NCBI RefSeq assembly: GCF_016592595.1
Contig: NZ_AP012977.1
Coordinates: 248,001-312,000 of the forward strand
Reading direction: 5' to 3'
DNA from: Abyssogena phaseoliformis symbiont OG214
GTDB lineage: Bacteria; Pseudomonadota; Gammaproteobacteria; PS1; Pseudothioglobaceae
Length of the DNA stretch: 64,000 bases
Part shown: piece after piece, positions 1 to 64,000 of the stretch
Layout of the letters: every line of letters starts with the position of its first letter
Position numbering within the stretch: the stretch's first letter is position 1
The notes under the pieces: model-generated
The model's database searches: none
Seen by the model: the letters and a program-made list of their open reading frames with translations, nothing else
What the model was told of the DNA's origin: nothing
Program-made: the position numbers and the translations under genes

Positions 1-163
1 GGCCAATTTGGTATTGTTGCAGTTGATTAATAAAAACACGTCCTAGCATAAGGCTGATAAACAAGGCGCTTAGCATGGCCAGTACAGCCCGGACAGTTAA
101 GTAGTTTAAGACGCTAAATCCAGCGTCAAACTGAGCAAGAAAGTTGATTAATTCCAAAAACAT
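1..163 (-). CDS. mraY: MraY, N-terminal end only (window edge)
   Basis: MraY is phospho-N-acetylmuramoyl-pentapeptide transferase. It is an inner-membrane enzyme that makes lipid I from UDP-MurNAc-pentapeptide and undecaprenyl phosphate. Only the first 54 codons lie in the window. They read [20 protein letters not shown] and continue [20 protein letters not shown], which matches the amphipathic start and first membrane helix of the family (FNVFSYLTFRAI in E. coli). The ATG at 163 precedes the decayed prolyl isomerase on the same strand. The rest of the gene lies to the left of the window. Confidence 0.85.
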
Positions 164-168
164 AGAGT

Positions 169-1168
169 TTAGCGAATGTCGTTAATTGATAATAACTCTA
201 ACTTAAAGATTAAAATAGAGTCTTGAGAGAGATTACCACGCTTGCTGTTGCCATAAATTTGGTTGAAAGGGGTAATGGTGATACGCCTTTCACCAGGTGT
301 CATTTGCAGTACTTCATCATCAATAAGTTTGATAATAGTGCCAGAGCCTGCAGCGAATGGCAATGGTGTTTCGGCTTTTCGCATACTTGTTCCATCGCCT
401 AAATCAATGGATAAATTCACCTTAACTAAATCCCTTTTTTTTGGTTGATTACCTTTACCTGTTTGGTTAATTTCAACAAAATGTCCTACTGTCATCAGTT
501 TAGCATTTGGATAGTTTTGGTTGACAAATTTGACTAAGCTCTGTCTTTCCTGAGTCAGTTGTTGCTCTTCTTTGCTTGTGTATTTTGCATTAGTCGCTTG
601 AAATGCTGCTTCGTCAGTTTGAAAGTTTTTTGCCTTGTCGCCAATACGAATAATATTAACTTTGCGAATAAAGTCATCTTGTTTAATACGATTAACCACA
701 TTCATACCTTTAATAACACGACCAAAGACAGTGTGCTTGCCGTCTAGCCAAGGTGTGGCTTTATGAGTGATAAAAAATTGCGAGCCATTAGTATTAGGGC
801 CAGAATTTGCCATGGATAAAATACCACCATCATCATGCTTCAAATCGGTAATTTCATCCATAAATTGATAACCTGGACTGGCCAGTACCATTGACTTTTG
901 GATCGCCCCCTTGAACCATAAAATTATCAATCACTCGATGAAATTTTAAGCCATTGTAAAAAGGTTTTCCGATTTGAGTGTTTGAATGCTTTTTGCCTTG
1001 CGCTAAACCCACAAAATTAATCACGGTTAGTGGTGTTTTTTCAAACTCAAGGTTGACAATAATATCCCCTTGATTGGTATGTAAATTGGCGTATAAACCC
1101 TCTTCTAATTTGGCTTGTGACGGTAGTGAAATAATCAATGTTAACAGTAAGGATAAGCGATATATCAT
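169..1168 (-). pseudogene. Secreted dual-domain prolyl isomerase (cyclophilin + FKBP-like), frameshifted
   Basis: The chosen start (1168) gives a clear signal peptide, [20 protein letters not shown] cyclophilin domain follows, with [15 protein letters not shown], then in another frame [23 protein letters not shown] and [10 protein letters not shown]. About 50 linker residues lead to a C-terminal region that fits the FKBP fold: [44 protein letters not shown] and [10 protein letters not shown]. The cyclophilin is split near position 885, where GGCCAGTCCAGG has one C too many; removing it restores the family sequence GTG-S-PGY. Peptidyl-prolyl isomerases of this type assist folding in the periplasm. 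A cyclophilin-FKBP fusion is uncommon in bacteria. The FKBP call is by pattern only. A single base separates this from an intact gene, so translational frameshifting or a base-call error cannot be excluded. Confidence 0.75.
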
Positions 1169-1276
1169 GTCAATAATATGGTTGATGAAAACCAATTATG
1201 ATACCTAAAAACTGATTAGAAAAGATACCAACAATACGGTAAAATTTAGCTTAAATTTATTGTTACAACAGACTAG

Positions 1277-1519
<243 letters not shown>

Positions 1520-1549
1520 TCAAAACAACCTGCACTTGATTTATCTATC

Positions 1550-1572
1550 ATAAAAACTCGATACACGAGTTA
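1550..1572 (-). terminator. Hairpin terminator after the MNT-HEPN gene
   Basis: A perfect 6-bp stem (AACTCG / CGAGTT) with a 5-nt loop is followed on the minus strand by TTTTTA. It overlaps the stop codon of the leftward HEPN-coding frame, so it probably ends that transcript. It could also slow transcription coming from the ferredoxin gene. Confidence 0.6.
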
Positions 1573-2141
1573 ATCAAACGACTTAATCTTTTCTTCACAA
1601 AGCCGTTTGGTTAAAGTTTGCAAGTAAGTCACTCTGTCACTTAAATAGTTTAATTCTTCTTCTGTGATTTTATAATGCTCCGGGTAGCGCGCTTTAACAT
1701 AAGCTTGTTTAAGTAACTGGAAACAACGACGTTTAGATTTGTTATCTTGTAGAAAGATATCAATTAATACTTCATTTTGAAGGATTGCCATTGAACCAAG
1801 TTGTTGTAAATTATGAGTATAGGGTTTGTATTGGGTCAGCACTAAAGATAAGTAAGAATAATAGTGTTCAGTAGTTTGATGGAGTTCAAAGGCTGCTACA
1901 TTTAACTTTTTGCGTTTGAATGCGTGTTGGTATTGTTCAAAAAAATCACTAAAACATCATAATCACTGATATAACCAGTCTGTGGTTTGTTTACCCACTT
2001 GCCTGTAGCATGTGAACCATAAAGAATGACCTTAATGAGTTTGCCTGTTTTTTTGCCTGAGGCGAAACTAATAACCTCATTAAACTCTTCACGAATGACT
2101 TGGACAATTTGCCTTAGGTGCGTTTTCTTGTTGTTAGGCAA
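1570..2141 (-). pseudogene. MNT nucleotidyltransferase-HEPN protein, broken
   Basis: Two frames make up one former gene. The upstream part (from 2141) is a minimal nucleotidyltransferase domain with the GS-x10+-DxD signature (LYGSHATGKW, then ISDYDVLVI). The downstream part contains a HEPN domain in another frame: VAAFELHQTTEHYYSYLSLV, then LTQYKPYTHNLQQLG, running to the stop at 1570. The two parts are joined at about 1900-1925, where the frame changes and part of the linker appears to be deleted. MNT-HEPN proteins often act as toxin-antitoxin modules (HEPN RNase neutralised by MNT AMPylation). In single-chain form their role is less clear. With the frame broken, no functional product is expected. 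Confidence 0.75.
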
Positions 2142-2319
2142 GTGGTCTAGGGAGTCTTTCGTTTAGTTTTTAGTTTAAAGAATGCTTGTTGTTGATATGG
2201 ATTATACAGGGACAATTAAGGACATATGGCGTGGGACTGGTTTTAGTTTTAGGCGATGACGCGCTTGAGTTCAAGCGATGCTTTAGTGCTCAGTTGGGAT
2301 GATTTGTTAACTTTTATGT

Positions 2320-2350
2320 TTTTCACACCGCACTAAGAGTTAGTGTGAAG
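2320..2350 (-). terminator. Hairpin after the aminotransferase pseudogene
   Basis: Immediately downstream of the leftward aminotransferase stop, the minus strand reads TTCACACTAACTCTTAGTG followed by CGGTGTGAA. It can form an outer TTCACAC/GTGTGAA stem or an inner CACTAA/TTAGTG stem. The following bases are only moderately T/A-rich (AAACATAAAAG), so a terminator role is uncertain. Confidence 0.4.
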
Positions 2351-2361
2351 AAATACAACTA

Positions 2362-3480
2362 TTATTTGCTTGCTAAAATTTCCTCAAGTGCTGATAGGCA
2401 TAAAACGATATTTTCTTTTCTTGAAGCATAACCCATTAAACCAATACGCCAAACTTTGCCAGCATAAGCACCAAGACCTGCACCAATTTCAAGGTTGTAA
2501 TCATTCAGTAGAGTGGTACGAACTTGTGCATCATCAACACCTTCAGGGATAAACACAGAATTTAATTGTGGTAAGCGGTCTTTTTTATTCACTAAGAAGT
2601 TAATACCCATTGCCTCTAAACCATCTCTTAATAGCTCGTGGTTTTTTTGATGACGCGCCCAAGAGTTCTCAATACCTTCTTCTAATATCATGACCAATGA
2701 TTCGTGTAAACCGTATAGTGTATTCACAGGTACGGTGTGGTGATAGGTGCGTTTAGCGCCTTCACCCCAATATCCCATGACTAAATTAAGGTCTAAAAAC
2801 CAACTGCTAACAGGTGTTTTTCGTGTATTGAGTTTTTTAATAGCACGCTCGCCAAAGCTAATGGGCGAAATACCTGGCATGGCAGATAAACATTTTTGTG
2901 TGCCTGAATAAATCGCATCAATTTTCCATTCGTCAACACGCAATTCAGTACCACCTAAAGAAGTAACCGTGTCAATAATAGTAATACAATCATACTGGCG
3001 TGCAAGTTTGCATGAGGCTTTAGCGTCAGATTGCGCACCTGTTGAAGTCCTCAGCATGCACAAAAGCAACAATATTGGCATCTGGGTTATTTTTAAAGCT
3101 CCTTCTAGCTTGTCAACACTGACCGCCTCGCCCCAATTATCCTCAACAATAATTGCTTCACCTCCCAAACGAGTTATATTTTCTTTCATACTCATGCTAA
3201 ATACGCCATCAATACACACAATAACTTTATCACCAGGCTCAACTAAATTGGCAAAACAAGTCTCCATGCCCGAAGAACCAGGTCCTGATACAGGCATGGT
3301 TAACTCGTTTTCAGTTTTAAAAATAGTTTTTAAACCTTCTTTAGTCTCATCCATCATGCCCACAAAAGCAGGGTCTAGATGACCAATGGTAGGCCTTCCA
3401 TGGCGGATAAAATTCTTGGATGTACATCAAGAAGGACCTGGTCCCATTAACGTTCTTACTGGCGGATTAAATGATTGCAT
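2362..3480 (-). pseudogene. Class V aminotransferase (alanine/serine-glyoxylate type), four indels
   Basis: The family is PLP-dependent, AGXT-like. It transfers an amino group to glyoxylate, giving glycine. The start at 3480 opens MQSFNPPVRTLMGPGPS and then hits TGA. An extra T there (about 3427) is followed by a one-base deletion at about 3402, after which the sequence reads RPTIGHLDPAFVGMMDE. A second pair of indels lies at about 3095 (one A missing) and about 3049 (one G extra). Between them, the family sequence DANIVAFVHAE is read out of frame. The rest is well preserved: SGPGSSGMET, TSTGAQSDAKA, DTVTSLGG, the PLP-lysine region YSGTQKCLS and the C-terminal VWRIGLMGYAS. The pairs restore the frame, so a 333-residue reading frame remains from 3363, but the start region and a core strand are lost or garbled. 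Confidence 0.8.
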
Positions 3481-3527
3481 AATACTATAGGATTAAAATA
3501 AATAAAAAAACCATTATAATAGTTTAG

Positions 3528-3680
3528 ATGTCAATTATTTATGAATTATCACTTTCTTTATATGAGGGTATTGCGGGTGATTATTGAGAGAACATCATCA
3601 ATCACCTTCAAAAAAATAAAAATAATGAGCCATATTTAGACCAAGATTTAAAAGTATTTATTGAAGAGATGATTATATAA
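3528..3680 (+). pseudogene. Small reading frame with one in-frame stop, unrecognised
   Basis: From ATG 3528 the frame gives MSIIYELSLSLYEGIAGDY, a TGA, then 31 more residues (ENIINHLQKNKNNEPYLD and on) ending at TAA 3680. The composition on both sides of the TGA looks protein-like, so this may be a decayed small gene linked to the neighbouring toxin-antitoxin pair. I do not recognise the family, and chance cannot be excluded. Confidence 0.3.
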
Positions 3681-3752
3681 TCAGAAATAATAGACAATGA
3701 TATGTCAAAATACAGTTAACAATGATTTTTACAGTTAATTGGAGAAAATAAT

Positions 3753-3965
3753 ATGATTACAATATCGCCTAAAGATATGACAATGGCAGAGAAGTTATCT
3801 ACTATGGAGATACTTTGGAACGACTTGTGCCAACATAGTTCGTTTGAATCGCCCAATTGGCATGAGTCTGTGCTAAATTCGCGCGAACAACAATATGCAG
3901 GTGGTGCTCAGCTTCCTATGGACTGGGAGAAGGCTAAGCAACAAATACGCAATAAGACTGAATGA
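3753..3965 (+). CDS. Type II antitoxin, addiction module component family
   Basis: This 70-residue protein resembles the TIGR02574-type addiction module antitoxins. They have a short helical N-terminus (DMTMAEKLSTMEILWNDL) and a conserved tail with PNWHESVLNSREQQYAGG and PMDWEKAKQQIR. It would bind and neutralise the ParE/RelE-like toxin encoded next, and probably repress the shared promoter. It has a Shine-Dalgarno sequence (TTGGAGAAAATA) before the ATG and overlaps the toxin start by ATGA. It is intact although its neighbours on both sides are decayed. Confidence 0.8.
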   Translation: MITISPKDMTMAEKLSTMEILWNDLCQHSSFESPNWHESVLNSREQQYAGGAQLPMDWEKAKQQIRNKTE

Positions 3966-4255
3966 ACATAAAAATATTGCCGATAGCTAATGACGATTTG
4001 CTTAATGGTTATCAATTTTATGAACAGCAGAAAAAAGGTTTAGGCAGTTATTTCCTTGATAGTTTGTTTTCAGATGTTGATTCACTGCTTATTTATCATG
4101 GGACGCATTTAATTCTTTTTGGGAAGTATTATCGCTTACTTTCAAAGCGTTTTCCTTTTGCTATTTACTATACAGTTAAAGACGGGGAAATTATTATTTA
4201 TGCAGTACTTGATTGTCGAAAAGAGCCAGCTTGGATAGAAAGCAGATTTGATTAA
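3962..4255 (+). CDS. ParE/RelE-superfamily toxin
   Basis: This 97-residue protein has the ParE-like layout. N-terminal helices (ANDDLLNGYQFYEQQKKGLG) are followed by the beta sheet ending FPFAIYYTVKDGEIIIYAVL and a short C-terminal segment DCRKEPAWIESRF. Family members block gyrase or cleave mRNA; the sequence does not say which. It is translationally coupled to the antitoxin (ATGA overlap). Its stop overlaps the next ATG (TAATG), so the module runs directly into glcD. The gene is intact and of normal length. Confidence 0.82.
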   Translation: MNIKILPIANDDLLNGYQFYEQQKKGLGSYFLDSLFSDVDSLLIYHGTHLILFGKYYRLLSKRFPFAIYYTVKDGEIIIYAVLDCRKEPAWIESRFD

Positions 4256-5387
4256 TGGAAGTCATACAGCGACTTTTAACACAATTACCTAAGGGTAATG
4301 TCCTCACGGGCAAGGAAAACACTCGTCCGTTTGAGTGCGATGGTTTGAGTGTATACAGGCAAAAGCCTTTGGCAGTGGTGTTGCCAGAAAATGTTGAGCA
4401 AATTAAACAAATATTGAAAATTTGTAAGGCTAACAACACGCCAATGGTAACAAGGGGTGCAGGGACGGGTTTAGCAGGTGGGGCAATGCCGCTTGAAAAT
4501 TCAGTTGTGTTAGGTTTGTCTAAGTTAAATCAAGTGAAATCAATTGATGTGAAAAATCGACTGGCTGTGGTTGAGAATTCTGGCGGGGTGCATTGTTTGA
4601 AATACGGGCTAACCATGCATAATGTTGAGGCAATTAAAATGTTAACCATTGATGGTGATGAGTTAATACTGTTTCGTCAGGATGATGGATTGGGGTTATT
4701 GGCGTTGATGAATGGTTCAGAGGGTTTGCTAAAGTTGGTTATCCGCTAGATGCTAAGGCGTTATTACTTTGCGAACTTGATGGTACGCAGATGCAAGTGC
4801 AAGCAGAACTTGACAGTGTATTAAAAGTCTTATCAGGCGCATCGACTTTGAAAGTATCTGAAAGTGAAGAAGAGCGACTCAATTTTTGGAAAGGACGCAA
4901 GTCTGCTTTTCCTGCAGTAGGTAGATTGTCTCCTGATTATTATTGTATGGATGGCACAATTCCAAGGCGACATTTGGCAGATATGTTGGAAAAAATTAAC
5001 GAATTAAGCCAAAAATATCAACTCAGAGTCGCCAATGTGTTCCATGCAGGTGATGGAAATCTACATCCGCTTATTTTGTACGATGCAAATATAGAGGGTG
5101 AATTAGAAAAAGTGGAAGAATTCGGTACTGAGATTTTAAAACTTAGTGTAGATATGGGCGGTACTATCACAGGGGAGCATGGTGTGGGTATTGAGAAATT
5201 AAACGCTATGTATCATCAATTCAATGCAAAAGAATTGGCAATTTTTCACAAAATTAAAGCTATATTTGACCCTAAATCTTTGCTCAATCCTGGAAAAGCC
5301 GTACCAGAATTACACCGCTGTGCAGAATTAGGTGCAATGTATGTACATCATGGCAAATTGCCTCATCCTGAATTGGAGCGCTTTTAA
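4255..5387 (+). pseudogene. glcD: Glycolate oxidase subunit GlcD, internal deletions and frameshift
   Basis: GlcD is the FAD-linked catalytic subunit of glycolate dehydrogenase (glycolate to glyoxylate). The N-terminal FAD-binding part is recognisable (RPFECDGLSVYRQKPLAVVL, TRGAGTGLAGGAMP). The text then jumps from NRLAVV to ENSGGVHCLKYG, which loses about 35 residues of the FAD site. A second deletion follows NGSEGLLK, and the frame changes before GYPLDAKALLLCELDG. The C-terminal part is well preserved (ANVFHAGDGNLHPLILYD, GGTITGEHGVGIEK, FDPKSLLNPGK). Total coding length is about 375 residues against roughly 500 in the family. It starts on the TAATG overlap with the toxin gene. Confidence 0.9.
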
Positions 5388-5839
5388 TGTCAAATCGAAT
5401 TATTCAATTGCAACAACTGATTAAAAACGCTAACAATTTACACATTAATAGTGAGCGGCTAGCACATACAGGTGTGATTGAATATTTTCCAGAAGAGTTG
5501 GTTATTACAATCAAAGCTGGCACCAAAATTAGTAACATTCAGACGGAACTGGCTAAGCATAACCAAACGTTGCCGTTTTTTATAAAAACGGCTGATATGA
5601 GTATTTAAATTTTGGTGGTCAAATGATGAAAAATATAGCAGGCTATGATGTAGCACGTTTATTAGTTGGCTCAAAAGGTAAGTTGGTTGTCATTACACAA
5701 ATTAGTTTTAAGGTCATGCCAATCTCTAATATGACCCAATTATCAGCACCCATTAAGCGAGTAACTACCTCACAGCTGCGCCAAACAAATTGAGCAAAAA
5801 TTAAAACAAGTGTTTGACCCTAGGGGTGTTTTTAACTAG
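5387..5839 (+). pseudogene. glcE: Glycolate oxidase subunit GlcE, remnant
   Basis: GlcE is the second FAD-domain subunit of glycolate oxidase. Three remnants are visible. The N-terminus reads LAHTGVIEYFPEELVITIKA and continues AGTKISNIQTELAKHNQTLP. A shifted middle segment reads MMKNIAGYDVARLLVGSKGK. The extreme C-terminus is KQIEQKLKQVFDPRGVFN, ending at TAG 5837-5839. Most of the central and C-terminal coding sequence is deleted (about 150 codons against about 350). The first ATG overlaps the glcD stop, and the last stop overlaps the GTG of glcF, so the ancestral operon spacing is preserved. Confidence 0.85.
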
Positions 5840-6972
5840 TGCAAACCATCGACATTCAAAATCTCAAAGCCAACGACATAATTCGTAAATGCGTGCATTG
5901 CGGATTTTGCCTAGCTACTTGTCCGACTTATCAATTATTAGGTGATGAATTAGATTCACCCCTCGGGCGTATTTATTTGATTAAATCGGCTTTAGAAAAT
6001 CATCATTTTTCCAAGCAAAGTATTATTCATTTGGATCGTTGTTTAACGTGCAGGTCATGTGAAACCACTTGTCCATCAGGTGTTGAATATGGTCAATTAG
6101 TAGATATTGGGCGTGAATTTGTAGAACAAAAACGCCCACTTTGGCAAAAGGCGTATCGATACTTTGTTCGTCAATTTTTAACCACGCCTATCTTATTCAA
6201 CCCAATTGGGCTTATGTTTAGGCATTTTAAAATCAAAGGAAGACCTATTAAATCCATTGTAAAAATTGGCAAAGTTTTGTTGTTAGGTGGCTGTGTGCAA
6301 CTTGTACTTGCGCCTAATATTAACCATAGTATTAAAAACATTCTAGCAAAATTAGGCTATGAAACTGTAGAAACGCCACAAAAACAATGCTGCGGCGCGG
6401 TTTGACCAATATTTAAGTGCTAGTCACGACGGCCTTGGCTAAAATTAAGCAAAATATTGACACTTGGCTTAAAATTGAGGCTGAGGTAATTATTTCTAGT
6501 GCCAGTGGCTGTGGATTAATGGTTAAAGACTATGCATCTATGTTTGAAGCATCAGACCCTTATTATCAAAAAGCGCAACTCATTGTTAATAAAACCAAAG
6601 ACATTGCTGAGTTTTTAGCTGACCAAAGATTTAAGCCAGCTTAATTTAGAAAAAGTTGATATGTCTTATCATGAGCCTTGTACATTGCAACATGGTCAGC
6701 AATTAGGCGGATTGGTTGATTCTATTTTGAATTCACTAGGTTATCAGCAAATGCCTGTTGTTGATTCACATTTATGCTGTGGCTCTGCAGGCACGTATTC
6801 CATTTTTCAGCCAAAATTATCACAACAATTAAGAGCCAATAAACTCAAACATTTACAAGCAAGTAATCCACAAATGATTGTAACTACGAATATAGGTTGT
6901 TTAATGTATCTGCAAAAATAGGCAAAAATCCCTGTCAAACATTGGGTTGAATTATTGGATAATCAGGCTTAG
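5839..6972 (+). pseudogene. glcF: Glycolate oxidase iron-sulfur subunit GlcF, multiple lesions
   Basis: GlcF is the [4Fe-4S] electron-transfer subunit. Both ferredoxin-like cluster motifs are intact in the first frame (CVHCGFCLATCPTY and CLTCRSCETTCPSG). After the first CCG motif (KQCCGAV) the frame is lost near 6400 and again near 6640. It also meets a stop at 6919 that interrupts the tail (AKIPVKHWVELLDNQA, ending at 6972). Segments between the lesions are still conserved: SSASGCGLMVKDY, MSYHEPCTLQHGQQLGG, LCCGSAGTYSI. A run of 188 intact residues remains at the N-terminus, but the complex would be without GlcD and GlcE in any case. Confidence 0.88.
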
Positions 6973-6991
6973 TTAATTTATATAAACATCT

Positions 6992-8308
6992 ATGAGTAGA
7001 AGAAGAAAGCTAAAAGCTAAAACTTACGAGTTAAATATAGAGTCACTTTCTCACGAAGGGCGGGGGATTGCACGTTTTGAAGATAAGGTTATTTTTGTGA
7101 GCGGTGCGTTATCAGGCGAACTTGTGATTGTTGATCGCACATTTTCACGTGCTAAATTTGAAGAGGCTGATGTTAAGCAAGTATTAAAGCCTGCGGCTAA
7201 TCGAATCACACCTAAATGTGACGTATTTGGTATTTGTGGCGGTTGTTCGTTTCAACATTTATCCAGTGAAGATCAAATACAGGCTAAGGGTAATTGGCTA
7301 AAAGATGTGTTTGCTAATCAGGTAAAAATTGAGCCTAAGACTTGGTTAAAGCCACTTCAAGTTCAAAGTTGGGGCTATCGGCGTAAGGCTAGATTGGGTA
7401 TTCGATATGTGGCTAAAAAAGACAAAGTATTGGTTGGGTTTAGAGAAAAAAAATCTTCATTTATCACCAATATGAGTCGCTGCGAGATTTTGCATCCATC
7501 CATAGGTGAGCATCTTGAAGTACTTGCTGATTGTATTGAAAGGCTTAGTATTAAGTCCAGTATTCCACAGTTTGAAGTGGCAATTGCTGAAAATAATACG
7601 GTTCTTATTTTAAAACACCTTGAACCTTTGAGTGTAAAAGATGAGCAAATATTAGTAGATTGTGCCCAACAATTAAACATTGCCTTTTATACCCAAAGCG
7701 GTGGTTTAGACAGTGTTAAGCCATTAGGAAAGCCTGTTATGCTAACATATTCACACCCTAATCATGATATTATCATGGAATTTTTACCCACTGATTTTGT
7801 TCAAGTGAACTTTAAACTTAATCAGAAAATGGTTGATTTAGCATTAGAATTACTTGAACTTAATGAGTTTGATGAGGTGATTGATTTATTCTGCGGTCTG
7901 GGTAACTTTACCTTGCCAATTGCAAGACATGCTAAGCATGTGGCGGGTATTGAAGGTGATTTAGGATTGGTTGAAAGGGCAAAGTACAATGCTGAAAAAA
8001 ACAGCATTACCAATGTTGATTTTTATAAGGCAGATTTATTTAAAGAAGTGGCAGGCTTTGAGTGGTTTAGAGGTAAGACTTACAACAAAGCACTTATTGA
8101 CCCAGCTAGATCTGGTGCAATTGAAATTGTAGAGTTACTGCCTAAATTAGGCGTAACAAGATTGGTGTATGTGTCATGTAATCCTGCGACATTGGCTCGC
8201 GATACCATCAAGTTAATTGAGCTTGGGTTTACGCTTGAAACTGCAGGGGTGATGGATATGTTCCCTCAAACTGCTCATGTAGAATCCATTGCTTTATTTA
8301 CTCGATGA
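6992..8308 (+). CDS. rlmD: 23S rRNA (uracil-1939 C5)-methyltransferase RlmD
   Basis: This 438-residue protein is close to the family length. It has an N-terminal TRAM domain (ELNIESLSHEGRGIARFEDK) and a [4Fe-4S] cysteine cluster in CDVFGICGGCSFQH plus a later Cys (SRCEIL). The C-terminal SAM-dependent methyltransferase domain carries DLFCGLGNFTLP, IDPARSG and the catalytic-cysteine motif VYVSCNPATLARD. It methylates U1939 of 23S rRNA. Its TGA overlaps the ATG of the broken L,D-transpeptidase gene (ATGA), which suggests one transcript. Confidence 0.95.
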   Translation: MSRRRKLKAKTYELNIESLSHEGRGIARFEDKVIFVSGALSGELVIVDRTFSRAKFEEADVKQVLKPAANRITPKCDVFGICGGCSFQHLSSEDQIQAKGNWLKDVFANQVKIEPKTWLKPLQVQSWGYRRKARLGIRYVAKKDKVLVGFREKKSSFITNMSRCEILHPSIGEHLEVLADCIERLSIKSSIPQFEVAIAENNTVLILKHLEPLSVKDEQILVDCAQQLNIAFYTQSGGLDSVKPLGKPVMLTYSHPNHDIIMEFLPTDFVQVNFKLNQKMVDLALELLELNEFDEVIDLFCGLGNFTLPIARHAKHVAGIEGDLGLVERAKYNAEKNSITNVDFYKADLFKEVAGFEWFRGKTYNKALIDPARSGAIEIVELLPKLGVTRLVYVSCNPATLARDTIKLIELGFTLETAGVMDMFPQTAHVESIALFTR

Positions 8309-8768
8309 TAAACATCAATATCAGCACCTAAACTTTGGATTATTATCAAGATAACGTCTTGCAAAAATCTTATCCAATTTCAAGTTCAATCAATGGTGTG
8401 GGCGAGGTAAAGGATTCATTTTGTACGCCAACTGGGCGATTTAAAATCAGTGAAAAAATTGGCGATAATGTAAAATTAGGCACTGTATTTATTGCTAGAA
8501 TACTAACAGGTGAGATTTATTCAAAACAATTATTTGATGAACAAGCTGATAAAGATTGGATATTAACTCGAATTTTATGGCTTGTGATGGGGTTGAAAAG
8601 CATAATAAAAACACGTATGAGCGTTATATTTATATTCACGGTTCACCCGATGAACTTATGATGGGCATTCCTAAGTCAAAAGGCTGTATTCGTATGCGAA
8701 ATCAAGATATTGTTGAATTATTTGAAAGGGTTCACATAGGGGAAGATATTGCTATAATTGAGCGATGA
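8305..8768 (+). pseudogene. L,D-transpeptidase (YkuD family), nonsense and frameshift
   Basis: The family cross-links peptidoglycan or anchors lipoprotein through an active-site cysteine. From the ATG overlapping rlmD the text is MININIST, a TAA at 8329 (CAA to TAA would restore STQTLDYYQDN), then NGVGEVKDSFCTPTGRFKIS. A one-base indel near 8583 shifts the frame before TYERYIYIHGSPDE. The catalytic motif is intact in the second frame: IPKSKGCIRMRNQDIVELF (SxGCIRM). With a nonsense codon and a frameshift it should be inactive, but the catalytic end is undamaged, so loss is recent. Confidence 0.82.
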
Positions 8769-9178
8769 ATCAGTTAATACAATACCTGCCCAAAAAAGCC
8801 TTTGAACGCCTACAGGCCAATAAAAATGCCGTTTTGATTGACGTGCGTTGCGAAGCAGAAAATAAATTTGTTGGTAGGCCTATTGAATGTATTTTTGTAC
8901 CTTGGCTTGATGACCCTGATTGGGAGCCTAATGAGGGTGAATTTATTGCCGTTATTAAACGTTTTATTGGTGAGAAAAATAACTTCTTAGAACGTGAGAT
9001 TATTTTAATTTGTCGTAGTGGTTATCGTTCAAATGATGCAGGGAAATGCTTAATTGAGCATGGCTTTACCAGTGTGGCACATGTGGTGAGTGGCTTTGAA
9101 GGGGATCTTGATGAAAATGACCAGCGAGGTAACTTAAATGGTTGGCGCCATAACGGCATGCCTTGGTTGCAATGTTAG
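8765..9178 (+). CDS. Rhodanese-like domain protein
   Basis: This 137-residue single-domain rhodanese has the standard elements. NAVLIDVRCEAENKFVGRP is the first conserved region. The active-site loop is IILICRSGYRSNDA, with the catalytic Cys in CRSGYRS. VVSGFEGDLDENDQR and NGWRHNGMPW form the C-terminal end. It probably transfers sulfane sulfur; the substrate is unknown. It overlaps the end of the transpeptidase remnant by ATGA and is followed directly by ampG. Confidence 0.88.
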   Translation: MNQLIQYLPKKAFERLQANKNAVLIDVRCEAENKFVGRPIECIFVPWLDDPDWEPNEGEFIAVIKRFIGEKNNFLEREIILICRSGYRSNDAGKCLIEHGFTSVAHVVSGFEGDLDENDQRGNLNGWRHNGMPWLQC

Positions 9179-10480
9179 GTGAGTAAAATACTAAATATCT
9201 ATTTGGATAAACGCATGTTGTTTATCTTTTTGAATGGCGTTGCCAGCGGTTTTCCGTGGGTGATTATCGGTTCAGCAATGACCTTGTGGCTTAAAGATGC
9301 CGGACTAACACGCACGGCAATTGGTTTTTTTGGTTCCATTTTTTTTGTTTATTCTATCAATTGGCTGTGGGCACCATTACTTGATAGAGTTAAAATCCCA
9401 TTTTTAAAAACACTTGGTTTTAGACGCAGTTGGTTGCTATTTTTACAAGCCTTATTGTTTTTTTTAATCATCGCCATATCATGGACAGATCCTAAAATAA
9501 GTATTGTTTGGGTGTCGTTACTCGCATTATTAATTGCCACCATCTCAGCTACTCAAGACATTATTATTGATGCTTATCGCATTGAAATAATTAGTGAAAG
9601 CAAGGATGGCAAAATTGCCGCTGCCGCTGCCGCTGCAACAAGTGGCTGGTGGTTTGGTTTTGGATTTTTAGGCGCATTTGCGCTTTACTTGGCAGGTTAT
9701 TCTAACAATTGGTCAATGGTGTATTTTGTCATGAGTTTTTTTGTGCTAGGCTTTATGCTAACAACGCTACTCATGCCAAAGGAGGCGCATTTAAGTCAAA
9801 CAACCACTGACACCCCAGAACAATGGTTAGGTGAAACTTTCTTTAGCCCGCTTAAAGACTTCTTTAACCGCTTTGGTATAACAGCCATTTTAATTTTATT
9901 ATTTATTATGTTTTTTAAAATCGGCGAGGCATTTCTTGGAAAAATGTCGTTGATTTTTTATGATGATATTGGCTTTTCTAAGACTGATATAGCCATTTAT
10001 TCAAAACTTCTAGGCTCAACTTTGACCATTATTTTTTCAATCATTGCAAGTTTTGTTAGCATTCATTTTGGACTTCTTAAGGGCTTGGTTATTGGTGGCG
10101 TATCAATGGCACTTACTAATTTGATGTATAGTTATCTAGCAATAATTGGCGCAGATAAGGAGTTTCTAGCATTAACCATATTTTTAGACAATTTCACTTC
10201 CGCCTTTTCAACCGTGGCATTTGTGGCGTTCATTTCCTATTTGGTTAATAAAACTTACACCGCTACACAATATGCCTTAATGTCTTCTATGGGTAATTTA
10301 GGCAAAATTTTATTTGCCAGTAGCAGTGGATTGTTGGTAGACAGCTTAGAAGGCAGAGATTGGGTCATTGCTTTTGGTGGCGAATGGGCAGTATTTTTTG
10401 CCATTACGGCACTCATGGTAATCCCTAGCCTTGCTATGCTTTTTTGGATTGGTAAAAAATTTAAACATTTATTTATATGA
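9179..10480 (+). CDS. ampG: AmpG-type muropeptide permease (MFS)
   Basis: This 433-residue protein with about 12 hydrophobic segments is an MFS transporter of the AmpG group, which imports GlcNAc-anhydroMurNAc muropeptides. Family features include GVASGFPWVIIGSAMTLWLK, the loop YSINWLWAPLLDR and SATQDIIIDAYR. The start is a GTG directly after the rhodanese stop. The 4-bp overlap with nagZ links it to peptidoglycan recycling. Within it, three in-frame copies of GCCGCT (9617-9634) encode a run of seven alanines at a loop/helix boundary, a potential slippage site that keeps the frame. Confidence 0.85.
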   Translation: MSKILNIYLDKRMLFIFLNGVASGFPWVIIGSAMTLWLKDAGLTRTAIGFFGSIFFVYSINWLWAPLLDRVKIPFLKTLGFRRSWLLFLQALLFFLIIAISWTDPKISIVWVSLLALLIATISATQDIIIDAYRIEIISESKDGKIAAAAAAATSGWWFGFGFLGAFALYLAGYSNNWSMVYFVMSFFVLGFMLTTLLMPKEAHLSQTTTDTPEQWLGETFFSPLKDFFNRFGITAILILLFIMFFKIGEAFLGKMSLIFYDDIGFSKTDIAIYSKLLGSTLTIIFSIIASFVSIHFGLLKGLVIGGVSMALTNLMYSYLAIIGADKEFLALTIFLDNFTSAFSTVAFVAFISYLVNKTYTATQYALMSSMGNLGKILFASSSGLLVDSLEGRDWVIAFGGEWAVFFAITALMVIPSLAMLFWIGKKFKHLFI

Positions 10481-11460
10481 CGGGTCCTATTATGATGGAT
10501 TTGTCAGGATTGACACTAACTACACAAGAAAAACAACAATTGAAGAAGTCTTCTATTGGTGGTATTATTCTGTTTGGACGTAATTTTGAATCTATTGAAC
10601 AGGTGGCGTTATTAATTAAAAACATCCGCCAAGTTAATAAAAACTTACTGATTGCTGTTGATCACGAAGGTGGGCGAGTGCAGCGTTTTCGATATGGATT
10701 TACCCATCTACCAGCCATGGAAAAATTAGGTGCGTTGTATGATAAAAATCCAGATATGGCAGTGGATAAAGCTTTTTCTTGTGGTTTTGTCTTGGCATAT
10801 GAGTTGTTGGATATTGGCGTGGATTTTTCTTTTGCACCTGTATTGGATGTTAACTATGACACTTCTCAAGTAATTGGTGACAGAGCCTTTCATTCTAATC
10901 CTGATGTGATTGTAAAATTAGCAGGTAGTTTAATTAATGGCATGTACAAAGCGGGTATGAAGTGTGTTGGTAAGCACTTTCCAGGGCATGGATTTGTCAC
11001 AGCGGATTCACACCTTGACTTGCCAATAGATGACAGGCCAATGAGTGATTTATTACAAGATATGAAATCTTTTAAGGGATTAATAAACCATGGACTTGAT
11101 GCGCTTATGCCTGCCCATATTGTTTATACTCAAGTAGATGATAAACCAGCAGGGTTCTCCTCTAAGTGGATTAAAGATATTTTGCAAAACCAACTCAAAT
11201 TTAGAGGTGTTATTTTTAGTGATGATTTGTCTATGCAAGGTGCACACTTTATTAAAGACATAACCAGTAGAGTGAAAGCATCATTAGATAGCGGCTGTGA
11301 TACGGTGCTTATATGCAATCACCCTGAGTTGGTCACACAAATAATTGACAAGGATTGGGGTGTGAGTGAAAAATTACAATCAATGCAAGGTTTTTATGGG
11401 TTTAAATCCGATAAAATCAACCATCAACAACATTTAGCAACTATTAGAGATTTACTATGA
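10477..11460 (+). CDS. nagZ: Beta-N-acetylglucosaminidase NagZ
   Basis: This GH3 enzyme removes GlcNAc from GlcNAc-anhydroMurNAc peptides in the cytoplasm. Its 327 residues show the family signatures: GGIILFGRNF, LLIAVDHEGGRVQRF, the catalytic His loop KCVGKHFPGHGFVTADSH, and the nucleophile region VIFSDDLSMQGA. It overlaps ampG by 4 bp and the next gene by 4 bp (ATGA), so the three genes form one operon. Confidence 0.95.
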   Translation: MTGPIMMDLSGLTLTTQEKQQLKKSSIGGIILFGRNFESIEQVALLIKNIRQVNKNLLIAVDHEGGRVQRFRYGFTHLPAMEKLGALYDKNPDMAVDKAFSCGFVLAYELLDIGVDFSFAPVLDVNYDTSQVIGDRAFHSNPDVIVKLAGSLINGMYKAGMKCVGKHFPGHGFVTADSHLDLPIDDRPMSDLLQDMKSFKGLINHGLDALMPAHIVYTQVDDKPAGFSSKWIKDILQNQLKFRGVIFSDDLSMQGAHFIKDITSRVKASLDSGCDTVLICNHPELVTQIIDKDWGVSEKLQSMQGFYGFKSDKINHQQHLATIRDLL

Positions 11461-11738
11461 ATAATAATAACACACAAAATTTTGAAACTAGGCTTCTAGG
11501 TGCAGTCAGAAAGACCCTTATTGCCGTTGCTAGAGACACCATGACCCAACCAGGATTAAAGCACCCACTTAGTCAAGCAACACAAAAAATGATCACCGAT
11601 TGTTTAGATATCGTAACCAGCAGACAAATCGTCATTGAAAAATCCTCAGGTGCACACACTAGGATGAAGCCTGTTTATACTGATGAACAAACCGTGCAAA
11701 GTTTTTCAATTGATGATTTAAAGAAAACTTTGAATTAA
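11457..11738 (+). CDS. Conserved-looking hypothetical protein
   Basis: This is a 93-residue soluble protein with a basic helical N-terminal half (ETRLLGAVRKTLIAVARDTM) and a second helical stretch containing QKMITDCLDIVTSRQ. It has no signal peptide or membrane segment. I do not recognise a named family. Translational coupling to nagZ (ATGA) and a terminator just downstream make it the last gene of the ampG-nagZ operon. Confidence 0.65.
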   Translation: MNNNNTQNFETRLLGAVRKTLIAVARDTMTQPGLKHPLSQATQKMITDCLDIVTSRQIVIEKSSGAHTRMKPVYTDEQTVQSFSIDDLKKTLN

Positions 11739-11740
11739 AA

Positions 11741-11775
11741 AAAAGCTTATATTGGGATATTAATATAAGCTTTGC
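11741..11775. terminator. Strong hairpin after the ampG-nagZ operon
   Basis: An 11-bp stem (AAAGCTTATAT / ATATAAGCTTT) closes a 10-nt loop directly after the stop at 11738. The 3' side continues GCTTTGTT and the 5' side is preceded by A's, so it could work in both directions. It would separate the operon from the decayed aldehyde dehydrogenase converging from the right. Confidence 0.65.
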
Positions 11776-11781
11776 TTTGTT

Positions 11782-11840
11782 AAACCATATAAACCATATA
11801 AACCATATAAACCATATAAACCATATAAACCATATAAACC
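11782..11840. repeat. Tandem 9-bp repeat (AAACCATAT), about 6.5 copies
   Basis: Perfect head-to-tail copies of AAACCATAT fill the space between the terminator and the end of the aldehyde dehydrogenase pseudogene. There is no spacer sequence, so this is a minisatellite and not a CRISPR. No function is evident. It is one of several simple repeats in this part of the window. Confidence 0.9.
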
Positions 11841-11856
11841 TTGCTAAAGTTTTTAT

Positions 11857-13328
11857 CTAGAAAAAACTAAGAAGACTTGTACTATAACTAACCAGTAAGC
11901 TTTTGGTTTGTTGATAGTGATTTAACATTATTTTACGATTTTCTCTACCTATGCCAGATTTTTTATAACCACCAAATGCAGCGTGGGCTGGGTAAAGATG
12001 GTAACAATTTGTCCACACTCTACCTGCTTTAATGGCACGTCCAACTTTATAAGAGCGGTTCATATCCCCCTAGTCCAAAGACCTGCACCTAGTCCATAAA
12101 TAGTGTCATTAGCAATTTCAATTGCCTTTTCTTCTGTTTTAAAAGTAGTTATTCCCACCACTGGTCCAAAAATTTCTTCTTAGAAAACAGCCGTATCATT
12201 ATCACCTTTTAGTAGCGTTAGCTGGATGTAAAAACTATCATTTAAATCGCTACTAAGTTGTTCTTTTTCGCCACCAATTAGAACCTCTGCACTTTCTTTT
12301 CGACTAATTTTGATATAAGATAGTGTTTTTATCAAATTGTTCTAGACTAACTTGCGCACCTAATTGACATTCTGTATCTAGAGGATTTCTTTGGATGATT
12401 TTTTTGTACGGGCAATGAATTTTTCAACAAATTTGTCATAAATGGATTCATGCAGACTTCACCTTGATTAAAAAATTTCAAAACCGCACCTTCAAGACAT
12501 TTGTCTAAGTAATCGTCTTCATAATCAAAAATATCAGAAAAAAATACATTAGGAGATTTTCCTCCTAGTTCTACCGTTGCAGGAATCATACTAACAGCAA
12601 CATTTTTTAATACAATTTCACCCATTGCACTGGAGCCTGTAAATGCAAGTTTAGCAATGTGTCAAAGCCGAACCTGTCTCAGCACCATATCCATGGACGA
12701 CGTTTAAAACACGAGGAGGCGGCAAATCTCCTACCAATTCTAAAAATAAACAAATCGATAATGGCGTCTGTTCTGCAGGTTTTAATACAACGCAGTTACC
12801 AGTTACCAGTTACTAAAGCGGGCGGTATTTTCCAAGCCGACATGAGCAGTGGAAAGTTCCAAGGAATAATTTGTCCAACCACGTCCGAAGGTTCATTAAA
12901 ATGATAAGCAACAGTAGTACTGTCAATTTCGCTATGAGTGTTTTCTTGGGCGCGAATACAACCTGAAAAGTAGCGATAGTGATCAACAACCAGTGGTAAA
13001 TCAGCAGCTAAAGTTTCACGTATTGGTTTACCGTTATCCCATGTTTCAGCCAAAGCTAGCATTTCTAAATTTTGCTCAACAATATCAGCAATTTTTAGTA
13101 AGATATTTGAACGTTCAGCAACTGAGTTTTACCCCCACTTTCAGTTGCCGTTTGGGCAGCATCAATAGCTAAATTAATATCTTCTTCAGTTGATCTTGGA
13201 ATTTTACAAAAAGCTTTACCGTTGACTGGTGATATATTGTCAAAATATTTCACTTTAGTAGGCGCTACCTATTTTCCGTTAATATAGTTTTCGTATTGAG
13301 GGCTAAATGTCGGTCTTTCGTAAATCAT
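11857..13328 (-). pseudogene. aldB: Aldehyde dehydrogenase (AldB type), many lesions
   Basis: The family oxidises aldehydes such as acetaldehyde with NAD(P). The start at 13328 has a good Shine-Dalgarno sequence (AAGGAGTAAATT) and reads MIYERPTFSPQYENYINGK, then TAG where Trp is expected. Further fragments are [30 protein letters not shown]-type text at 13062-12796, a cofactor-site piece ATVELGGKSPNVFFSDI, GEVCMNP and the C-terminus [15 protein letters not shown] to [16 protein letters not shown]. Lesions include the nonsense codon, several indels, and a third copy of a 7-bp unit at 12793-12813. That copy breaks the expected [17 protein letters not shown]. Confidence 0.88.
12793..12813. repeat. 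7-bp tandem triplication inside aldB
   Basis: CAGTTAC occurs three times in a row. On the coding (minus) strand, two copies would read GTA ACT GGT AAC TGC, giving VTGNC as in intact AldB proteins. The third copy adds 7 bp and shifts the frame. Slippage from two to three copies is the simplest explanation. Confidence 0.85.
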
Positions 13329-13437
13329 AATTTACTCCTTGTTATTATTTTATGTGTTTAATTTGTGAGATTTTCATGGTTGATTTTAAGCAGGCAATGC
13401 CAAATATTATTGTCTTACAATCCAAAACATTTGACTT

Positions 13438-14396
13438 ATGGTTTATAAAACTAATAATTATCTTGAATATTTTTTTGTGATTCGTTATGAGGCAAAATTA
13501 CAACATATCTATTTTAGCAAGACGAAAAAATAGGCGACTTCTCATTGAGAACAAAACCTCATTTTTGGGTCCGGAAAGTGAGCTGAGTATTTAAGATATT
13601 TACAAAAAAGCCAGTAAGGTTGGTTTGGCTGCTGATCAAATGATGTATTGTGGCATGATAACAGGTAAAAAAGTTATGCATGATACTTGATGGTAAAAGG
13701 TCAAAAGTATTTTTGCCACATCACAGTCTTATATAATAAAACCAAAGGGCTATGTTGAAATTGACTCTCCAGAAGCGAAAGAAAACCAACCAACCACTTG
13801 TGTAACCATAGAAATTTCCAAAGAACATGTTAATGAAATACTCACTAAAATGGAAAACTTAGGACACATACAAAGTATGGATCAAAATTGGGAGTGTTGT
13901 GGCCAAAATATTCATTTCCATCATTCAGCTGGCACACAAATGTTACTAGGTAAATTAGTGGACTTATTTACGCACAACCATCCTGATAAAAAAAGTGTTG
14001 TTAAATTTGTGAATTTCTGAACTTATCGTGCGTTTACTAAGAAAACAAGGTAGAGACTTACTGCTTGATTATGCACGTAAAGAGCCAGATGTAAGTGGTA
14101 TTAGTGCTATGATTGATTATCTTAAAAACAATATTGATCAATCTTTTGATATAGACAAACTCACCCGCAAAGCTTGCGTGAGTCGCAGCTCGTTATATAC
14201 AGAATTTAAAAATAAATTAGGTTGTACACCTTGTGAGTTCTATTGGAAGTTACGTTTGTATTTGGCAGAAAAAATGCTACAAAACGGTAAATCTGTTACT
14301 TATGTTTGCTACAGCGTTGGCTTTAAAGATCTTGGGTATTTTAGTCAGTTGTTTGGTTATACGGCCTTAGAGAGTATCAAAAGAGTTACAGTGTAA
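13438..14396 (+). pseudogene. AraC-family regulator (YqhC-like), decayed
   Basis: The C-terminal HTH half is open from 14028: MIDYLKNNIDQSFDIDKLT, then ACVSRSSLYTEFKNKLGCTP and VGFKDLGYFSQLFG, two helix-turn-helix units typical of AraC. Upstream, fragments in shifting frames (GYVEIDSPEAKENQ, VTIEISKEHVNEIL, IHFHHSAGTQMLLGK) match the N-terminal domain of YqhC-type AraC regulators (PF06719-like). Frame breaks and stops occur near 13530, 13590, 13690 and 14020. The upstream limit is approximate. It is divergent from aldB and was probably its activator; both are now lost. Confidence 0.75.
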
Positions 14397-14421
14397 TAAA
14401 GTAAGCCTACCGCTATATAAC

Positions 14422-16314
14422 TTATAAGCTTGCATACGAACTAATCAGCTATTTTGTGTCTGCTTGTTTAAATTTTATTTGTACCCCTATCAGAATCGCC
14501 TTGCCCTTTAAAATTTAGCACCATACCCACGCCAAATTTGGCGTGTTTAACCAAAGCACTAATGGATAATTGACCATCGGATTTGGGTGTAATACCTTGA
14601 TTAAAAGTGTCATCATCATTGTAATTTTGTATTGTTGCACCAAATTTAGCCTTAATTTTATTTAAATATTCACTTAGAATTTCGTCTAAAAAACGTGAAG
14701 GATAAGCGTATAAAGACTGTCCGTGTAAAAAGCGTTTAATAGCATAAGAGAGTGGTAGTTTTTTCATAGCACGAGTCATACCCACGTAGCATAATCGTCT
14801 TTCTTCATCCATTAAATGAGGCTCATCCTTGCTTTGTCTAGAGGGGAATAAGTCCTCTTCCGTATCAACCAAAAACACATAAGGAAAATCTAACCCTTTG
14901 GCTGAATGTATGGTCATGAGTTGTATATTTTGGTTAATAGGTGCATTGGTGTCACCACTAGAATCCAGCGATGCTAAAGAGATAAACCCCACCACCTCGT
15001 TCATCTCGCTATCTTGTTCATGGTTGTATGGTTGTATGGTTGTGCTGCGGTGATTAACTCTTCTAGATTTTCTTTTTTACTGCCGGCCTTATCGGTTTTA
15101 TCATTAGAATAATGCATCATTAATCCTGATGTGTTAAGCAAGTTAGCTACTTTTTCAGATAAATCTAGGTGCTTTGTGTCATCTGTCATTTGTTCAATTA
15201 GGTTGGTAAATCCATTTAATACATTGGCAGCAAGAGTTGGTAGGGTGGATGATATTTGTATGGCTGCTTGAAAAAGACTGGTATGGTTGTCTTGTGTAAA
15301 TGTGCGTATTTTTTCAACCGTTGCATTGCCAATACTGCGAGTCTGGAAATTAACTACACGCTCAAAAGCAACATTATCAGCTGAATTTTCTATCAAACGC
15401 AAATAGCCTAAAGCGTCTTTAATCTCAGAATGCTCGAAAAATCTTAAACTGCCATAGATAATATAAGGAATGTTGTATTTTATTAGCGCCTCTTTAAAGA
15501 TGCGAGATTGAGCATTAGACCGGTACAAAATCGAGCAATCACTAGGTGATGCACCATCAGTGATTAATTTTTGAATACTACTGGTGACATAGTCTACCTC
15601 ATCTGTTTCAGTTTGCGCTTCATAGACATCAATCAATTCACCATTGCCAGCATCAGTCCAAAGAGACTTACCCATACGATTGGCGTTATGGGCAATCAAG
15701 GCGTTAGAGGCGTTTAGAATATTAGCAGTTGAGCGATAATTTTGTTCTAAGCGGATGATTTCAATAGGGGCAAAATCAATTAAGTCATTTGCTTGGTAGT
15801 GAGTCTCATAAAGTTCAAATACCTCAAGGCTTTTCTTAATAAAATAGTTATAACCAGGATCAACATCCTGTACGCGAATACCCTCATCTTTTTGATTGTT
15901 AATAAACCACTGAACCTTTCTAATGGGAAACTTAGATTTATCAATGCGAAACTGGTCTTGTGCATCTAGGATTTTAAAGCCAGAAGTTAGCCCTGCTTTC
16001 TCATAATGAGTGCGTAATAATCGGGGTGTGCCAAGCCATGAAATGTTCCCACCCACATACTTTAAATAGGGCGCCTTAATAGAATGCTTAATCTTTCGCG
16101 CATTTCAGCAGCAGCTTTATTGGTAAAAGTAAGCGCCAGAATGGCATCAATGCGAATATCTTTTTGTGTGACTAAATAAGCAATTCTATGGGTTAAAACT
16201 CTGGTCTTGCCACTACCCTGCACCTGCTAGTATTAAAGCATTTTTTTCATTATTGAGTGTGACTAATTGGCATTGTTTGGCGTTTAGGCCGTTCGTTATT
16301 TCAGATAAATTCAT
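14422..16314 (-). pseudogene. uvrD: DNA helicase II UvrD, multiple frameshifts
   Basis: UvrD is the 3'-5' helicase of mismatch and nucleotide excision repair. From ATG 16314 the text is MNLSEITNGLNAKQCQLVTL, then the Walker A region LILAGAG. There an extra G makes a TAG before [14 protein letters not shown]. Other lesions are a frame change near 16030 (WVGTFHGLAH is split from RLLRTHYEKAG), an extra 8-bp unit at 15020-15043, an extra G near 14490, and a TAG replacing Trp in the tail (VQIKFKQADTK-stop-LISSYASL). Much helicase sequence survives: LEQNYRSTANILNASN, MTIHSAKGLDFPYVFLVDTE and DEERRLCYVGMTRA. Total length is close to the normal 720 residues, so decay has been by small indels. Confidence 0.92.
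15020..15043. repeat. 8-bp tandem triplication inside uvrD
   Basis: ATGGTTGT is present in three exact copies. With two copies the minus strand would read AAQPYNHEQDSEMNEVVGF in frame and join the two long uvrD reading frames. The third copy adds 8 bp and separates them. Confidence 0.88.
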
Positions 16315-16420
16315 TATTATTTTTCTTGTCTTATGGCATTAAATGGTTATAATATTACCTTTCTCTTATGTCGATTGAAAGATGAGTTGATATAAGTAAA
16401 CACTATTAGGAGTATCAGTA

Positions 16421-16606
16421 ATGACTTATTATGAAGGCGTTAAAAAAATGGAAGAAATGGGTGTAAATGATAACTATATTCAAGGTTGGGTTGCAGGCTT
16501 TTTAAACAATCCTGAAATCGAAGAGCAAAGAATTACTGACGAGTGGGAATCAGGCTATGAAGATGGCAAAGAGCACACAGATACTAACTTTACAAACTTC
16601 TGCTAG
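16421..16606 (+). CDS. Small acidic hypothetical protein
   Basis: This is a 61-residue acidic protein (MTYYEGVKKMEEMGVNDNYI, then GWVAGFLNNPEIEEQR and WESGYEDGKEHTD). It has a good Shine-Dalgarno sequence (TTAGGAGTATCAGTA) and its own rho-independent terminator. No signal peptide or membrane segment is visible. I do not recognise the family. Monocistronic organisation with a strong terminator argues that it is expressed. Confidence 0.7.
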   Translation: MTYYEGVKKMEEMGVNDNYIQGWVAGFLNNPEIEEQRITDEWESGYEDGKEHTDTNFTNFC

Positions 16607-16628
16607 ACATTTAAAAGAATTTTATAAG

Positions 16629-16653
16629 AAAAACCCCGTTATCGGGGTTTTTT
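16629..16653 (+). terminator. Rho-independent terminator
   Basis: An AACCCCG/CGGGGTT stem with a TTAT tetraloop is followed by a run of T's. It ends the transcript of the 61-residue protein gene. Confidence 0.92.
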
Positions 16654-16666
16654 ATGCGTTAACTAT

Positions 16667-16819
16667 GGGGCATCCCTAAAAACCCATGATAATTTCTACA
16701 AAACGACTTTTCATTCATTTGTTGGTTTTAATAAGACCTGTCTTAACCTTGCTAGGACTGGATTCATTACTAAACAAAAATCCATATTTTATAAGCCACC
16801 ATGGGTTTTAGAGGCACCC
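16667..16819. mobile_element. MITE-like element, 153 bp, imperfect terminal inverted repeats
   Basis: The left end GGGGCATCCCTAAAAACCCATG (16667-16688) and the right end CATGGGTTTTAGAGGCACCC (16800-16819) are imperfect inverted repeats of about 20 bp. The flanks repeat the triplet TAT on both sides (16664-16666 and 16820-16822), a possible target duplication. The ends resemble IS5-type termini, but the 110-bp interior is too small for a transposase and shows no reading frame. The right end abuts the epmB start codon. This could also be a chance or regulatory inverted repeat. Confidence 0.5.
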
Positions 16820-16820
16820 T

Positions 16821-17768
16821 ATGATGGAAAATAATTGGCAATATCATGCAAGATATGCGCTTAAAGGCGCTAATCAAAGTAACGATTTTTTCAAAACGAA
16901 GGCGTTCAAAGACCAAACCTTTCCCATTAAAATTCCCTTAGAGTTTGCGCAATTGATTGATAAAAGCAACAAGAATGACCCCTTGTTAAAGCAAGTTATC
17001 AGCGCTAAAGTTTTATCAAAAAGTGCAAGTTTTAGTTTGTCGCCACTAGAAGATGAAAAGCATTCCCCTGTGGTTGGACTTATTCATAAATATCCAAATA
17101 GAGTATTGCTCATTACCTCACAAGTTTGTGCCATTCATTGTCAATATTGTTTTAGGCAAAACTTTAACTATGCTGAGCATGATGCCATCAGCAATTGGGT
17201 TGAAGTGCAAAATTATATTGTTAATAATACAAAAATTAATGAAGTGATATTAAGTGGCGGTGACCCGCTAAGTTTGAGTGACGATAAACTTAGCGTATTG
17301 ATTGATAATATTGCAAATATTGCACACATAAGAACACTACGCATTCACACGCGCAGTGCTGTTGTGACACCTAGTAGAATAACCAATAAATTAGTAGATA
17401 TGTTTAACCATTCAAGATTAAATGTTGTTTTGGTGTTACACACAAACCACGTACAAGAGTTATCCGCCCAATTTACACAAAAAATCACCAAACTAAGTGG
17501 TGTTACTTTGCTCAATCAATCAGTATTATTAAAAGGCGTGAATGATTCAATAGAGGTATTGACAGAACTTTGTTTGAAGTTGTTTGATTTGGGTATATTG
17601 CCCTATTATTTACACATGTTAGATAAAGTGCAGGGTACACAAGATTTTTTAGTTAAAGATGATTATGCCATTCAACTGCACCAACAATTAAAAAATAACT
17701 TAAGTGGATATTTAGTACCTAAGTTGGTGCGTGATAATGGCAACCATTCTAAAGATTGGTTACTTTGA
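16821..17768 (+). CDS. epmB: EF-P beta-lysylation protein EpmB (lysine 2,3-aminomutase-like)
   Basis: EpmB is a radical-SAM/PLP enzyme that converts alpha-lysine to (R)-beta-lysine, which EpmA attaches to translation elongation factor P. The protein has 315 residues, near the usual length. It has the radical SAM motif CAIHCQYCFR (CxxxCxxC), the SAM-binding EVILSGGDPLSLSD and LRIHTRSAVVTPSRI. The C-terminal part with YLHMLDKVQGTQDF matches bacterial aminomutases. It starts at the border of the MITE-like element, whose terminal GAGG would serve as Shine-Dalgarno. Two adjacent ATGs (16821, 16824) are possible starts. It converges with and overlaps the tlpA-like gene by 9 bp. Confidence 0.92.
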   Translation: MMENNWQYHARYALKGANQSNDFFKTKAFKDQTFPIKIPLEFAQLIDKSNKNDPLLKQVISAKVLSKSASFSLSPLEDEKHSPVVGLIHKYPNRVLLITSQVCAIHCQYCFRQNFNYAEHDAISNWVEVQNYIVNNTKINEVILSGGDPLSLSDDKLSVLIDNIANIAHIRTLRIHTRSAVVTPSRITNKLVDMFNHSRLNVVLVLHTNHVQELSAQFTQKITKLSGVTLLNQSVLLKGVNDSIEVLTELCLKLFDLGILPYYLHMLDKVQGTQDFLVKDDYAIQLHQQLKNNLSGYLVPKLVRDNGNHSKDWLL

Positions 17769-18335
17769 AGTGGCTTTTTCTAAAGCCGTCATGTCCATCT
17801 CGCCCATCTGATAATCAACCAAATTGCCATTTGGTCCATAAATATAAGTCGTCGGCATGCCAAGCACTTCGCCAAATTTTGTGAATTGAGCACCGTTTTT
17901 ATCATCAAAAAGGATGATGGGATAATTCACCATAAATATATCAGTAAATTCAATAATAGCTGCTTTATTAGCTTGTTCATAATCAAGTCCTAGAATAAGA
18001 ACTTTGCCCTTATTTTTTTCATAAAATTCAACAAAAGCCGGAATTTCTTTTAAGCAAGGTGGGCACCAAGTTGCCCAAAAATTAACCACTAAGTATTTAC
18101 CCTGAGTGGATTTATTGTTATGTACATTGCCATTAAGGTCGGTTAGAGAAAAATCAGGCACTTTGATTTTTCTCTCCTCTTGCCATATATCATTAGCAGA
18201 TTTGACAATGTCATCAATGCTGATTGCCTGAGCAACATTCAAAGCTAAAAATAGCGAACACATAAAGCCAAATTTGGCAATTTTATTGCCAAATTGAAAT
18301 ACGTGCCTTGTGGGTATAATGGGATTTTTTGTCAT
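17760..18335 (-). CDS. TlpA/ResA-like periplasmic thioredoxin
   Basis: This 191-residue protein has an N-terminal hydrophobic segment ending LFLALNVAQA (signal peptide or anchor). An AhpC/TSA-like thioredoxin fold follows, with KVPDFSLTDLNGN and the redox motif FWATWCPPCLKEIPAFVEF. GMPTTYIYGPNG holds the cis-proline. It probably reduces periplasmic disulfides, for example in cytochrome c maturation. The N-terminus may start further in, because 24 residues precede the hydrophobic core. It is divergent from the arsC remnant with only 12 bp between. Confidence 0.88.
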   Translation of the reverse strand: MTKNPIIPTRHVFQFGNKIAKFGFMCSLFLALNVAQAISIDDIVKSANDIWQEERKIKVPDFSLTDLNGNVHNNKSTQGKYLVVNFWATWCPPCLKEIPAFVEFYEKNKGKVLILGLDYEQANKAAIIEFTDIFMVNYPIILFDDKNGAQFTKFGEVLGMPTTYIYGPNGNLVDYQMGEMDMTALEKATSK

Positions 18336-18347
18336 ATTTATTTAGTC

Positions 18348-18697
18348 ATGAGTACAATCATTTATCACAATCCAAAATGATTCTAAATCAAGAATCAACA
18401 TTAGGCATTTTAGAACAAAAAAAATGTTGATTTTGAGATAATTAAATATTTAGAAAACCCACCCACTAATAATGAACTCAAGCAATTATTAACTGATTTG
18501 AACCTTGTGAGGCTAGATTGCTTATGCGAAAAGGCGAGCCTAAATATAAAAAAGGCTTGGACAATGAGGCTTTAACTGAAGAGCAATTAATTAATGCCAT
18601 AGTCAAAACACCTTAATTAATTGAACACCCTATTGTAAGGACAAGCAAAGGTGTTGTTATTGGTCGTTCACCTGAAAATGTTTTGTCTATTCTCTAA
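18348..18697 (+). pseudogene. arsC: ArsC-type arsenate reductase (or Spx/YffB-like), decayed
   Basis: From ATG 18348 the text is MSTIIYHNPK, then TGA where the catalytic Cys (HNPKCSKS) belongs. Later frames give FEIIKYLENPPTNNELKQLL, ARLLMRKGEPKYKKGLDNEA, TEEQLINAIVKTP, and after another stop LIEHPIVRTSKGVVIGRSPE, ending at 18697. This is the full ArsC layout, including the RT...VVIGRPPE tail. Several frameshifts and the loss of the cysteine codon show that it is dead. ArsC reduces arsenate to arsenite using glutaredoxin. Confidence 0.85.
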
Positions 18698-18723
18698 AAT
18701 AAATCTTGCTCATTTAGAAGGCT

Positions 18724-19383
18724 TTAGTCAATAAGCAGGGTTGATAAATGACCTTCACGTGCTTTAATGTTGGAATAATAAGCATCATCCAGCCCTTCAA
18801 CCACTGAATTTTTAACCACATCCACTTGTAACAGCTCTTTACTCCACGTGTTTAGATGTTTAAACTCATCAAGTGATAAAGCATTGTTGGTAAATTCATT
18901 AATCCAACTTAGACGCATAAATATAGGTGCAAAGGCGGCATCAATCATGTTGAAATCGTTGCCATTAAAAAACTTAGCCGCACTTTTAATTGTTTCAATT
19001 TTTGCTAATTTAGTAAATAATGCTATTTTTGATTGATTAAATTTTTCCTCATCGCCTGTGATAATACCAAATAAATCACTAAGAATGTCTGATGAAAATA
19101 CAATCCAAGAGCGATTATTGGCTCTTTGAATGGAGTTACTAGGGTGAAAGCTATCATTGCTTATTTCATTAATAAATTCAGTAATAACCAAAGACTCAAA
19201 CACCACTTGGTCGTCCACTCTTAATAAAGGGACTTGTCCAGTGGGGGAAATATCTTTAAACCAATCTGGTGGATTCATGGGATTGATATAAGTCATTTTA
19301 AAATCAAGTTTTTGCGTATTAAGCGAAATAATAGCACGCTGTGCAAATGGACAAAGTTTAAAGCTGATCAGTTCTAGTTTCAT
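18724..19383 (-). CDS. Glutathione S-transferase family protein
   Basis: The start at 19383 follows a Shine-Dalgarno GAGGAATT and gives 219 residues. The N-terminal thioredoxin-like domain has KLELISFKLCPFAQRAIISL and the GSH-binding SPTGQVPLL and VVFESLVITEFI. The C-terminal all-helical domain runs from about residue 90. The CPFAQR motif resembles omega/beta-class GSTs and SspA. The substrate is not predictable. It lies downstream of the nadD-rsfS-rlmH cluster on the same strand. Confidence 0.85.
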   Translation of the reverse strand: MKLELISFKLCPFAQRAIISLNTQKLDFKMTYINPMNPPDWFKDISPTGQVPLLRVDDQVVFESLVITEFINEISNDSFHPSNSIQRANNRSWIVFSSDILSDLFGIITGDEEKFNQSKIALFTKLAKIETIKSAAKFFNGNDFNMIDAAFAPIFMRLSWINEFTNNALSLDEFKHLNTWSKELLQVDVVKNSVVEGLDDAYYSNIKAREGHLSTLLID

Positions 19384-19405
19384 AATTCCTCGATTGATTG
19401 TTGTA

Positions 19406-19874
19406 TTATTCTCTATGAGAAGGGTGATTGGTAAGCAATGAATGAGCATGATAAATTGGCTCCACTGCCAGTAGTCTTGTAAATGCGTGCGGCACTGTTA
19501 AATTTGACAAACCCCATAATTGATGTGTAGTATTTTTGACTGACTTGCTTAATCCATCAAACACCGCCAATTAGCAAGGCAATGTTATCGCCATTTTTTT
19601 GCCAATTTGATAAAAAATGAGTCATAGATTTGGTACTATGTTGCTTGCTACGTTCATCAAATGCAATGGTTAAATTAGAACCTTTTGTGGCTTTAATAAG
19701 CAACTCGCCTTCTAATTCTTTAATTTGCTCGTTATTTTTTCCTTTGCGTTTTTGCGCCTCAAGAGCAATCAAGTTAAAGTTAAGTGAAGCAGGTAATTGC
19801 TTTTGATAATGATGAATGCCTGTTTGTATCCAGTCCGGCATTTTTTTACCAACGGCAATCAGGTTTATTTTCAT
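19406..19874 (-). pseudogene. rlmH: 23S rRNA pseudouridine-1915 methyltransferase RlmH, frameshifted
   Basis: RlmH is a 155-residue SPOUT methyltransferase acting on pseudouridine 1915. The first 105 residues are good (MKINLIAVGKKMPDWIQTGI, TIAFDERSKQHSTKS, LLIGG), then the frame breaks at the SAM-binding GGPDGL (one extra T near 19560). The second frame reads DGLSKSVKNTTHQLWGLSNL and ends AVEPIYHAHSLLTNHPSHRE. The tail has also drifted at conserved positions (YR to YH, HPYHR to HPSHR). So loss is not just a single-base artefact. Confidence 0.85.
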
Positions 19875-19875
19875 A

Positions 19876-20208
19876 TTAGGTGTTTTCTAATCCTGACCAA
19901 AGTTTTTCTAATTTGTAAAATTTTCTGGTTTTTTCCGTCATCACATGCACCACAACTTCTGCTAAGTCTATCAACATCCAATGCCCAGTTTCAATGCCTT
20001 CAATGCCTAGCATTTTCATATTAAGGCGCTTGGCCTCAATTTTAAGATTATTAGCGATACCGCGCACATGTTGAACGGATCGACCTGTGGCAATAACAAT
20101 GGCTTCAATATCAGCACTTTGTTCTAAAATTTTTAAGGTGACGATGTCCTCACCTTTTAATTCTTCAATGGTGTTAGTAACGGTCTTTAATTGTTGTTCT
20201 AAATTCAT
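19876..20208 (-). CDS. rsfS: Ribosomal silencing factor RsfS
   Basis: RsfS binds L14 of the 50S subunit and blocks subunit joining under starvation. The protein has 110 residues. Signature segments are EELKGEDIVTLKI, IVIATGRSVQHVRGIANNL and GHWMLIDLAEVVVHVMTEKT, ending in the RKFYKLEKLW region. It overlaps the end of nadD by 4 bp and is followed 1 bp later by the rlmH remnant, the usual nadD-rsfS-rlmH order. Confidence 0.95.
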   Translation of the reverse strand: MNLEQQLKTVTNTIEELKGEDIVTLKILEQSADIEAIVIATGRSVQHVRGIANNLKIEAKRLNMKMLGIEGIETGHWMLIDLAEVVVHVMTEKTRKFYKLEKLWSGLENT

Positions 20209-20813
20209 AAGGTATTAATATAATTAATAATAGATTCTGGCAATAGCCCAGATAAGTTTTTATGGTTGCGCATCTTACCGTGAATAGCGCTTGAAGAAAT
20301 ATCAAGCATTTGATTATTTGCAAAAAAGACAAACCCAGTCTTTTGTTTTGCTAAATCATTAACCACATTGGTTAATTTAAAACCATATTTTTCTTGATGT
20401 ATTAAAGCACCAGATCTAGCAATGACCACTAGGTGGCAATATTGGTAAAAATCTTGATATTCTTTCCAACTGCTCAGCGTATTAAAATTATCCATCCCCA
20501 TGATTAAACAAATAGAGTCATTTTGATAGTCTGATTGAATGTGTTTGAGCGAGTCAATGGTGTAGGAGTCTCTATTTTGTTCAATTTCTCTAGCATCTAT
20601 CGAGAGTGTGTTAAATTCTTCAACGACCAAGTGCAACATATCCATACGCTGATTAACACTAAAATTGAGCCGTTTTTTATGTACAGATTCAGCGCAAGGC
20701 ATTAAAAATAATTTTGATAATCCAAGCTTTGTTTTGAGCTGGGCGGCATTTTTTAAATGCCCATAATGAACGGGGTCAAACGAGCCACCAAAAAAGCCAA
20801 TCATTTTAAACAA
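20205..20813 (-). CDS. nadD: Nicotinate-nucleotide adenylyltransferase NadD
   Basis: NadD forms nicotinic acid adenine dinucleotide from NaMN and ATP in NAD synthesis. The 202-residue protein has the nucleotidyltransferase motif GFFGGSFDPVHYGHLKNA (GxFDPxHxGH), LIMGMDNFNTLSSWKEYQ and the second motif DISSSAIHGKMR (ISSTxIR type). It is full length. It leads the nadD-rsfS-rlmH operon. Confidence 0.95.
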   Translation of the reverse strand: MFKMIGFFGGSFDPVHYGHLKNAAQLKTKLGLSKLFLMPCAESVHKKRLNFSVNQRMDMLHLVVEEFNTLSIDAREIEQNRDSYTIDSLKHIQSDYQNDSICLIMGMDNFNTLSSWKEYQDFYQYCHLVVIARSGALIHQEKYGFKLTNVVNDLAKQKTGFVFFANNQMLDISSSAIHGKMRNHKNLSGLLPESIINYINTL

Positions 20814-20840
20814 TTTAAAACCTAGACTCTTTTGCAGTAC

Positions 20841-21563
20841 TCATAACATAGCCTTAATTTCTGTTTGGGTGACAGCATCTGCAGGATAAGGGATTTTTCC
20901 TTGTTGCATACCGTTAACATAATTAACAAAATCAGCCTTGTTATCAAGCAATAAAAAAGCATTCCCTTGTTTTTGTTCACCCATTGTTGTGTTAACTTTT
21001 GCGCCGTAGTCATGCCCACAATGTAGCATTACGTCATTATCAATACGTTTGAGTTTTTGCATAGAATGAAACAATTCGTTAATATTACCACCAGGCAATG
21101 AACAATGTCCCGCCCCATAAACAAACAAAGTATCACCAGCAATAATATGCCCATCTAACAAATAACAAATACCACCAGCGCTGTGTCCTGGTGTGTTGAT
21201 AATTTTAGCTGGTGTATTGCCGATAAAAACAGTGTCGTTGTCTTCAACAGTTCCAGGCGGGCTGTTAATTTGCAAATAAGGCACTTCATTAACACCCACT
21301 GTTATTTTAGCGCCTGTCGCTTCTACAATTTCATCAACGGCATTGGTGTGGTCAAAGTGCCAATGAGTTAGCCAAATATTAGTGAGCGTGTAACCTTTAT
21401 CGTGTATCCGCTGAAGAAACAAGGGTGCGTCCCATGCCGGGTCAACAATGGCGCAGGTTTTTGTGCTATGGTCAAAGATAAAGTGAATGGAGTCTTCTAA
21501 AGCGCCGATGTGGTAGAGTATTTCTAGTGTGTAAGTTTTTTCTTTAAAAGTTCGCATGTCCAT
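20841..21563 (-). CDS. Metallo-beta-lactamase fold hydrolase (glyoxalase II-like)
   Basis: This 240-residue protein has the metal-binding motif WLTHWHFDHTNAVDE (HxHxDH). The later ligands are in INTPGHSAGGICYLL, HIIAGDTLFVYGAGHCSLPG and MLHCGHDYG. It most resembles glyoxalase II or persulfide dioxygenase-like MBL proteins. In a sulfur oxidiser a persulfide dioxygenase role is conceivable but not shown. The gene ends 27 bp before nadD on the same strand. Confidence 0.85.
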   Translation of the reverse strand: MDMRTFKEKTYTLEILYHIGALEDSIHFIFDHSTKTCAIVDPAWDAPLFLQRIHDKGYTLTNIWLTHWHFDHTNAVDEIVEATGAKITVGVNEVPYLQINSPPGTVEDNDTVFIGNTPAKIINTPGHSAGGICYLLDGHIIAGDTLFVYGAGHCSLPGGNINELFHSMQKLKRIDNDVMLHCGHDYGAKVNTTMGEQKQGNAFLLLDNKADFVNYVNGMQQGKIPYPADAVTQTEIKAML

Positions 21564-21655
21564 GTCATTATTTTACCAATTATCTCTTGACTAATTCAAC
21601 TTAGAGATTATAATTTACATTTTTTGCTGATAAGTCAGTAATTTGGTGGTGTTTT

Positions 21656-21731
21656 GGGGCTATAGCTCAGCTGGGAGAGCACGACACTGGCAGTGTCGGG
21701 GTCAGCGGTTCGATCCCGCTTGGCTCCACCA
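21656..21731 (+). tRNA. tRNA-Ala (GGC)
   Basis: The acceptor stem is GGGGCTA/TGGCTCC and the D-arm begins TAGCTCAGCTGGGAGAGC. The anticodon arm is CGACA-CTGGCAG-TGTCG with anticodon GGC. The T-arm is AGCGGTTCGATCCCGCT, and the 3' ACCA is encoded. The length is 76 nt. Confidence 0.97.
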
Positions 21732-21751
21732 CAAGTAAAAGAAAACGTTAT

Positions 21752-21826
21752 GTCGCCTTCGTCTATCGGTTAGGACCCCAGGTTTTCATCCTGGTAAGAG
21801 GAGTTCGATTCTCCTAGGCGATGCCA
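21752..21826 (+). tRNA. tRNA-Glu (TTC), copy 1
   Basis: The acceptor stem is GTCGCCT/AGGCGAT. The anticodon arm is CCAGG-TTTTCAT-CCTGG with anticodon TTC. The T-arm is GAGGAGTTCGATTCTCCT, and the CCA end is encoded. The length is 75 nt and all arms pair well. Confidence 0.95.
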
Positions 21827-21889
21827 TTTTTTTGTCTACTTGAAAAATATTTAGTTTATTTGTCTAAAGTTCTCAATTAAAATACCTTT

Positions 21890-21967
21890 GTCGCGTTCGT
21901 CTAGTCTGGCCCAGGACCCTAGGATTTCATCCTAGTAACAGGAGTTCAAATCTCTTACGCGACGCCA
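21890..21967 (+). tRNA. tRNA-Glu (TTC), copy 2, slightly aberrant
   Basis: The acceptor stem is GTCGCGT/ACGCGAC and the anticodon arm is CTAGG-ATTTCAT-CCTAG with anticodon TTC. The CCA end is encoded. The D-arm is longer than in copy 1 (TCTAGTCTGGCCCAGGA). The T-arm (AGGAG-TTCAAAT-CTCTT) has a G-T pair and lacks the usual purine pattern of TTCGAAT. It could be a second functional isoacceptor or a tRNA beginning to decay. Confidence 0.85.
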
Positions 21968-21998
21968 TTTTATGTTCATATGAGTGCTAATTATTGTT

Positions 21999-22943
21999 AT
22001 GAGTTTGTTAAGTGTTATTATCCCAAATCGACTCATTGGGCAGCGTATTGATGCTGCAATGGCGCAAATGTTGCCTAACTATTCACGTGCTAAAATCACC
22101 TACTGGATAAGGTCTGGTGATGCCTTAATTCATCATAAAACTTTCAAACCTAAAGAAAAAGTCTTAGGTGGTGAGGTGGTTGCCTTATCAATAAAAACTG
22201 AAAAAACCAACGCGTGGTTGGCAGAAGATATTGCCATTGACGTGGTGTATGAGGATGAGGCAATTATTATTATTAATAAACCAGTAGGCTTAGTCACACA
22301 TCCTGGTGCAGGTAATTGGACAGGAACGCTTGCCAATGCATTATTACATTATGATTCATCTTTAGCCAATCTTGGCCGAGCTGGCATTGTTCATCGCTTG
22401 GATAAAAATACCTCAGGATTAATGGTCGTTGCGCGCAGTGAGTATGCACAAAAATATTTAACCGAGCAACTACAAACCCATAGCATTTCAAGAGAATATT
22501 CAGCCATTATCTACGGTCATATGATTTCTGGTGGCACGATTGACGAGCCAATAGGGCGCGACCCTAAAGATAGAATTAGACAAGCCGTGGTTGAAGATGG
22601 CAAAGAGGCACTGACTCATTATCGCGTTATTGAGCGCTTTGCGCACCACACCCACGTTAAGGCAATTTTAGAAACAGGGCGCACTCATCAAATTCGAGTA
22701 CACCTATCATTTATTGGATATCCGCTGATTGCTGATCCGATGTATGGCGGCAAAATTCGTTTTCCCAAAAAAGCAGATGAGCAATTAAAAAATGCACTTA
22801 AAAATTTCAATCGTCAGACCCTTCATGCCAAAAAACTCACCCTCATCCACCCAACATCTGGTGAATTAATGTCATTCAAAGCGCCATTAGCGCAAGACAT
22901 GCAAGATTTATTGCAAGTATTGGCCAAATTTGATGCAAACTAA
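21999..22943 (+). CDS. rluD: 23S rRNA pseudouridine synthase RluD
   Basis: RluD makes pseudouridines 1911/1915/1917 in helix 69. The protein has an S4 domain (NRLIGQRIDAAMAQMLPNYS, PKEKVLGGEVVAL) and a RluA-type catalytic domain with GIVHRLDKNTSGLMVVARS, which contains the catalytic Asp. ETGRTHQIRVHLSFIGYPL and the C-terminal RQTLHAKKL are also present. The ATG at 21999 gives the usual N-terminus; a GTG at 21984 would add five residues. It is of normal length. Its target position 1915 is also the RlmH substrate, and rlmH is broken here. Confidence 0.93.
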   Translation: MSLLSVIIPNRLIGQRIDAAMAQMLPNYSRAKITYWIRSGDALIHHKTFKPKEKVLGGEVVALSIKTEKTNAWLAEDIAIDVVYEDEAIIIINKPVGLVTHPGAGNWTGTLANALLHYDSSLANLGRAGIVHRLDKNTSGLMVVARSEYAQKYLTEQLQTHSISREYSAIIYGHMISGGTIDEPIGRDPKDRIRQAVVEDGKEALTHYRVIERFAHHTHVKAILETGRTHQIRVHLSFIGYPLIADPMYGGKIRFPKKADEQLKNALKNFNRQTLHAKKLTLIHPTSGELMSFKAPLAQDMQDLLQVLAKFDAN

Positions 22944-23655
22944 GCCAAACTTTCCAAGCAGTGGTAAATTACTTTCAACCCCACGATACTTAGAAGGCGG
23001 CGTGAGTGTTGGTAATTATGATAATTTTAATCTTGTAACGCACACAAGCGACACTCCTGGTGCTGTTATCCCATAATCGTAAACTATTGGATTACTGATT
23101 ACGCATTTTGACTTACTCAGTGCGCCAAAACGGCTGAACCAAACGTATTCTAATATTTGCTTAGATGCTCAGTCTAATTGATTGTGAGGCAGACACTGTT
23201 ATTACTCGTGAAAAAGGCGTGGTTTGCGTGGTGATGGTAGCAGATTACTTGCCAATTTTTGCCGCTAATCAATCCGGGGCCACACAAGTTGGCATTGCTC
23301 ATGCGGGTTGGCAAGGGATTTTAAATGGCGTAATTGAGTCGTTTATACGCAATTTTATGAACGTGATCTATTAATACATTTTGGTGCAGCGATTTCATCA
23401 AAAAACCTTGAAGTAGGTAAGGAAGTATTTGAACAATTTATTACCAAGGATGAAAAATTGAGCGCAGTACTCACCCAAACAGGCAAAAAATATCATCTGG
23501 ACATCTATCAAGCTGCACGCATTATCCTTAATGATTTAGGTATTAAGACAATCAGTGGCGGTAATCAATGTACCGTTGAGCAGGAAAAAGATTATTTCTC
23601 TTATCGCCGAGATGGCGCACCTTATTTGGATAGCGATTTAATAATAATTTTTTAA
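22933..23655 (+). pseudogene. pgeF: PgeF/YfiH (laccase-domain, multicopper-like) protein, decayed
   Basis: The family (PgeF/YfiH, LACC1-like) acts on purine nucleosides or as a peptidoglycan-editing factor. Fragments read MQTKPNFPSSGKLLSTPRYL and GGVSVGNYDNFNLVTHTSD. DTVITREKGVVCVVMVADYL, then ATQVGIAHAGWQGILNGVIE (AHAGWRG motif) come next, and in another frame GGNQCTVEQEKDYFSYRRDG. Stops interrupt near 23075 and the frame breaks near 23370. It overlaps the end of rluD by 11 bp, the common rluD-yfiH arrangement. Confidence 0.85.
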
Positions 23656-23840
23656 ATATTGGCGAAAAAATATACAACAGTGGAAAGGCCACAACCCAAG
23701 CAATAGCAAAACTAGATAACCACTTGTCAATGGTTTACTCAGTCCAGCCAATATTAAGATAAATCACCATAAAAAGACATGATACTGACCATAAACAGTG
23801 ACATAACAATGCTAAATCTTAAGTGTATTTTCTTTTCCAT
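23656..23840 (-). pseudogene. Small membrane protein of DUF2798 type, decayed
   Basis: From the ATG at 23840 the text is MEKKIHLRFSIVMSLFMVSI, MSFYGDLS and then a stop. A shifted frame continues TIDKWLSSFAIAWVVAFPLL and YIFSPIF. This two-helix pattern matches DUF2798 membrane proteins. A frameshift and stop codons show that it is dead. The function of the family is unknown. Confidence 0.55.
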
Positions 23841-23842
23841 GG

Positions 23843-24253
23843 TTATTTTTCCTTGCTATCTTTGAGCTTGCCACTTGCGTAAAAATCCATCTCTTTAGTA
23901 AATGGATTAAGGTGGTAATAGTGCCGTGGTTTTTGTTTGCGTTGTTTTTGTTGCACCACACAGCCCACAACTTCAAACTCGCCTTTGAGTTCAATATCAT
24001 CATGTTGGGTATTTAAGCAGACCAAAAATTTACTTGAACCACGCTCAATATACTGGCGAAAATATAACTCACTATCAAAACGTACAACAGCGTAAGCACG
24101 ATTATGAATTTGCATGCCAGGGTCAATAATGACAATGCAATTTTCACTAAATTCTGGCGTCATATAGTTGCCTAAATTTTGCAGTGCGAATGGCTCAGAG
24201 TTGGTTGAGCAATTTGTTTGAAATAGTTCTTGTGGTGTATCTAAGTCTGACAT
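23843..24253 (-). CDS. S24-peptidase-like (LexA/UmuD fold) protein without the usual catalytic Ser
   Basis: This 136-residue protein has the beta-rich C-terminal domain seen in LexA/CI-type S24 peptidases: LGNYMTPEFSENCIVIIDPG, then AYAVVRFDSELYFRQYIE, and near the end EFEVVGCVVQQ. The position where GDSM normally supplies the nucleophile Ser reads GNYM, and the general-base Lys region reads VVRFDSELYFRQY. No DNA-binding domain is present. It may be a structural or regulatory relic of the family. The start overlaps the mutM stop by 13 bp, so the two are co-transcribed. Confidence 0.65.
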   Translation of the reverse strand: MSDLDTPQELFQTNCSTNSEPFALQNLGNYMTPEFSENCIVIIDPGMQIHNRAYAVVRFDSELYFRQYIERGSSKFLVCLNTQHDDIELKGEFEVVGCVVQQKQRKQKPRHYYHLNPFTKEMDFYASGKLKDSKEK

Positions 24254-25050
24254 TTTTTACAATAGAATGTGGATCGTTGGTTTTGTATAATTCTAATTAT
24301 TTTACCCTTGCAAAGACAGCATGTCTTATTTTCACAACCGTACACAGACAAAATCTGGGTGAAATATCCAGGATTGCCATCAACTTGAGAAAAATCTTGC
24401 AAGGTTGTGCCACCTGCCTTAATAGCTTGAGTCAAGATGACTTTAATACACCGAGTTAAAATATTATACCGAGTCTTAGATATACTTCCAGCCTTGCGTT
24501 GTGGATTAATACCTGCCATAAACAAACTCTCGCAAGCATAGATATTACCCACACCAACCACGATTTTGCTATCCATAATAAAGGCCTTGATGTTTTGCTG
24601 TTTGTTTCGTGATTTTTGATATAAATACCCGTCATTAAATGATGCCTCCAAAGGTTCAACTCCTAATGAATCCAGTAATTTGTGTGAGCCATCTTTTGAA
24701 AATAATACTGCACCAAAACGCCTTGGGTCATTCAAGCGCATATTTGTGCCATTATTAAATTGCAATTCAAAATGCTCATGCTTGAGTAGTGGCGTTTCAA
24801 TATTAACCACCTTAATTGAGCCACTCATACCTAAATGGATAATTAACGTACCTACCTTAAACCTAATCAATAAGTATTTACTACGACGCTCAATTGTATT
24901 AATTTTTTGATTAGCCAATGTTGTTATCAAATGTTTAGGCATAGCCCAACGCAAATTTTCTCGATGCAGTATTACTCGATTCACTTTTTGATTAACAATT
25001 AAAGGCATAAGTCCACGCTTAGTAGTTTCGACTTCTGGAAGTTCAGGCAT
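24241..25050 (-). CDS. mutM: Formamidopyrimidine-DNA glycosylase MutM (Fpg)
   Basis: MutM excises 8-oxoguanine and nicks the abasic site. The 269-residue protein starts MPELPEVETTKRGL (catalytic P2, E3) and has LIIHLGMSGSIKVV with the conserved Lys segment. The helix-two-turn-helix region is VGVGNIYACESLFMAGINP. The C-terminal zinc finger is CENKTCCLCKGKI...FYCKKCQ (four usable cysteines). All catalytic features are present, so oxidative base repair is kept although uvrD is lost. Confidence 0.95.
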   Translation of the reverse strand: MPELPEVETTKRGLMPLIVNQKVNRVILHRENLRWAMPKHLITTLANQKINTIERRSKYLLIRFKVGTLIIHLGMSGSIKVVNIETPLLKHEHFELQFNNGTNMRLNDPRRFGAVLFSKDGSHKLLDSLGVEPLEASFNDGYLYQKSRNKQQNIKAFIMDSKIVVGVGNIYACESLFMAGINPQRKAGSISKTRYNILTRCIKVILTQAIKAGGTTLQDFSQVDGNPGYFTQILSVYGCENKTCCLCKGKIIRIIQNQRSTFYCKKCQT

Positions 25051-25129
25051 ATAAAAAGGTTAAAAATTAACACACATCAAGAAAAATACCTTATTATAAT
25101 AATCAACTTTAACAACGACGGAGGGAAAT

Positions 25130-25717
25130 ATGTTTAATCGCATCAATTTGGTTCAGTGCAAAATAGCACTTGGTTTTGTTACTACTGCAATTATGGTTTA
25201 TTTGGTAGGCATGGACGTTATCATTAATCAGCATTATGCTTTTAGTGTGTGGCTACATGTATTGGCAGGCATTGTTTGGATTGGTTTGCTTTATTACTTT
25301 AACTTTGTTCAAGTACCAGGCATGGGTCAAGCGTTAGCCGACACTGATGGCCCTGGCCCAGCAGCCATTGGTAAATATATTGCTCCTCGCGCATTATTGT
25401 GGTTTCGCATGGCAGCAGTAACCACTTGGATTTTAGGCTTGGTATTGTTAGCACTGCAATCTCGTGGTATGGACGGTATTATTGGCGCATTTACCCTTGC
25501 ACAAGGCTATCAAGTGATTGGTATCGGCGCATGGATGGGCACCATCATGGCATTTAATGTTTGGTTTATCATTTGGCCAAATCAGCAAAAGATTTTAGGC
25601 ATGAAAGAGGCAACTGCAGAAGAAATTGCAACAGCAAAGAAAAATGCAGCATTGGCATCAAGTGTTAATGTTATTTTATCCATTCCGATGTTATTAACCA
25701 TGCTTGCATGGCACTAA
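25130..25717 (+). CDS. PuuD-like (urate hydroxylase-type) membrane protein
   Basis: This 195-residue integral membrane protein has about four helices. SVWLHVLAGIVWIGLLYYFN and APRALLWFRMAAVTTWILG resemble the N-terminal membrane domain of PuuD/urate oxidase-type proteins. The latter part has IGIGAWMGTIMAFNVWFIIW and PNQQKILGM. The PuuD cytochrome c domain is missing, which is common for stand-alone versions. A urate role is not implied. Conserved His residues in the helices could bind haem. It has its own Shine-Dalgarno sequence (GACGGAGGGAAAT) and a terminator downstream. Confidence 0.72.
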   Translation: MFNRINLVQCKIALGFVTTAIMVYLVGMDVIINQHYAFSVWLHVLAGIVWIGLLYYFNFVQVPGMGQALADTDGPGPAAIGKYIAPRALLWFRMAAVTTWILGLVLLALQSRGMDGIIGAFTLAQGYQVIGIGAWMGTIMAFNVWFIIWPNQQKILGMKEATAEEIATAKKNAALASSVNVILSIPMLLTMLAWH

Positions 25718-25740
25718 AGTAAGCTGTAATATCCACAAAA

Positions 25741-25766
25741 AACCGAGGCAAGCCTCAGTTTTATTA
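25741..25766 (+). terminator. Rho-independent terminator
   Basis: A stem AAC-GAGGC/GCCTC-GTT with one mismatch and an AA loop is followed by TTTATTAT. It lies 23 bp after the PuuD-like gene. Confidence 0.85.
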
Positions 25767-25797
25767 TAATCTTAAGTCAAAAAGACTAAGGAATCAA

Positions 25798-26028
25798 ATG
25801 AATGCACTAACATTATCGCACACACTACAAGAGGCTGGACTTAGCGTTAAACAAGCTGATGCCATTGCTCAAGCCATTGATGAGAAAAATAATGAAATAG
25901 TTACCAAAGATTATTTTGACCAAGGACTTAAAGGCATCAAGGAAATGATGTACTTAGCTTTTGCCTTGGTAGGTGCAGGCATCGGTTATCTAGCAACTTT
26001 AATTCACACCGTCATTAGTAAACTTTAA
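25798..26028 (+). CDS. Small protein with C-terminal membrane helix
   Basis: The 76 residues form a helical, coiled-coil-prone N-terminal part (LSHTLQEAGLSVKQADAIA, AIDEKNNEIVTKDYFDQGL). A single hydrophobic helix AFALVGAGIGYLATLI sits near the end. The layout resembles small DUF1640-like/CCDC90-type proteins, often found in pairs with phage or plasmid genes. I cannot assign a function. A second tiny reading frame follows. Confidence 0.6.
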   Translation: MNALTLSHTLQEAGLSVKQADAIAQAIDEKNNEIVTKDYFDQGLKGIKEMMYLAFALVGAGIGYLATLIHTVISKL

Positions 26029-26047
26029 ATAAAAGAATGATGGTATT

Positions 26048-26161
26048 ATGATTTCTAATCAAGATAGAAGATTGACTCGTATTGAGCTATTAATAACTAG
26101 ATTATCAGGTGCAGGTGCTTATACATTTAGTTTGTTAAACATGATTCTTGGTAAATTGTAA
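26048..26161 (+). CDS. Very small hypothetical protein
   Basis: The 37-codon frame MISNQDRRLTRIELLITRLS (then GAGAYTFSLLNMILGKL) follows the previous small gene by 19 bp. It has a basic start and an amphipathic or hydrophobic second half. No family is recognised. It may be the partner of, or a remnant related to, the upstream gene. Coding status is uncertain. Confidence 0.4.
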   Translation: MISNQDRRLTRIELLITRLSGAGAYTFSLLNMILGKL

Positions 26162-26302
26162 CCTTGGTTTTAACTTGATGTTGTATTTTTAACAAATCGA
26201 ATTTAAACCCATCTGCAAAGGGATTTAAAGCATTTTAAAACAAACAAAATTCATATTTTTGTAGTATTTTTACATTTTTTGTATCTTTTTTACAAAAAAA
26301 AC

Positions 26303-26330
26303 TTGACTATTTAAAACAGATACGTATAAT
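26303..26330 (+). promoter_or_regulatory. Strong sigma-70 promoter of the porin gene
   Basis: TTGACT (26303-26308) and TATAAT (26325-26330) are separated by 16 bp, in a very A/T-rich upstream context. The leader of about 85 nt to the porin ATG ends in TTTTTGGAGACAAAAA, a good Shine-Dalgarno sequence. Confidence 0.85.
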
Positions 26331-26420
26331 TCATTACATCTTTGTAGTAATACAAAGTAACGCAAGTTAAAAGGTTGGAAATTTCTTTTAGCATAACTTT
26401 TAAATTTTTGGAGACAAAAA

Positions 26421-27482
26421 ATGAAAAAACAATTATTAATTGCTGCTGTTGCAGCAACAATGTCAGTAGCTGCGACAGCGGACATTTCAATCACAGGTGA
26501 TGCTTATATATCTTTTGCTACACAAAAAGCCGGGGCAAATTATAGTATTAACACTAATAAGAATACACAACGTGTTCGTTTAAAATTAGTTGGCTCTACA
26601 GGCGATACTAAAGTGGTTGCTGTTATTCGTAATGATAGCACTACCCGTGTTGATAACGATGGTGATAGAGCTTCTGGTAATGGTTCTTTACATACAGATA
26701 GCTTATATATAACTACTAAAGCAGGCCCTGTTAGTATTAAAGTTGGTGATTATTGGGACACAATTGGTTTAGGTGCACGCTCTAAAGGTGCAGGTAAGAA
26801 AAACGCACTTTCTGTATCAACTAAAGTAGGTGGTTGGACGTTAGGCATGTTTACTTCTAATGCTTCTGCTGCTGATGGGTCTGATTCAACCAATGTAAGC
26901 GCTTCTGGTAAAATTGGTCCAGTGTCAGTTGGTTTAGTACACAATCCTAATTCTTTTACAGACCTTACTGCTAAAGCTACATTTGGTGGTATTTCAGTTG
27001 CTGTTGAAAGATGGGATGATAAAAGAACAGACATTATTGATAGCGACACAACTTTAATTCATGTTGGCGGTAAATCGGGTAACTTTAAGTGGGATATAGC
27101 ACAGATTAAAAATGATGTAGCTGCTGCTTTAGGTGCGCGTAACAATGCTTCTACTGGTAAACTTGCACCATTAGGCTCTATGTTAATTGGTACAGCTGCT
27201 CGTGGCGGTACAGCAACTGCTGCTGCTGATGTTAGTAACTTTACTAGGATCTTAGGTATTGCAGTTAGTACTAAGTTAGCAGGTAACACAGTTAAAGTTA
27301 TCTATACTAAAAACACTATGGGGGCTGATGATAAGGTGACAGGTGCGGAGTTGATTGTTAGTCGTCCTTTAAGTGGCGCTACTTTAACAGCTAACGTTGC
27401 TAAGCTTTCTGGTGTTGAGGACAGCACTCTACCTTATGGTAATGTTACTAACATGGGTATTAGACTTGATGTTAAATTTTAA
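26421..27482 (+). CDS. Gram-negative outer-membrane porin
   Basis: The 353-residue protein has signal peptide MKKQLLIAAVAATMSVAATA. A series of alternating amphipathic strands follows (ADISITGDAYISFAT, TKVVAVIRNDSTTRV, GPVSIKVGDYWDTIGLGARS). It ends with the C-terminal Phe of outer-membrane barrels (GIRLDVKF). It belongs to the general porin type with loop 3-like GDYWD. Composition is rich in Gly, Ala, Thr and Asn. A strong promoter and terminator suggest high expression, as expected for the major porin. Substrate range cannot be read from the sequence. Confidence 0.88.
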   Translation: MKKQLLIAAVAATMSVAATADISITGDAYISFATQKAGANYSINTNKNTQRVRLKLVGSTGDTKVVAVIRNDSTTRVDNDGDRASGNGSLHTDSLYITTKAGPVSIKVGDYWDTIGLGARSKGAGKKNALSVSTKVGGWTLGMFTSNASAADGSDSTNVSASGKIGPVSVGLVHNPNSFTDLTAKATFGGISVAVERWDDKRTDIIDSDTTLIHVGGKSGNFKWDIAQIKNDVAAALGARNNASTGKLAPLGSMLIGTAARGGTATAAADVSNFTRILGIAVSTKLAGNTVKVIYTKNTMGADDKVTGAELIVSRPLSGATLTANVAKLSGVEDSTLPYGNVTNMGIRLDVKF

Positions 27483-27514
27483 ACTTAAAGTTGTAAAAGT
27501 CTAAGTTGAGTTTT

Positions 27515-27556
27515 AAAAACCCCTGGTCTTATTTTCAAGGCTGGGGGTTTTTTTGT
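27515..27556 (+). terminator. Rho-independent terminator of the porin gene
   Basis: AAAAACCCC pairs with GGGGGTTTTT and the inner TGG/CAAGG bases extend it, around a T-rich loop. A run of seven T's follows. Confidence 0.9.
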
Positions 27557-27659
27557 CTCAATTATAAAAGAGAAGCTCGGTTTCTTGATAACTCCATAAT
27601 AAAATTCAAGCAATCAGTAGGCAAGGCTTTCTAGTTGATAAAGGCTAAATATAAGGATT

Positions 27660-28322
27660 ATGAAAAATAGAATAACTTTAAAAATAAGTGGTGTAGATGC
27701 GCAGAGTTTTTTACAGGGGCAGTTGAGTAATGATATTGTTGTTATTGGAGAGAATGAGTGGCAGTTAAATGCTTATTGTCAGCATCAAGGTAAGGTAATT
27801 GCTTTGTTTTGGGTGACTAAATATAAGGATGATTTTTACCTGAATTTTCCTGATAGTTTACAAGACAAGGTACTAAAACGTCTTAATATATTCGTATTAA
27901 TGGCAAATGTTGAAATAAAACAAGCTGCTTTGAATGTTAATCCACCTATTGATGCGATGAAACATCCCGAAATATATTTAATAACCAGTGAAAAGTTTGT
28001 GCCGCAAGAGTTAAATTTAGACATTGATGAGGTTGGGGTTAGTTTTTCAAAGGGCTGTTATCCTGGGCAAGAAGTGGTTGCACGTTTGCATTACTTGGGT
28101 AAACCAAAGCGTCGTATGCGGTTATTTGAATGTGAGCAGGTGCTTAAAGTTGGTGATAAATTGATTGCACTGGGTTCAAAATCAGCAAAAGCATCAGGTA
28201 TTGTGGTGCGTGATGTAAAATCAGTTGATAAATTAAAGTATTTAGCAACGATTGAAGTCAAGTATCAAAATAATGAAATTACATGTAACGATGCTAAATT
28301 AACAAGGATTGAAAATGATTAA
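27660..28322 (+). CDS. ygfZ: YgfZ/GcvT-like folate-binding protein
   Basis: YgfZ helps assemble or repair iron-sulfur clusters and binds folate. The 220-residue protein has the N-terminal GcvT-like segment SGVDAQSFLQGQLSNDI and the hallmark motif GVSFSKGCYPGQEVVARLHY (K-GCYxGQE). It is shorter than E. coli YgfZ (about 326), apparently with a compact central part, which is frequent in this family. Its end overlaps what looks like the former start of nhaD. Confidence 0.88.
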   Translation: MKNRITLKISGVDAQSFLQGQLSNDIVVIGENEWQLNAYCQHQGKVIALFWVTKYKDDFYLNFPDSLQDKVLKRLNIFVLMANVEIKQAALNVNPPIDAMKHPEIYLITSEKFVPQELNLDIDEVGVSFSKGCYPGQEVVARLHYLGKPKRRMRLFECEQVLKVGDKLIALGSKSAKASGIVVRDVKSVDKLKYLATIEVKYQNNEITCNDAKLTRIEND

Positions 28323-28343
28323 GTTATTAACACCTTTTTACCC

Positions 28344-29681
28344 ATGAGTGCTTTTGCAACTAACGAGCTAGTTACAACCTTAGACCTAACTAGTCATTGG
28401 GTGGGTTATACGGCACTTGTGTTATTTGTGTTGGCTTATATTTTGGTAATGGTGGAAGAATTTACTCATTTTAGAAAATCTAAGCCTGTTATCTTAGTGG
28501 CAGGTGTTATTTGGGGGTTAATTGGCTGGGTTTACACTAGTCAAGGTTTGCCACATTCTGCTGAAGTAGCGCTTAGGCATAGTATATTAGAATACTCAGA
28601 GCTGTTTTTATTCTTATTAGTAGCGATGACTTATATTGAAGCTATACGTGAAAGGCAAATATTTGAAGTGCTTAAAGTTTGGCTAGTTAATAAAGGCTTA
28701 ACTTTTAGACAACTTTTTTGGCTGACAGGGTTTTTAGCTTTCTTTATCTCGCCAATTGCTGATAATTTAACCACAGCACTTATTATGGGTGCAGTCGTGT
28801 TAGCGGTAGGTGCGGGTAATCCACGTTTTGTATCCATTGCTTTTATTAATATTGTTGTGGCTGCTAATGCAGGTGGTGCGTTTAGCCCATTCGGTGATAT
28901 TACCACGCTTATGGTATGGCAAAAGGGTATTGTTGAGTTTTCGCAATTTTTTAGTTTGCTAGTGCCATCATTGATTAATTTTATCGTACCAGCTGCTATA
29001 ATGAATTTTTCTATTAAGAACGAGATAGCCACGGGCAGTCAAAGTAAAGTTGACATTAAATTAGGGGGTATTACTATTGTTATACTCTTTATTACTACCA
29101 TTATCACTGCAGTTAGTTTTCATAAGTTTTTACATTTACCACCAGCAATGGGCATGATGACGGGTTTGAGTTATCTTATGATTGCTGCTTACTTTATTCG
29201 AAAATCTGAGCATAAATTGCAACAAAATGGATTTGACGTGTTTAAAAAAGTAGCAAATGCAGAGTGGGATACTTTGTTATTTTTCTTTGGGGTGATTTTA
29301 AGTGTTGGTGGATTAGGCTTTATGGGTTATTTGGCACTCACTTCTGAGGCTATGTATTTATCTTTAGGGGCAACTTATGCTAATATTTTAGTGGGTATGT
29401 TGTCTGCCATTGTCGATAATATCCCAGTGATGTTTGCGGTATTAAGCATGAACCCTGATATGTCATTAGGTCAGTGGTTATTAGTAACACTTACAACAGG
29501 GGTGGGCGGTAGTTTGCTTTCAGTAGGTTCTGCTGCAGGTGTAGCGTTGATGGGTCAATCAAAAGGGCTTTATACGTTTGTTTCACACCTTAGGTGGACA
29601 GGTGTGATTGCACTAGGTTATGCTGCAAGCATTGGTGCGCATTTATTAATGAACGGCGCTTTGTTTGATGTGCCAGTCTAA
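28344..29681 (+). CDS. nhaD: NhaD-type Na+/H+ antiporter
   Basis: The 445-residue polytopic protein belongs to the NhaD/arsenite-permease (IT) superfamily. Features are TYIEAIRERQIFEVLK, SPIADNLTTALIMGA, GAFSPFGDITTLMVWQKG and SAIVDNIPVMFAVLSM. It exports Na+ (or Li+) in exchange for protons, useful in a marine bacterium. The first usable ATG is 28344. An out-of-frame ATG at 28315 would give MIKLLTPFLPMSAFA-type signal text if one T were added to the T-run at 28335-28339. So the N-terminus may have been shortened. It overlaps coaX by 14 bp. Confidence 0.9.
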   Translation: MSAFATNELVTTLDLTSHWVGYTALVLFVLAYILVMVEEFTHFRKSKPVILVAGVIWGLIGWVYTSQGLPHSAEVALRHSILEYSELFLFLLVAMTYIEAIRERQIFEVLKVWLVNKGLTFRQLFWLTGFLAFFISPIADNLTTALIMGAVVLAVGAGNPRFVSIAFINIVVAANAGGAFSPFGDITTLMVWQKGIVEFSQFFSLLVPSLINFIVPAAIMNFSIKNEIATGSQSKVDIKLGGITIVILFITTIITAVSFHKFLHLPPAMGMMTGLSYLMIAAYFIRKSEHKLQQNGFDVFKKVANAEWDTLLFFFGVILSVGGLGFMGYLALTSEAMYLSLGATYANILVGMLSAIVDNIPVMFAVLSMNPDMSLGQWLLVTLTTGVGGSLLSVGSAAGVALMGQSKGLYTFVSHLRWTGVIALGYAASIGAHLLMNGALFDVPV

Positions 29682-30372
29682 GTCGTATTTATTGGTTGAT
29701 ATTGGCAATACCGCTATTAAATGGCGTTTGAACGATAAAACCAATTTAATACTTATTAATGAGTTTGATAAAACTCACTTACCAAAAGCAGATGAAATTT
29801 TTGTTAGTTGTGTGGGTGATTGCCATGTATTGGACGGGCTTAATAATACGCATTTTATTAAGGCTGAACGTGCATTTAAATTTTTAGAATGTGGCTATCA
29901 AATGCCGTCTACATTGGGCTCTGATCGTTGGTTGGCGATGCTAGCCAGTGTTGAGTGTTACCCTAAACAAAATTTGCTAATTATTGATGCAGGTAGTGCA
30001 CTGACTTTTGACTTGGTACTTGCTAATGGTAAACATCAAGGAGGGCTTATTATGCCTGGTTTGAGTGCATTAAGACATAGCTTTGCTCAATTTTCTAGCA
30101 GTGCTCAACAGCTATCTTTAGGCTTAACTGCAAACAATACCCAAGAAGGTTGGCTAGTTGGTACAAGCCAGATGCTGATGAATACTATTAATACACAAAT
30201 TGAACAGTATTTGAATCATTATAGTGATTTAATTGTTGTACTAACAGGTGGCGATGCTAAGATGGTTGCATTAAAACTTCATCATCAAGTTAAACTTCAT
30301 CAAAATTTAGTCTTAGAAGGCTTGTCTAGCTATACGCAAACATATAAAGCGCTACATTCAGCCTTGGTATAA
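29668..30372 (+). CDS. coaX: Type III pantothenate kinase CoaX
   Basis: CoaX phosphorylates pantothenate, the first step of CoA synthesis. The ATG at 29668 lies inside the nhaD 3' end. The protein of about 234 residues has the ASKHA motifs VDIGNTAIKWR (phosphate 1), STLGSDRWLAMLASVECYP and IIDAGSALTFDLV, then GGLIMPGLSALRHSF and VLTGGDAKMV. Together with coaD (51317) the window holds two CoA-pathway enzymes. Confidence 0.93.
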   Translation: MCQSKSYLLVDIGNTAIKWRLNDKTNLILINEFDKTHLPKADEIFVSCVGDCHVLDGLNNTHFIKAERAFKFLECGYQMPSTLGSDRWLAMLASVECYPKQNLLIIDAGSALTFDLVLANGKHQGGLIMPGLSALRHSFAQFSSSAQQLSLGLTANNTQEGWLVGTSQMLMNTINTQIEQYLNHYSDLIVVLTGGDAKMVALKLHHQVKLHQNLVLEGLSSYTQTYKALHSALV

Positions 30373-30402
30373 TCCACTCATTTAATTTTAAATCAAGATA
30401 TA

Positions 30403-31602
30403 ATGCAAGACAGACGAGTTTTATCAGGCATGCGACCTACGGGTCAGCTTCATTTGGGTCATTATCATGGCGTTTTGAAAAATTGGCTAGCGTTACAAAA
30501 TGAGTATGATTCTTACTTTTTTGTGGCTGATTGGCACGCATTTACCACACATTATTCAGATAAGATAGATTTAAATACTAACGTCATGGAAATGGTGGTT
30601 GATTGGTTAGCTGTCGGTATTAATCCAAACACTTCAACGATTTTTGTACAATCCAAAGTGCCTGAGCATGCAGAGCTGTACTTATTGCTTTCCATGTCAA
30701 CGCCTTTAAGTTGGCTGGAGCGTGTGCCTTCATATAAGGATCAACAACTTAAGCTAAACACTAAAGATTTAGCAACTTATGGATTTTTGGGTTACCCTTT
30801 ATTGCAAAGTGCAGACATTTTAATTTATAAAGCAGGACTAGTGCCAGTCGGTGAAGACCAAGTTGCACACATTGAACTGACACGTGAAGTAGCTAGGCGT
30901 TTTAATTATCTTTATGGTCGTGAAGTTGATTTTGAAGAAAAGGCTGAAATTGCCATTAGTAAAATGGGTAAAAAACAAGCTAAATCGTATCGCTCGCTAC
31001 GTAAATCCTACCAAGAAACAGGCGATGATGAGGCTTTAATAAAGGCGCAAGCCTTGTTACAACAACAACAAAATATTACTCTGGGTGACAGAGAACGACT
31101 TTCAGGTTATATTGAAGGCGTGGGCAAGATTATCTTGCCTGAACCTGAACCATTGTTAACCAAAGCTTCAAAAATGCCAGGGCTGGATGGTCAAAAAATG
31201 AGTAAATCTTATGGTAATACAATTTCTTTGCGAGACACTGCCGAACAAATACAAGCCAAGATTAAGCGAATGCCAACTGACCCTGCTAGAATCAAGTTGA
31301 CTGATGTAGGTAATCCACAAAAATGCCCAGTATGGCAGCTGCACGAAGTGTATTCAAACAAATCAACTTGTGATTGGGTGGTGGAAGGTTGTACTAAGGC
31401 GAAAATAGGTTGTGTAGAATGCAAGCAGCCTATTATTAACGCTATTGAAAAGGAGTTAACCCCTATGCAAGAGCGCATTGCTAAATATCAAGCAGACCCA
31501 GAGCTTATTAAGCAAATTATTTTTGAAGGTTCTGAAAAAGCCAGAAGTGTCGCCAAAGAAACCATGATAGAGGTTCGAGAAGCGATGGGCATTAATCATT
31601 AA
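30403..31602 (+). CDS. trpS: Tryptophanyl-tRNA synthetase
   Basis: The class I synthetase has SGMRPTGQLHLGHYHGVLKN (HIGH equivalent HLGH) and the KMSKS loop as GQKMSKSYGNTI. VPVGEDQVAHIELTREVARR binds Trp-AMP. At 399 residues it is longer than the E. coli form (334). The extra length is an insertion between the catalytic halves, seen in many proteobacterial TrpS proteins. The last codons and the stop lie within a 34-bp perfect palindrome. Confidence 0.95.
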   Translation: MQDRRVLSGMRPTGQLHLGHYHGVLKNWLALQNEYDSYFFVADWHAFTTHYSDKIDLNTNVMEMVVDWLAVGINPNTSTIFVQSKVPEHAELYLLLSMSTPLSWLERVPSYKDQQLKLNTKDLATYGFLGYPLLQSADILIYKAGLVPVGEDQVAHIELTREVARRFNYLYGREVDFEEKAEIAISKMGKKQAKSYRSLRKSYQETGDDEALIKAQALLQQQQNITLGDRERLSGYIEGVGKIILPEPEPLLTKASKMPGLDGQKMSKSYGNTISLRDTAEQIQAKIKRMPTDPARIKLTDVGNPQKCPVWQLHEVYSNKSTCDWVVEGCTKAKIGCVECKQPIINAIEKELTPMQERIAKYQADPELIKQIIFEGSEKARSVAKETMIEVREAMGINH

Positions 31603-31624
31603 TCATTAATGATTAATGATTAAT
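31591..31624. repeat. 34-bp perfect palindrome built from 7-bp units
   Basis: ATTAATCATTAATCATT is followed directly by its reverse complement with no loop. It is made of CATTAAT units and covers the end of trpS (GINH-stop). In RNA it could form a long A-U hairpin, but there is no G+C-rich core or T-tract. A TATAAT-like element (TGATATAATTAT) lies just beyond it, so it may also be part of the next promoter region. Confidence 0.85.
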
Positions 31625-31671
31625 GATATAATTATCTACCTATTGATAGCACACTTAGAAAGGAGAAAATA

Positions 31672-31710
31672 ATGATTTTTTTACAAGAAGGGTCAAATGG
31701 ACTTGAGTAA
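31672..31710 (+). CDS. Possible 12-residue leader peptide before the DUF4760 gene
   Basis: AAAGGAGAAAATA is an excellent Shine-Dalgarno sequence for ATG 31672, which reads MIFLQEGSNGLE and stops at 31710. The DUF4760 ATG (31697) lies inside this frame, so translation could be coupled. Alternatively the 12 codons are the original start of the longer gene, now shifted by an indel. No attenuator structure is apparent. Confidence 0.35.
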   Translation: MIFLQEGSNGLE

Positions 31711-32167
31711 TCAAATAATTTTTCAAATCATACAAACAGCCACTTTAATAGTGGCTGTTTTCGTTGCGTGGGTTTCAATTAAAAAACAAAGAGAAACCAT
31801 CAAAAAAGATAAAACTATTTCTTTATTAATGAAAGACTTGGAAGATGATTTTTTAAAGTCTGGCATGAGAATTTTAAGACACATCCATAATAGCGAAGAT
31901 GATGATGTTGCAATTTATGCAAATTCAACTCATTTGCAAGATAAAGAGGCTATCGCAATTAGGAATTTGCTTAATTATTATGAAAATATCAGTGTTGGTG
32001 TTGCTGCTGATATTTATGATATTGAGATGGTTAAAAAATCTCAAAAATCAATGATTATTGCTATTTATAAACAATCTGAACCTTTTATTACGCGTCTTAG
32101 AGAGCAAAATAAAAACCCGAATTTGTATATAGAGTTTGAAAAATTTATCGATATCTTGAATGACTGA
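31697..32167 (+). CDS. DUF4760-like membrane-anchored protein
   Basis: This 156-residue protein has one N-terminal membrane helix (IIFQIIQTATLIVAVFVAWV), then a basic stretch and a helical cytoplasmic domain (AIRNLLNYYENISVGVAADI, EPFITRLREQN). This matches the DUF4760 pattern. The function is unknown. It overlaps the rluB start by 8 bp. Its own ATG has only a weak Shine-Dalgarno sequence (AAGAAGGGTCAA). Confidence 0.65.
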   Translation: MDLSNQIIFQIIQTATLIVAVFVAWVSIKKQRETIKKDKTISLLMKDLEDDFLKSGMRILRHIHNSEDDDVAIYANSTHLQDKEAIAIRNLLNYYENISVGVAADIYDIEMVKKSQKSMIIAIYKQSEPFITRLREQNKNPNLYIEFEKFIDILND

Positions 32168-32888
32168 AAGATTACAAAAACTTATTGCCAGTGCTGGTTA
32201 TGGCTCTCGTCGTTGGGCAGAGCGTTTAATTGAGCAAGGGCGTATTGAGGTTAATAATAAAACTGCCAGAATTGGTGATAAAGCTGAAATAACGGATTAT
32301 GTTAAGATTGATGGGCGGAAAATTGATCTAAGTCGCTATCTTGAACAAGAAATAAAAGTGATTATTTTGAACAAGCAAGCAGGTGTTATTTGTTCTAATT
32401 TAGATGACAAAGGGCGAAAAAGTGTTTATAGTTTATTGCCTAAAGAGTCGCGCTGGGTTATGGTGGGGCGTCTTGATTTGAATACTTCTGGCTTGTTGCT
32501 TTTTACGAATAATGGCGATTTAGCTAATAAACTCATGCATCCCAGTTCACAAATTGATAGAGAATATGCGGTTAGGGTGTTGGGTCAGGTTGAGAATGAG
32601 GATTTAAAACAACTTATTCAAGGTGTTGAACTTGATGATGGCTTTGCTAAGTTTAACCAGATAACGTTTGGCGGCGGTCAGGGCGCTAATCGCTGGTATA
32701 AGGTTGTACTTAAAGAGGGGAGAAAACGTGAAGTAAGGCGCTTATGGGAGGCATTAGGGTTTAAAGTATCACGTCTTATCCGTATTCGTTTTGGCGAGAT
32801 TCGTTTGCCTGATAATCTTAAGGCCAATCAATATGATTATTTAAAACCCGGGCAAGTAAAGTCATTGCTTGATGCTGTAGAACGATAA
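32160..32888 (+). CDS. rluB: 23S rRNA pseudouridine-2605 synthase RluB
   Basis: This RsuA-family enzyme has an S4 domain (RLQKLIASAGYGSRRWAERL, then IEQGRIEVNN) and a catalytic domain with VGRLDLNTSGLLLFTNNGDL, which contains the catalytic Asp. LKEGRKREVRRLWEALG completes the pattern. At 242 residues it lacks the long basic tail of E. coli RluB. RluE or RsuA cannot be fully excluded. Confidence 0.85.
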   Translation: MTERLQKLIASAGYGSRRWAERLIEQGRIEVNNKTARIGDKAEITDYVKIDGRKIDLSRYLEQEIKVIILNKQAGVICSNLDDKGRKSVYSLLPKESRWVMVGRLDLNTSGLLLFTNNGDLANKLMHPSSQIDREYAVRVLGQVENEDLKQLIQGVELDDGFAKFNQITFGGGQGANRWYKVVLKEGRKREVRRLWEALGFKVSRLIRIRFGEIRLPDNLKANQYDYLKPGQVKSLLDAVER

Positions 32889-32913
32889 CAACCCTATTTT
32901 TTTTGTAAAAAAC

Positions 32914-32955
32914 TTGATGTAAGTCAATTACTGGTATCAATTTTATTGATAGAAT
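32914..32955 (+). promoter_or_regulatory. FNR/Anr-type class II promoter
   Basis: TTGAT-GTAA-GTCAA (32914-32927) matches the FNR consensus TTGATnnnnATCAA at 9 of 10 positions. A -10-like TAGAAT lies at 32950-32955. If transcription starts about 7 bp beyond the -10, at 32962, the box is centred at -41.5, the classic activating position. This predicts induction of the following small gene under low oxygen. The box is predicted by eye only. Confidence 0.55.
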
Positions 32956-32989
32956 GTCTTAACTTCAACTTGGTTAAGGTAGGCATAAA

Positions 32990-33109
32990 ATGTTAATGAA
33001 TGAATTAAACGCAGATCCAGTTTTTTATATGAGTTTATTAATAGTTGGCTTGGCAATTGCCTCGTTTTTATTGTTCTTTTTTATGAAAATTTTTAAAACC
33101 AAGCCCTAG
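32990..33109 (+). CDS. 39-residue single-helix membrane protein (DUF3149-like)
   Basis: The sequence MLMNELNADPVFYMSLLIVG followed by LAIASFLLFFFMKIFKTKP has an acidic N-terminus, one membrane helix and a basic end (N-out/C-in by charge). The pattern resembles DUF3149 mini-proteins, of unknown function. The Shine-Dalgarno sequence (AAGGTAGGCATAAA) sits in a short hairpin (CTTAAC/GTTAAG). It is preceded by the FNR-type promoter and followed by a damaged paralogue. Confidence 0.6.
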   Translation: MLMNELNADPVFYMSLLIVGLAIASFLLFFFMKIFKTKP

Positions 33110-33188
33110 TTTTAAACAAACTATTCAAATATTTTTGTGCTTTAAGGTTGTGTAGAATGACCTTATTATTCAATTAAAAAGAATTCAC

Positions 33189-33301
33189 ATGCTAATCAAT
33201 GAATTAAATACAGACGGTGTTTTGGGGGCGCTATGATTTTCACCGTGTTTAGTGTTGTTTTATTCGTGTATTTAAAGTTTTTTTATCGGTTTAAAAAATA
33301 G
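33189..33301 (+). pseudogene. Damaged paralogue of the 39-residue membrane protein
   Basis: From ATG 33189 the text is MLINELNTDGVLGAL and stops at 33236; the start mirrors MLMNELNADPVFYM of the upstream gene. An overlapping frame (33233-33301) supplies the rest: MIFTVFSVVLFVYLKFFYRF-KK, a membrane helix with basic end. So the second copy has lost its frame and a few codons. Translation of the second part from ATG 33233 by coupling (CTATGA) is possible. No FNR-type box precedes this copy. Confidence 0.5.
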
Positions 33302-33393
33302 CCCTTTTTATCTTTTAGCGACGGATTATTGTTTTCAAAATCCAACACCATCAAGTATAATTGCGTTTTTAATCTTTATTTCTTTAAGTATTA

Positions 33394-36186
33394 ATGTCTG
33401 ATTATAAATCCAGTTTAAATCTTCCAGCTACCCAATTCGCCATGAAGGCAAATCTTGCCAATCGTGAAGGCGGGTTTTTAAAAAAATGGCAAGATGATGG
33501 GCTTTATAAACAAATTCGTAATCAAAACAAAGGCAAACCAAAATTTGTTTTACACGACGGTCCTCCTTATGCAAATGGTGATATTCATATTGGTCATGCG
33601 GTTAATAAAGTTTTAAAAGACATGATTGTCAAATCAAAATCTTTGTCAGGTTTTGATGCACCGTATGTCCCAGGTTGGGATTGTCATGGCTTGCCAATTG
33701 AGCTTAATGTTGAAAAAACACACGGCAAAGTAGGCATTAAAATTGATGCTAATACGTTTAGGGCAGAATGTAGAAAATATGCCGACCAACAAGTAACCAA
33801 GCAAAAACAAGATTTTCAACGCTTAGGTATTCTAAGTGATTGGGATAATCCATATTTAACTAAAGATTTTCAGTATGAAGCTAACATTGTTCGCGCCTTA
33901 GGTCAGATTGTTGACAATGGCCATGTGTCTAAAGGCTATAAGCCTGTGCATTGGTGTACTGAGTGTGGTTCTGCTTTAGCAGAGGCAGAAGTTGAGTATA
34001 AAGATAAACAATCAGAGGCGATTGACGTTAAATTTAGAATTATTGATGATTCAATTTTTAATGTAAATATGCCAGTTTCAGTTGTTATTTGGACAACAAC
34101 GCCTTGGACATTACCTGCTAATGAAGCTGTAGCACTCCATCCAGAACTAGATTATGTGTTGGTTGATATTGGCAGTGAATATTTGTTGCTTGCTCAAGCT
34201 TTGGCAGAGGGTTCAGTTAGTCGTTATGATTTTAAGGCTACTATTAGTAAACAGACTTTTTCTGGTAGTGAACTAGAAGGATTAAAAGTAAAACATCCGT
34301 TTTACGATAAGCAAGTGCCAATTATTCTAGGCGAGTATGTAACAACTGATACTGGCACAGGTGCAGTACATACTGCACCTGCACATGGCCAAGAAGATTT
34401 TATTGTAGGGCTAAAATACAATCTAGCTGTTGAGTGTCCAGTAGATGCTAAAGGTGTGTTTTTTAAAGAGACTGAACTTTTAGGTGGTCAGTTTATTTTT
34501 AAAGCCAATGCCAGTGTGATTGAAATTCTTAAACAAGCCAATACATTGGTTAAGCATGAGCCACTAATGCATTCTTACCCACACTGTTGGCGACATAAAA
34601 CCCCTGTTATTTTTAGAGCGACCCCTCAGTGGTTTATCTCTATGCAGCAAAAGGGTCTTAGAGATGCAGTCAATGGGGAAATTTCAAAAGTACAGTGGAT
34701 ACCAGATTGGGGTAAAAAACGTATTGAACTAATGGTAGGCAACCGCCCTGATTGGTGTATTTCTCGTCAGCGGTTTTGGGGTGTACCAATTACTCTGTTT
34801 GTGCATAAGCAAACGGGTGAATTACATCCAAGAACTCAAGAACTGTTCAAAGAAATTTCAAATAAGATTGAGAAAAGTGGCATTGAAGTTTGGTTTGAGT
34901 CTGATGCCCAAGATTTTATTGGCGATGATGCGAGTGATTATGATAAAACCACGGATACACTTGATGTCTGGTTTGACTCAGGCGTGAGTCATTTTGCCGT
35001 GTTAAAGGCAAGAAAAGAACTGTCTGATGTGGCTGATTTATACTTAGAAGGCTCAGACCAACACCGAGGCTGGTTTCAGTCATCACTTATTTCCTCGGTT
35101 GCTATTAATGATAAAGCACCTTATAAAAACGTGTTAACTCATGGTTTTGTTGTTGATAAAGACGGTAAGAAAATGTCTAAATCGCTTGGTAATGTAATGA
35201 GCCCCCAAAAAGTGGTGAATAATTTAGGTGCTGATATTCTACGTTTGTGGATTGCCAGCACCGATTACACGGGTGAAATGACAGTTAGTGATGAGATTTT
35301 AAAACGCTCCGTTGATTCGTATCGCCGTATTCGTAACACCGTGCGTTTTATGTTGGCAAATATGCAAGACTTTAATCCTATTGAACATTTGCTTGACAAT
35401 AAACAAATGCTAGATTTAGACAAATGGATTGTTGCTAAAACTGCTAATTTACAAGCTCAAATTATCAAAGCATACGAACAATATAATTTCCATCATGCGG
35501 TTCAATTGATCTTAAATTTTTGTAGCAATGACCTTGGTGGTTTTTATCTTGATGTTATTAAAGATAGACAATACACCACACAAGCGAACTCTTTGGCCAG
35601 AAGAAGTGCACAAAGTGCATTGTATCATATTGCTGAGGCAATGGTGCGCTGGTTAGCCCCAGTTTTATCATTCACAGCTGAAGAAATTTGGCAAAATATG
35701 CCAAATGAAAAAAATACCAGTATTTTTTTAGAACAGTGGTATCAAGAGCTTAATGAGAATTACAGTAATGATGCGATTAATACTGCGCGTGATATTAGTC
35801 CGCTCATTCGTCAACATATAGAAAGAATGCGTAATGAGAAAATTATTGGTTCTTCGCTAGAAGTCGAAGTGGATATTTATTGTAAAGATAACAATATTTA
35901 CCAATCCTTAAAAAGGTTAGGCGATGAATTGCATTTTGTATTTATTATTTCTGATGCTAAAATTCATTCACCTGATGAACCAATTACCATTCCTGATACA
36001 ACCACTAGAGCTATGGAGTGGGCAGAGAGGGGCGTCTTTGTTACAGTGACTAAGTCTGAGCATCAAAAATGCGTGCGTTGTTGGCATCATAGAAAAGATG
36101 TGGGTAATAATGCCAAACACCCAGAACTTTGTGGTCGTTGTGTTGAGAACGTGGATGGCAAGGGTGAGATAAGGAAGTTCGCTTAA
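33394..36186 (+). CDS. ileS: Isoleucyl-tRNA synthetase
   Basis: The 930-residue class I synthetase has [19 protein letters not shown] (HIGH), an editing domain with [14 protein letters not shown] and [19 protein letters not shown], and [14 protein letters not shown] (KMSKS). The C-terminal zinc motif is [12 protein letters not shown]...LCGRCVENV. It is full length and intact. This is useful evidence that the base sequence is accurate. The stop is directly followed by aroB. Confidence 0.97.
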
Positions 36187-37272
36187 ATGAAAACACTCAG
36201 CCTTGACTTGGGAGACAAATCTTATCCAATATATATTGGTCAAGATTTATTGTCAGAAGATGAGTTATTAACAAAACACATTAGTGGCAAGCAAGTTATG
36301 ATTGTTACTAATACAACAGTGGCGCCTTTGTATCTTGAGAAGGTGAAAGACTTACTTTCATCGTTTAAATTTGCACAAGTAATTTTGCCAGATGGTGAAA
36401 AATATAAGATACTTGATACACTTAATTGTATTTTCAGTGCACTACTTGAGAATAAATTTGATCGTAGTTGCACATTAATTGCTCTTGGTGGTGGTGTGGT
36501 GGGTGACATGACAGGGTTTGCAGCGGCTAGCTATCAGCGTGGTGTTAATTTTATTCAAATTCCCACCACGTTATTGTCCCAAGTTGATTCTAGTGTGGGC
36601 GGGAAAACGGGTGTTAATCACGCACTTGGTAAGAACATGATTGGGGCTTTTCATCAGCCAAAATGCGTACTGATTGATGTAGATACGCTTGATACTTTGG
36701 ATAATCAGCAATATTCAGCAGGTATGGCTGAGGTGATTAAATATGGTTTATTAGGCCTAGGCCATTTAAACTTCTTTAATTTTTTGCAAGAAAATATTAA
36801 AGATTTAATGGATAGAGATAAGTCTTTAATGGCTGAAATAATTTATCAGTCTTGTCAACATAAGGCCAATATCGTTGCTCAAGATGAGCTGGAAGTGGGC
36901 AAGCGCGCTTTGTTGAACTTTGGACACACTTTCGGACATGCGATTGAAAATACGCTTGGTTATGGTACTTTCTTACATGGCGAGGCAATTTCAGTGGGCA
37001 TGTTCATGGCAGTAAGACTATCTCAGCTTGAAGGATATTTGTCTAGCAATCAAGTTGTCCAAGTTCAAGATTTATTAGAAAAAGCCAATTTGCCTATCTC
37101 TATTGTCGGTAAAATTAATGTCGCTGCTTTTATGAAAGCAATATCAGTTGATAAGAAAGTGATTAATGGCAATATACGTCTGGTTTTATTAAAAGAATTA
37201 GGCCATGCTTTTGTTTGTGATGATTATAAAAACCAATTTTTAAACCAAGTAATTAATGAATTTTGCCAGTAG
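36187..37272 (+). CDS. aroB: 3-dehydroquinate synthase AroB
   Basis: AroB performs the second step of the shikimate pathway, using NAD and a metal. The 361-residue protein has LPDGEKYKILDTLNCIFSAL, ALGGGVVGDMTGFAAASYQR, GVNFIQIPTTLLSQVDSSVG, GKTGVNHALGKNMIGAFHQP and the metal-binding LNFGHTFGHAIENTLGY. Its ATG abuts the ileS stop. It heads a group running through gatCAB. Confidence 0.96.
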   Translation: MKTLSLDLGDKSYPIYIGQDLLSEDELLTKHISGKQVMIVTNTTVAPLYLEKVKDLLSSFKFAQVILPDGEKYKILDTLNCIFSALLENKFDRSCTLIALGGGVVGDMTGFAAASYQRGVNFIQIPTTLLSQVDSSVGGKTGVNHALGKNMIGAFHQPKCVLIDVDTLDTLDNQQYSAGMAEVIKYGLLGLGHLNFFNFLQENIKDLMDRDKSLMAEIIYQSCQHKANIVAQDELEVGKRALLNFGHTFGHAIENTLGYGTFLHGEAISVGMFMAVRLSQLEGYLSSNQVVQVQDLLEKANLPISIVGKINVAAFMKAISVDKKVINGNIRLVLLKELGHAFVCDDYKNQFLNQVINEFCQ

Positions 37273-37278
37273 GATAAT

Positions 37279-37875
37279 ATGACAGATAAAAATAAAAAGA
37301 ACCCCAAGGTTGAAGATGATGAAGTGATGATTACTTCTAGTATTTCTGATTTAGAAAAAATGCTTGAAAGTGTTGAAAAACACGCAGATCGACGTACTGA
37401 TACTAAGTTTGAAAAGTTTTTCCTACCAGCGCTTGCAGTATTTGGCGCTATTATTATGGGATTTTTTGTTGTTATTTATTCAATAACCTCAGATATGACA
37501 CGTTTAGCCAACTCAATGGACCCAGATATGGGTGGCAACATGTCATCTATGGTTAAAAGCATTAATAGCTTGTCAAGTAATGTTGGGCAGATGACTGCTT
37601 CTGTGGCTTATATGCAAAAAGACTTTCAGCGAGTCAATAAAAATATGAATATTATTGCCAGCAAACTTGATAATTTAGATTCTATTGCGGCAGATTTAAC
37701 GCAAGTGAGCCTGAAAATGGATTCTTTAGAGCCAATGCTCATTAATATGGAGCGGATGAATAAAAACATGGCAACCATGCAAGGTTCTATGCAATGGATG
37801 CAGCGTGACCTAAATATTTTACGCTCTTCATTTTCTAAGCCACTTAGTATTTTTAATAATATTCCAATGCTGTAG
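37279..37875 (+). CDS. Membrane-anchored coiled-coil protein
   Basis: This 198-residue protein has a charged N-terminal cytoplasmic part of about 45 residues and one membrane helix (FLPALAVFGAIIMGFFVVIY). A long methionine-rich helical region follows (MVKSINSLSSNVGQMTASVA, MNIIASKLDNLDSIAADLT, MERMNKNMATMQGSMQWMQ) that should form a coiled coil, resembling a receptor stalk without signalling domains. I do not recognise a named family. It lies 6 bp after aroB and 2 bp before gatC, so it is part of this operon. Confidence 0.7.
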   Translation: MTDKNKKNPKVEDDEVMITSSISDLEKMLESVEKHADRRTDTKFEKFFLPALAVFGAIIMGFFVVIYSITSDMTRLANSMDPDMGGNMSSMVKSINSLSSNVGQMTASVAYMQKDFQRVNKNMNIIASKLDNLDSIAADLTQVSLKMDSLEPMLINMERMNKNMATMQGSMQWMQRDLNILRSSFSKPLSIFNNIPML

Positions 37876-37877
37876 TT

Positions 37878-38165
37878 ATGTCATTATCTGAAAAGCAAGT
37901 AAGTAAAATTGCTTATCTCGCGCGTTTGTCACTAAATGAAGTGCAACTTAAGGACAACACACAAGATTTAAATGCTATTTTTAGTTTGGTCGAACAGTTG
38001 GCTAATATTGAGACTGATGGTATTGAACCAATGTCGCACCCACTACGCATGTCTCAACGTCTTAGAGAAGATGTGGTTACTGAAAAGGACCGATCAGCAT
38101 CGTTTCAATCGGTTGCCCCAAAAACCAGTAATGGCTATTATTTAGTGCCTACCGTTATTGAATAA
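37878..38165 (+). CDS. gatC: Asp/Glu-tRNA amidotransferase subunit GatC
   Basis: The 95-residue GatC protein has [20 protein letters not shown], the segment [20 protein letters not shown] and a C-terminal YYLVPTVIE. It stabilises GatA and GatB. The order gatC-gatA-gatB with tight spacing is standard. Presence of GatCAB means Gln-tRNA or Asn-tRNA is probably made by transamidation. Confidence 0.95.
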
Positions 38166-38166
38166 T

Positions 38167-39609
38167 ATGCATACAAAAACCATTGTTGAACTGTCACAAG
38201 GCCTTAAAGATAAAGATTTTTCTTGTGTTGAATTAACGCAACACTATTTAAATCGCATTAATCAATCAGACCTGAATGCTTTTATTACAGTAACTGATGA
38301 ATTGGCATTAGTGCAAGCTCAAGTGGCAGATGACAAAATTGCTTTAGGTAATGCAAGCATATTGACGGGCATTCCATATGCTCATAAAGACATCTTTTGT
38401 ACCAAGGGTGTTAAAACCTCAGCAGGTTCTAAAATGCTAGATACTTTTGTATCGCCTTATGATGCAACGGTAAGTCAGAAGCTTAATCAAGCAGATTTAG
38501 TGATGTTGGGTAAAACTAATATGGATGAGTTTGCCATGGGTTCTAGCAATGAAAACTCGTTTTATGGCGCGGTCAAAAATCCGTGGAACCGTTTAAAAAT
38601 ACCAGGTGGCTCATCAGGCGGATCGGCGGCGAGTGTTGCGGGCGGATTAAGCTGTTTTGCCACAGGTACAGATACAGGCGGCTCTATTCGTCAACCTTCA
38701 AGTTTATGTGGCATTACAGGACTTAAACCTACTTATGGTCGAATCTCAAGATATGGCATGATTGCTTATGCATCAAGCCTTGATCAAGCAGGACCGATGA
38801 CCAAAACAGCGCAAGATGCAGCTATTGTGTTAAATGTTATGGCTGGATTTGACGAAAAAGATTCAACCAGTGCTGAACAAAAAGTGCCAGATTATACGAG
38901 TAATCTTAATAATTCAATTAAAGGCTTAACCATTGGATTGCCAAAGGAATTTTTTTCATCTGGCTTGGGTGATGAAGTGGCTAGTAATATTATGGTTGCT
39001 ATTAAAAAGTTTGAAGCCATGGGCGCGATTGTTAAAGAGGTGTCTCTACCTAATTCAGCCTATGCTATTCCTGCTTATTATATTGTTGCCCCTTGTGAAT
39101 GTTCCTCAAATTTATCGCGCCTAGATGGTGTTAGATATGGATATCGTGCTAAAGATGTAGAAAACTTAGAGGATTTATATTTACGTTCGCGCTCAGAAGG
39201 TTTTGGTGAAGAGGTTAAACGTCGTATTATGATTGGTACTTATGCTTTATCAGCAGGTTATTATGACGCTTATTATCTTAAGGCGCAAAAAGTACGCCAT
39301 TTGATTAGCGATGATTTTAAAAAAGTATTTGAGCAAGTTGATGTGATTATGGGGCCAGTTTCCCCCACAACTGCATTTGATTTAGGCTCAGTCAAAGACC
39401 CAGTTTCTATGTATTTAGCAGATATTTATACACTCAGTGCTAACTTAGCAGGCTTACCAGGCATGAGTATTCCAGCAGGTTTTGCACAAAATTTACCAGT
39501 AGGCTTACAACTCATTGGAAACTACTGGTCAGAGTCTAGGCTTCTTAATATCGCGCACCAATTCCAATTGCAAACTGACTGGCACTTAAAAACGCCACAG
39601 GAGTGCTAG
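38167..39609 (+). CDS. gatA: Asp/Glu-tRNA amidotransferase subunit GatA
   Basis: GatA is an amidase-signature enzyme that releases ammonia from glutamine. The ATG at 38167 (1 bp after the gatC stop) gives 480 residues. It has the Ser-Ser-Lys catalytic elements: [15 protein letters not shown] (Lys), [15 protein letters not shown] and [16 protein letters not shown] (Ser residues). [13 protein letters not shown] and [12 protein letters not shown] complete the family pattern. Intact. Confidence 0.97.
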
Positions 39610-39610
39610 T

Positions 39611-41041
39611 ATGGAATGGGGAACAGTCATTGGCTTAGAAATTCATGCACAATTAAACACCAAATCTAAGATTTTTTCAGCCGCCTCAACTCAGTATGGT
39701 CAAAAGCCCAATTCACAGGCTTGTGCCGTTGATTTAGGGCTGCCAGGTGTTTTGCCTGTGCTTAATGTTGAGGCTGTTAATAAGGCGATTAAATTTGGTG
39801 TGGCGATTAATGCACATATTAATCAGCGTAGTATATTTGACAGAAAGAATTATTTTTATCCAGATTTACCAAAAGGCTATCAAATTTCACAAATGGATTG
39901 GCCTATTGTGGGCGAAGGCAAAATTGAAATTATCCTTGGTGATCAAACCAAAGTAGTCGGTATTACACGTGCGCATTTGGAAGAAGATGCAGGAAAGTCT
40001 ATACACGATATGTTTGATGATGATACTGCGATTGACTTAAACCGTGCAGGCACACCACTACTTGAAATTGTCTCCGAGCCTGATATGCGCAGTGCCAAAG
40101 AAGCAGTAATGTATGCTAAAAAAATTCATACCTTGGTGCAATATATTGATATTTGTGATGGCAATATGCAAGAAGGTTCATTTCGTTGTGATGCGAACGT
40201 TTCTATTCGTCCCAAAGGACAAAAAGAGCTTGGCACGCGTGCAGAGTTAAAAAACATCAACTCATTTAAATTTTTAGAACGTGCGATTAATTTGGAAGTT
40301 GAACGCCAGCAAGACATTCTTGAAGAGGGCGGTAGTGTTGTACAAGAAACTCGTTTGTATGATTCGGTGAAACATGAAACGCGCTCTATGCGCTCAAAAG
40401 AAGAGGCTAATGATTATCGCTATTTTCCAGACCCAGATTTACTGCCTGTTGAGATCTCTGATGAATTATTAGAAAAAATAAGACAAACTTTACCAGAATT
40501 ACCCGCCCAGAAAAAAGCAAGGTTTGTTGTAAAATTAGGTTTAAGTGACTATGATGCAGATGTGCTTACCTTGCAAAAACCTTTGGCTGACTATTTTGAG
40601 ACCATGCTTGAGTATCATGCTAGCAATGCTAAGCTGTGTGCCAACTGGATCATGGGTGAATTATCAGCCTCTTTGAATAAGCATCAAATTGACATTCAAA
40701 ACTCGCCTATTACTGCGCAAGCTTTGTCATTATTAATCAGTCGTATTAGTGATGATACCATTTCTGGAAAAACTGCCAAAGACGTGTTTAAAGCCATGTG
40801 GGATAGTAAAGACAGTGCAGATAAAATTATTCAAGCCAAAGGCTTAAAGCAAATGACTGACACGGGTGAAATTGAGGCAATTGTAGAGCAGGTGATTGCT
40901 AATAATGCGCCACAAGTGGCTCAGTTTAAATCAGGCAATGATAAGATTTTGGGCTTTTTTATCGGTCAAATCATGAAGCTTACTGCTGGCAAGGCTAATC
41001 CTAAACAAGTTAACGAACTGCTTAGGAACAAGTTGTCTTAA
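39611..41041 (+). CDS. gatB: Asp/Glu-tRNA amidotransferase subunit GatB
   Basis: GatB binds the misacylated tRNA, activates the side chain with ATP and transfers ammonia. The 476-residue protein has [36 protein letters not shown], the segment [11 protein letters not shown]-type region ([14 protein letters not shown]), [16 protein letters not shown] and a C-terminal YqeY-like tail ([32 protein letters not shown]). Intact. Confidence 0.97.
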
Positions 41042-41045
41042 AAGC

Positions 41046-42419
41046 GTGCTAGATTTTGCCACACTGAGTCGTGATTTTTTCTCAGACATTGATACCCAGC
41101 CATTAAAACAACCTTTTTTAATTCATAAAAACCAAGCATTACAAGACAAACTTAAATTATCTATTAAGGGTAATGAATTATTAAATATTGCCTCAGGCGA
41201 AAAGAAATTCCAACACACTCAGCCCATTGCTAGTATCTATGCAGGGCATCAATTTGGTCATTTTGTGCCTCAATTAGGCGATGGGCGTTCTTGTTTAATA
41301 GGGCAATTTCAAGGCATTGAACTGTCACTTAAGGGTGCAGGACAAACGCCTTATTCACGTGGCGCAGATGGTCGCGCAGTATTGCGCTCATCCATTCGTG
41401 AATATTTATGCTCAATCGCCATGAAAGGCTTAAATATTCCCACTACAGAAGTGTTAACATTGGTTGGCAGTCATAGTGAGGTCTATCGAGAAAGCATTGA
41501 AACAGGGGCGATTGTTATGCGTACCGCGCTTAGCCATATTCGTTTTGGTCATTTCGAACTGTTTGCTTCGCGTGGTCAAACTTCTCAAGTGAAACAATTG
41601 GTTGATTTTGTGATTGAACATTATTATCAACATTGCCAAGGTGAAAATCAATATGTTGATTTTTTCAATGAAGTGGTACAAAAAATGGCAATTATGATCG
41701 CTCATTGGCAAGCACAAGGCTTTGCACATGGGGTGATGAATACGGATAATATGTCAATTCTTGGGCTGACGATTGATTATGGGCCATTTGGTTTTTTAGA
41801 AGCTTACAACCCACAATTTATTTGTAATCATTCTGACCATGAAGGGCGATATGCTTTTAATCAACAGCCGAATGTTGCCTTGTGGAATTTGTCTCGTTTG
41901 GCTGATAGTTTATCGGGCTTAATTAATGCCAAACAAGCAAAATCAGTGCTAGATAAATATCAAAACTACTTGGTTGAGTCATATTCTGCATTGATGAGGC
42001 AAAAATTTGGCTTGTGTGAAAAAGACAAACAAGACAATGTGTTAATTACACAATTTTTTGACATACTGTATCAACATAAAAAGGATTATACCAATTCATT
42101 AAGGCAGTTGTCTGATGTGGATAAATTAACCATTGATATTGATTTTAATGATTGGATTGAGTTGTATGATAAGCGCATATCTCAAGAAAACAACCGCAAT
42201 AGAATTAGCATGATGAATAGCGTAAATCCTAATTATATTTTACGTAATTACTTAGCAGAGGTGGCAATTCGAAAGGCAGAAGACAATAAAGACTATACGG
42301 AGATAAAAATTCTGTTTGATTTATTAAGCAAGCCCTTTGAAGTTCATCAAGACATGGAATCTTACACTTATGAAGCGCCTGATTGGGCGCAAGGGCTTGC
42401 AGTAAGTTGTTCTTCTTAA
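41046..42419 (+). CDS. selO: Protein adenylyltransferase SelO (YdiU)
   Basis: SelO is a pseudokinase that transfers AMP to Ser/Thr/Tyr of proteins and protects from oxidative stress. The 457-residue protein starts with GTG after gatB. It shows YAGHQFGHFVPQLGDGRSCL, ELSLKGAGQTPYSRGADGRA, GFAHGVMNTDNMSILG and LTIDYGPFGFLEAYNP. It ends in CSS, with cysteine where some relatives have selenocysteine. The family is commonly about 480 residues. Confidence 0.93.
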   Translation: MLDFATLSRDFFSDIDTQPLKQPFLIHKNQALQDKLKLSIKGNELLNIASGEKKFQHTQPIASIYAGHQFGHFVPQLGDGRSCLIGQFQGIELSLKGAGQTPYSRGADGRAVLRSSIREYLCSIAMKGLNIPTTEVLTLVGSHSEVYRESIETGAIVMRTALSHIRFGHFELFASRGQTSQVKQLVDFVIEHYYQHCQGENQYVDFFNEVVQKMAIMIAHWQAQGFAHGVMNTDNMSILGLTIDYGPFGFLEAYNPQFICNHSDHEGRYAFNQQPNVALWNLSRLADSLSGLINAKQAKSVLDKYQNYLVESYSALMRQKFGLCEKDKQDNVLITQFFDILYQHKKDYTNSLRQLSDVDKLTIDIDFNDWIELYDKRISQENNRNRISMMNSVNPNYILRNYLAEVAIRKAEDNKDYTEIKILFDLLSKPFEVHQDMESYTYEAPDWAQGLAVSCSS

Positions 42420-43045
42420 ATGAGACCGGTAACGCTAAACATAAATTGCTGGATGATTTTAACAGTGGGAAAGACAACCCATTGAAACACACCTAAAAAC
42501 AACAAACCCAACAAAATATACAAGCCATAAGGCTCCAATTGGTCATATTGATAAGATAGTTTTCTTGGTAGTAATGAACTGACAACACGACCACCATCAA
42601 GTGGTGGCAAAGGTAATAGATTAAGCACTGCTAATATCAAGTTAATTTGAACACCAACTTGCCCCATATCAATTAGAAATTGGGAGCCGATATTAACTGC
42701 CAGTAAAATGATTACCAGCCATGCAATTGCCATAATGAAATTTGACACAGGCCCAGCAATCGCCACCCAAAGCATGTCTTTTTTAGGCGATCTAAGTGCA
42801 TTAAAATTAACAGGCACGGGCTTGGCCCAGCCAAAAATAAACCCTGAGGTGAAATATAAAAATGCAGGCACTAAAATAGTACCAACTGGGTCAATATGCT
42901 TGATAGGGTTAAGGGTAAGTCTGCCCATCATTCTAGCACTATGATCCCCCAGTTTTGAAGCAACCCAGCCATGTGCTGTTTCATGCACAGTGATTGCAAA
43001 TAGTACGGGAATTGTCCAAATTAAAAGTGTTTGAATATCGGGCAT
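42416..43045 (-). CDS. Site-2 protease family protein (M50 metalloprotease)
   Basis: This 209-residue integral membrane protein has the zinc motif FAITVHETAHGWVASKLGD (HExxH) in the first part and the third ligand region NLLPLPPLDGGRVVSSLLP (NxxPxxxLDG). GRLTLNPIKHIDPVGTI and FGWAKPVPVN are characteristic of the short Rip/YwhC-like S2P group. No PDZ or CBS domain is attached. The substrate is unknown. It is convergent with selO (4-bp overlap) and divergent from proS. Confidence 0.9.
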   Translation of the reverse strand: MPDIQTLLIWTIPVLFAITVHETAHGWVASKLGDHSARMMGRLTLNPIKHIDPVGTILVPAFLYFTSGFIFGWAKPVPVNFNALRSPKKDMLWVAIAGPVSNFIMAIAWLVIILLAVNIGSQFLIDMGQVGVQINLILAVLNLLPLPPLDGGRVVSSLLPRKLSYQYDQLEPYGLYILLGLLFLGVFQWVVFPTVKIIQQFMFSVTGLI

Positions 43046-43079
43046 AGGTAAAATTGGGTATTTTTTCTTGTTATTATAA

Positions 43080-44762
43080 ATGAAAACAACGAAGCTTTTA
43101 ATCCCGACTCAAAAAGAAGCGCCGAATGATGCGAAAATTATCTCGCATCAGCTCATGATTCGAGCAGGGCTTATTTCTAAATTAGCATCGGGTTTGTACT
43201 CATATTTGCCAATGGGTGTAAGGGTGTTGCGCAAAGTTGAAAACATTATTCGACAAGAAATGGACAAATCAGGCGCCCAAGAAGTGCTTATGCCTGTTGC
43301 TCAGCCTGCAGAACTTTGGCAAGCTTCTGGCAGGTGGGATAAATATGGTGCTGAGTTATTGCGTTTTACCGATCGTCACCAGCGTGAATTTTGTCTAGGG
43401 CCAACACATGAAGAAGTGATTACGTACTTAGCCGCTCAATATTTACGTAGTTATAAACAATTGCCTATGAATTTTTATCAAATTCAAACCAAATTTAGGG
43501 ATGAAATTCGTCCTCGTTTTGGGGTGATGCGTTCGCGTGAATTTATCATGAAAGATGCCTATTCATTTCATCTTGACCAAGTTTCTTTACAACAAACTTA
43601 TGATGCAATGCATCAAACTTACTCAAATATTTTTGACCGATTGGGTCTTGATTGTCGCGCAGTTTTGGCAGACTCTGGCTCAATTGGCGGAGATGCTTCG
43701 CATGAATTTCATGTGTTGGCAGAAAGTGGAGAAGATGTCATTTGTTTTTCAGATGAGTCAGATTATGCAGCTAATATTGAAAAAGTCGCTTTTTCAAAAC
43801 AGGAAAAAACTTGTCAATCTATAACTACAGAAAAAAGGATGCTGACTAAAAAACAGACTAGCATTAAGGATGTTGCAGGGTTTTTGAATGTTAAAGAATC
43901 AAGTTGCGTTAAAACTTTAATTATTAAAACCAAAAATGGTTTTAAAGCTTTAGCATTACGTGGCGACCATGAATTAAACGAAATCAAAACCCATAACTTG
44001 TTCGGTGATTTTGAGTTTGCAACAGACGATGAAATTAAGAATTTAGATTTAAAGAAAGGTTTTATAGGCATTAAAGATTTAGACATTGATTTGATTGTTG
44101 ATTATTCAGCCAGTGTATTGTGTGATTTTGTTTGTGGCGCTAATGAGTGGGATTATCATCTAATGAGTGCTAATTGGCAGGATATTGAATTTGTTGATGC
44201 CGATTTACGCAATGCTGTAAAAGGGGATGATTCTCCAGATGGTAAGGGAAAATTAATGATTAAACGTGGTATTGAGGTAGGGCATATTTTTCAGCTGGGT
44301 ACCAAGTATTCTAGCGCCATGAAAGCCAATGTTATTGGGGAGTCTGGTAAAGCAGTTACAACCACAATGGGTTGTTATGGTATTGGTGTGACGCGTATTA
44401 TTGCAGCTTCTATTGAGCAAAATTATGATGACAAAGGGATCATTTTCCCTCAAGCGATTGCGCCTTTTCAAATTGTTATTGTGCCCATTAATTATAATAA
44501 ATCCACTCGTGTGAAAGCATTGGCTGATAAGCTTTATCAGCAGTTTATTGAGGCAGGTATTGAAGTCCTACTGGATGATAGAAAAGAGCGTGCTGGCATT
44601 ATGTTTGCTGATTCTGAACTACTTGGCATTCCACACAGAATGGTGATTAGTGATACTCATGCTGATAATGGTAATGTGGAATACAAGGCTAGAGACAAGT
44701 CAGATAAAATAGAAGTGACATTTGATGATGCTTTGTCATTTATTCAATCTAAACTGATATAA
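43080..44762 (+). CDS. proS: Prolyl-tRNA synthetase
   Basis: The 560-residue bacterial-type ProRS is class II. Motif 2 is [20 protein letters not shown] and motif 3 includes [17 protein letters not shown]. An inserted YbaK-like editing domain sits in the middle ([20 protein letters not shown]). The anticodon-binding domain follows ([20 protein letters not shown]). The ATG has little Shine-Dalgarno and lies close to the divergent protease gene. Confidence 0.97.
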
Positions 44763-44767
44763 AAAAT

Positions 44768-45583
44768 ATGATTTGGTGGCAGTATGTTATCCCTCAGCAT
44801 TTGCTCTCAAAGCTAATGTTTCATTTTGCACGCATTAAAAATATTTGGCTGAAAAATAGGTTTATTGCTTGGTTTGTGAGGTCTTATCAGGTCAATCTAT
44901 CCGAAGCAGTGTGTGAAAATATTGAAGATTATCAACATTTCAATGATTTTTTTACCAGAGCATTGAAACCAAATGCTAGAAAAATTGCTGACAGCTTGAT
45001 TGTTTGCCCTGTTGATGGCAAAGTATCGAAAGTTGGCAATATTATTAATAACACTCAAATCATTCAAGCTAAAAACCATAGGTATAGCGTTGGGCAGTTG
45101 CTGGGTAATGATGCTAGAAGTGTTGAATTTAAGGCGGGTTTTTTTGCCACTATTTATTTATCACCTAAAGATTATCATCGCATTCATATGCCTTATGATG
45201 GCACACTAATCTCAATGAGCTATATTCCAGGCGATTTGTTTTCAGTGAATCAAACCACTGCTGAAAATGTGGATGGGTTGTTTGCTAGGAATGAACGTGT
45301 TGTGTGCTATTTTGAGACTGAGTTTGGTTTGTGTGCGTTTGTTTTAGTGGGCGCTATTTTTGTAGGTTCAATGCAAACTGTATGGCATGGTCAAATTAAT
45401 CCCCCTTATCAAAAAAAAATCCAACATTTTGATTATTCAAATGAAAGCATAAGCCTTAAAAAAGGTCAAGAACTGGGTCGGTTTAATATGGGTTCAACTG
45501 TGATTATGCTGATGCCAGATCAAGCCAATAAATTTTCCTTAAAGGAAGCTGAAGTGGTTAGAATGGGGCAGGCTCTAGTCTAA
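44768..45583 (+). CDS. psd: Phosphatidylserine decarboxylase proenzyme
   Basis: Psd forms phosphatidylethanolamine at the inner membrane. The 271-residue protein has FNDFFTRALKPNARKIAD, CPVDGKVSKVGNI, YLSPKDYHRIHMPYDGTLI and the self-cleavage site in LGRFNMGSTVIML, where LGST is replaced by MGST but the G-S pair is present. Cleavage there makes the pyruvoyl cofactor. It follows proS by 5 bp and overlaps the convergent corC-like gene by 9 bp. Confidence 0.93.
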   Translation: MIWWQYVIPQHLLSKLMFHFARIKNIWLKNRFIAWFVRSYQVNLSEAVCENIEDYQHFNDFFTRALKPNARKIADSLIVCPVDGKVSKVGNIINNTQIIQAKNHRYSVGQLLGNDARSVEFKAGFFATIYLSPKDYHRIHMPYDGTLISMSYIPGDLFSVNQTTAENVDGLFARNERVVCYFETEFGLCAFVLVGAIFVGSMQTVWHGQINPPYQKKIQHFDYSNESISLKKGQELGRFNMGSTVIMLMPDQANKFSLKEAEVVRMGQALV

Positions 45584-46822
45584 TTTGGTTAGTTTAACCA
45601 ACTTAATAGTTTGCTCAGAAATTTGCATAATTTCAATCAACATATTGTCAATTTTTAAACTAACATCACGTTTAGGAATGCTTTGCAATGTTTCTAAAAT
45701 TAAGCCATTTAGCGTTTTTGCCTTGGTAACGGATAAGTTTAATTGTAATAAATTGTTTAATTCTCGTATGCTGATTCTAGGATCAACCAAGTAACTGCCA
45801 TCTTTTTGCTTGGTAATCTCATCAATGCTTTCATTTTGGTTTGAGGTGAATTGTCCTACAATTTCCTCTAAGATGTCTTCTAATACAATCATGCCACGCA
45901 CTTCTCCATATTCATCCACAATCAAACCCAGGCGTCTTTTTTGTTGTTGAAAATGTGCTAATTGGTGAGCAAGGCTGGTACCTTCTGGCACAAAATAAGG
46001 CGTGCGAACTAATGCCAATGCATTGGCAATGCTAAAATCACCCTTGGCGTATAAGTTTACAACATCACGCATGTGTAATACACCAGTAATGTTATCACTT
46101 GATGTGTCATAAGTGAGTAATCTGGTGTGCTGTATGCGCTCAAATTGTTTTAAGATTTCATCAGGCTTGTTAATATCAATACTGATTAACTCGTGTCTAG
46201 GAATCATAATGTCCTCAACTTTAACCTTTTCTAAGTCAATAATATTAAGCAACATTTTTTGATAATTAGAAGCAATAATGGGCTTGGCATCACTCACCAC
46301 CATTCTTAACTCTTCTGAGCTAATAAGGTTGTTATATGGCTCGTTTTTCATATCAAATAATGCCAATATCATCTTTGATAATTGGGCAATCAGCCAAACA
46401 AAAGGTTTAAACAACTTGATTAACACTGCAATGATAATTGAGGCTGGTAGGGCAATTTTTTCAGGATTTTTTGCGGCAAATGTTTTTGGGGTTGTTTCTG
46501 CAAAAACCAAGATAACAAAAGTTAATGCTAAAGAAGCTAACACAATTGAGCCTTCTCCCCAGAGTTTAATAGCTAGTATGGTTGCAATACTAGAGGCAAA
46601 AATATTAACAAAATTGTTGCCCAATAGAATTGTACCAATCAGATGATCCAAATCATTAAGTAAATGCTCGGTACGTTTTGCATTTTTGTTATTTTTGCTT
46701 AAGACTTTCAGACGATAGCGATTAATCGCTATCATTGAAGTTTCAGCACTAGAGAAAAATGCAGAACTTATTATTAGTCCAAAAAGGATGATACTAAGCC
46801 AAAAAGTTGAGAGTGATTCCAA
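45575..46822 (-). CDS. CorC/HlyC family transporter (DUF21-CBS-CorC)
   Basis: This 415-residue CNNM/YfjD-type protein has a DUF21 membrane domain of about 190 residues (SSAFFSSAETSMIAINRYRL, LLGNNFVNIFASSIATILAI). A CBS pair follows (VEDIMIPRHELISIDINKPD, then LALVRTPYFVPEGTSLAHQL) with GLIVDEYGEVRGMIVLEDIL and a C-terminal CorC_HlyC domain. Members are linked to Mg2+/Co2+ efflux. Intact. Confidence 0.92.
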   Translation of the reverse strand: MESLSTFWLSIILFGLIISSAFFSSAETSMIAINRYRLKVLSKNNKNAKRTEHLLNDLDHLIGTILLGNNFVNIFASSIATILAIKLWGEGSIVLASLALTFVILVFAETTPKTFAAKNPEKIALPASIIIAVLIKLFKPFVWLIAQLSKMILALFDMKNEPYNNLISSEELRMVVSDAKPIIASNYQKMLLNIIDLEKVKVEDIMIPRHELISIDINKPDEILKQFERIQHTRLLTYDTSSDNITGVLHMRDVVNLYAKGDFSIANALALVRTPYFVPEGTSLAHQLAHFQQQKRRLGLIVDEYGEVRGMIVLEDILEEIVGQFTSNQNESIDEITKQKDGSYLVDPRISIRELNNLLQLNLSVTKAKTLNGLILETLQSIPKRDVSLKIDNMLIEIMQISEQTIKLVKLTKLD

Positions 46823-46857
46823 TCAGTTGTGTTAACTTGTTATATAAAGTGATGAAT

Positions 46858-49256
<2,399 letters not shown>

Positions 49257-49269
49257 GTTTGCCTTATTA

Positions 49270-49315
49270 TTAAAAAACCCTCCTCAAGTACTGTCTCTTA
49301 GGGAAGGTTTTAGTG
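49270..49315 (-). terminator. Terminator-like hairpin between dnaK and dnaJ
   Basis: On the minus strand CTAAAACCTTCCCT pairs imperfectly with AGGAGGGTTTT around a 15-nt loop, followed by TTTTTTAATA. Located 77 bp from the dnaK stop to the dnaJ start, it should reduce read-through so that dnaK is made in excess over dnaJ. Confidence 0.6.
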
Positions 49316-49332
49316 GTTAGATTTTTAACTTT

Positions 49333-51240
49333 CTATTTATCGTCTTTAACCTCTTCAAAATCAGCATCAACCACATCGTCATCAGCGCTTGACTCTTCTT
49401 GTGAAGTGTTTTCAGCGCCTGCTTTAGCTTGTGCTTTTTCAGCTAATGGTTGTGCCTTTTCACTTAAGGTTTGAACCTTAGCATCAATGGCTTCTTTGTC
49501 ATCGTCTTTAATGGCTTTTTCAAGCTCGGTAATGGCCATTTCAATCGCTGATTTTTCATCATCAGAAACTTCATCTTTTAGCTCTTCTAGCGTTTGCTTG
49601 GTTGAGTGTATTAAGGAATCCGCCATGTTTTTACTGGTGACTAATTCTTGGAATTTCTTATCCTCATCGGCATGTACTTCAGCGTCTTTAATCATTTTTT
49701 CAACTTCCTCATCACTCAAGCCAGATGAGGCTTTAATAGTGATTGATTGCTCTTTACCAGTATTTTTGTCTTTGGCAGACACATCTAAGATACCATCAGA
49801 ATCAATGTCAAATGTTACTTCGACTTGAGGCTGTCCTTTAGGTGCATTGGGGATGCCTTCAAGGTTGAATTGACCTAATGATTTGTTAGCACTAACTATA
49901 TCACGCTCACCTTGCAATACATGTACAGTTACTGCAGATTGATTGTCAGCTGCGGTTGAAAAAATTTGGCTTGCATTGGTAGGGATGGTTGTATTTTTCT
50001 CAATTAGTTTGGTCATAATACCACCCATGGTTTCAATGCCTAAAGATAGTGGTGTTACGTCTAGTAATAATACATCTTTAACATCGCCACCCAAAACACC
50101 CGCTTGAATTGCAGCACCCATCGCCACTGCCTCGTCAGGGTTAACATCTTTTTTAGGCTCTTTACCAAAGAAGTCTTGTACCATTTTTGTGACTTTAGGC
50201 ATACGTGTTTGCCCACCCACTAAGATAACTTCATCAATATCACTTGCAGATAAATCTGCATCTCTAAGTGCAGTTTTGCATGGCTCAATAGTGCGTTTGA
50301 GTAGGTCTTCAACCAATGATTCTAACTTAGCACGAGTAATTTTAATATTAAGATGTTTAGGGCCTGAAGCATCTGCAGTAATGTAAGGTAAGTTAACTTC
50401 GGTTTGCTCAGAAGAAGACAACTCAATTTTGGCTTTTTCAGCTGCTTCTTTTAAGCGCTGAAGTGCCATAGGATCATTGGTTAAATCAACACCTTGGTCT
50501 TTTTTGAATTCATCCACTAAATAGCTAATAATACGTTGATCAAAATCTTCGCCACCTAGGAAAGTATCGCCATTGGTAGAGAGTACTTCAAAGTGTTTTT
50601 CACCATCAATGTCCTCCATTTCAATAATAGATACGTCAAATGTACCACCACCTAAGTCATAGACAGCGACAACTTTATCACCTTTAACTTTATCAACACC
50701 ATAAGCCAATGCTGCTGCAGTTGGTTCGTTGATAATGCGCTTAACATTAAGGCCTGCAATTTTGCCAGCATCTTTAGTTGCTTGACGTTGTGAGTCGTTG
50801 AAATAAGCAGGCACTGTGATAACCGCTTCAGTGACTTCTTCGCCTAAATAATCTTCAGCAGTTTTTTTCATTTTACCAATGACTTTTGCTGAAATTTCAG
50901 GCGCGGCCATTTTTTTGCCTTTAACCTCAACCCAAGCATCACCATTGTCAGCTTTGACAATTTTATAAGGTACAAGACTGATGTCTTTTTGTACAGCATC
51001 TTCATCAAAACGACGACCAATTAAACGCTTAATTGCGTATAGTGTATTTTCAGGATTGGTGACTGCTTGGCGTTTTGCTGGCTGACCAACCAAAACCTCT
51101 TCAGAGTCTTTTGGATAAGCGATAATAGATGGGGTGGTGCGATCACCCTCAGAATTTTCAATGATTTTAACGCTACCGCCATCCATAATGGCTACACATG
51201 AATTGGTTGTGCCTAAGTCAATACCAATAATCTTTGACAT
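49333..51240 (-). CDS. dnaK: Chaperone DnaK (Hsp70)
   Basis: The 635-residue Hsp70 has [16 protein letters not shown], the three family signatures ([33 protein letters not shown] and the first one), and [13 protein letters not shown]. The substrate domain includes [20 protein letters not shown], and the acidic tail ends [15 protein letters not shown]. It is preceded by a sigma-32-type promoter and a Shine-Dalgarno AAGGAGTAAAAA. grpE is not adjacent. Confidence 0.98.
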
Positions 51241-51270
51241 TTTTTACTCCTTAGTGTTTAATATACGTCC

Positions 51271-51299
51271 TATATAGGGATGGGCATTTTTTTTTCAAG
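51271..51299 (-). promoter_or_regulatory. Sigma-32 (heat-shock) promoter of dnaK
   Basis: On the minus strand CTTGAAA (51299-51293) and CCCTATATA (51279-51271) are separated by 13 bp. This agrees well with the RpoH consensus CTTGAAA-N11-16-CCCCATnT. The leader to the dnaK ATG is about 25-30 nt. Confidence 0.75.
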
Positions 51300-51316
51300 G
51301 ATTAAGGCTAAAAATT

Positions 51317-51793
51317 TTATAAGCGCTGTTTGAGTAATGTCTCTACTGATGCAGGTACAAAAACACTAATATCACCCCCTAATATTAGAATTTCTCTTAC
51401 CAAAGAAGAGGAGATATTAGCGTACTGTTCGGCAGGTGTCATAAATAGAGTTTCAATGTTAGGATTAAGGTGTTTGTTCATGCCTGAGAGTTGAAATTCG
51501 TATTCAAAGTCACTAACAGCGCGTAGTCCACGTAAAATCACTTGTGCGTTTTGCTTGGCTGCAAAGTCAACCAATAGTGTGTTAAAGCTTAATACTTTAA
51601 TGTTGCCAATATCTTTAAGTGCAGTATTGATTGCGTGAACTCTATCATCAATACTTAAAAAAGCCTTTTTTTTACTATTTTGAGTAATGCCAATAATAAT
51701 TTCATCGAATAATTTACTGGCGCGTTTAATTAAGTCAATATGACCATTGGTAATTGGATCAAACGAGCCTGGGTAAATTGCGATTTTTTTCAT
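51317..51793 (-). CDS. coaD: Phosphopantetheine adenylyltransferase CoaD
   Basis: CoaD makes dephospho-CoA from 4'-phosphopantetheine and ATP. The 158-residue protein has IYPGSFDPITNGHIDLIKRA (T/HxGH motif), VILRGLRAVSDFEYEFQLSG and the C-terminal YANISSSLVREILILGGDIS. It follows rsmD by about 23 bp, a common pairing. Confidence 0.96.
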   Translation of the reverse strand: MKKIAIYPGSFDPITNGHIDLIKRASKLFDEIIIGITQNSKKKAFLSIDDRVHAINTALKDIGNIKVLSFNTLLVDFAAKQNAQVILRGLRAVSDFEYEFQLSGMNKHLNPNIETLFMTPAEQYANISSSLVREILILGGDISVFVPASVETLLKQRL

Positions 51794-51816
51794 AACAAGA
51801 TGATTTAGTTAAGGTT

Positions 51817-52446
51817 TTATAATAGAGTTATTAGGCAATAATGCACTTGCCTTGTGTGCTTTTGTTTATTAATTTTAATATTTGTTGATAACCATTCAAC
51901 CGCTTCATTTTTTAAAATTTTAAATTCAGATTCTATATAGATTTTTGTATTTGAAGTGGCAAAATTACCTTTTGAAAGTGCTTTTAAAGTTTTTGGCAGA
52001 TAATTTTTATTAAAAGGTGGATCTAAAAAAACAAAATCAAAAGTTTGTGCGCTCTTTTCAGATAAGAAATTTAGTGCATCTTGATTAAAAATACTTATTT
52101 TGTTTGTTTTTAATAAGGCTTGATTTTTTTTTAAACTTTGATAGGCGTTGAAGTCTTGTTCAATACTAACGACTTGTTTAGCGCCACGGGACAGTGCTTC
52201 AAAACTTAAGCTTCCACTGCCAGTAAACAAATCTAGATAAGTTTTGTTGTGTGATTCAAATTGAATCCAATTAAATAAGGTTTCTCGAATTTTTCCTGAT
52301 GTGGGTCTTAAACTAGGTACATCAGGAAAGTTAAATTTCCTACCCCGATATTCACCTGATACAACTTGGAAAGAATTATTGATGATAGGCGTTAAAAGAG
52401 TCTTGAAGCTCTTTTTGGGCTTCAATAGAGTCGCCCCAGCCATCAA
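51817..52446 (-). CDS. rsmD: 16S rRNA (guanine-966 N2)-methyltransferase RsmD, start uncertain
   Basis: The RsmD core begins [20 protein letters not shown] and has [34 protein letters not shown] (SAM site) and [15 protein letters not shown] (DPPF). The first in-frame ATGs (52446, 52443) lie inside the ppa coding region and would add about 20 unusual residues. A TTG at codon 8 is another option. No ATG/GTG/TTG is present at the conserved start itself (codons ATC ATC AAT AAT), so initiation is unusual, or an ATG was mutated. Confidence 0.88.
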
Positions 52447-52906
52447 TTTTCACCCACTTGCCTTCTTCAAGGTCCTTATAGTAAGTAAAAAAGTGCTCGA
52501 TTTGATTTTTAAGAGTAACACCAACATCATCAATACATTTGATATCATGATAAGATTTACATAATTTATCAATAGGTACGGCTAAAATTTTTGAATCTTT
52601 TCCAGCTTCATCAGTCATGCGTAAAACACCAATTGGGCGTACTGTAATAACGCTATCATGGATTAGTGGGTAAGGCGTAATCACCAAGACATCGGCTGGG
52701 TCGCCGTCATCTGCTAATGTTTCTGGTACAAAACCGTAATTGCAAGGATAAAACATAGGTGTTGAGATAAAGCGATCTACAAACATGGCACCTGTTTCCT
52801 TGTCAATTTCATACTTAATGGGTGATGAATTTGCTGGAATTTCAATAATAACGTTGATTTCAACAGGTATATTGCCTGCTGAGACCGGTTTTAAACTATT
52901 TTGCAT
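52376..52906 (-). CDS. ppa: Inorganic pyrophosphatase
   Basis: This 176-residue family I enzyme hydrolyses PPi to two phosphates. Features are [39 protein letters not shown] with the [10 protein letters not shown] signature for Mg2+, [19 protein letters not shown] and [20 protein letters not shown]. Its start overlaps the 3' end of the rnd remnant, and its 3' end overlaps the possible N-terminal extension of rsmD. Confidence 0.96.
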
Positions 52907-54030
52907 TTTTCTAATTCCTCTTTTAAAAGATTAAAGCACCAACCTGTTAAGAAAATAACTGAGCGGTCACCACGAATAAAATTCAATAATGATTTACCGT
53001 TGGTAACGATTTTATCGTCTAGATTATACTGATTTGCTATATTTTGTATCAGTTTTTGTAATTCATTTTTCTTTGCTTTTTCAATTTTTGTTGGTAGTGT
53101 GTGCTTATTAACAATAATTTCAGCCTTATTCAGCTATTCATTGCTAACTAAAAATTCATTAAATGTAGTTTTTATACCAAAAGGTAAGGGCTTTTTTTGA
53201 GTGCATAGTTGATTAATTTATCATCACTCATTATCCATTTTCTAGGTTTGTTTTTATGAATCGCTTGATGTTCTCTAAACATGGCTAATTGCACGGCAAG
53301 ATGATGTGTTTTTTTGGCTAAACGTGAAAAGCCTTTGACGTTTTTCCATGCGTTTTTGATGTTAGGGTTATAAAGTTCGGTGTTTAATAATAATTGGCCC
53401 TCTTGTTCAATCCAGTGTGATTTATGCTCAGTTTTTAACTGGCTTTTAAGTTGGTAGAAATTTTTAAGTAAATATCGTACATCATCTAACGCATACTCAA
53501 GTGCCTCATCTGGCAACGGACGTGTGGTCCAGTCTAGGCGGGCATAAGCTTTTTCTAAATAGACATTTTTCAGGATTTGAGTCAGTGCTTGATAAGAAAT
53601 TTGCATAGGATGGCTAAGTAAATTAGCTGCAATTTGAGTGTCAAACAAACGTTTAGGGAATTGTTTGGACAAATAGTACATGGCCTCAATGTCTTGGCGT
53701 GCTGAGTGCACAATCCATAAGCAATCTTTTTGGTAAAGTTTTTCAAACAGTGGGTTTAAATCTTCAATTGCTAAAATGTTGATACAATCAGTTGCGCTTT
53801 TAGTGGCTATTTGCACCAAGCACAGCACTGGATAGTAAGTACTAACACGCTTAAATTCAGTATCAATAGCCAGCTCGGTTTCGTATTTTATTAAATCTAG
53901 AAACTGACTTAGTTGTGTTTGTGTTTGTGTTTGTGTTTGTGTTTGTGTTTGTGTTTGTGTTTGTGTTTGTGTTTGTGTTTGTGTTTGTGTTTGTGTTTGT
54001 GTTTGTGTTTGTGTTTGTGTTATTTGTCAT
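52891..54030 (-). pseudogene. rnd: Ribonuclease D, frame breaks at both ends
   Basis: RNase D trims tRNA 3' ends. The exonuclease core is open: LAIDTEFKRVSTYYPVLCLV (DEDD motif I, D-x-E), WIVHSARQDIEAMYYLSKQF, FDTQIAANLL, YARLDWTTRPLPDEALEYAL and DDVRYLL. Upstream, this frame enters the hexanucleotide repeat (reading Gln-Thr) and then meets TGA without a start codon. The ATG at 54030 is in another frame. Downstream the frame stops at 53172 (KKSPYLLV), while a shifted frame carries the HRDC tail (LPFGIKTTFNEFLVSNE, stop, [40 protein letters not shown]) to 52891. It is probably inactive. Confidence 0.82.
53913..54020. repeat. Perfect hexanucleotide repeat (TTGTGT)18
   Basis: There are eighteen exact head-to-tail copies, with no substitutions. 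The repeat lies at the 5' end of rnd. In the rnd frame it reads alternating Gln and Thr; from ATG 54030 it reads Thr-Asn. Being a multiple of three, a change in copy number would not shift the frame. The lack of sequence drift means that it is young or kept uniform by slippage. Confidence 0.97.
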
Positions 54031-54500
54031 ATTTTATACCGACAAAGCCGCTCATTTGCCAAATTATAAATTGGTTTTATGTGATTAGTCTTAGGCTATA
54101 AATTTTTTAACTACATTCAAAACGCTATAAAGCATAAGGATTTTTCTTGTATTACAAAGACTTTGGAATTGAGCATGGGGTCAATTGCGTGAACACTTAT
54201 CTCAAATGTTATTTAGAGGATGTTTGGCTTTGCTTTAAAAGCCTCTCTTGCTTAATCCTTAAATTAAACAACGCTGGGCAACTATCTTATGTCCATTAAG
54301 ATTGGTGAATAATGAAATATTCTTTTATTAAATAACCTACTCTAATTAAATTCATACAAAAAAATCACTCTGCTTCGCAGACATTATCAACCTAGTTTAT
54401 ATCTTTACTTTTTCATCATTGTATAAGACCAAGCAAGTAGCTCACAGCACATGAATAAACTCACTTAGTTTCTGCTATTTAAGCGTCATTAGTTATACCT
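54031..54500. other. Non-coding stretch, nothing recognised
   Basis: This 470-bp region between the rnd and FISUMP remnants contains no reading frame that resembles a protein and no RNA I recognise. Codon-like structure is absent on both strands. Only a small hairpin (54369-54381) stands out. It is probably former coding or intergenic DNA beyond recognition. Confidence 0.5.
54360..54381 (-). terminator. Weak terminator-like hairpin
   Basis: On the minus strand TCTGC-GAA-GCAGA is followed by GTGATTTTTTT. It lies 120 bp downstream of the FISUMP pseudogene and could have ended its transcript. Confidence 0.35.
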
Positions 54501-55933
54501 TTAATCCTTTAGGCACCGAACACTAAAGCCGAAACCCTTACTATCCAAATTACGAAGCACTTGGGCAAAGCTACTAAACAGATAACGGTACTAAGCATTA
54601 GCCCCAACCTCAGTAGAGCTCCACAAGTACGCACCCGAGTCTCGATTGAAAGAGCCGCCACCAGTTTGTCTCGGTCGTCCGCTAAGCGCACCTCAAATCC
54701 ACTACCACCTCCTGACTGAAGTTTCGTGCCTGGGTTGGTTACCCACTGCACCTTCTAAAGTCGTCCAATCGCCATCCGAAGGAATATGCCAACCAGTGAC
54801 ACAAATGCCTTGCACTCCTTCCCGGTGTAGTTGAACCATTCATAGCACCTGCCCAATCGTACAATTTGCCATAGCTATTGGCATCGTTATTAACATCATC
54901 GTCATAACTCCAAGCGTTGCCAGTAGTGACTGCGTGTCTCATGTTTTCAACAGTCCAGGTTTGGCTGCCAATGGTGACAATACTGTAGGTAATACCACCT
55001 TGCGACCATGCCTTCAACAACATTGCCACTACTATCTACCTTTTCAGTACGAATTTTGTTGCTATGTTCTACCCAAGTAAATTCGCCTAAGTTCATCTTA
55101 CTACTGGCTTTAAAAGGTGTGTCAGCAATGGTAAAATTGGAGAGTTGCTGTTTGTCATCAAATGACAACTTAAAACTTAATTTGCCATAGCTTTTACTGC
55201 TTGTGGTGGTGGTGTCTTCTTGTCCAAATTCAAAACTGATTAAAGGCGTGAGTTCAACCTCTATACCGAGAATGTTGCCTTTGATGTTGTTACCGATTTT
55301 AGCATCCCAAAAATAGTGCGTTCCTTGGTTGTCACCAGAGAGGTGATTTGATCTTGGAAGAAAGTGAGTTCTTTGCTGTTGTCGTTTAACTCAGATGGTG
55401 GTTGAATCGTTTTGATGCTGTAATCTAACTCTTTTGAGTTAACTCCATGAATACTGATTTCAGTACGGCCAGAGCCAAACTGATTAAAAAACTGGTTGGC
55501 TTTGTCATTAATTAAACCTTCGGTTTTACTAATGGCTTTATTTTTTTAATTGATTGCTTAATCCTGTGGTAATTTTGTCGCCTAATTGGTTAACATTGTC
55601 TGAGTCTGTAGAACCTATGGCGTTACACGGACAGCGCCTGTCACTTCTTTGAGCAAGGTGGTGGCTTGGTTGTCTTTTTTAACAATGGCTGGATTGTTAA
55701 GATTGTGGGTGTATTCGGTGTTTAAGTCTAAGTAAGCAGATTTATCAAAGGTATTAACGGCTTACGCTTCAACAGCAAGTAAGAAGGTGAATATAGTCAG
55801 TGTAAGTGCACTGGGTTTGAAGGTTTTAGAACTTAGAGAGAACTCGGGGGAGGGGTACTTAAAAGCGGTTTAGAAACTAAAGAACTGGGGGTGGAGTATT
55901 TTTGAATGTGCTTGTTGCTAGATTTTGTGACAT
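54501..55933 (-). pseudogene. FISUMP-domain (Fib_succ_major) surface protein, decayed
   Basis: The N-terminal part (from about 55933, in shifting frames) has a Pro/Ser/Thr-rich start and a signal-like SALTLTIFTFLLAVEA. After a stop come VNTFDKSAYLDLNTEYTHNL and NNPAIVKKDNQATTLL. The middle gives KMNLGEFTWVEHSNKIRTEK. The C-terminal domain has YSIVTIGSQTWTVENMRHAV, GNAWSYDDDVNNDANS and YGKLYDWAGAMNGSTTPG, and ends KGFGFSVRCLKD at 54501. This is the fibrobacter major paralogous domain (FISUMP) of secreted or surface proteins. At least six frame breaks or stops are present. About 300 bp further right (to ntrY at 56230) holds no recognisable gene. Confidence 0.78.
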
Positions 55934-56229
55934 TGGGTACTTCTTTGTTTGAAAGTATTTTTTTAAAACTAGTGGTGGGCTATACTAATTTATGTCGGGT
56001 TCAGCAAGGAGTGTCCTTAATAAAAATATAACATCCTTTCTACAACATAAAAGTGTATTGAATAAGCTTAAGATTTGAAAAAATGGTGTTTTATTTGCTA
56101 AAGTATTTTTTCTCTACCTTAAACGATAGACCGAATTATTCAAGCTGTATTTAATGAATAACTTGTGCAGATATTTATTTTTTTATGCGATAATTGCTTA
56201 AAAAATTATGACCATCTGCATTATTTTCC

Positions 56230-58392
56230 ATGATTTTTAGTCAATATTTAAGTTTAAAAAAGACACCACCTGCATGGGTCTGGGTGTTTGTTTTTTTACT
56301 GTCTATTTCTGGCACATTTTATTTAGGGCTCAACCCTGATTTTATTGCACACTGGTGGGGATATTTAGTTGGGTTTAATATCATCATGAGTCTGGTTGCT
56401 ATTTATTATATTTATGCGGATGTATTACGCCTTAAGCGTGATGTTAAAGGCGATATTGTCGGCTCTAAATTTACTTGGTCGTTTGTTAAAATTGTGCCGG
56501 TTTTGGTGATTGTACCTGTATTGTCCTTTTATATATTCTCATTCCAGACGATTCAAAACAACGTTAAAGATTCAGAAAAAGCGTTTAATGTTTTTAGTCA
56601 AAACTTTATTCAGCAAGTCAATAGTTTGTATAGTGGCGTGCAAAAAATCAGAGATGAGCGCTATACTGAACAAACAAAAAGATTATTAACTTTAATTACT
56701 TCCTTTGGTAGCTTTCAAAAAGACACTACAAATTATGCACAAAGTATGCAGATATTTCTTGATGGCTTAATTGATAAAGGCTGGGCTTGTCAAATTACAT
56801 TGTTAAATGCTCAAGAAGAGGTGGTTGCTAAAACAGCAGATGTGACTAATTGTATGGCGATTGAAGAGCGGCCATTGCCAGGTACACAGCCACGTATGAT
56901 TAACGAAGATGAGACTGCAAACGTTATTCAAGTGAAAATGTCAACACGTTATTTTGCAAACATATCAAATCAAGATTTGTTTGTGGTTGATGTAGTGTAT
57001 GCAACTGATCCAGGACTTTTAGGGTTTTTGTCACAAGTTAGAGGATTTGCAAGTGCAGCGCAAAACATTAAATTTGAGATTAACACTTCAATCACTCAAA
57101 AACGTTTTATGATTGATTTTTCATCCACTGTGTTATTGGCAATACTTAGTGCACTTATGGTGGTTTTTCGTATGATTGAGCGGCTAATGAAGCCGCTGAA
57201 TAACTTATCCATCGCCACGCAAGAAATTGCCAAAGGTAATTATGATGTGCGCATTGCCAAACAAAAAGAAAGTGAAGATGTGCGTAGTTTGATTGAGCAA
57301 TTTAATGCCATGTCTAGACAAATCAAGGCATCTCGTGAGGGTTTAGATACGCACAATTTGTTTTTGGAAACGATTCTTAAATATTCTTATGGCGTGATTG
57401 CGCTTGATCAAAATAGGAAGATACGTCTCATCAATCCAGTGATTGGTACAATGTTGGGCATTAAAGATGAAAAATTATTCATTGGTAAAAAATGCAACAC
57501 TATTGTTGATCACTACTCAAATTTAGAACCCCTGTTTTTAATGACACAAGATAAATTTAAACGAGATGAAAGTGAATGGAGTGAAGAGATTGAAATTACT
57601 TTGGCTAGTCAACATTTGTTATTATCGTGTCAAGGCGCAGCACTTAAAAATGACAATGAAACCTTGGGTTTTGTCATTGTGATTAAGGACATCTCGAAAT
57701 TAAACAGAGCTCAGAAAAAAGCTGCTTGGGGGGAGGTAGCAAAGCGCATGGCACACGAAATTAAAAATCCACTAACGCCTATTTTATTATCTGCTCAGCG
57801 TCTTAGAAATCGATTTATAGGTTCTTTAGAGGGCAAAGATTTAGATGTTATTGATAAAACTACAAATACCATCATCCACCAAGTTCAATCCATGGACACT
57901 ATGGTGAGTGCATTTACTGATTATGCTAACACACCTCAAATTGAAAGAAAACCTTGTGATTTGAATGCGTTAATTAAACAATCTATCGCACTTTATGACG
58001 ACATAAGCAATATGAGTATTGGTTTTGATTTGTCTGCTGGCGTTCCACTACTGCTTTTAGATAGCTATAGTATTTCTAGAGTGTTGATTAATTTAGTGAA
58101 AAATGCCAGTGAAGCAATGATTGACAGGCGTGATTTAAACGTTAAAATCACAACAGAATATTTACCAAAACAAGCTATTGTGCGTTTAAGTATCATAGAT
58201 GATGGCGATGGTTTTGATAAGTATGTACTTGATAGAGTGTTTGAGCCTTATGTAACGACTAAAATTAAGGGCAGTGGTTTAGGCATGGCAATTGTGCAAA
58301 ATATTATTAAGCAGCATGAGGGTGAAATATTTGCCGGCAATGTTAAGCCACATGGCGCTATGATCACCATTGAGTTTAATTGTAATAAATAA
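56230..58392 (+). CDS. ntrY: NtrY-like sensor histidine kinase
   Basis: This 720-residue membrane kinase has about three N-terminal membrane helices (WVWVFVFLLSISGTFYLGL, VPVLVIVPVLSFYIFSF) and a periplasmic sensor region. A further helix (TVLLAILSALMVVFRMIERL) leads to HAMP (IAKGNYDVRIAKQ), PAS (ILKYSYGVIALDQNRKIRLI) and HisKA, with the phosphorylated His in KRMAHEIKNPLTPILLSAQ. HATPase_c contains INLVKNASEAM and GSGLGMAIVQNI. It matches NtrY, which responds to nitrogen or redox state in proteobacteria. Its partner regulator follows after 12 bp. Confidence 0.9.
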   Translation: MIFSQYLSLKKTPPAWVWVFVFLLSISGTFYLGLNPDFIAHWWGYLVGFNIIMSLVAIYYIYADVLRLKRDVKGDIVGSKFTWSFVKIVPVLVIVPVLSFYIFSFQTIQNNVKDSEKAFNVFSQNFIQQVNSLYSGVQKIRDERYTEQTKRLLTLITSFGSFQKDTTNYAQSMQIFLDGLIDKGWACQITLLNAQEEVVAKTADVTNCMAIEERPLPGTQPRMINEDETANVIQVKMSTRYFANISNQDLFVVDVVYATDPGLLGFLSQVRGFASAAQNIKFEINTSITQKRFMIDFSSTVLLAILSALMVVFRMIERLMKPLNNLSIATQEIAKGNYDVRIAKQKESEDVRSLIEQFNAMSRQIKASREGLDTHNLFLETILKYSYGVIALDQNRKIRLINPVIGTMLGIKDEKLFIGKKCNTIVDHYSNLEPLFLMTQDKFKRDESEWSEEIEITLASQHLLLSCQGAALKNDNETLGFVIVIKDISKLNRAQKKAAWGEVAKRMAHEIKNPLTPILLSAQRLRNRFIGSLEGKDLDVIDKTTNTIIHQVQSMDTMVSAFTDYANTPQIERKPCDLNALIKQSIALYDDISNMSIGFDLSAGVPLLLLDSYSISRVLINLVKNASEAMIDRRDLNVKITTEYLPKQAIVRLSIIDDGDGFDKYVLDRVFEPYVTTKIKGSGLGMAIVQNIIKQHEGEIFAGNVKPHGAMITIEFNCNK

Positions 58393-58404
58393 AAGGAAAG
58401 GGTT

Positions 58405-58980
58405 ATGAATGACACACTAGCCATTGGTAGAATTCTTATTATTGATGATGAGAATATTAATACAGAAACGATGATGGACACATTGGAAGATGTTAATTAC
58501 CATGTGGTTCTTGCGGCTAATGCCAACCAAGCTAAAACCATTATAAAAGATCAAATTTTTGACTTGGTTATGATGGATGTTTGGATGCCTGGACAGGATG
58601 GTATGTCGTTGTTAGAAGAATGGGCTCAAGCTGGTTTTTCTACACCGATTGTTATGATGTCTGGTCATGCAGAACACCAAGATGTGGTCAGGGCAATTAA
58701 ACTAGGTGCAGTTGATTTTTTGAAAAAACCGCTGCATGATATTTTGCCATTGGTGCGTAAAATTCTATCTGAGCAAGTACTAGAGAAATCTGGACACACT
58801 ATTAGTGGTATTGAATTTAATGCACCACTTAAAGAGGCGAGAAATATTTTTGAGGTACAATATTTCAATCACCACTTACAAGAGAACAACCATAATATTG
58901 CCAAGGTTGCAACACTTGCAGGATTAGAAAGAACCACTTTATATCGTAAGTTAAAAGATTTAGGTATTGATAAAAAATAA
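58405..58980 (+). CDS. NtrX-like response regulator lacking the AAA+ domain (REC-Fis)
   Basis: The receiver domain (RILIIDDENINTETMMDTL, MMDVWMPGQDGMSLLEEW with the phospho-Asp, VMMSGHAEHQDVV and FLKKPL) is joined by about 25 residues to a Fis-type HTH (LKEARNIFEVQYFNHHLQEN and VATLAGLERTTLYRKLKDLG). The tail is that of NtrX. NtrX normally has about 450 residues with a sigma-54 AAA+ domain between these parts; here the protein is 191 residues. It may now work as a PrrA/RegA-style regulator with sigma-70 promoters. It is in one operon with ntrY, trkA and trkH. Confidence 0.85.
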   Translation: MNDTLAIGRILIIDDENINTETMMDTLEDVNYHVVLAANANQAKTIIKDQIFDLVMMDVWMPGQDGMSLLEEWAQAGFSTPIVMMSGHAEHQDVVRAIKLGAVDFLKKPLHDILPLVRKILSEQVLEKSGHTISGIEFNAPLKEARNIFEVQYFNHHLQENNHNIAKVATLAGLERTTLYRKLKDLGIDKK

Positions 58981-58986
58981 AATAGT

Positions 58987-60360
58987 ATGAAAATCTTAAT
59001 TTTAGGTGCAGGGCAAGTTGGTGCAACATTAGCTAAATATTTAGGTTCAGATAATGATAATGACATTACCATTATTGATAAAGATGAGTCTAATTTATCA
59101 AACCTACAACGTCATTTAGATGTGAAAACCGTGTGTGGTCATGCTTCATATCCTAATGTTCTAGAGGAGGCAGATATTAAGAATATGGACATGGTCATTG
59201 CGGTAACACGATCAGATGAAGGCAATATGTTGGCTTGCCAGATGGCACACACTTTGTATCAAGTGGAGAAAAAAGTAGCGCGCATACGCACCGCTGAGTA
59301 TTTGCACAGAAAGGAGTTATTTTCACCTAATGCTATTCCTATTGATTTTATTATTACACCTGAAGAATTAGTGACTAACTATATTAAGCGTGTGGTTGAA
59401 GAACCAGGTGCTGAGCAGGTGTTTGAGTTTGAAAACGGGTTGGTTCAATTGGTAGAAACTAGAGCTTATGCAGGCACACCAATTGTAGGTCATTCTATTA
59501 AAGATCTACATGAACATTTGCCAAAAACACGGGTGCGCATTGTTAGTTTGTATCGCAACGGTAAGGCCATTCCCGTATCAGGAGAAACGGTCATTCGTGA
59601 TGGTGATCGGGTTTATTTCATGACCAAAAAGGCCAGTATTTCTAAAGTGATAAAGCAATTCAGGCGTGAAGATAAAGCTTATAGAAATATTATTATTGCG
59701 GGCGGTGGGCGTATTGGTCTTAATTTGGCAAAGTTCTTAGAAAAGGATCACCATGTTCGTATTATTGAGATGAATAAAGAGCGTGTTAGTAAGATTGCTG
59801 ATGAGCTTGATAATACATTAGTACTTTTAGGCAACGCTTCTGACGAGGAGTTATTATTAGAAGAGGGTATTGAAAGTACAGATTTATTTTTAGCCCTAAC
59901 AGATTCTGATGAAATTAATGTTATCGTTTCAATTTTAGCCAAACGCTTAGGCGCACATAAGACGATTGCTTTGGTTAAGCGCAATGTCTATGAAGATTTA
60001 GCCAAGCAAAGTGAAGATGTGGACATGGTCATATCGCCCGACCAAATTACAGTGAGCGGTATTTTGGCACATATTCGCAAGGGTGATACTATGATGGTGT
60101 ACTCATTGCGCCAAGGTAAGTCAGAGGCAATTGAGGTTATTGTACATGGTGATAAACATCATTCAGATGTTGTGGGTAAAACCATTGAGCAAATCAATTT
60201 GCCAGATGGTGTGGTCGTAGGTTCAGTCGTTAGAAATCATGAGGTTATTATGGGGTCGCGTACTTTAGTTATCAAGGAAGGAGACCACGTGTTATTGGTG
60301 TTAACTGATGTGAGTAAAATTCATGAAGTGGAAGAGTTGTTTGAAGGATATTTTGATTAA
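58987..60360 (+). CDS. trkA: Trk potassium uptake regulator TrkA
   Basis: TrkA is the cytoplasmic gating subunit of the Trk K+ channel. The 457-residue protein holds two RCK_N NAD-binding domains (ILILGAGQVGATLAKYLG and IIIAGGGRIGLNLAKFLE), each followed by a TrkA_C domain (VGHSIKDLHEHLPKTRVRIV and VVGKTIEQINLPDGVVVGSV). Intact. It lies 6 bp after the NtrX-like gene and 12 bp before trkH. Confidence 0.96.
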   Translation: MKILILGAGQVGATLAKYLGSDNDNDITIIDKDESNLSNLQRHLDVKTVCGHASYPNVLEEADIKNMDMVIAVTRSDEGNMLACQMAHTLYQVEKKVARIRTAEYLHRKELFSPNAIPIDFIITPEELVTNYIKRVVEEPGAEQVFEFENGLVQLVETRAYAGTPIVGHSIKDLHEHLPKTRVRIVSLYRNGKAIPVSGETVIRDGDRVYFMTKKASISKVIKQFRREDKAYRNIIIAGGGRIGLNLAKFLEKDHHVRIIEMNKERVSKIADELDNTLVLLGNASDEELLLEEGIESTDLFLALTDSDEINVIVSILAKRLGAHKTIALVKRNVYEDLAKQSEDVDMVISPDQITVSGILAHIRKGDTMMVYSLRQGKSEAIEVIVHGDKHHSDVVGKTIEQINLPDGVVVGSVVRNHEVIMGSRTLVIKEGDHVLLVLTDVSKIHEVEELFEGYFD

Positions 60361-60372
60361 CGATTATTAAAA

Positions 60373-61821
60373 ATGCAATTTAGTATTGTTTTTAAAACCA
60401 TTGGCTTGTTGCTAATGGTATTTAGTCTAACGCAATTACCACCTATTGTTGTTGACTTTATTTATGCTCAAAACGAAGCCTCATCTTTTTTCGCCGCTTT
60501 TTCTTTAACATTGTTAAGTGGTTTTGTTTTATGGTTGCCTTTTAGAAAATCAACCAAAAATTTTAGGATTCGTGAAGGTGTACTAGTAGTGGTGAGTTTT
60601 TGGTTTGTTTTATCCTTGTTTGCGACCACGCCATTTTTATTATCAACCTCTTTGGATATGTCCTTTAGTGATGCATTTTTTGAATCCATGTCGGGGCTGA
60701 CCACCACAGGTGCAACAGTACTTTCTGGGCTAGATGATTTGCCTAAAGCACTGTTGTATTATCGTCAGCAACTTCAATGGCTGGGTGGCATGGGTATTAT
60801 TGTTTTAGCGGTTGCTATCTTACCCATGTTAAGGGTTGGTGGTATGGAGCTTTACCATGCAGAATCAAGCGGTATTTCTAAAGAAAGACTCACGCCAAAG
60901 TTAGCTCAAACTGCCAAAGCACTATGGAAAATTTATATTAGCTTGACAGTTGTTTGTGCATTGAGTTACTACCTCGCAGGTATGGATGGATTTGATGCAA
61001 TTGGACATAGCTATGCAACGGTTGCTATCGGTGGTTTTTCTACTCATGGTGCATCAATTGGCTATTTTAATTCTTATGCAATCGAGTTAGTGGCAATGGT
61101 CTTTATGCTATTGGCAGGTATTAATTTTTCACTACATTTTCTTGTTTGGCGCAAGCGCAATATATTTATTTATTTGAAAGATTCTGAGTTCAAAGCCTAT
61201 TTGTTAATTTTAAGTACATCAATTTTATTGGTATCAAGTTATTTATTTGATAAGGGCTACTATCAAACCATGGAAGAGGCGATTAGACATGGCGTATTTC
61301 AAAGTATTTCCATTATGACCACCACAGGCTTTGTCAGTACAGATTTCTCATTATGGCCATTCGTGCTACCAGTGTTTTTAATTTTTGGTAGTTTTGTTGG
61401 TGCTTGTGCTGGCTCTACGGGCGGAGGTATTAAAGTTGTTAGAATATTATTGATGTTTAAATTAGCCATGAAAGAGATTAAAAAATTTATTCATCCTAAT
61501 GCACAAATCAACATCAAGCTTAATCAGAAAAGTGTTCCTGAGAATACCTTGGTGTCAGTTTGGGGTTTTTTCTCTTTATACGTAATTGCCTTTGTTATGA
61601 TTATGATTATGTTGATGTTTACTGGTCTTGAGCAGGTGAGTGCGTTTTCAGCAACTGCAGCGTCTATTAATAACCTAGGCCCAGGTTTGGGTGATGTTGC
61701 TGCTAATTATGGCAATATTAGCGATACAGCAAAATGGATTCTAAGTTTTTCAATGTTATTAGGACGCCTAGAAATATTAACCTTAATGGCTTTGTTGCAT
61801 AAGGCTTTTTGGCGTTTTTAA
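60373..61821 (+). CDS. trkH: Trk potassium channel subunit TrkH
   Basis: The 482-residue TrkH/TrkG membrane protein has the four selectivity-loop repeats: FESMSGLTTTGATVLSGLDD, HSYATVAIGGFSTHGASIGY, SISIMTTTGFVSTDFSLWP and ATAASINNLGPGLGDVAANY. GACAGSTGGGIKVVRILLMF matches the gate-loop region. It takes up K+ together with TrkA. Co-location with an NtrYX-like pair is also known in other proteobacteria. Confidence 0.96.
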   Translation: MQFSIVFKTIGLLLMVFSLTQLPPIVVDFIYAQNEASSFFAAFSLTLLSGFVLWLPFRKSTKNFRIREGVLVVVSFWFVLSLFATTPFLLSTSLDMSFSDAFFESMSGLTTTGATVLSGLDDLPKALLYYRQQLQWLGGMGIIVLAVAILPMLRVGGMELYHAESSGISKERLTPKLAQTAKALWKIYISLTVVCALSYYLAGMDGFDAIGHSYATVAIGGFSTHGASIGYFNSYAIELVAMVFMLLAGINFSLHFLVWRKRNIFIYLKDSEFKAYLLILSTSILLVSSYLFDKGYYQTMEEAIRHGVFQSISIMTTTGFVSTDFSLWPFVLPVFLIFGSFVGACAGSTGGGIKVVRILLMFKLAMKEIKKFIHPNAQINIKLNQKSVPENTLVSVWGFFSLYVIAFVMIMIMLMFTGLEQVSAFSATAASINNLGPGLGDVAANYGNISDTAKWILSFSMLLGRLEILTLMALLHKAFWRF

Positions 61822-61835
61822 ATACACTGTAAAAG

Positions 61836-63893
61836 TTACTCTACTATAATATTGTAGCTTGGCAAAGCGTTTAGTAGTTGTTTGCCATAAAATTTAGTGA
61901 CTAGACGATTGTCAAAAATGGTGATTTTTCCTGTATCAGTTTCTGTGCGAATCAAGCGACCACAGGCTTGAATGAGTTTAAGTGATGCATCGGGTAGAGA
62001 TATTTCCATAAAAGGGTTTCTATTTTGTGATTCAAGATAAGTGGCTAATGTTTTATCAATGGGCGAAGTGGGTACACTAAAGCGCAATTTGGCAATGACA
62101 ACATGGGTAAGGTTGTCGCCTTTTAAATCTACGCCTTCAGCAAAACTATCTAGCCCAAAAATAACACTACCCTTGCCTTGTTTGCGTAAGTTAATGTGTT
62201 TTTCTAAAATGTGCTTTTTGGGGTATTCGCCTTGAACAAACAAAGTACAATCTAGCTTTTTTTCTACCAAGTCTGCTACTATTTGCATTTGTTTATTAGA
62301 GGCAAATAGTACCAATGAACCTTCGTTACTATCAAGTCGTTTAAGTAGTTGTGATGTTACTTCTTGTGTGTGCTCATACACTTGGGTTGGGCTGGCTTTA
62401 AGTTTGGCAATGATAAAATCTACTTGGTCAAACACAAAAGGTGAAGGCAGGCGTAGGTATTGGTTTTCATTTCTTAGTAGCCCTAATTGTTTGTTTAAGC
62501 GCTCAAAACTACCGAGTGATGTTAGCGTGGCTGAAGTGAGAATGGCGCCTGAAACTTTTGACCAAATAAGTCGGTCTAGATTTTTTGAAACATCGGTTTG
62601 CGCACTATTAAGCAAGTAGTTTGTTTTTTTATTTGCGAGCGTGCTTTTTTCGACCCAACGTGAATGTGGTGCTTTATTTGGATCATCTTTTTGCAAGAAA
62701 GATGAAAATAAAGTAATAATACTAAGTAAATGCTGTTCACATTCACCAGCTGCATTACTAATAGGATCACTGATGCTTTTGTCTATGGCTGTTATTTTTA
62801 AATAGTCGCCCCAAGATTCTTTTAAAAGCGTGAATTTGGTTTGAACAGCGCCAATAAGCGTTAGAATATTTTCACTTATTTGTTTGATAGATTCATCAAC
62901 AATACCTTGGCTGAATAAATAAATATCGTCATTAAATTCTAGTTGTTTTAACAATTGAATTAAATCAGTCAGATAACCATCAATTTGTTTGATGTTAATA
63001 TCAGGTACATCTTGTTTGCTGATTTTGCATAATTGCTCACTAACTACTTTGGTTTGTCTAACGCTGGTTTTGATAAACTCAGTGTTGGTGGTTAATGAAA
63101 AGTGCGATAGTGCTTTTGAATTTAAGTGGTGTGCCTCATCAAAGATAAAGATTGATTCGCTAACATCAGGTAGCACAGTGTTTCCTGTGCTAAGGTCAGC
63201 CAAAACCAAATCATGATTAGTGACAATAACATCTGCTTTGGTAATTTTCCGTCTGGCTTTAAAAAAAGCGCAGTTTTGATAAGAATCACAGCTTTTTGCT
63301 GTGCAAGTAAAACGATTGCAAGCTATTTTTTGCCAAATAAAATGATCTGGCGCGCGCATTAAATCATCGATTTCTCCATTCCATTTCTTAGTTGAGTAAT
63401 CGCTTAGCATCTCACTGAGTTGTTCTAATTGATATTTTTCTGGTGGATTGTCAAACAGCGGCATTGATTCAAATAAAGAATTATCGCTCGTGTTATTTTC
63501 ACATACGTTAATTAAATTGCGAACACAAACGTAACGCGAACGCCCTTTGACTAGAGCATACTTAAAATCAACTGAGCAATATTTTTGTGCTTGTGGCATG
63601 TCTTTAAAAAGCAATTGTTCTTGCAGGGCGACATTGGCACTGGAGATAATTAGTTTCTTTTTATTGGCTTTAGCGATAGGAATACTGCCAAGTAAATAAG
63701 CAAACGTTTTTCCTGTACCTGTGGGTGCCTCAACACATAAAATATTATGCTCGCCTTTATGCTCTCCCGATAAAGTTTTAGAGATTTCAGCAATCATTTT
63801 GTTTTGTGCTTGGCGTGTTTTAAAGCCATCCATGTCTTCTTTTAAGCTTATAAATGACTGACGGATTTGAGCTTTTAGCTCATTTGAAAGCAT
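61836..63893 (-). CDS. dinG: DinG-family ATP-dependent DNA helicase
   Basis: The 685-residue XPD-like helicase has Walker A APTGTGKTFAYLLGSIPIA. The iron-sulfur cysteines are in YVCVRNLINVCE and CNRFTCTAKSCDSYQNCAFF. The DEAH box is SIFIFDEAHHLNSK, and late motifs are IFGLDSFAEGVDLKGDNL and IQACGRLIRTETDTG. DinG resolves R-loops and other structures. The gene is intact, unlike uvrD. It starts 4 bp after the ispB stop on the same strand. Confidence 0.92.
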   Translation of the reverse strand: MLSNELKAQIRQSFISLKEDMDGFKTRQAQNKMIAEISKTLSGEHKGEHNILCVEAPTGTGKTFAYLLGSIPIAKANKKKLIISSANVALQEQLLFKDMPQAQKYCSVDFKYALVKGRSRYVCVRNLINVCENNTSDNSLFESMPLFDNPPEKYQLEQLSEMLSDYSTKKWNGEIDDLMRAPDHFIWQKIACNRFTCTAKSCDSYQNCAFFKARRKITKADVIVTNHDLVLADLSTGNTVLPDVSESIFIFDEAHHLNSKALSHFSLTTNTEFIKTSVRQTKVVSEQLCKISKQDVPDINIKQIDGYLTDLIQLLKQLEFNDDIYLFSQGIVDESIKQISENILTLIGAVQTKFTLLKESWGDYLKITAIDKSISDPISNAAGECEQHLLSIITLFSSFLQKDDPNKAPHSRWVEKSTLANKKTNYLLNSAQTDVSKNLDRLIWSKVSGAILTSATLTSLGSFERLNKQLGLLRNENQYLRLPSPFVFDQVDFIIAKLKASPTQVYEHTQEVTSQLLKRLDSNEGSLVLFASNKQMQIVADLVEKKLDCTLFVQGEYPKKHILEKHINLRKQGKGSVIFGLDSFAEGVDLKGDNLTHVVIAKLRFSVPTSPIDKTLATYLESQNRNPFMEISLPDASLKLIQACGRLIRTETDTGKITIFDNRLVTKFYGKQLLNALPSYNIIVE

Positions 63894-63897
63894 GATT

Positions 63898-64000
63898 TTA
63901 TGACTGGCGTTGCAAGGAAAGGTCGCATAATAAAATCAATGCGTCTTTATAATCTGAGTCAGGTATTAGCTTGAGTGATTGCTTGGCAAGTTGGGCTGAT
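63898..64000 (-). CDS. ispB: Polyprenyl diphosphate synthase IspB, C-terminal end only (window edge)
   Basis: The last 33 codons read SAQLAKQSLKLIPDSDYKDA and LILLCDLSLQRQS. This matches the C-terminal helix of octaprenyl diphosphate synthases (AxxALxxLPDSxYKxALxxLAxFxxxR). IspB makes the side chain of ubiquinone. The call rests on this short tail only. The rest is to the right of the window. Confidence 0.7.
   Translation of the reverse strand, partial: SAQLAKQSLKLIPDSDYKDALILLCDLSLQRQS

Follow-up and report, generated by a model that had tools for sequence, protein, structure and literature searches.

A putative FNR/Dnr-type promoter before a stand-alone membrane mini-protein gene in a Thioglobaceae symbiont and its relatives

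Within the window, by which we mean the whole 64-kb stretch of DNA that was analysed, a 39-residue frame lies on its own behind a palindrome resembling an FNR binding site. Is this frame a gene, is it controlled by a regulator of anaerobic respiration, and what might its product do? The reading preferred here, with a probability of about 0.6 for the account as a whole, is that it is a stand-alone mini-protein gene activated by a Crp/Fnr-family regulator and that its product is accessory to the low-oxygen respiratory machinery. The frame, termed mini1 as the first of two copies, occupies positions 32990 to 33109 of the forward strand (start ATG at 32990, stop TAG at 33107 to 33109). Its neighbours, both on the same strand and conserved as flanks, are an S4-domain pseudouridine synthase gene upstream (32160 to 32888) and ileS downstream (33394 to 36186), the latter with its own upstream -10-like TATAAT.

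The putative promoter begins with the FNR/Dnr-type box TTGATGTAAGTCAA (TTGAY-N4-RTCAA; 32914 to 32927, forward strand), followed on that strand by a 22-bp spacer (32928 to 32949) whose terminal TGA constitutes an extended -10 element and by the -10 hexamer TAGAAT (32950 to 32955). The position of the hexamer predicts a transcription start at 32962, which places the centre of the box at -41.5 and gives a 28-nt leader (32962 to 32989, forward strand) containing the ribosome-binding-like element AAGG (32976-32979). All 10 specified bases of TTGAYN4RTCAA are matched, with one mismatch to the strict consensus TTGAT-N4-ATCAA, a G for A (TTGAT-N4-GTCAA). Class II FNR-dependent promoters, such as those of Escherichia coli dmsA and narG and the Herbaspirillum seropedicae fnr1 site at -42 (PMC5934665), similarly have a TTGAT-N4-ATCAA-like palindrome over the -35 region, centred at -41.5, and a -10 element 22 bp downstream; the mini1 promoter differs in its G for A, its extended -10, and a start that is predicted. 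A second small palindrome, TATCAAT-TTT-ATTGATA (window 32935-32951), lies between the box and the -10 element and is not seen at the same place in the spacers compared from the other genera.

In the 64-kb window, TTGAYNNNNRTCAA is found once, as the mini1 box, and the combination of a box, 21 to 23 bp, and TANNAT also occurs once. Among 100 dinucleotide shuffles, 7 contain the same combination one or more times, and the arrangement by itself is only modestly improbable. Since shuffled sequence alone can reach it, chance has to be ruled out by comparison with relatives. Sixteen genomes carry an intact first copy (G000, which is the window's genome, G013, G023, G026, G027, G030, G034, G091-G098, and G102), as counted by inspection of the DNA that separates the pseudouridine synthase gene from ileS. 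The box retains at least 9 of 10 specified bases in 14 of the 16, distributed over genera g1, g3, g6, and g8, although these relatives are phylogenetically dependent and such counts overstate independent support. It is perfect in 10 genomes and matches at 9/10 in G013, G034, G095, and G102; G094 has 8/10 and G097 at best 7/10, without a proper -10 element. The half-degenerate boxes of G013, G034, and G095 have the same form as TTAAC-N4-GTCAA, reported as the Fnr site at -41.5 of Dinoroseobacter shibae hemA3 (PMC5398030). The distance from the box to TAGAAT or TACAAT is exactly 22 bp in 13/16 genomes and 21 bp in G091 and G094; among the 14 with a box of at least 9/10, 13 have the 22-bp spacing and the remaining one has 21 bp. 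Because both box sequence and spacing are conserved in relatives, the promoter is more than a chance arrangement. Conservation is nevertheless uneven, as all 11 other genomes of the window's own genus are without an intact copy.

The window's genome contains 53 boxes, including sites before narG, ccoG, coxB, a gene for a 79-aa membrane protein, and mini1 among the 14 that lie outside frames of at least 90 codons (some of these being inside shorter or cut frames), a placement that is not enriched (14/53, p 0.17). In the complete genome of the relative G030, placement outside frames of at least 100 codons is enriched (21/53 counted, p 0.001; two sites in overlapping stretches were counted twice, so that the figure is 21/51). 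Both tests took the window's noncoding fraction of 20% as a stand-in. The G030 boxes precede ccoN, norC, ccoG, nrdD, ubiT, narK, narG, and mini1, hemN with a divergent Dnr-like regulator gene, a second Dnr-like gene, a cytochrome c gene, and an 88-codon version of the 79-aa protein gene; some precede genes with no clear anaerobic role, e.g., a ribosomal protein gene. The gene names were read from translations, with Pfam checks for COX1 (ccoN), a FixQ-like frame, the narG N-terminus, NapB, and the regulators.

A peak of -10-like hexamers follows the G030 boxes at 21 to 23 bp, with 11 matches in 10 of 31 promoter orientations, compared to an expectation of 1.15 per three positions; the ten belong to mini1, ccoN, ccoG, hemN, ubiT, nrdD, the cytochrome c gene, the 88-codon frame, and two others. 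The corresponding count in the window's genome is 5 of 21 orientations against 0.87 expected (mini1, narG, ccoG, the 79-aa protein gene, and one uncertain frame); mini1 itself is included in each genome's count, and one alternative in the search pattern could never match. Under this pattern the G030 boxes before narG, narK, and norC have no -10-like hexamer at 21 to 23 bp, and upstream of ccoN in the window's genome the G030 box is present only in degenerate form. Sequence comparison indicates that the boxes form an FNR/Dnr-type regulon tied to anaerobic and microaerobic respiration. The first-pass annotation had described an FNR-type class II promoter, and geometry, conservation, and regulon context bear this out, with the start resting on prediction; we regard an FNR/Dnr-type activated promoter before mini1 as very probable.

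The frame itself evolves as a protein under purifying selection. Between the window's genome and G027, 30 codons contain 12 synonymous and 4 nonsynonymous substitutions (pS 0.67, pN 0.06); substitutions were counted with one copy per genome, and this pair alone was used, since pairs with G092, G023, G096, and G098 may mix copies. Eight residues are invariant in the 16 aligned peptides (M3, E5, L6, N7, D9, F12, S15, and F29). An AlphaFold2 model has helices at residues 2-7 and 10-37 (mean pLDDT, 84), in agreement with the earlier proposal of a 39-residue, one-helix mini-protein in that a single long helix is predicted. We are almost certain that mini1 is a real protein gene. Its suggested likeness to DUF3149 did not survive comparison: the PF11346 profile, which at 40 positions has a similar length (curated cut-off, 23.2 bits), has no match at the mini1 locus even at E 1 and is absent among the Pfam matches. 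The mini1 family had no match above noise in Pfam, NCBIfam, PHROGs, or PDB, and a herpesvirus family was rejected at a Pfam E value of 0.11, far below its cut-off. The open-licence literature, which is what was covered, yielded nothing on FNR in Thioglobus, no DUF3149 paper, and no such small protein by title, which is weak evidence that the family is so far undescribed.

The hosts of mini1 belong to the Thioglobaceae (SUP05 and clam symbionts). A search with the single protein had matches at E ≤ 1 in 13 of 58 genomes, some by chance, and a 12-row profile gave such matches in 59 of 83 family genomes, strong ones alone being taken as real. In the 83-genome search, no profile E value better than 0.024 was obtained for genera g2, g4, g5, and g9, and g7 and g11 gave no match at all. 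At each of the 22 loci examined from the family search, with the eight weak-match loci L132-L139 set aside, the mini-gene has the pseudouridine synthase gene on one side and ileS on the other. Named genome contigs, scanned separately, gave 14 loci, all with both flanking genes; their titles name, among others, Candidatus Thioglobus pontius, a SUP05 cluster scaffold, a Ruthturnera bin, and a Bathymodiolus heckerae symbiont, as well as Candidatus Ruthia sp. Plio_17_S18, in which the first copy is broken. SUP05 and related symbionts, important in oxygen-poor oceans and difficult to culture, have an apparent anaerobic regulon to which the mini1 family adds an unnamed, lineage-restricted membrane mini-protein. 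From the conserved promoter one would expect low oxygen or NO to induce mini1, a prediction for which existing metatranscriptomes are usable.

Several other explanations of the locus are scarcely compatible with these observations. A chance origin of the palindrome in AT-rich DNA might be argued from the 7/100 window shuffles in which the full arrangement arises somewhere, but the box's sequence and spacing are conserved and the same spacing recurs before known anaerobic genes, and we consider the idea hardly credible. A role of the frame as an ileS leader or attenuator, and not as the gene of a working protein, is almost as improbable: mini1 stands upstream of ileS at every locus examined, but nonsynonymous change is low, a second paralogue often intervenes, and a TATAAT shortly before ileS is present in 22/22 spacers. 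Tandem copies, small size, and a single helix are also features of small hydrophobic stress peptides or type I toxin-like peptides acting on the membrane itself. We consider this origin very unlikely, if somewhat less so than an ileS leader, given the short 28-nt leader, the conserved polar N-terminus NELNxD, the same flanking genes at every locus examined, and the lack of a match in PHROGs.

Which regulator would act on the preferred promoter is suggested by the Crp/Fnr proteins of the window's genome, where one intact gene (254 aa; G000:C1:456817-457581) and one broken gene exceed the PF13545 cut-off. The intact regulator has a cyclic-nucleotide-type sensor domain and a Crp-type helix-turn-helix (PF13545, 1.3e-11; PF00027, 2.9e-11) and matches NCBIfam FnrL at 1.4e-30, below the cut-off of that family, and PDB FNR at 2.1e-14. 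It has three of the four cluster cysteines (C20, C23, C29, and C122 of E. coli), the third N-terminal one being missing, and we therefore call it FnrL-like and not FNR. Each of the 15 FnrL-like proteins viewed (10 in a scripted alignment and 5 separately) has the CxxC motif and the C122 equivalent. The recognition helix of the regulator in the window's genome reads KVHINR, compared to VETISR in E. coli FNR. Neither result named as refuting the first-pass annotation, a genome without an Fnr homologue or a lack of conservation in relatives, was obtained, although the intact Crp/Fnr regulator has an incomplete cysteine set and a different recognition helix. Upstream of the FnrL-like gene are a split napA-like gene, a NapB gene, and genes reading as flavocytochromes; downstream are the subunit I gene of a b-type oxidase (COX1) and a gene whose translation reads as a copper ATPase.

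The match between regulator and box across genomes is incomplete. At least one Crp/Fnr protein over the family cut-off is present in 12 of the 16 mini1 genomes, and none over that cut-off was found in G091, G095, G096, or G097. G097 (98% complete) is without both regulator and box, which is consistent with a link between the two; G091, G095, and G096 (89, 66, and 92% complete) have a good box and no regulator found, which is inconsistent with it. D. shibae provides a parallel, with FnrL and Dnr regulators acting on one box type whose targets include denitrification, heme, and cbb3 genes, according to PMC5398030; the regulator of the window's genome differs in its cysteines, as the CxxC motif and the C122 equivalent are kept and the third N-terminal one is missing.

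Oxygen control, as initially proposed, is favoured by the FnrL-like regulator, but Dnr-type regulators use the same box as FNR, and the signal can only be inferred. The same promoter and protein could respond to nitric oxide or denitrification through Dnr/NnrR-type control and not to oxygen as such. Dnr-like regulators (recognition helix PESFSR, C-terminal cysteine cluster) occur in many mini1 genomes, G034 and G093 have one and no FnrL-like match, and a Dnr site is indistinguishable by sequence from an Anr/FNR site (PMC5398030). The window's genome, however, keeps an intact box and mini1 although its Dnr-like gene is broken, its narG is fragmented, and a search at E 1e-30 found no norB; the regulator left to it is FnrL-like. 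We consider nitric oxide an unlikely signal. Oxygen is the likelier main signal of the mini1 promoter, and we hold this with some confidence, because the sole intact Crp/Fnr regulator resembles FnrL and has three of the four cysteines of the FNR cluster. The broken Dnr-like gene (G000:C1:1402252-1403665; L068) contains a stop and frame changes and lies beside a shortened hemN-like frame.

Within genus g1, mini1 is intact only in the window's genome (1/12), and broken or shortened remnants are present in G002, G003, G007, G010, and G011, with G010 keeping the box and an intact second copy, mini2. The FnrL-like gene is likewise intact only in the window's genome; an intact Dnr-like gene occurs in G004 alone, a genome without mini1, which counts against a link between regulator and mini1. 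Of the other g1 genomes, 10/11 have neither regulator type intact and 0/11 have an intact mini1, while ccoN is present in 11 of the 12 g1 genomes (not in G008). Thus mini1 and the regulators are both mostly lost in g1 while cbb3 stays. This shared loss in clam-symbiont relatives implies that an oxygen switch and its small target can vanish inside a host, and general genome shrinkage could explain the joint loss without a direct link. The window's genome itself shows signs of losing nitrate respiration; narG and narK are each broken up over several frames (G000:C1:850000-862000; L223), and the napA-like gene is split between two frames (G000:C1:450542-453080; L069).

We propose that a Crp/Fnr-family activator, most likely the intact FnrL-like protein in the window's genome, would bind the box at low oxygen (or on an NO or nitrate signal) and, from its class II position, contact RNA polymerase to switch on the stand-alone mini1. 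The product would be a single-helix membrane mini-protein, probably N-out/C-in as judged by its basic C-terminus, and might join or tune the low-oxygen respiratory machinery as an accessory, nonessential helix, in the manner of CcoM-type or CydX-type subunits. Among the candidate partners tested, only cbb3 is compatible with retention of mini1 in nearly all genomes, and cbb3 does not need mini1. ccoN is present in 15/16 intact-mini1 genomes (not in G027, 85% complete; in G095, 66% complete, it is partial and contains a stop). An obligate cbb3 subunit is contradicted by the retention of ccoN in 11/12 g1 genomes compared to one intact mini1. NorB, found at E 1e-30 in 9/83 genomes, is missing from the window's genome at that threshold and present in only 6/16 with intact mini1 (two at only 38-40% identity), and it was rejected as a partner; Nar is unlikely, with narG in pieces in the window's genome.

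Mini1 has neither an operon link nor a match to a known family that would point to a partner. A CcoQ/FixQ identity was discarded, as mini1 has no FixQ profile match and is not in the cco operon; in G030 that operon has its own FixQ-like frame (1.7e-4, below cut-off), which also counts against mini1 being CcoQ. Searched against PDB oxidase chains, the mini1 profile gave no match, the only PDB hits being retinoblastoma protein chains at E 0.47 or worse. CcoM, a 36-aa subunit of the Pseudomonas stutzeri cbb3 oxidase (PMC10433244), resembles mini1 as a protein of <40 aa tied to oxygen-limited respiration, but the mini1 profile matched no PDB oxidase chain (a comparison that does not assume CcoM to be among them) and cbb3 persists without mini1. 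CydX and other small oxidase subunits, described in PMC11742914 as short, often unannotated membrane proteins of terminal oxidases, share with mini1 its small size and predicted membrane location, but CydX is encoded in an oxidase operon and mini1 stands alone. Our best guess is that mini1 has an accessory role at a respiratory complex that works at low oxygen, a tentative view given the inferred partner and with odds somewhat below even.

Downstream of mini1, the tandem paralogue mini2 is frameshifted in the window's genome relative to intact relatives, with a 5' piece of 15 aa ending in a stop (33189 to 33236) and a 3' piece of 22 aa (33233 to 33301), both on the forward strand. It is intact in 10 genomes, namely 9 of the 16 with intact mini1 and G010, and none of these 10 copies is preceded by a box (best, 6-8/10 in the 115 bp upstream). 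Mini2 peptides gave weak hits in Pfam to COX4 (E 0.039) and FixP_N (E 0.11), which are far below the cut-offs and were dismissed. Mitochondria use switched oxidase isoforms. Since the N-terminal signature NELNxDxVF[YW] is shared by the two copies, an anaerobic mini1 and a default mini2 might compete for one docking site on one membrane complex, which would provide low-oxygen and default versions of the same accessory helix. This oxygen-switched pair is distinctly improbable. The mini1-mini2 gap is 13-24 nt in G091, G094, and G097, compared to 60-104 nt in the other six genomes with both, and mini2 may be on the mini1 transcript in those three, which counts against a switched pair.

An extra first copy of the mini-gene is present in G023, G092, G096, and G098. 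In G092, G023, and G096 (L110, L116, and L117, respectively), the extra upstream copy has a perfect box only 8-10 bp from its -10 element; the box overlaps the -35 region, and these copies are possibly repressed rather than activated. The extra copy in G098 has a box of 9/10 and a 21-bp spacing.

Two other small proteins were encountered among the genes preceded by boxes. A 76-aa hydrophobic protein without a Pfam match in G030 (L201:1589-1816) has the box TTGACATTAGTCAA 79.5 bp before its start. The 79-aa protein of the window's genome (G000:C1:910481-910717; L222:1982-2218) is a second orphan small membrane protein, also without a Pfam match; its G030 counterpart is the 88-codon frame (L212:1230-1493), and the gene has the same box in both genomes, followed by TATAAT after 23 bp in G000 and 21 bp in G030.
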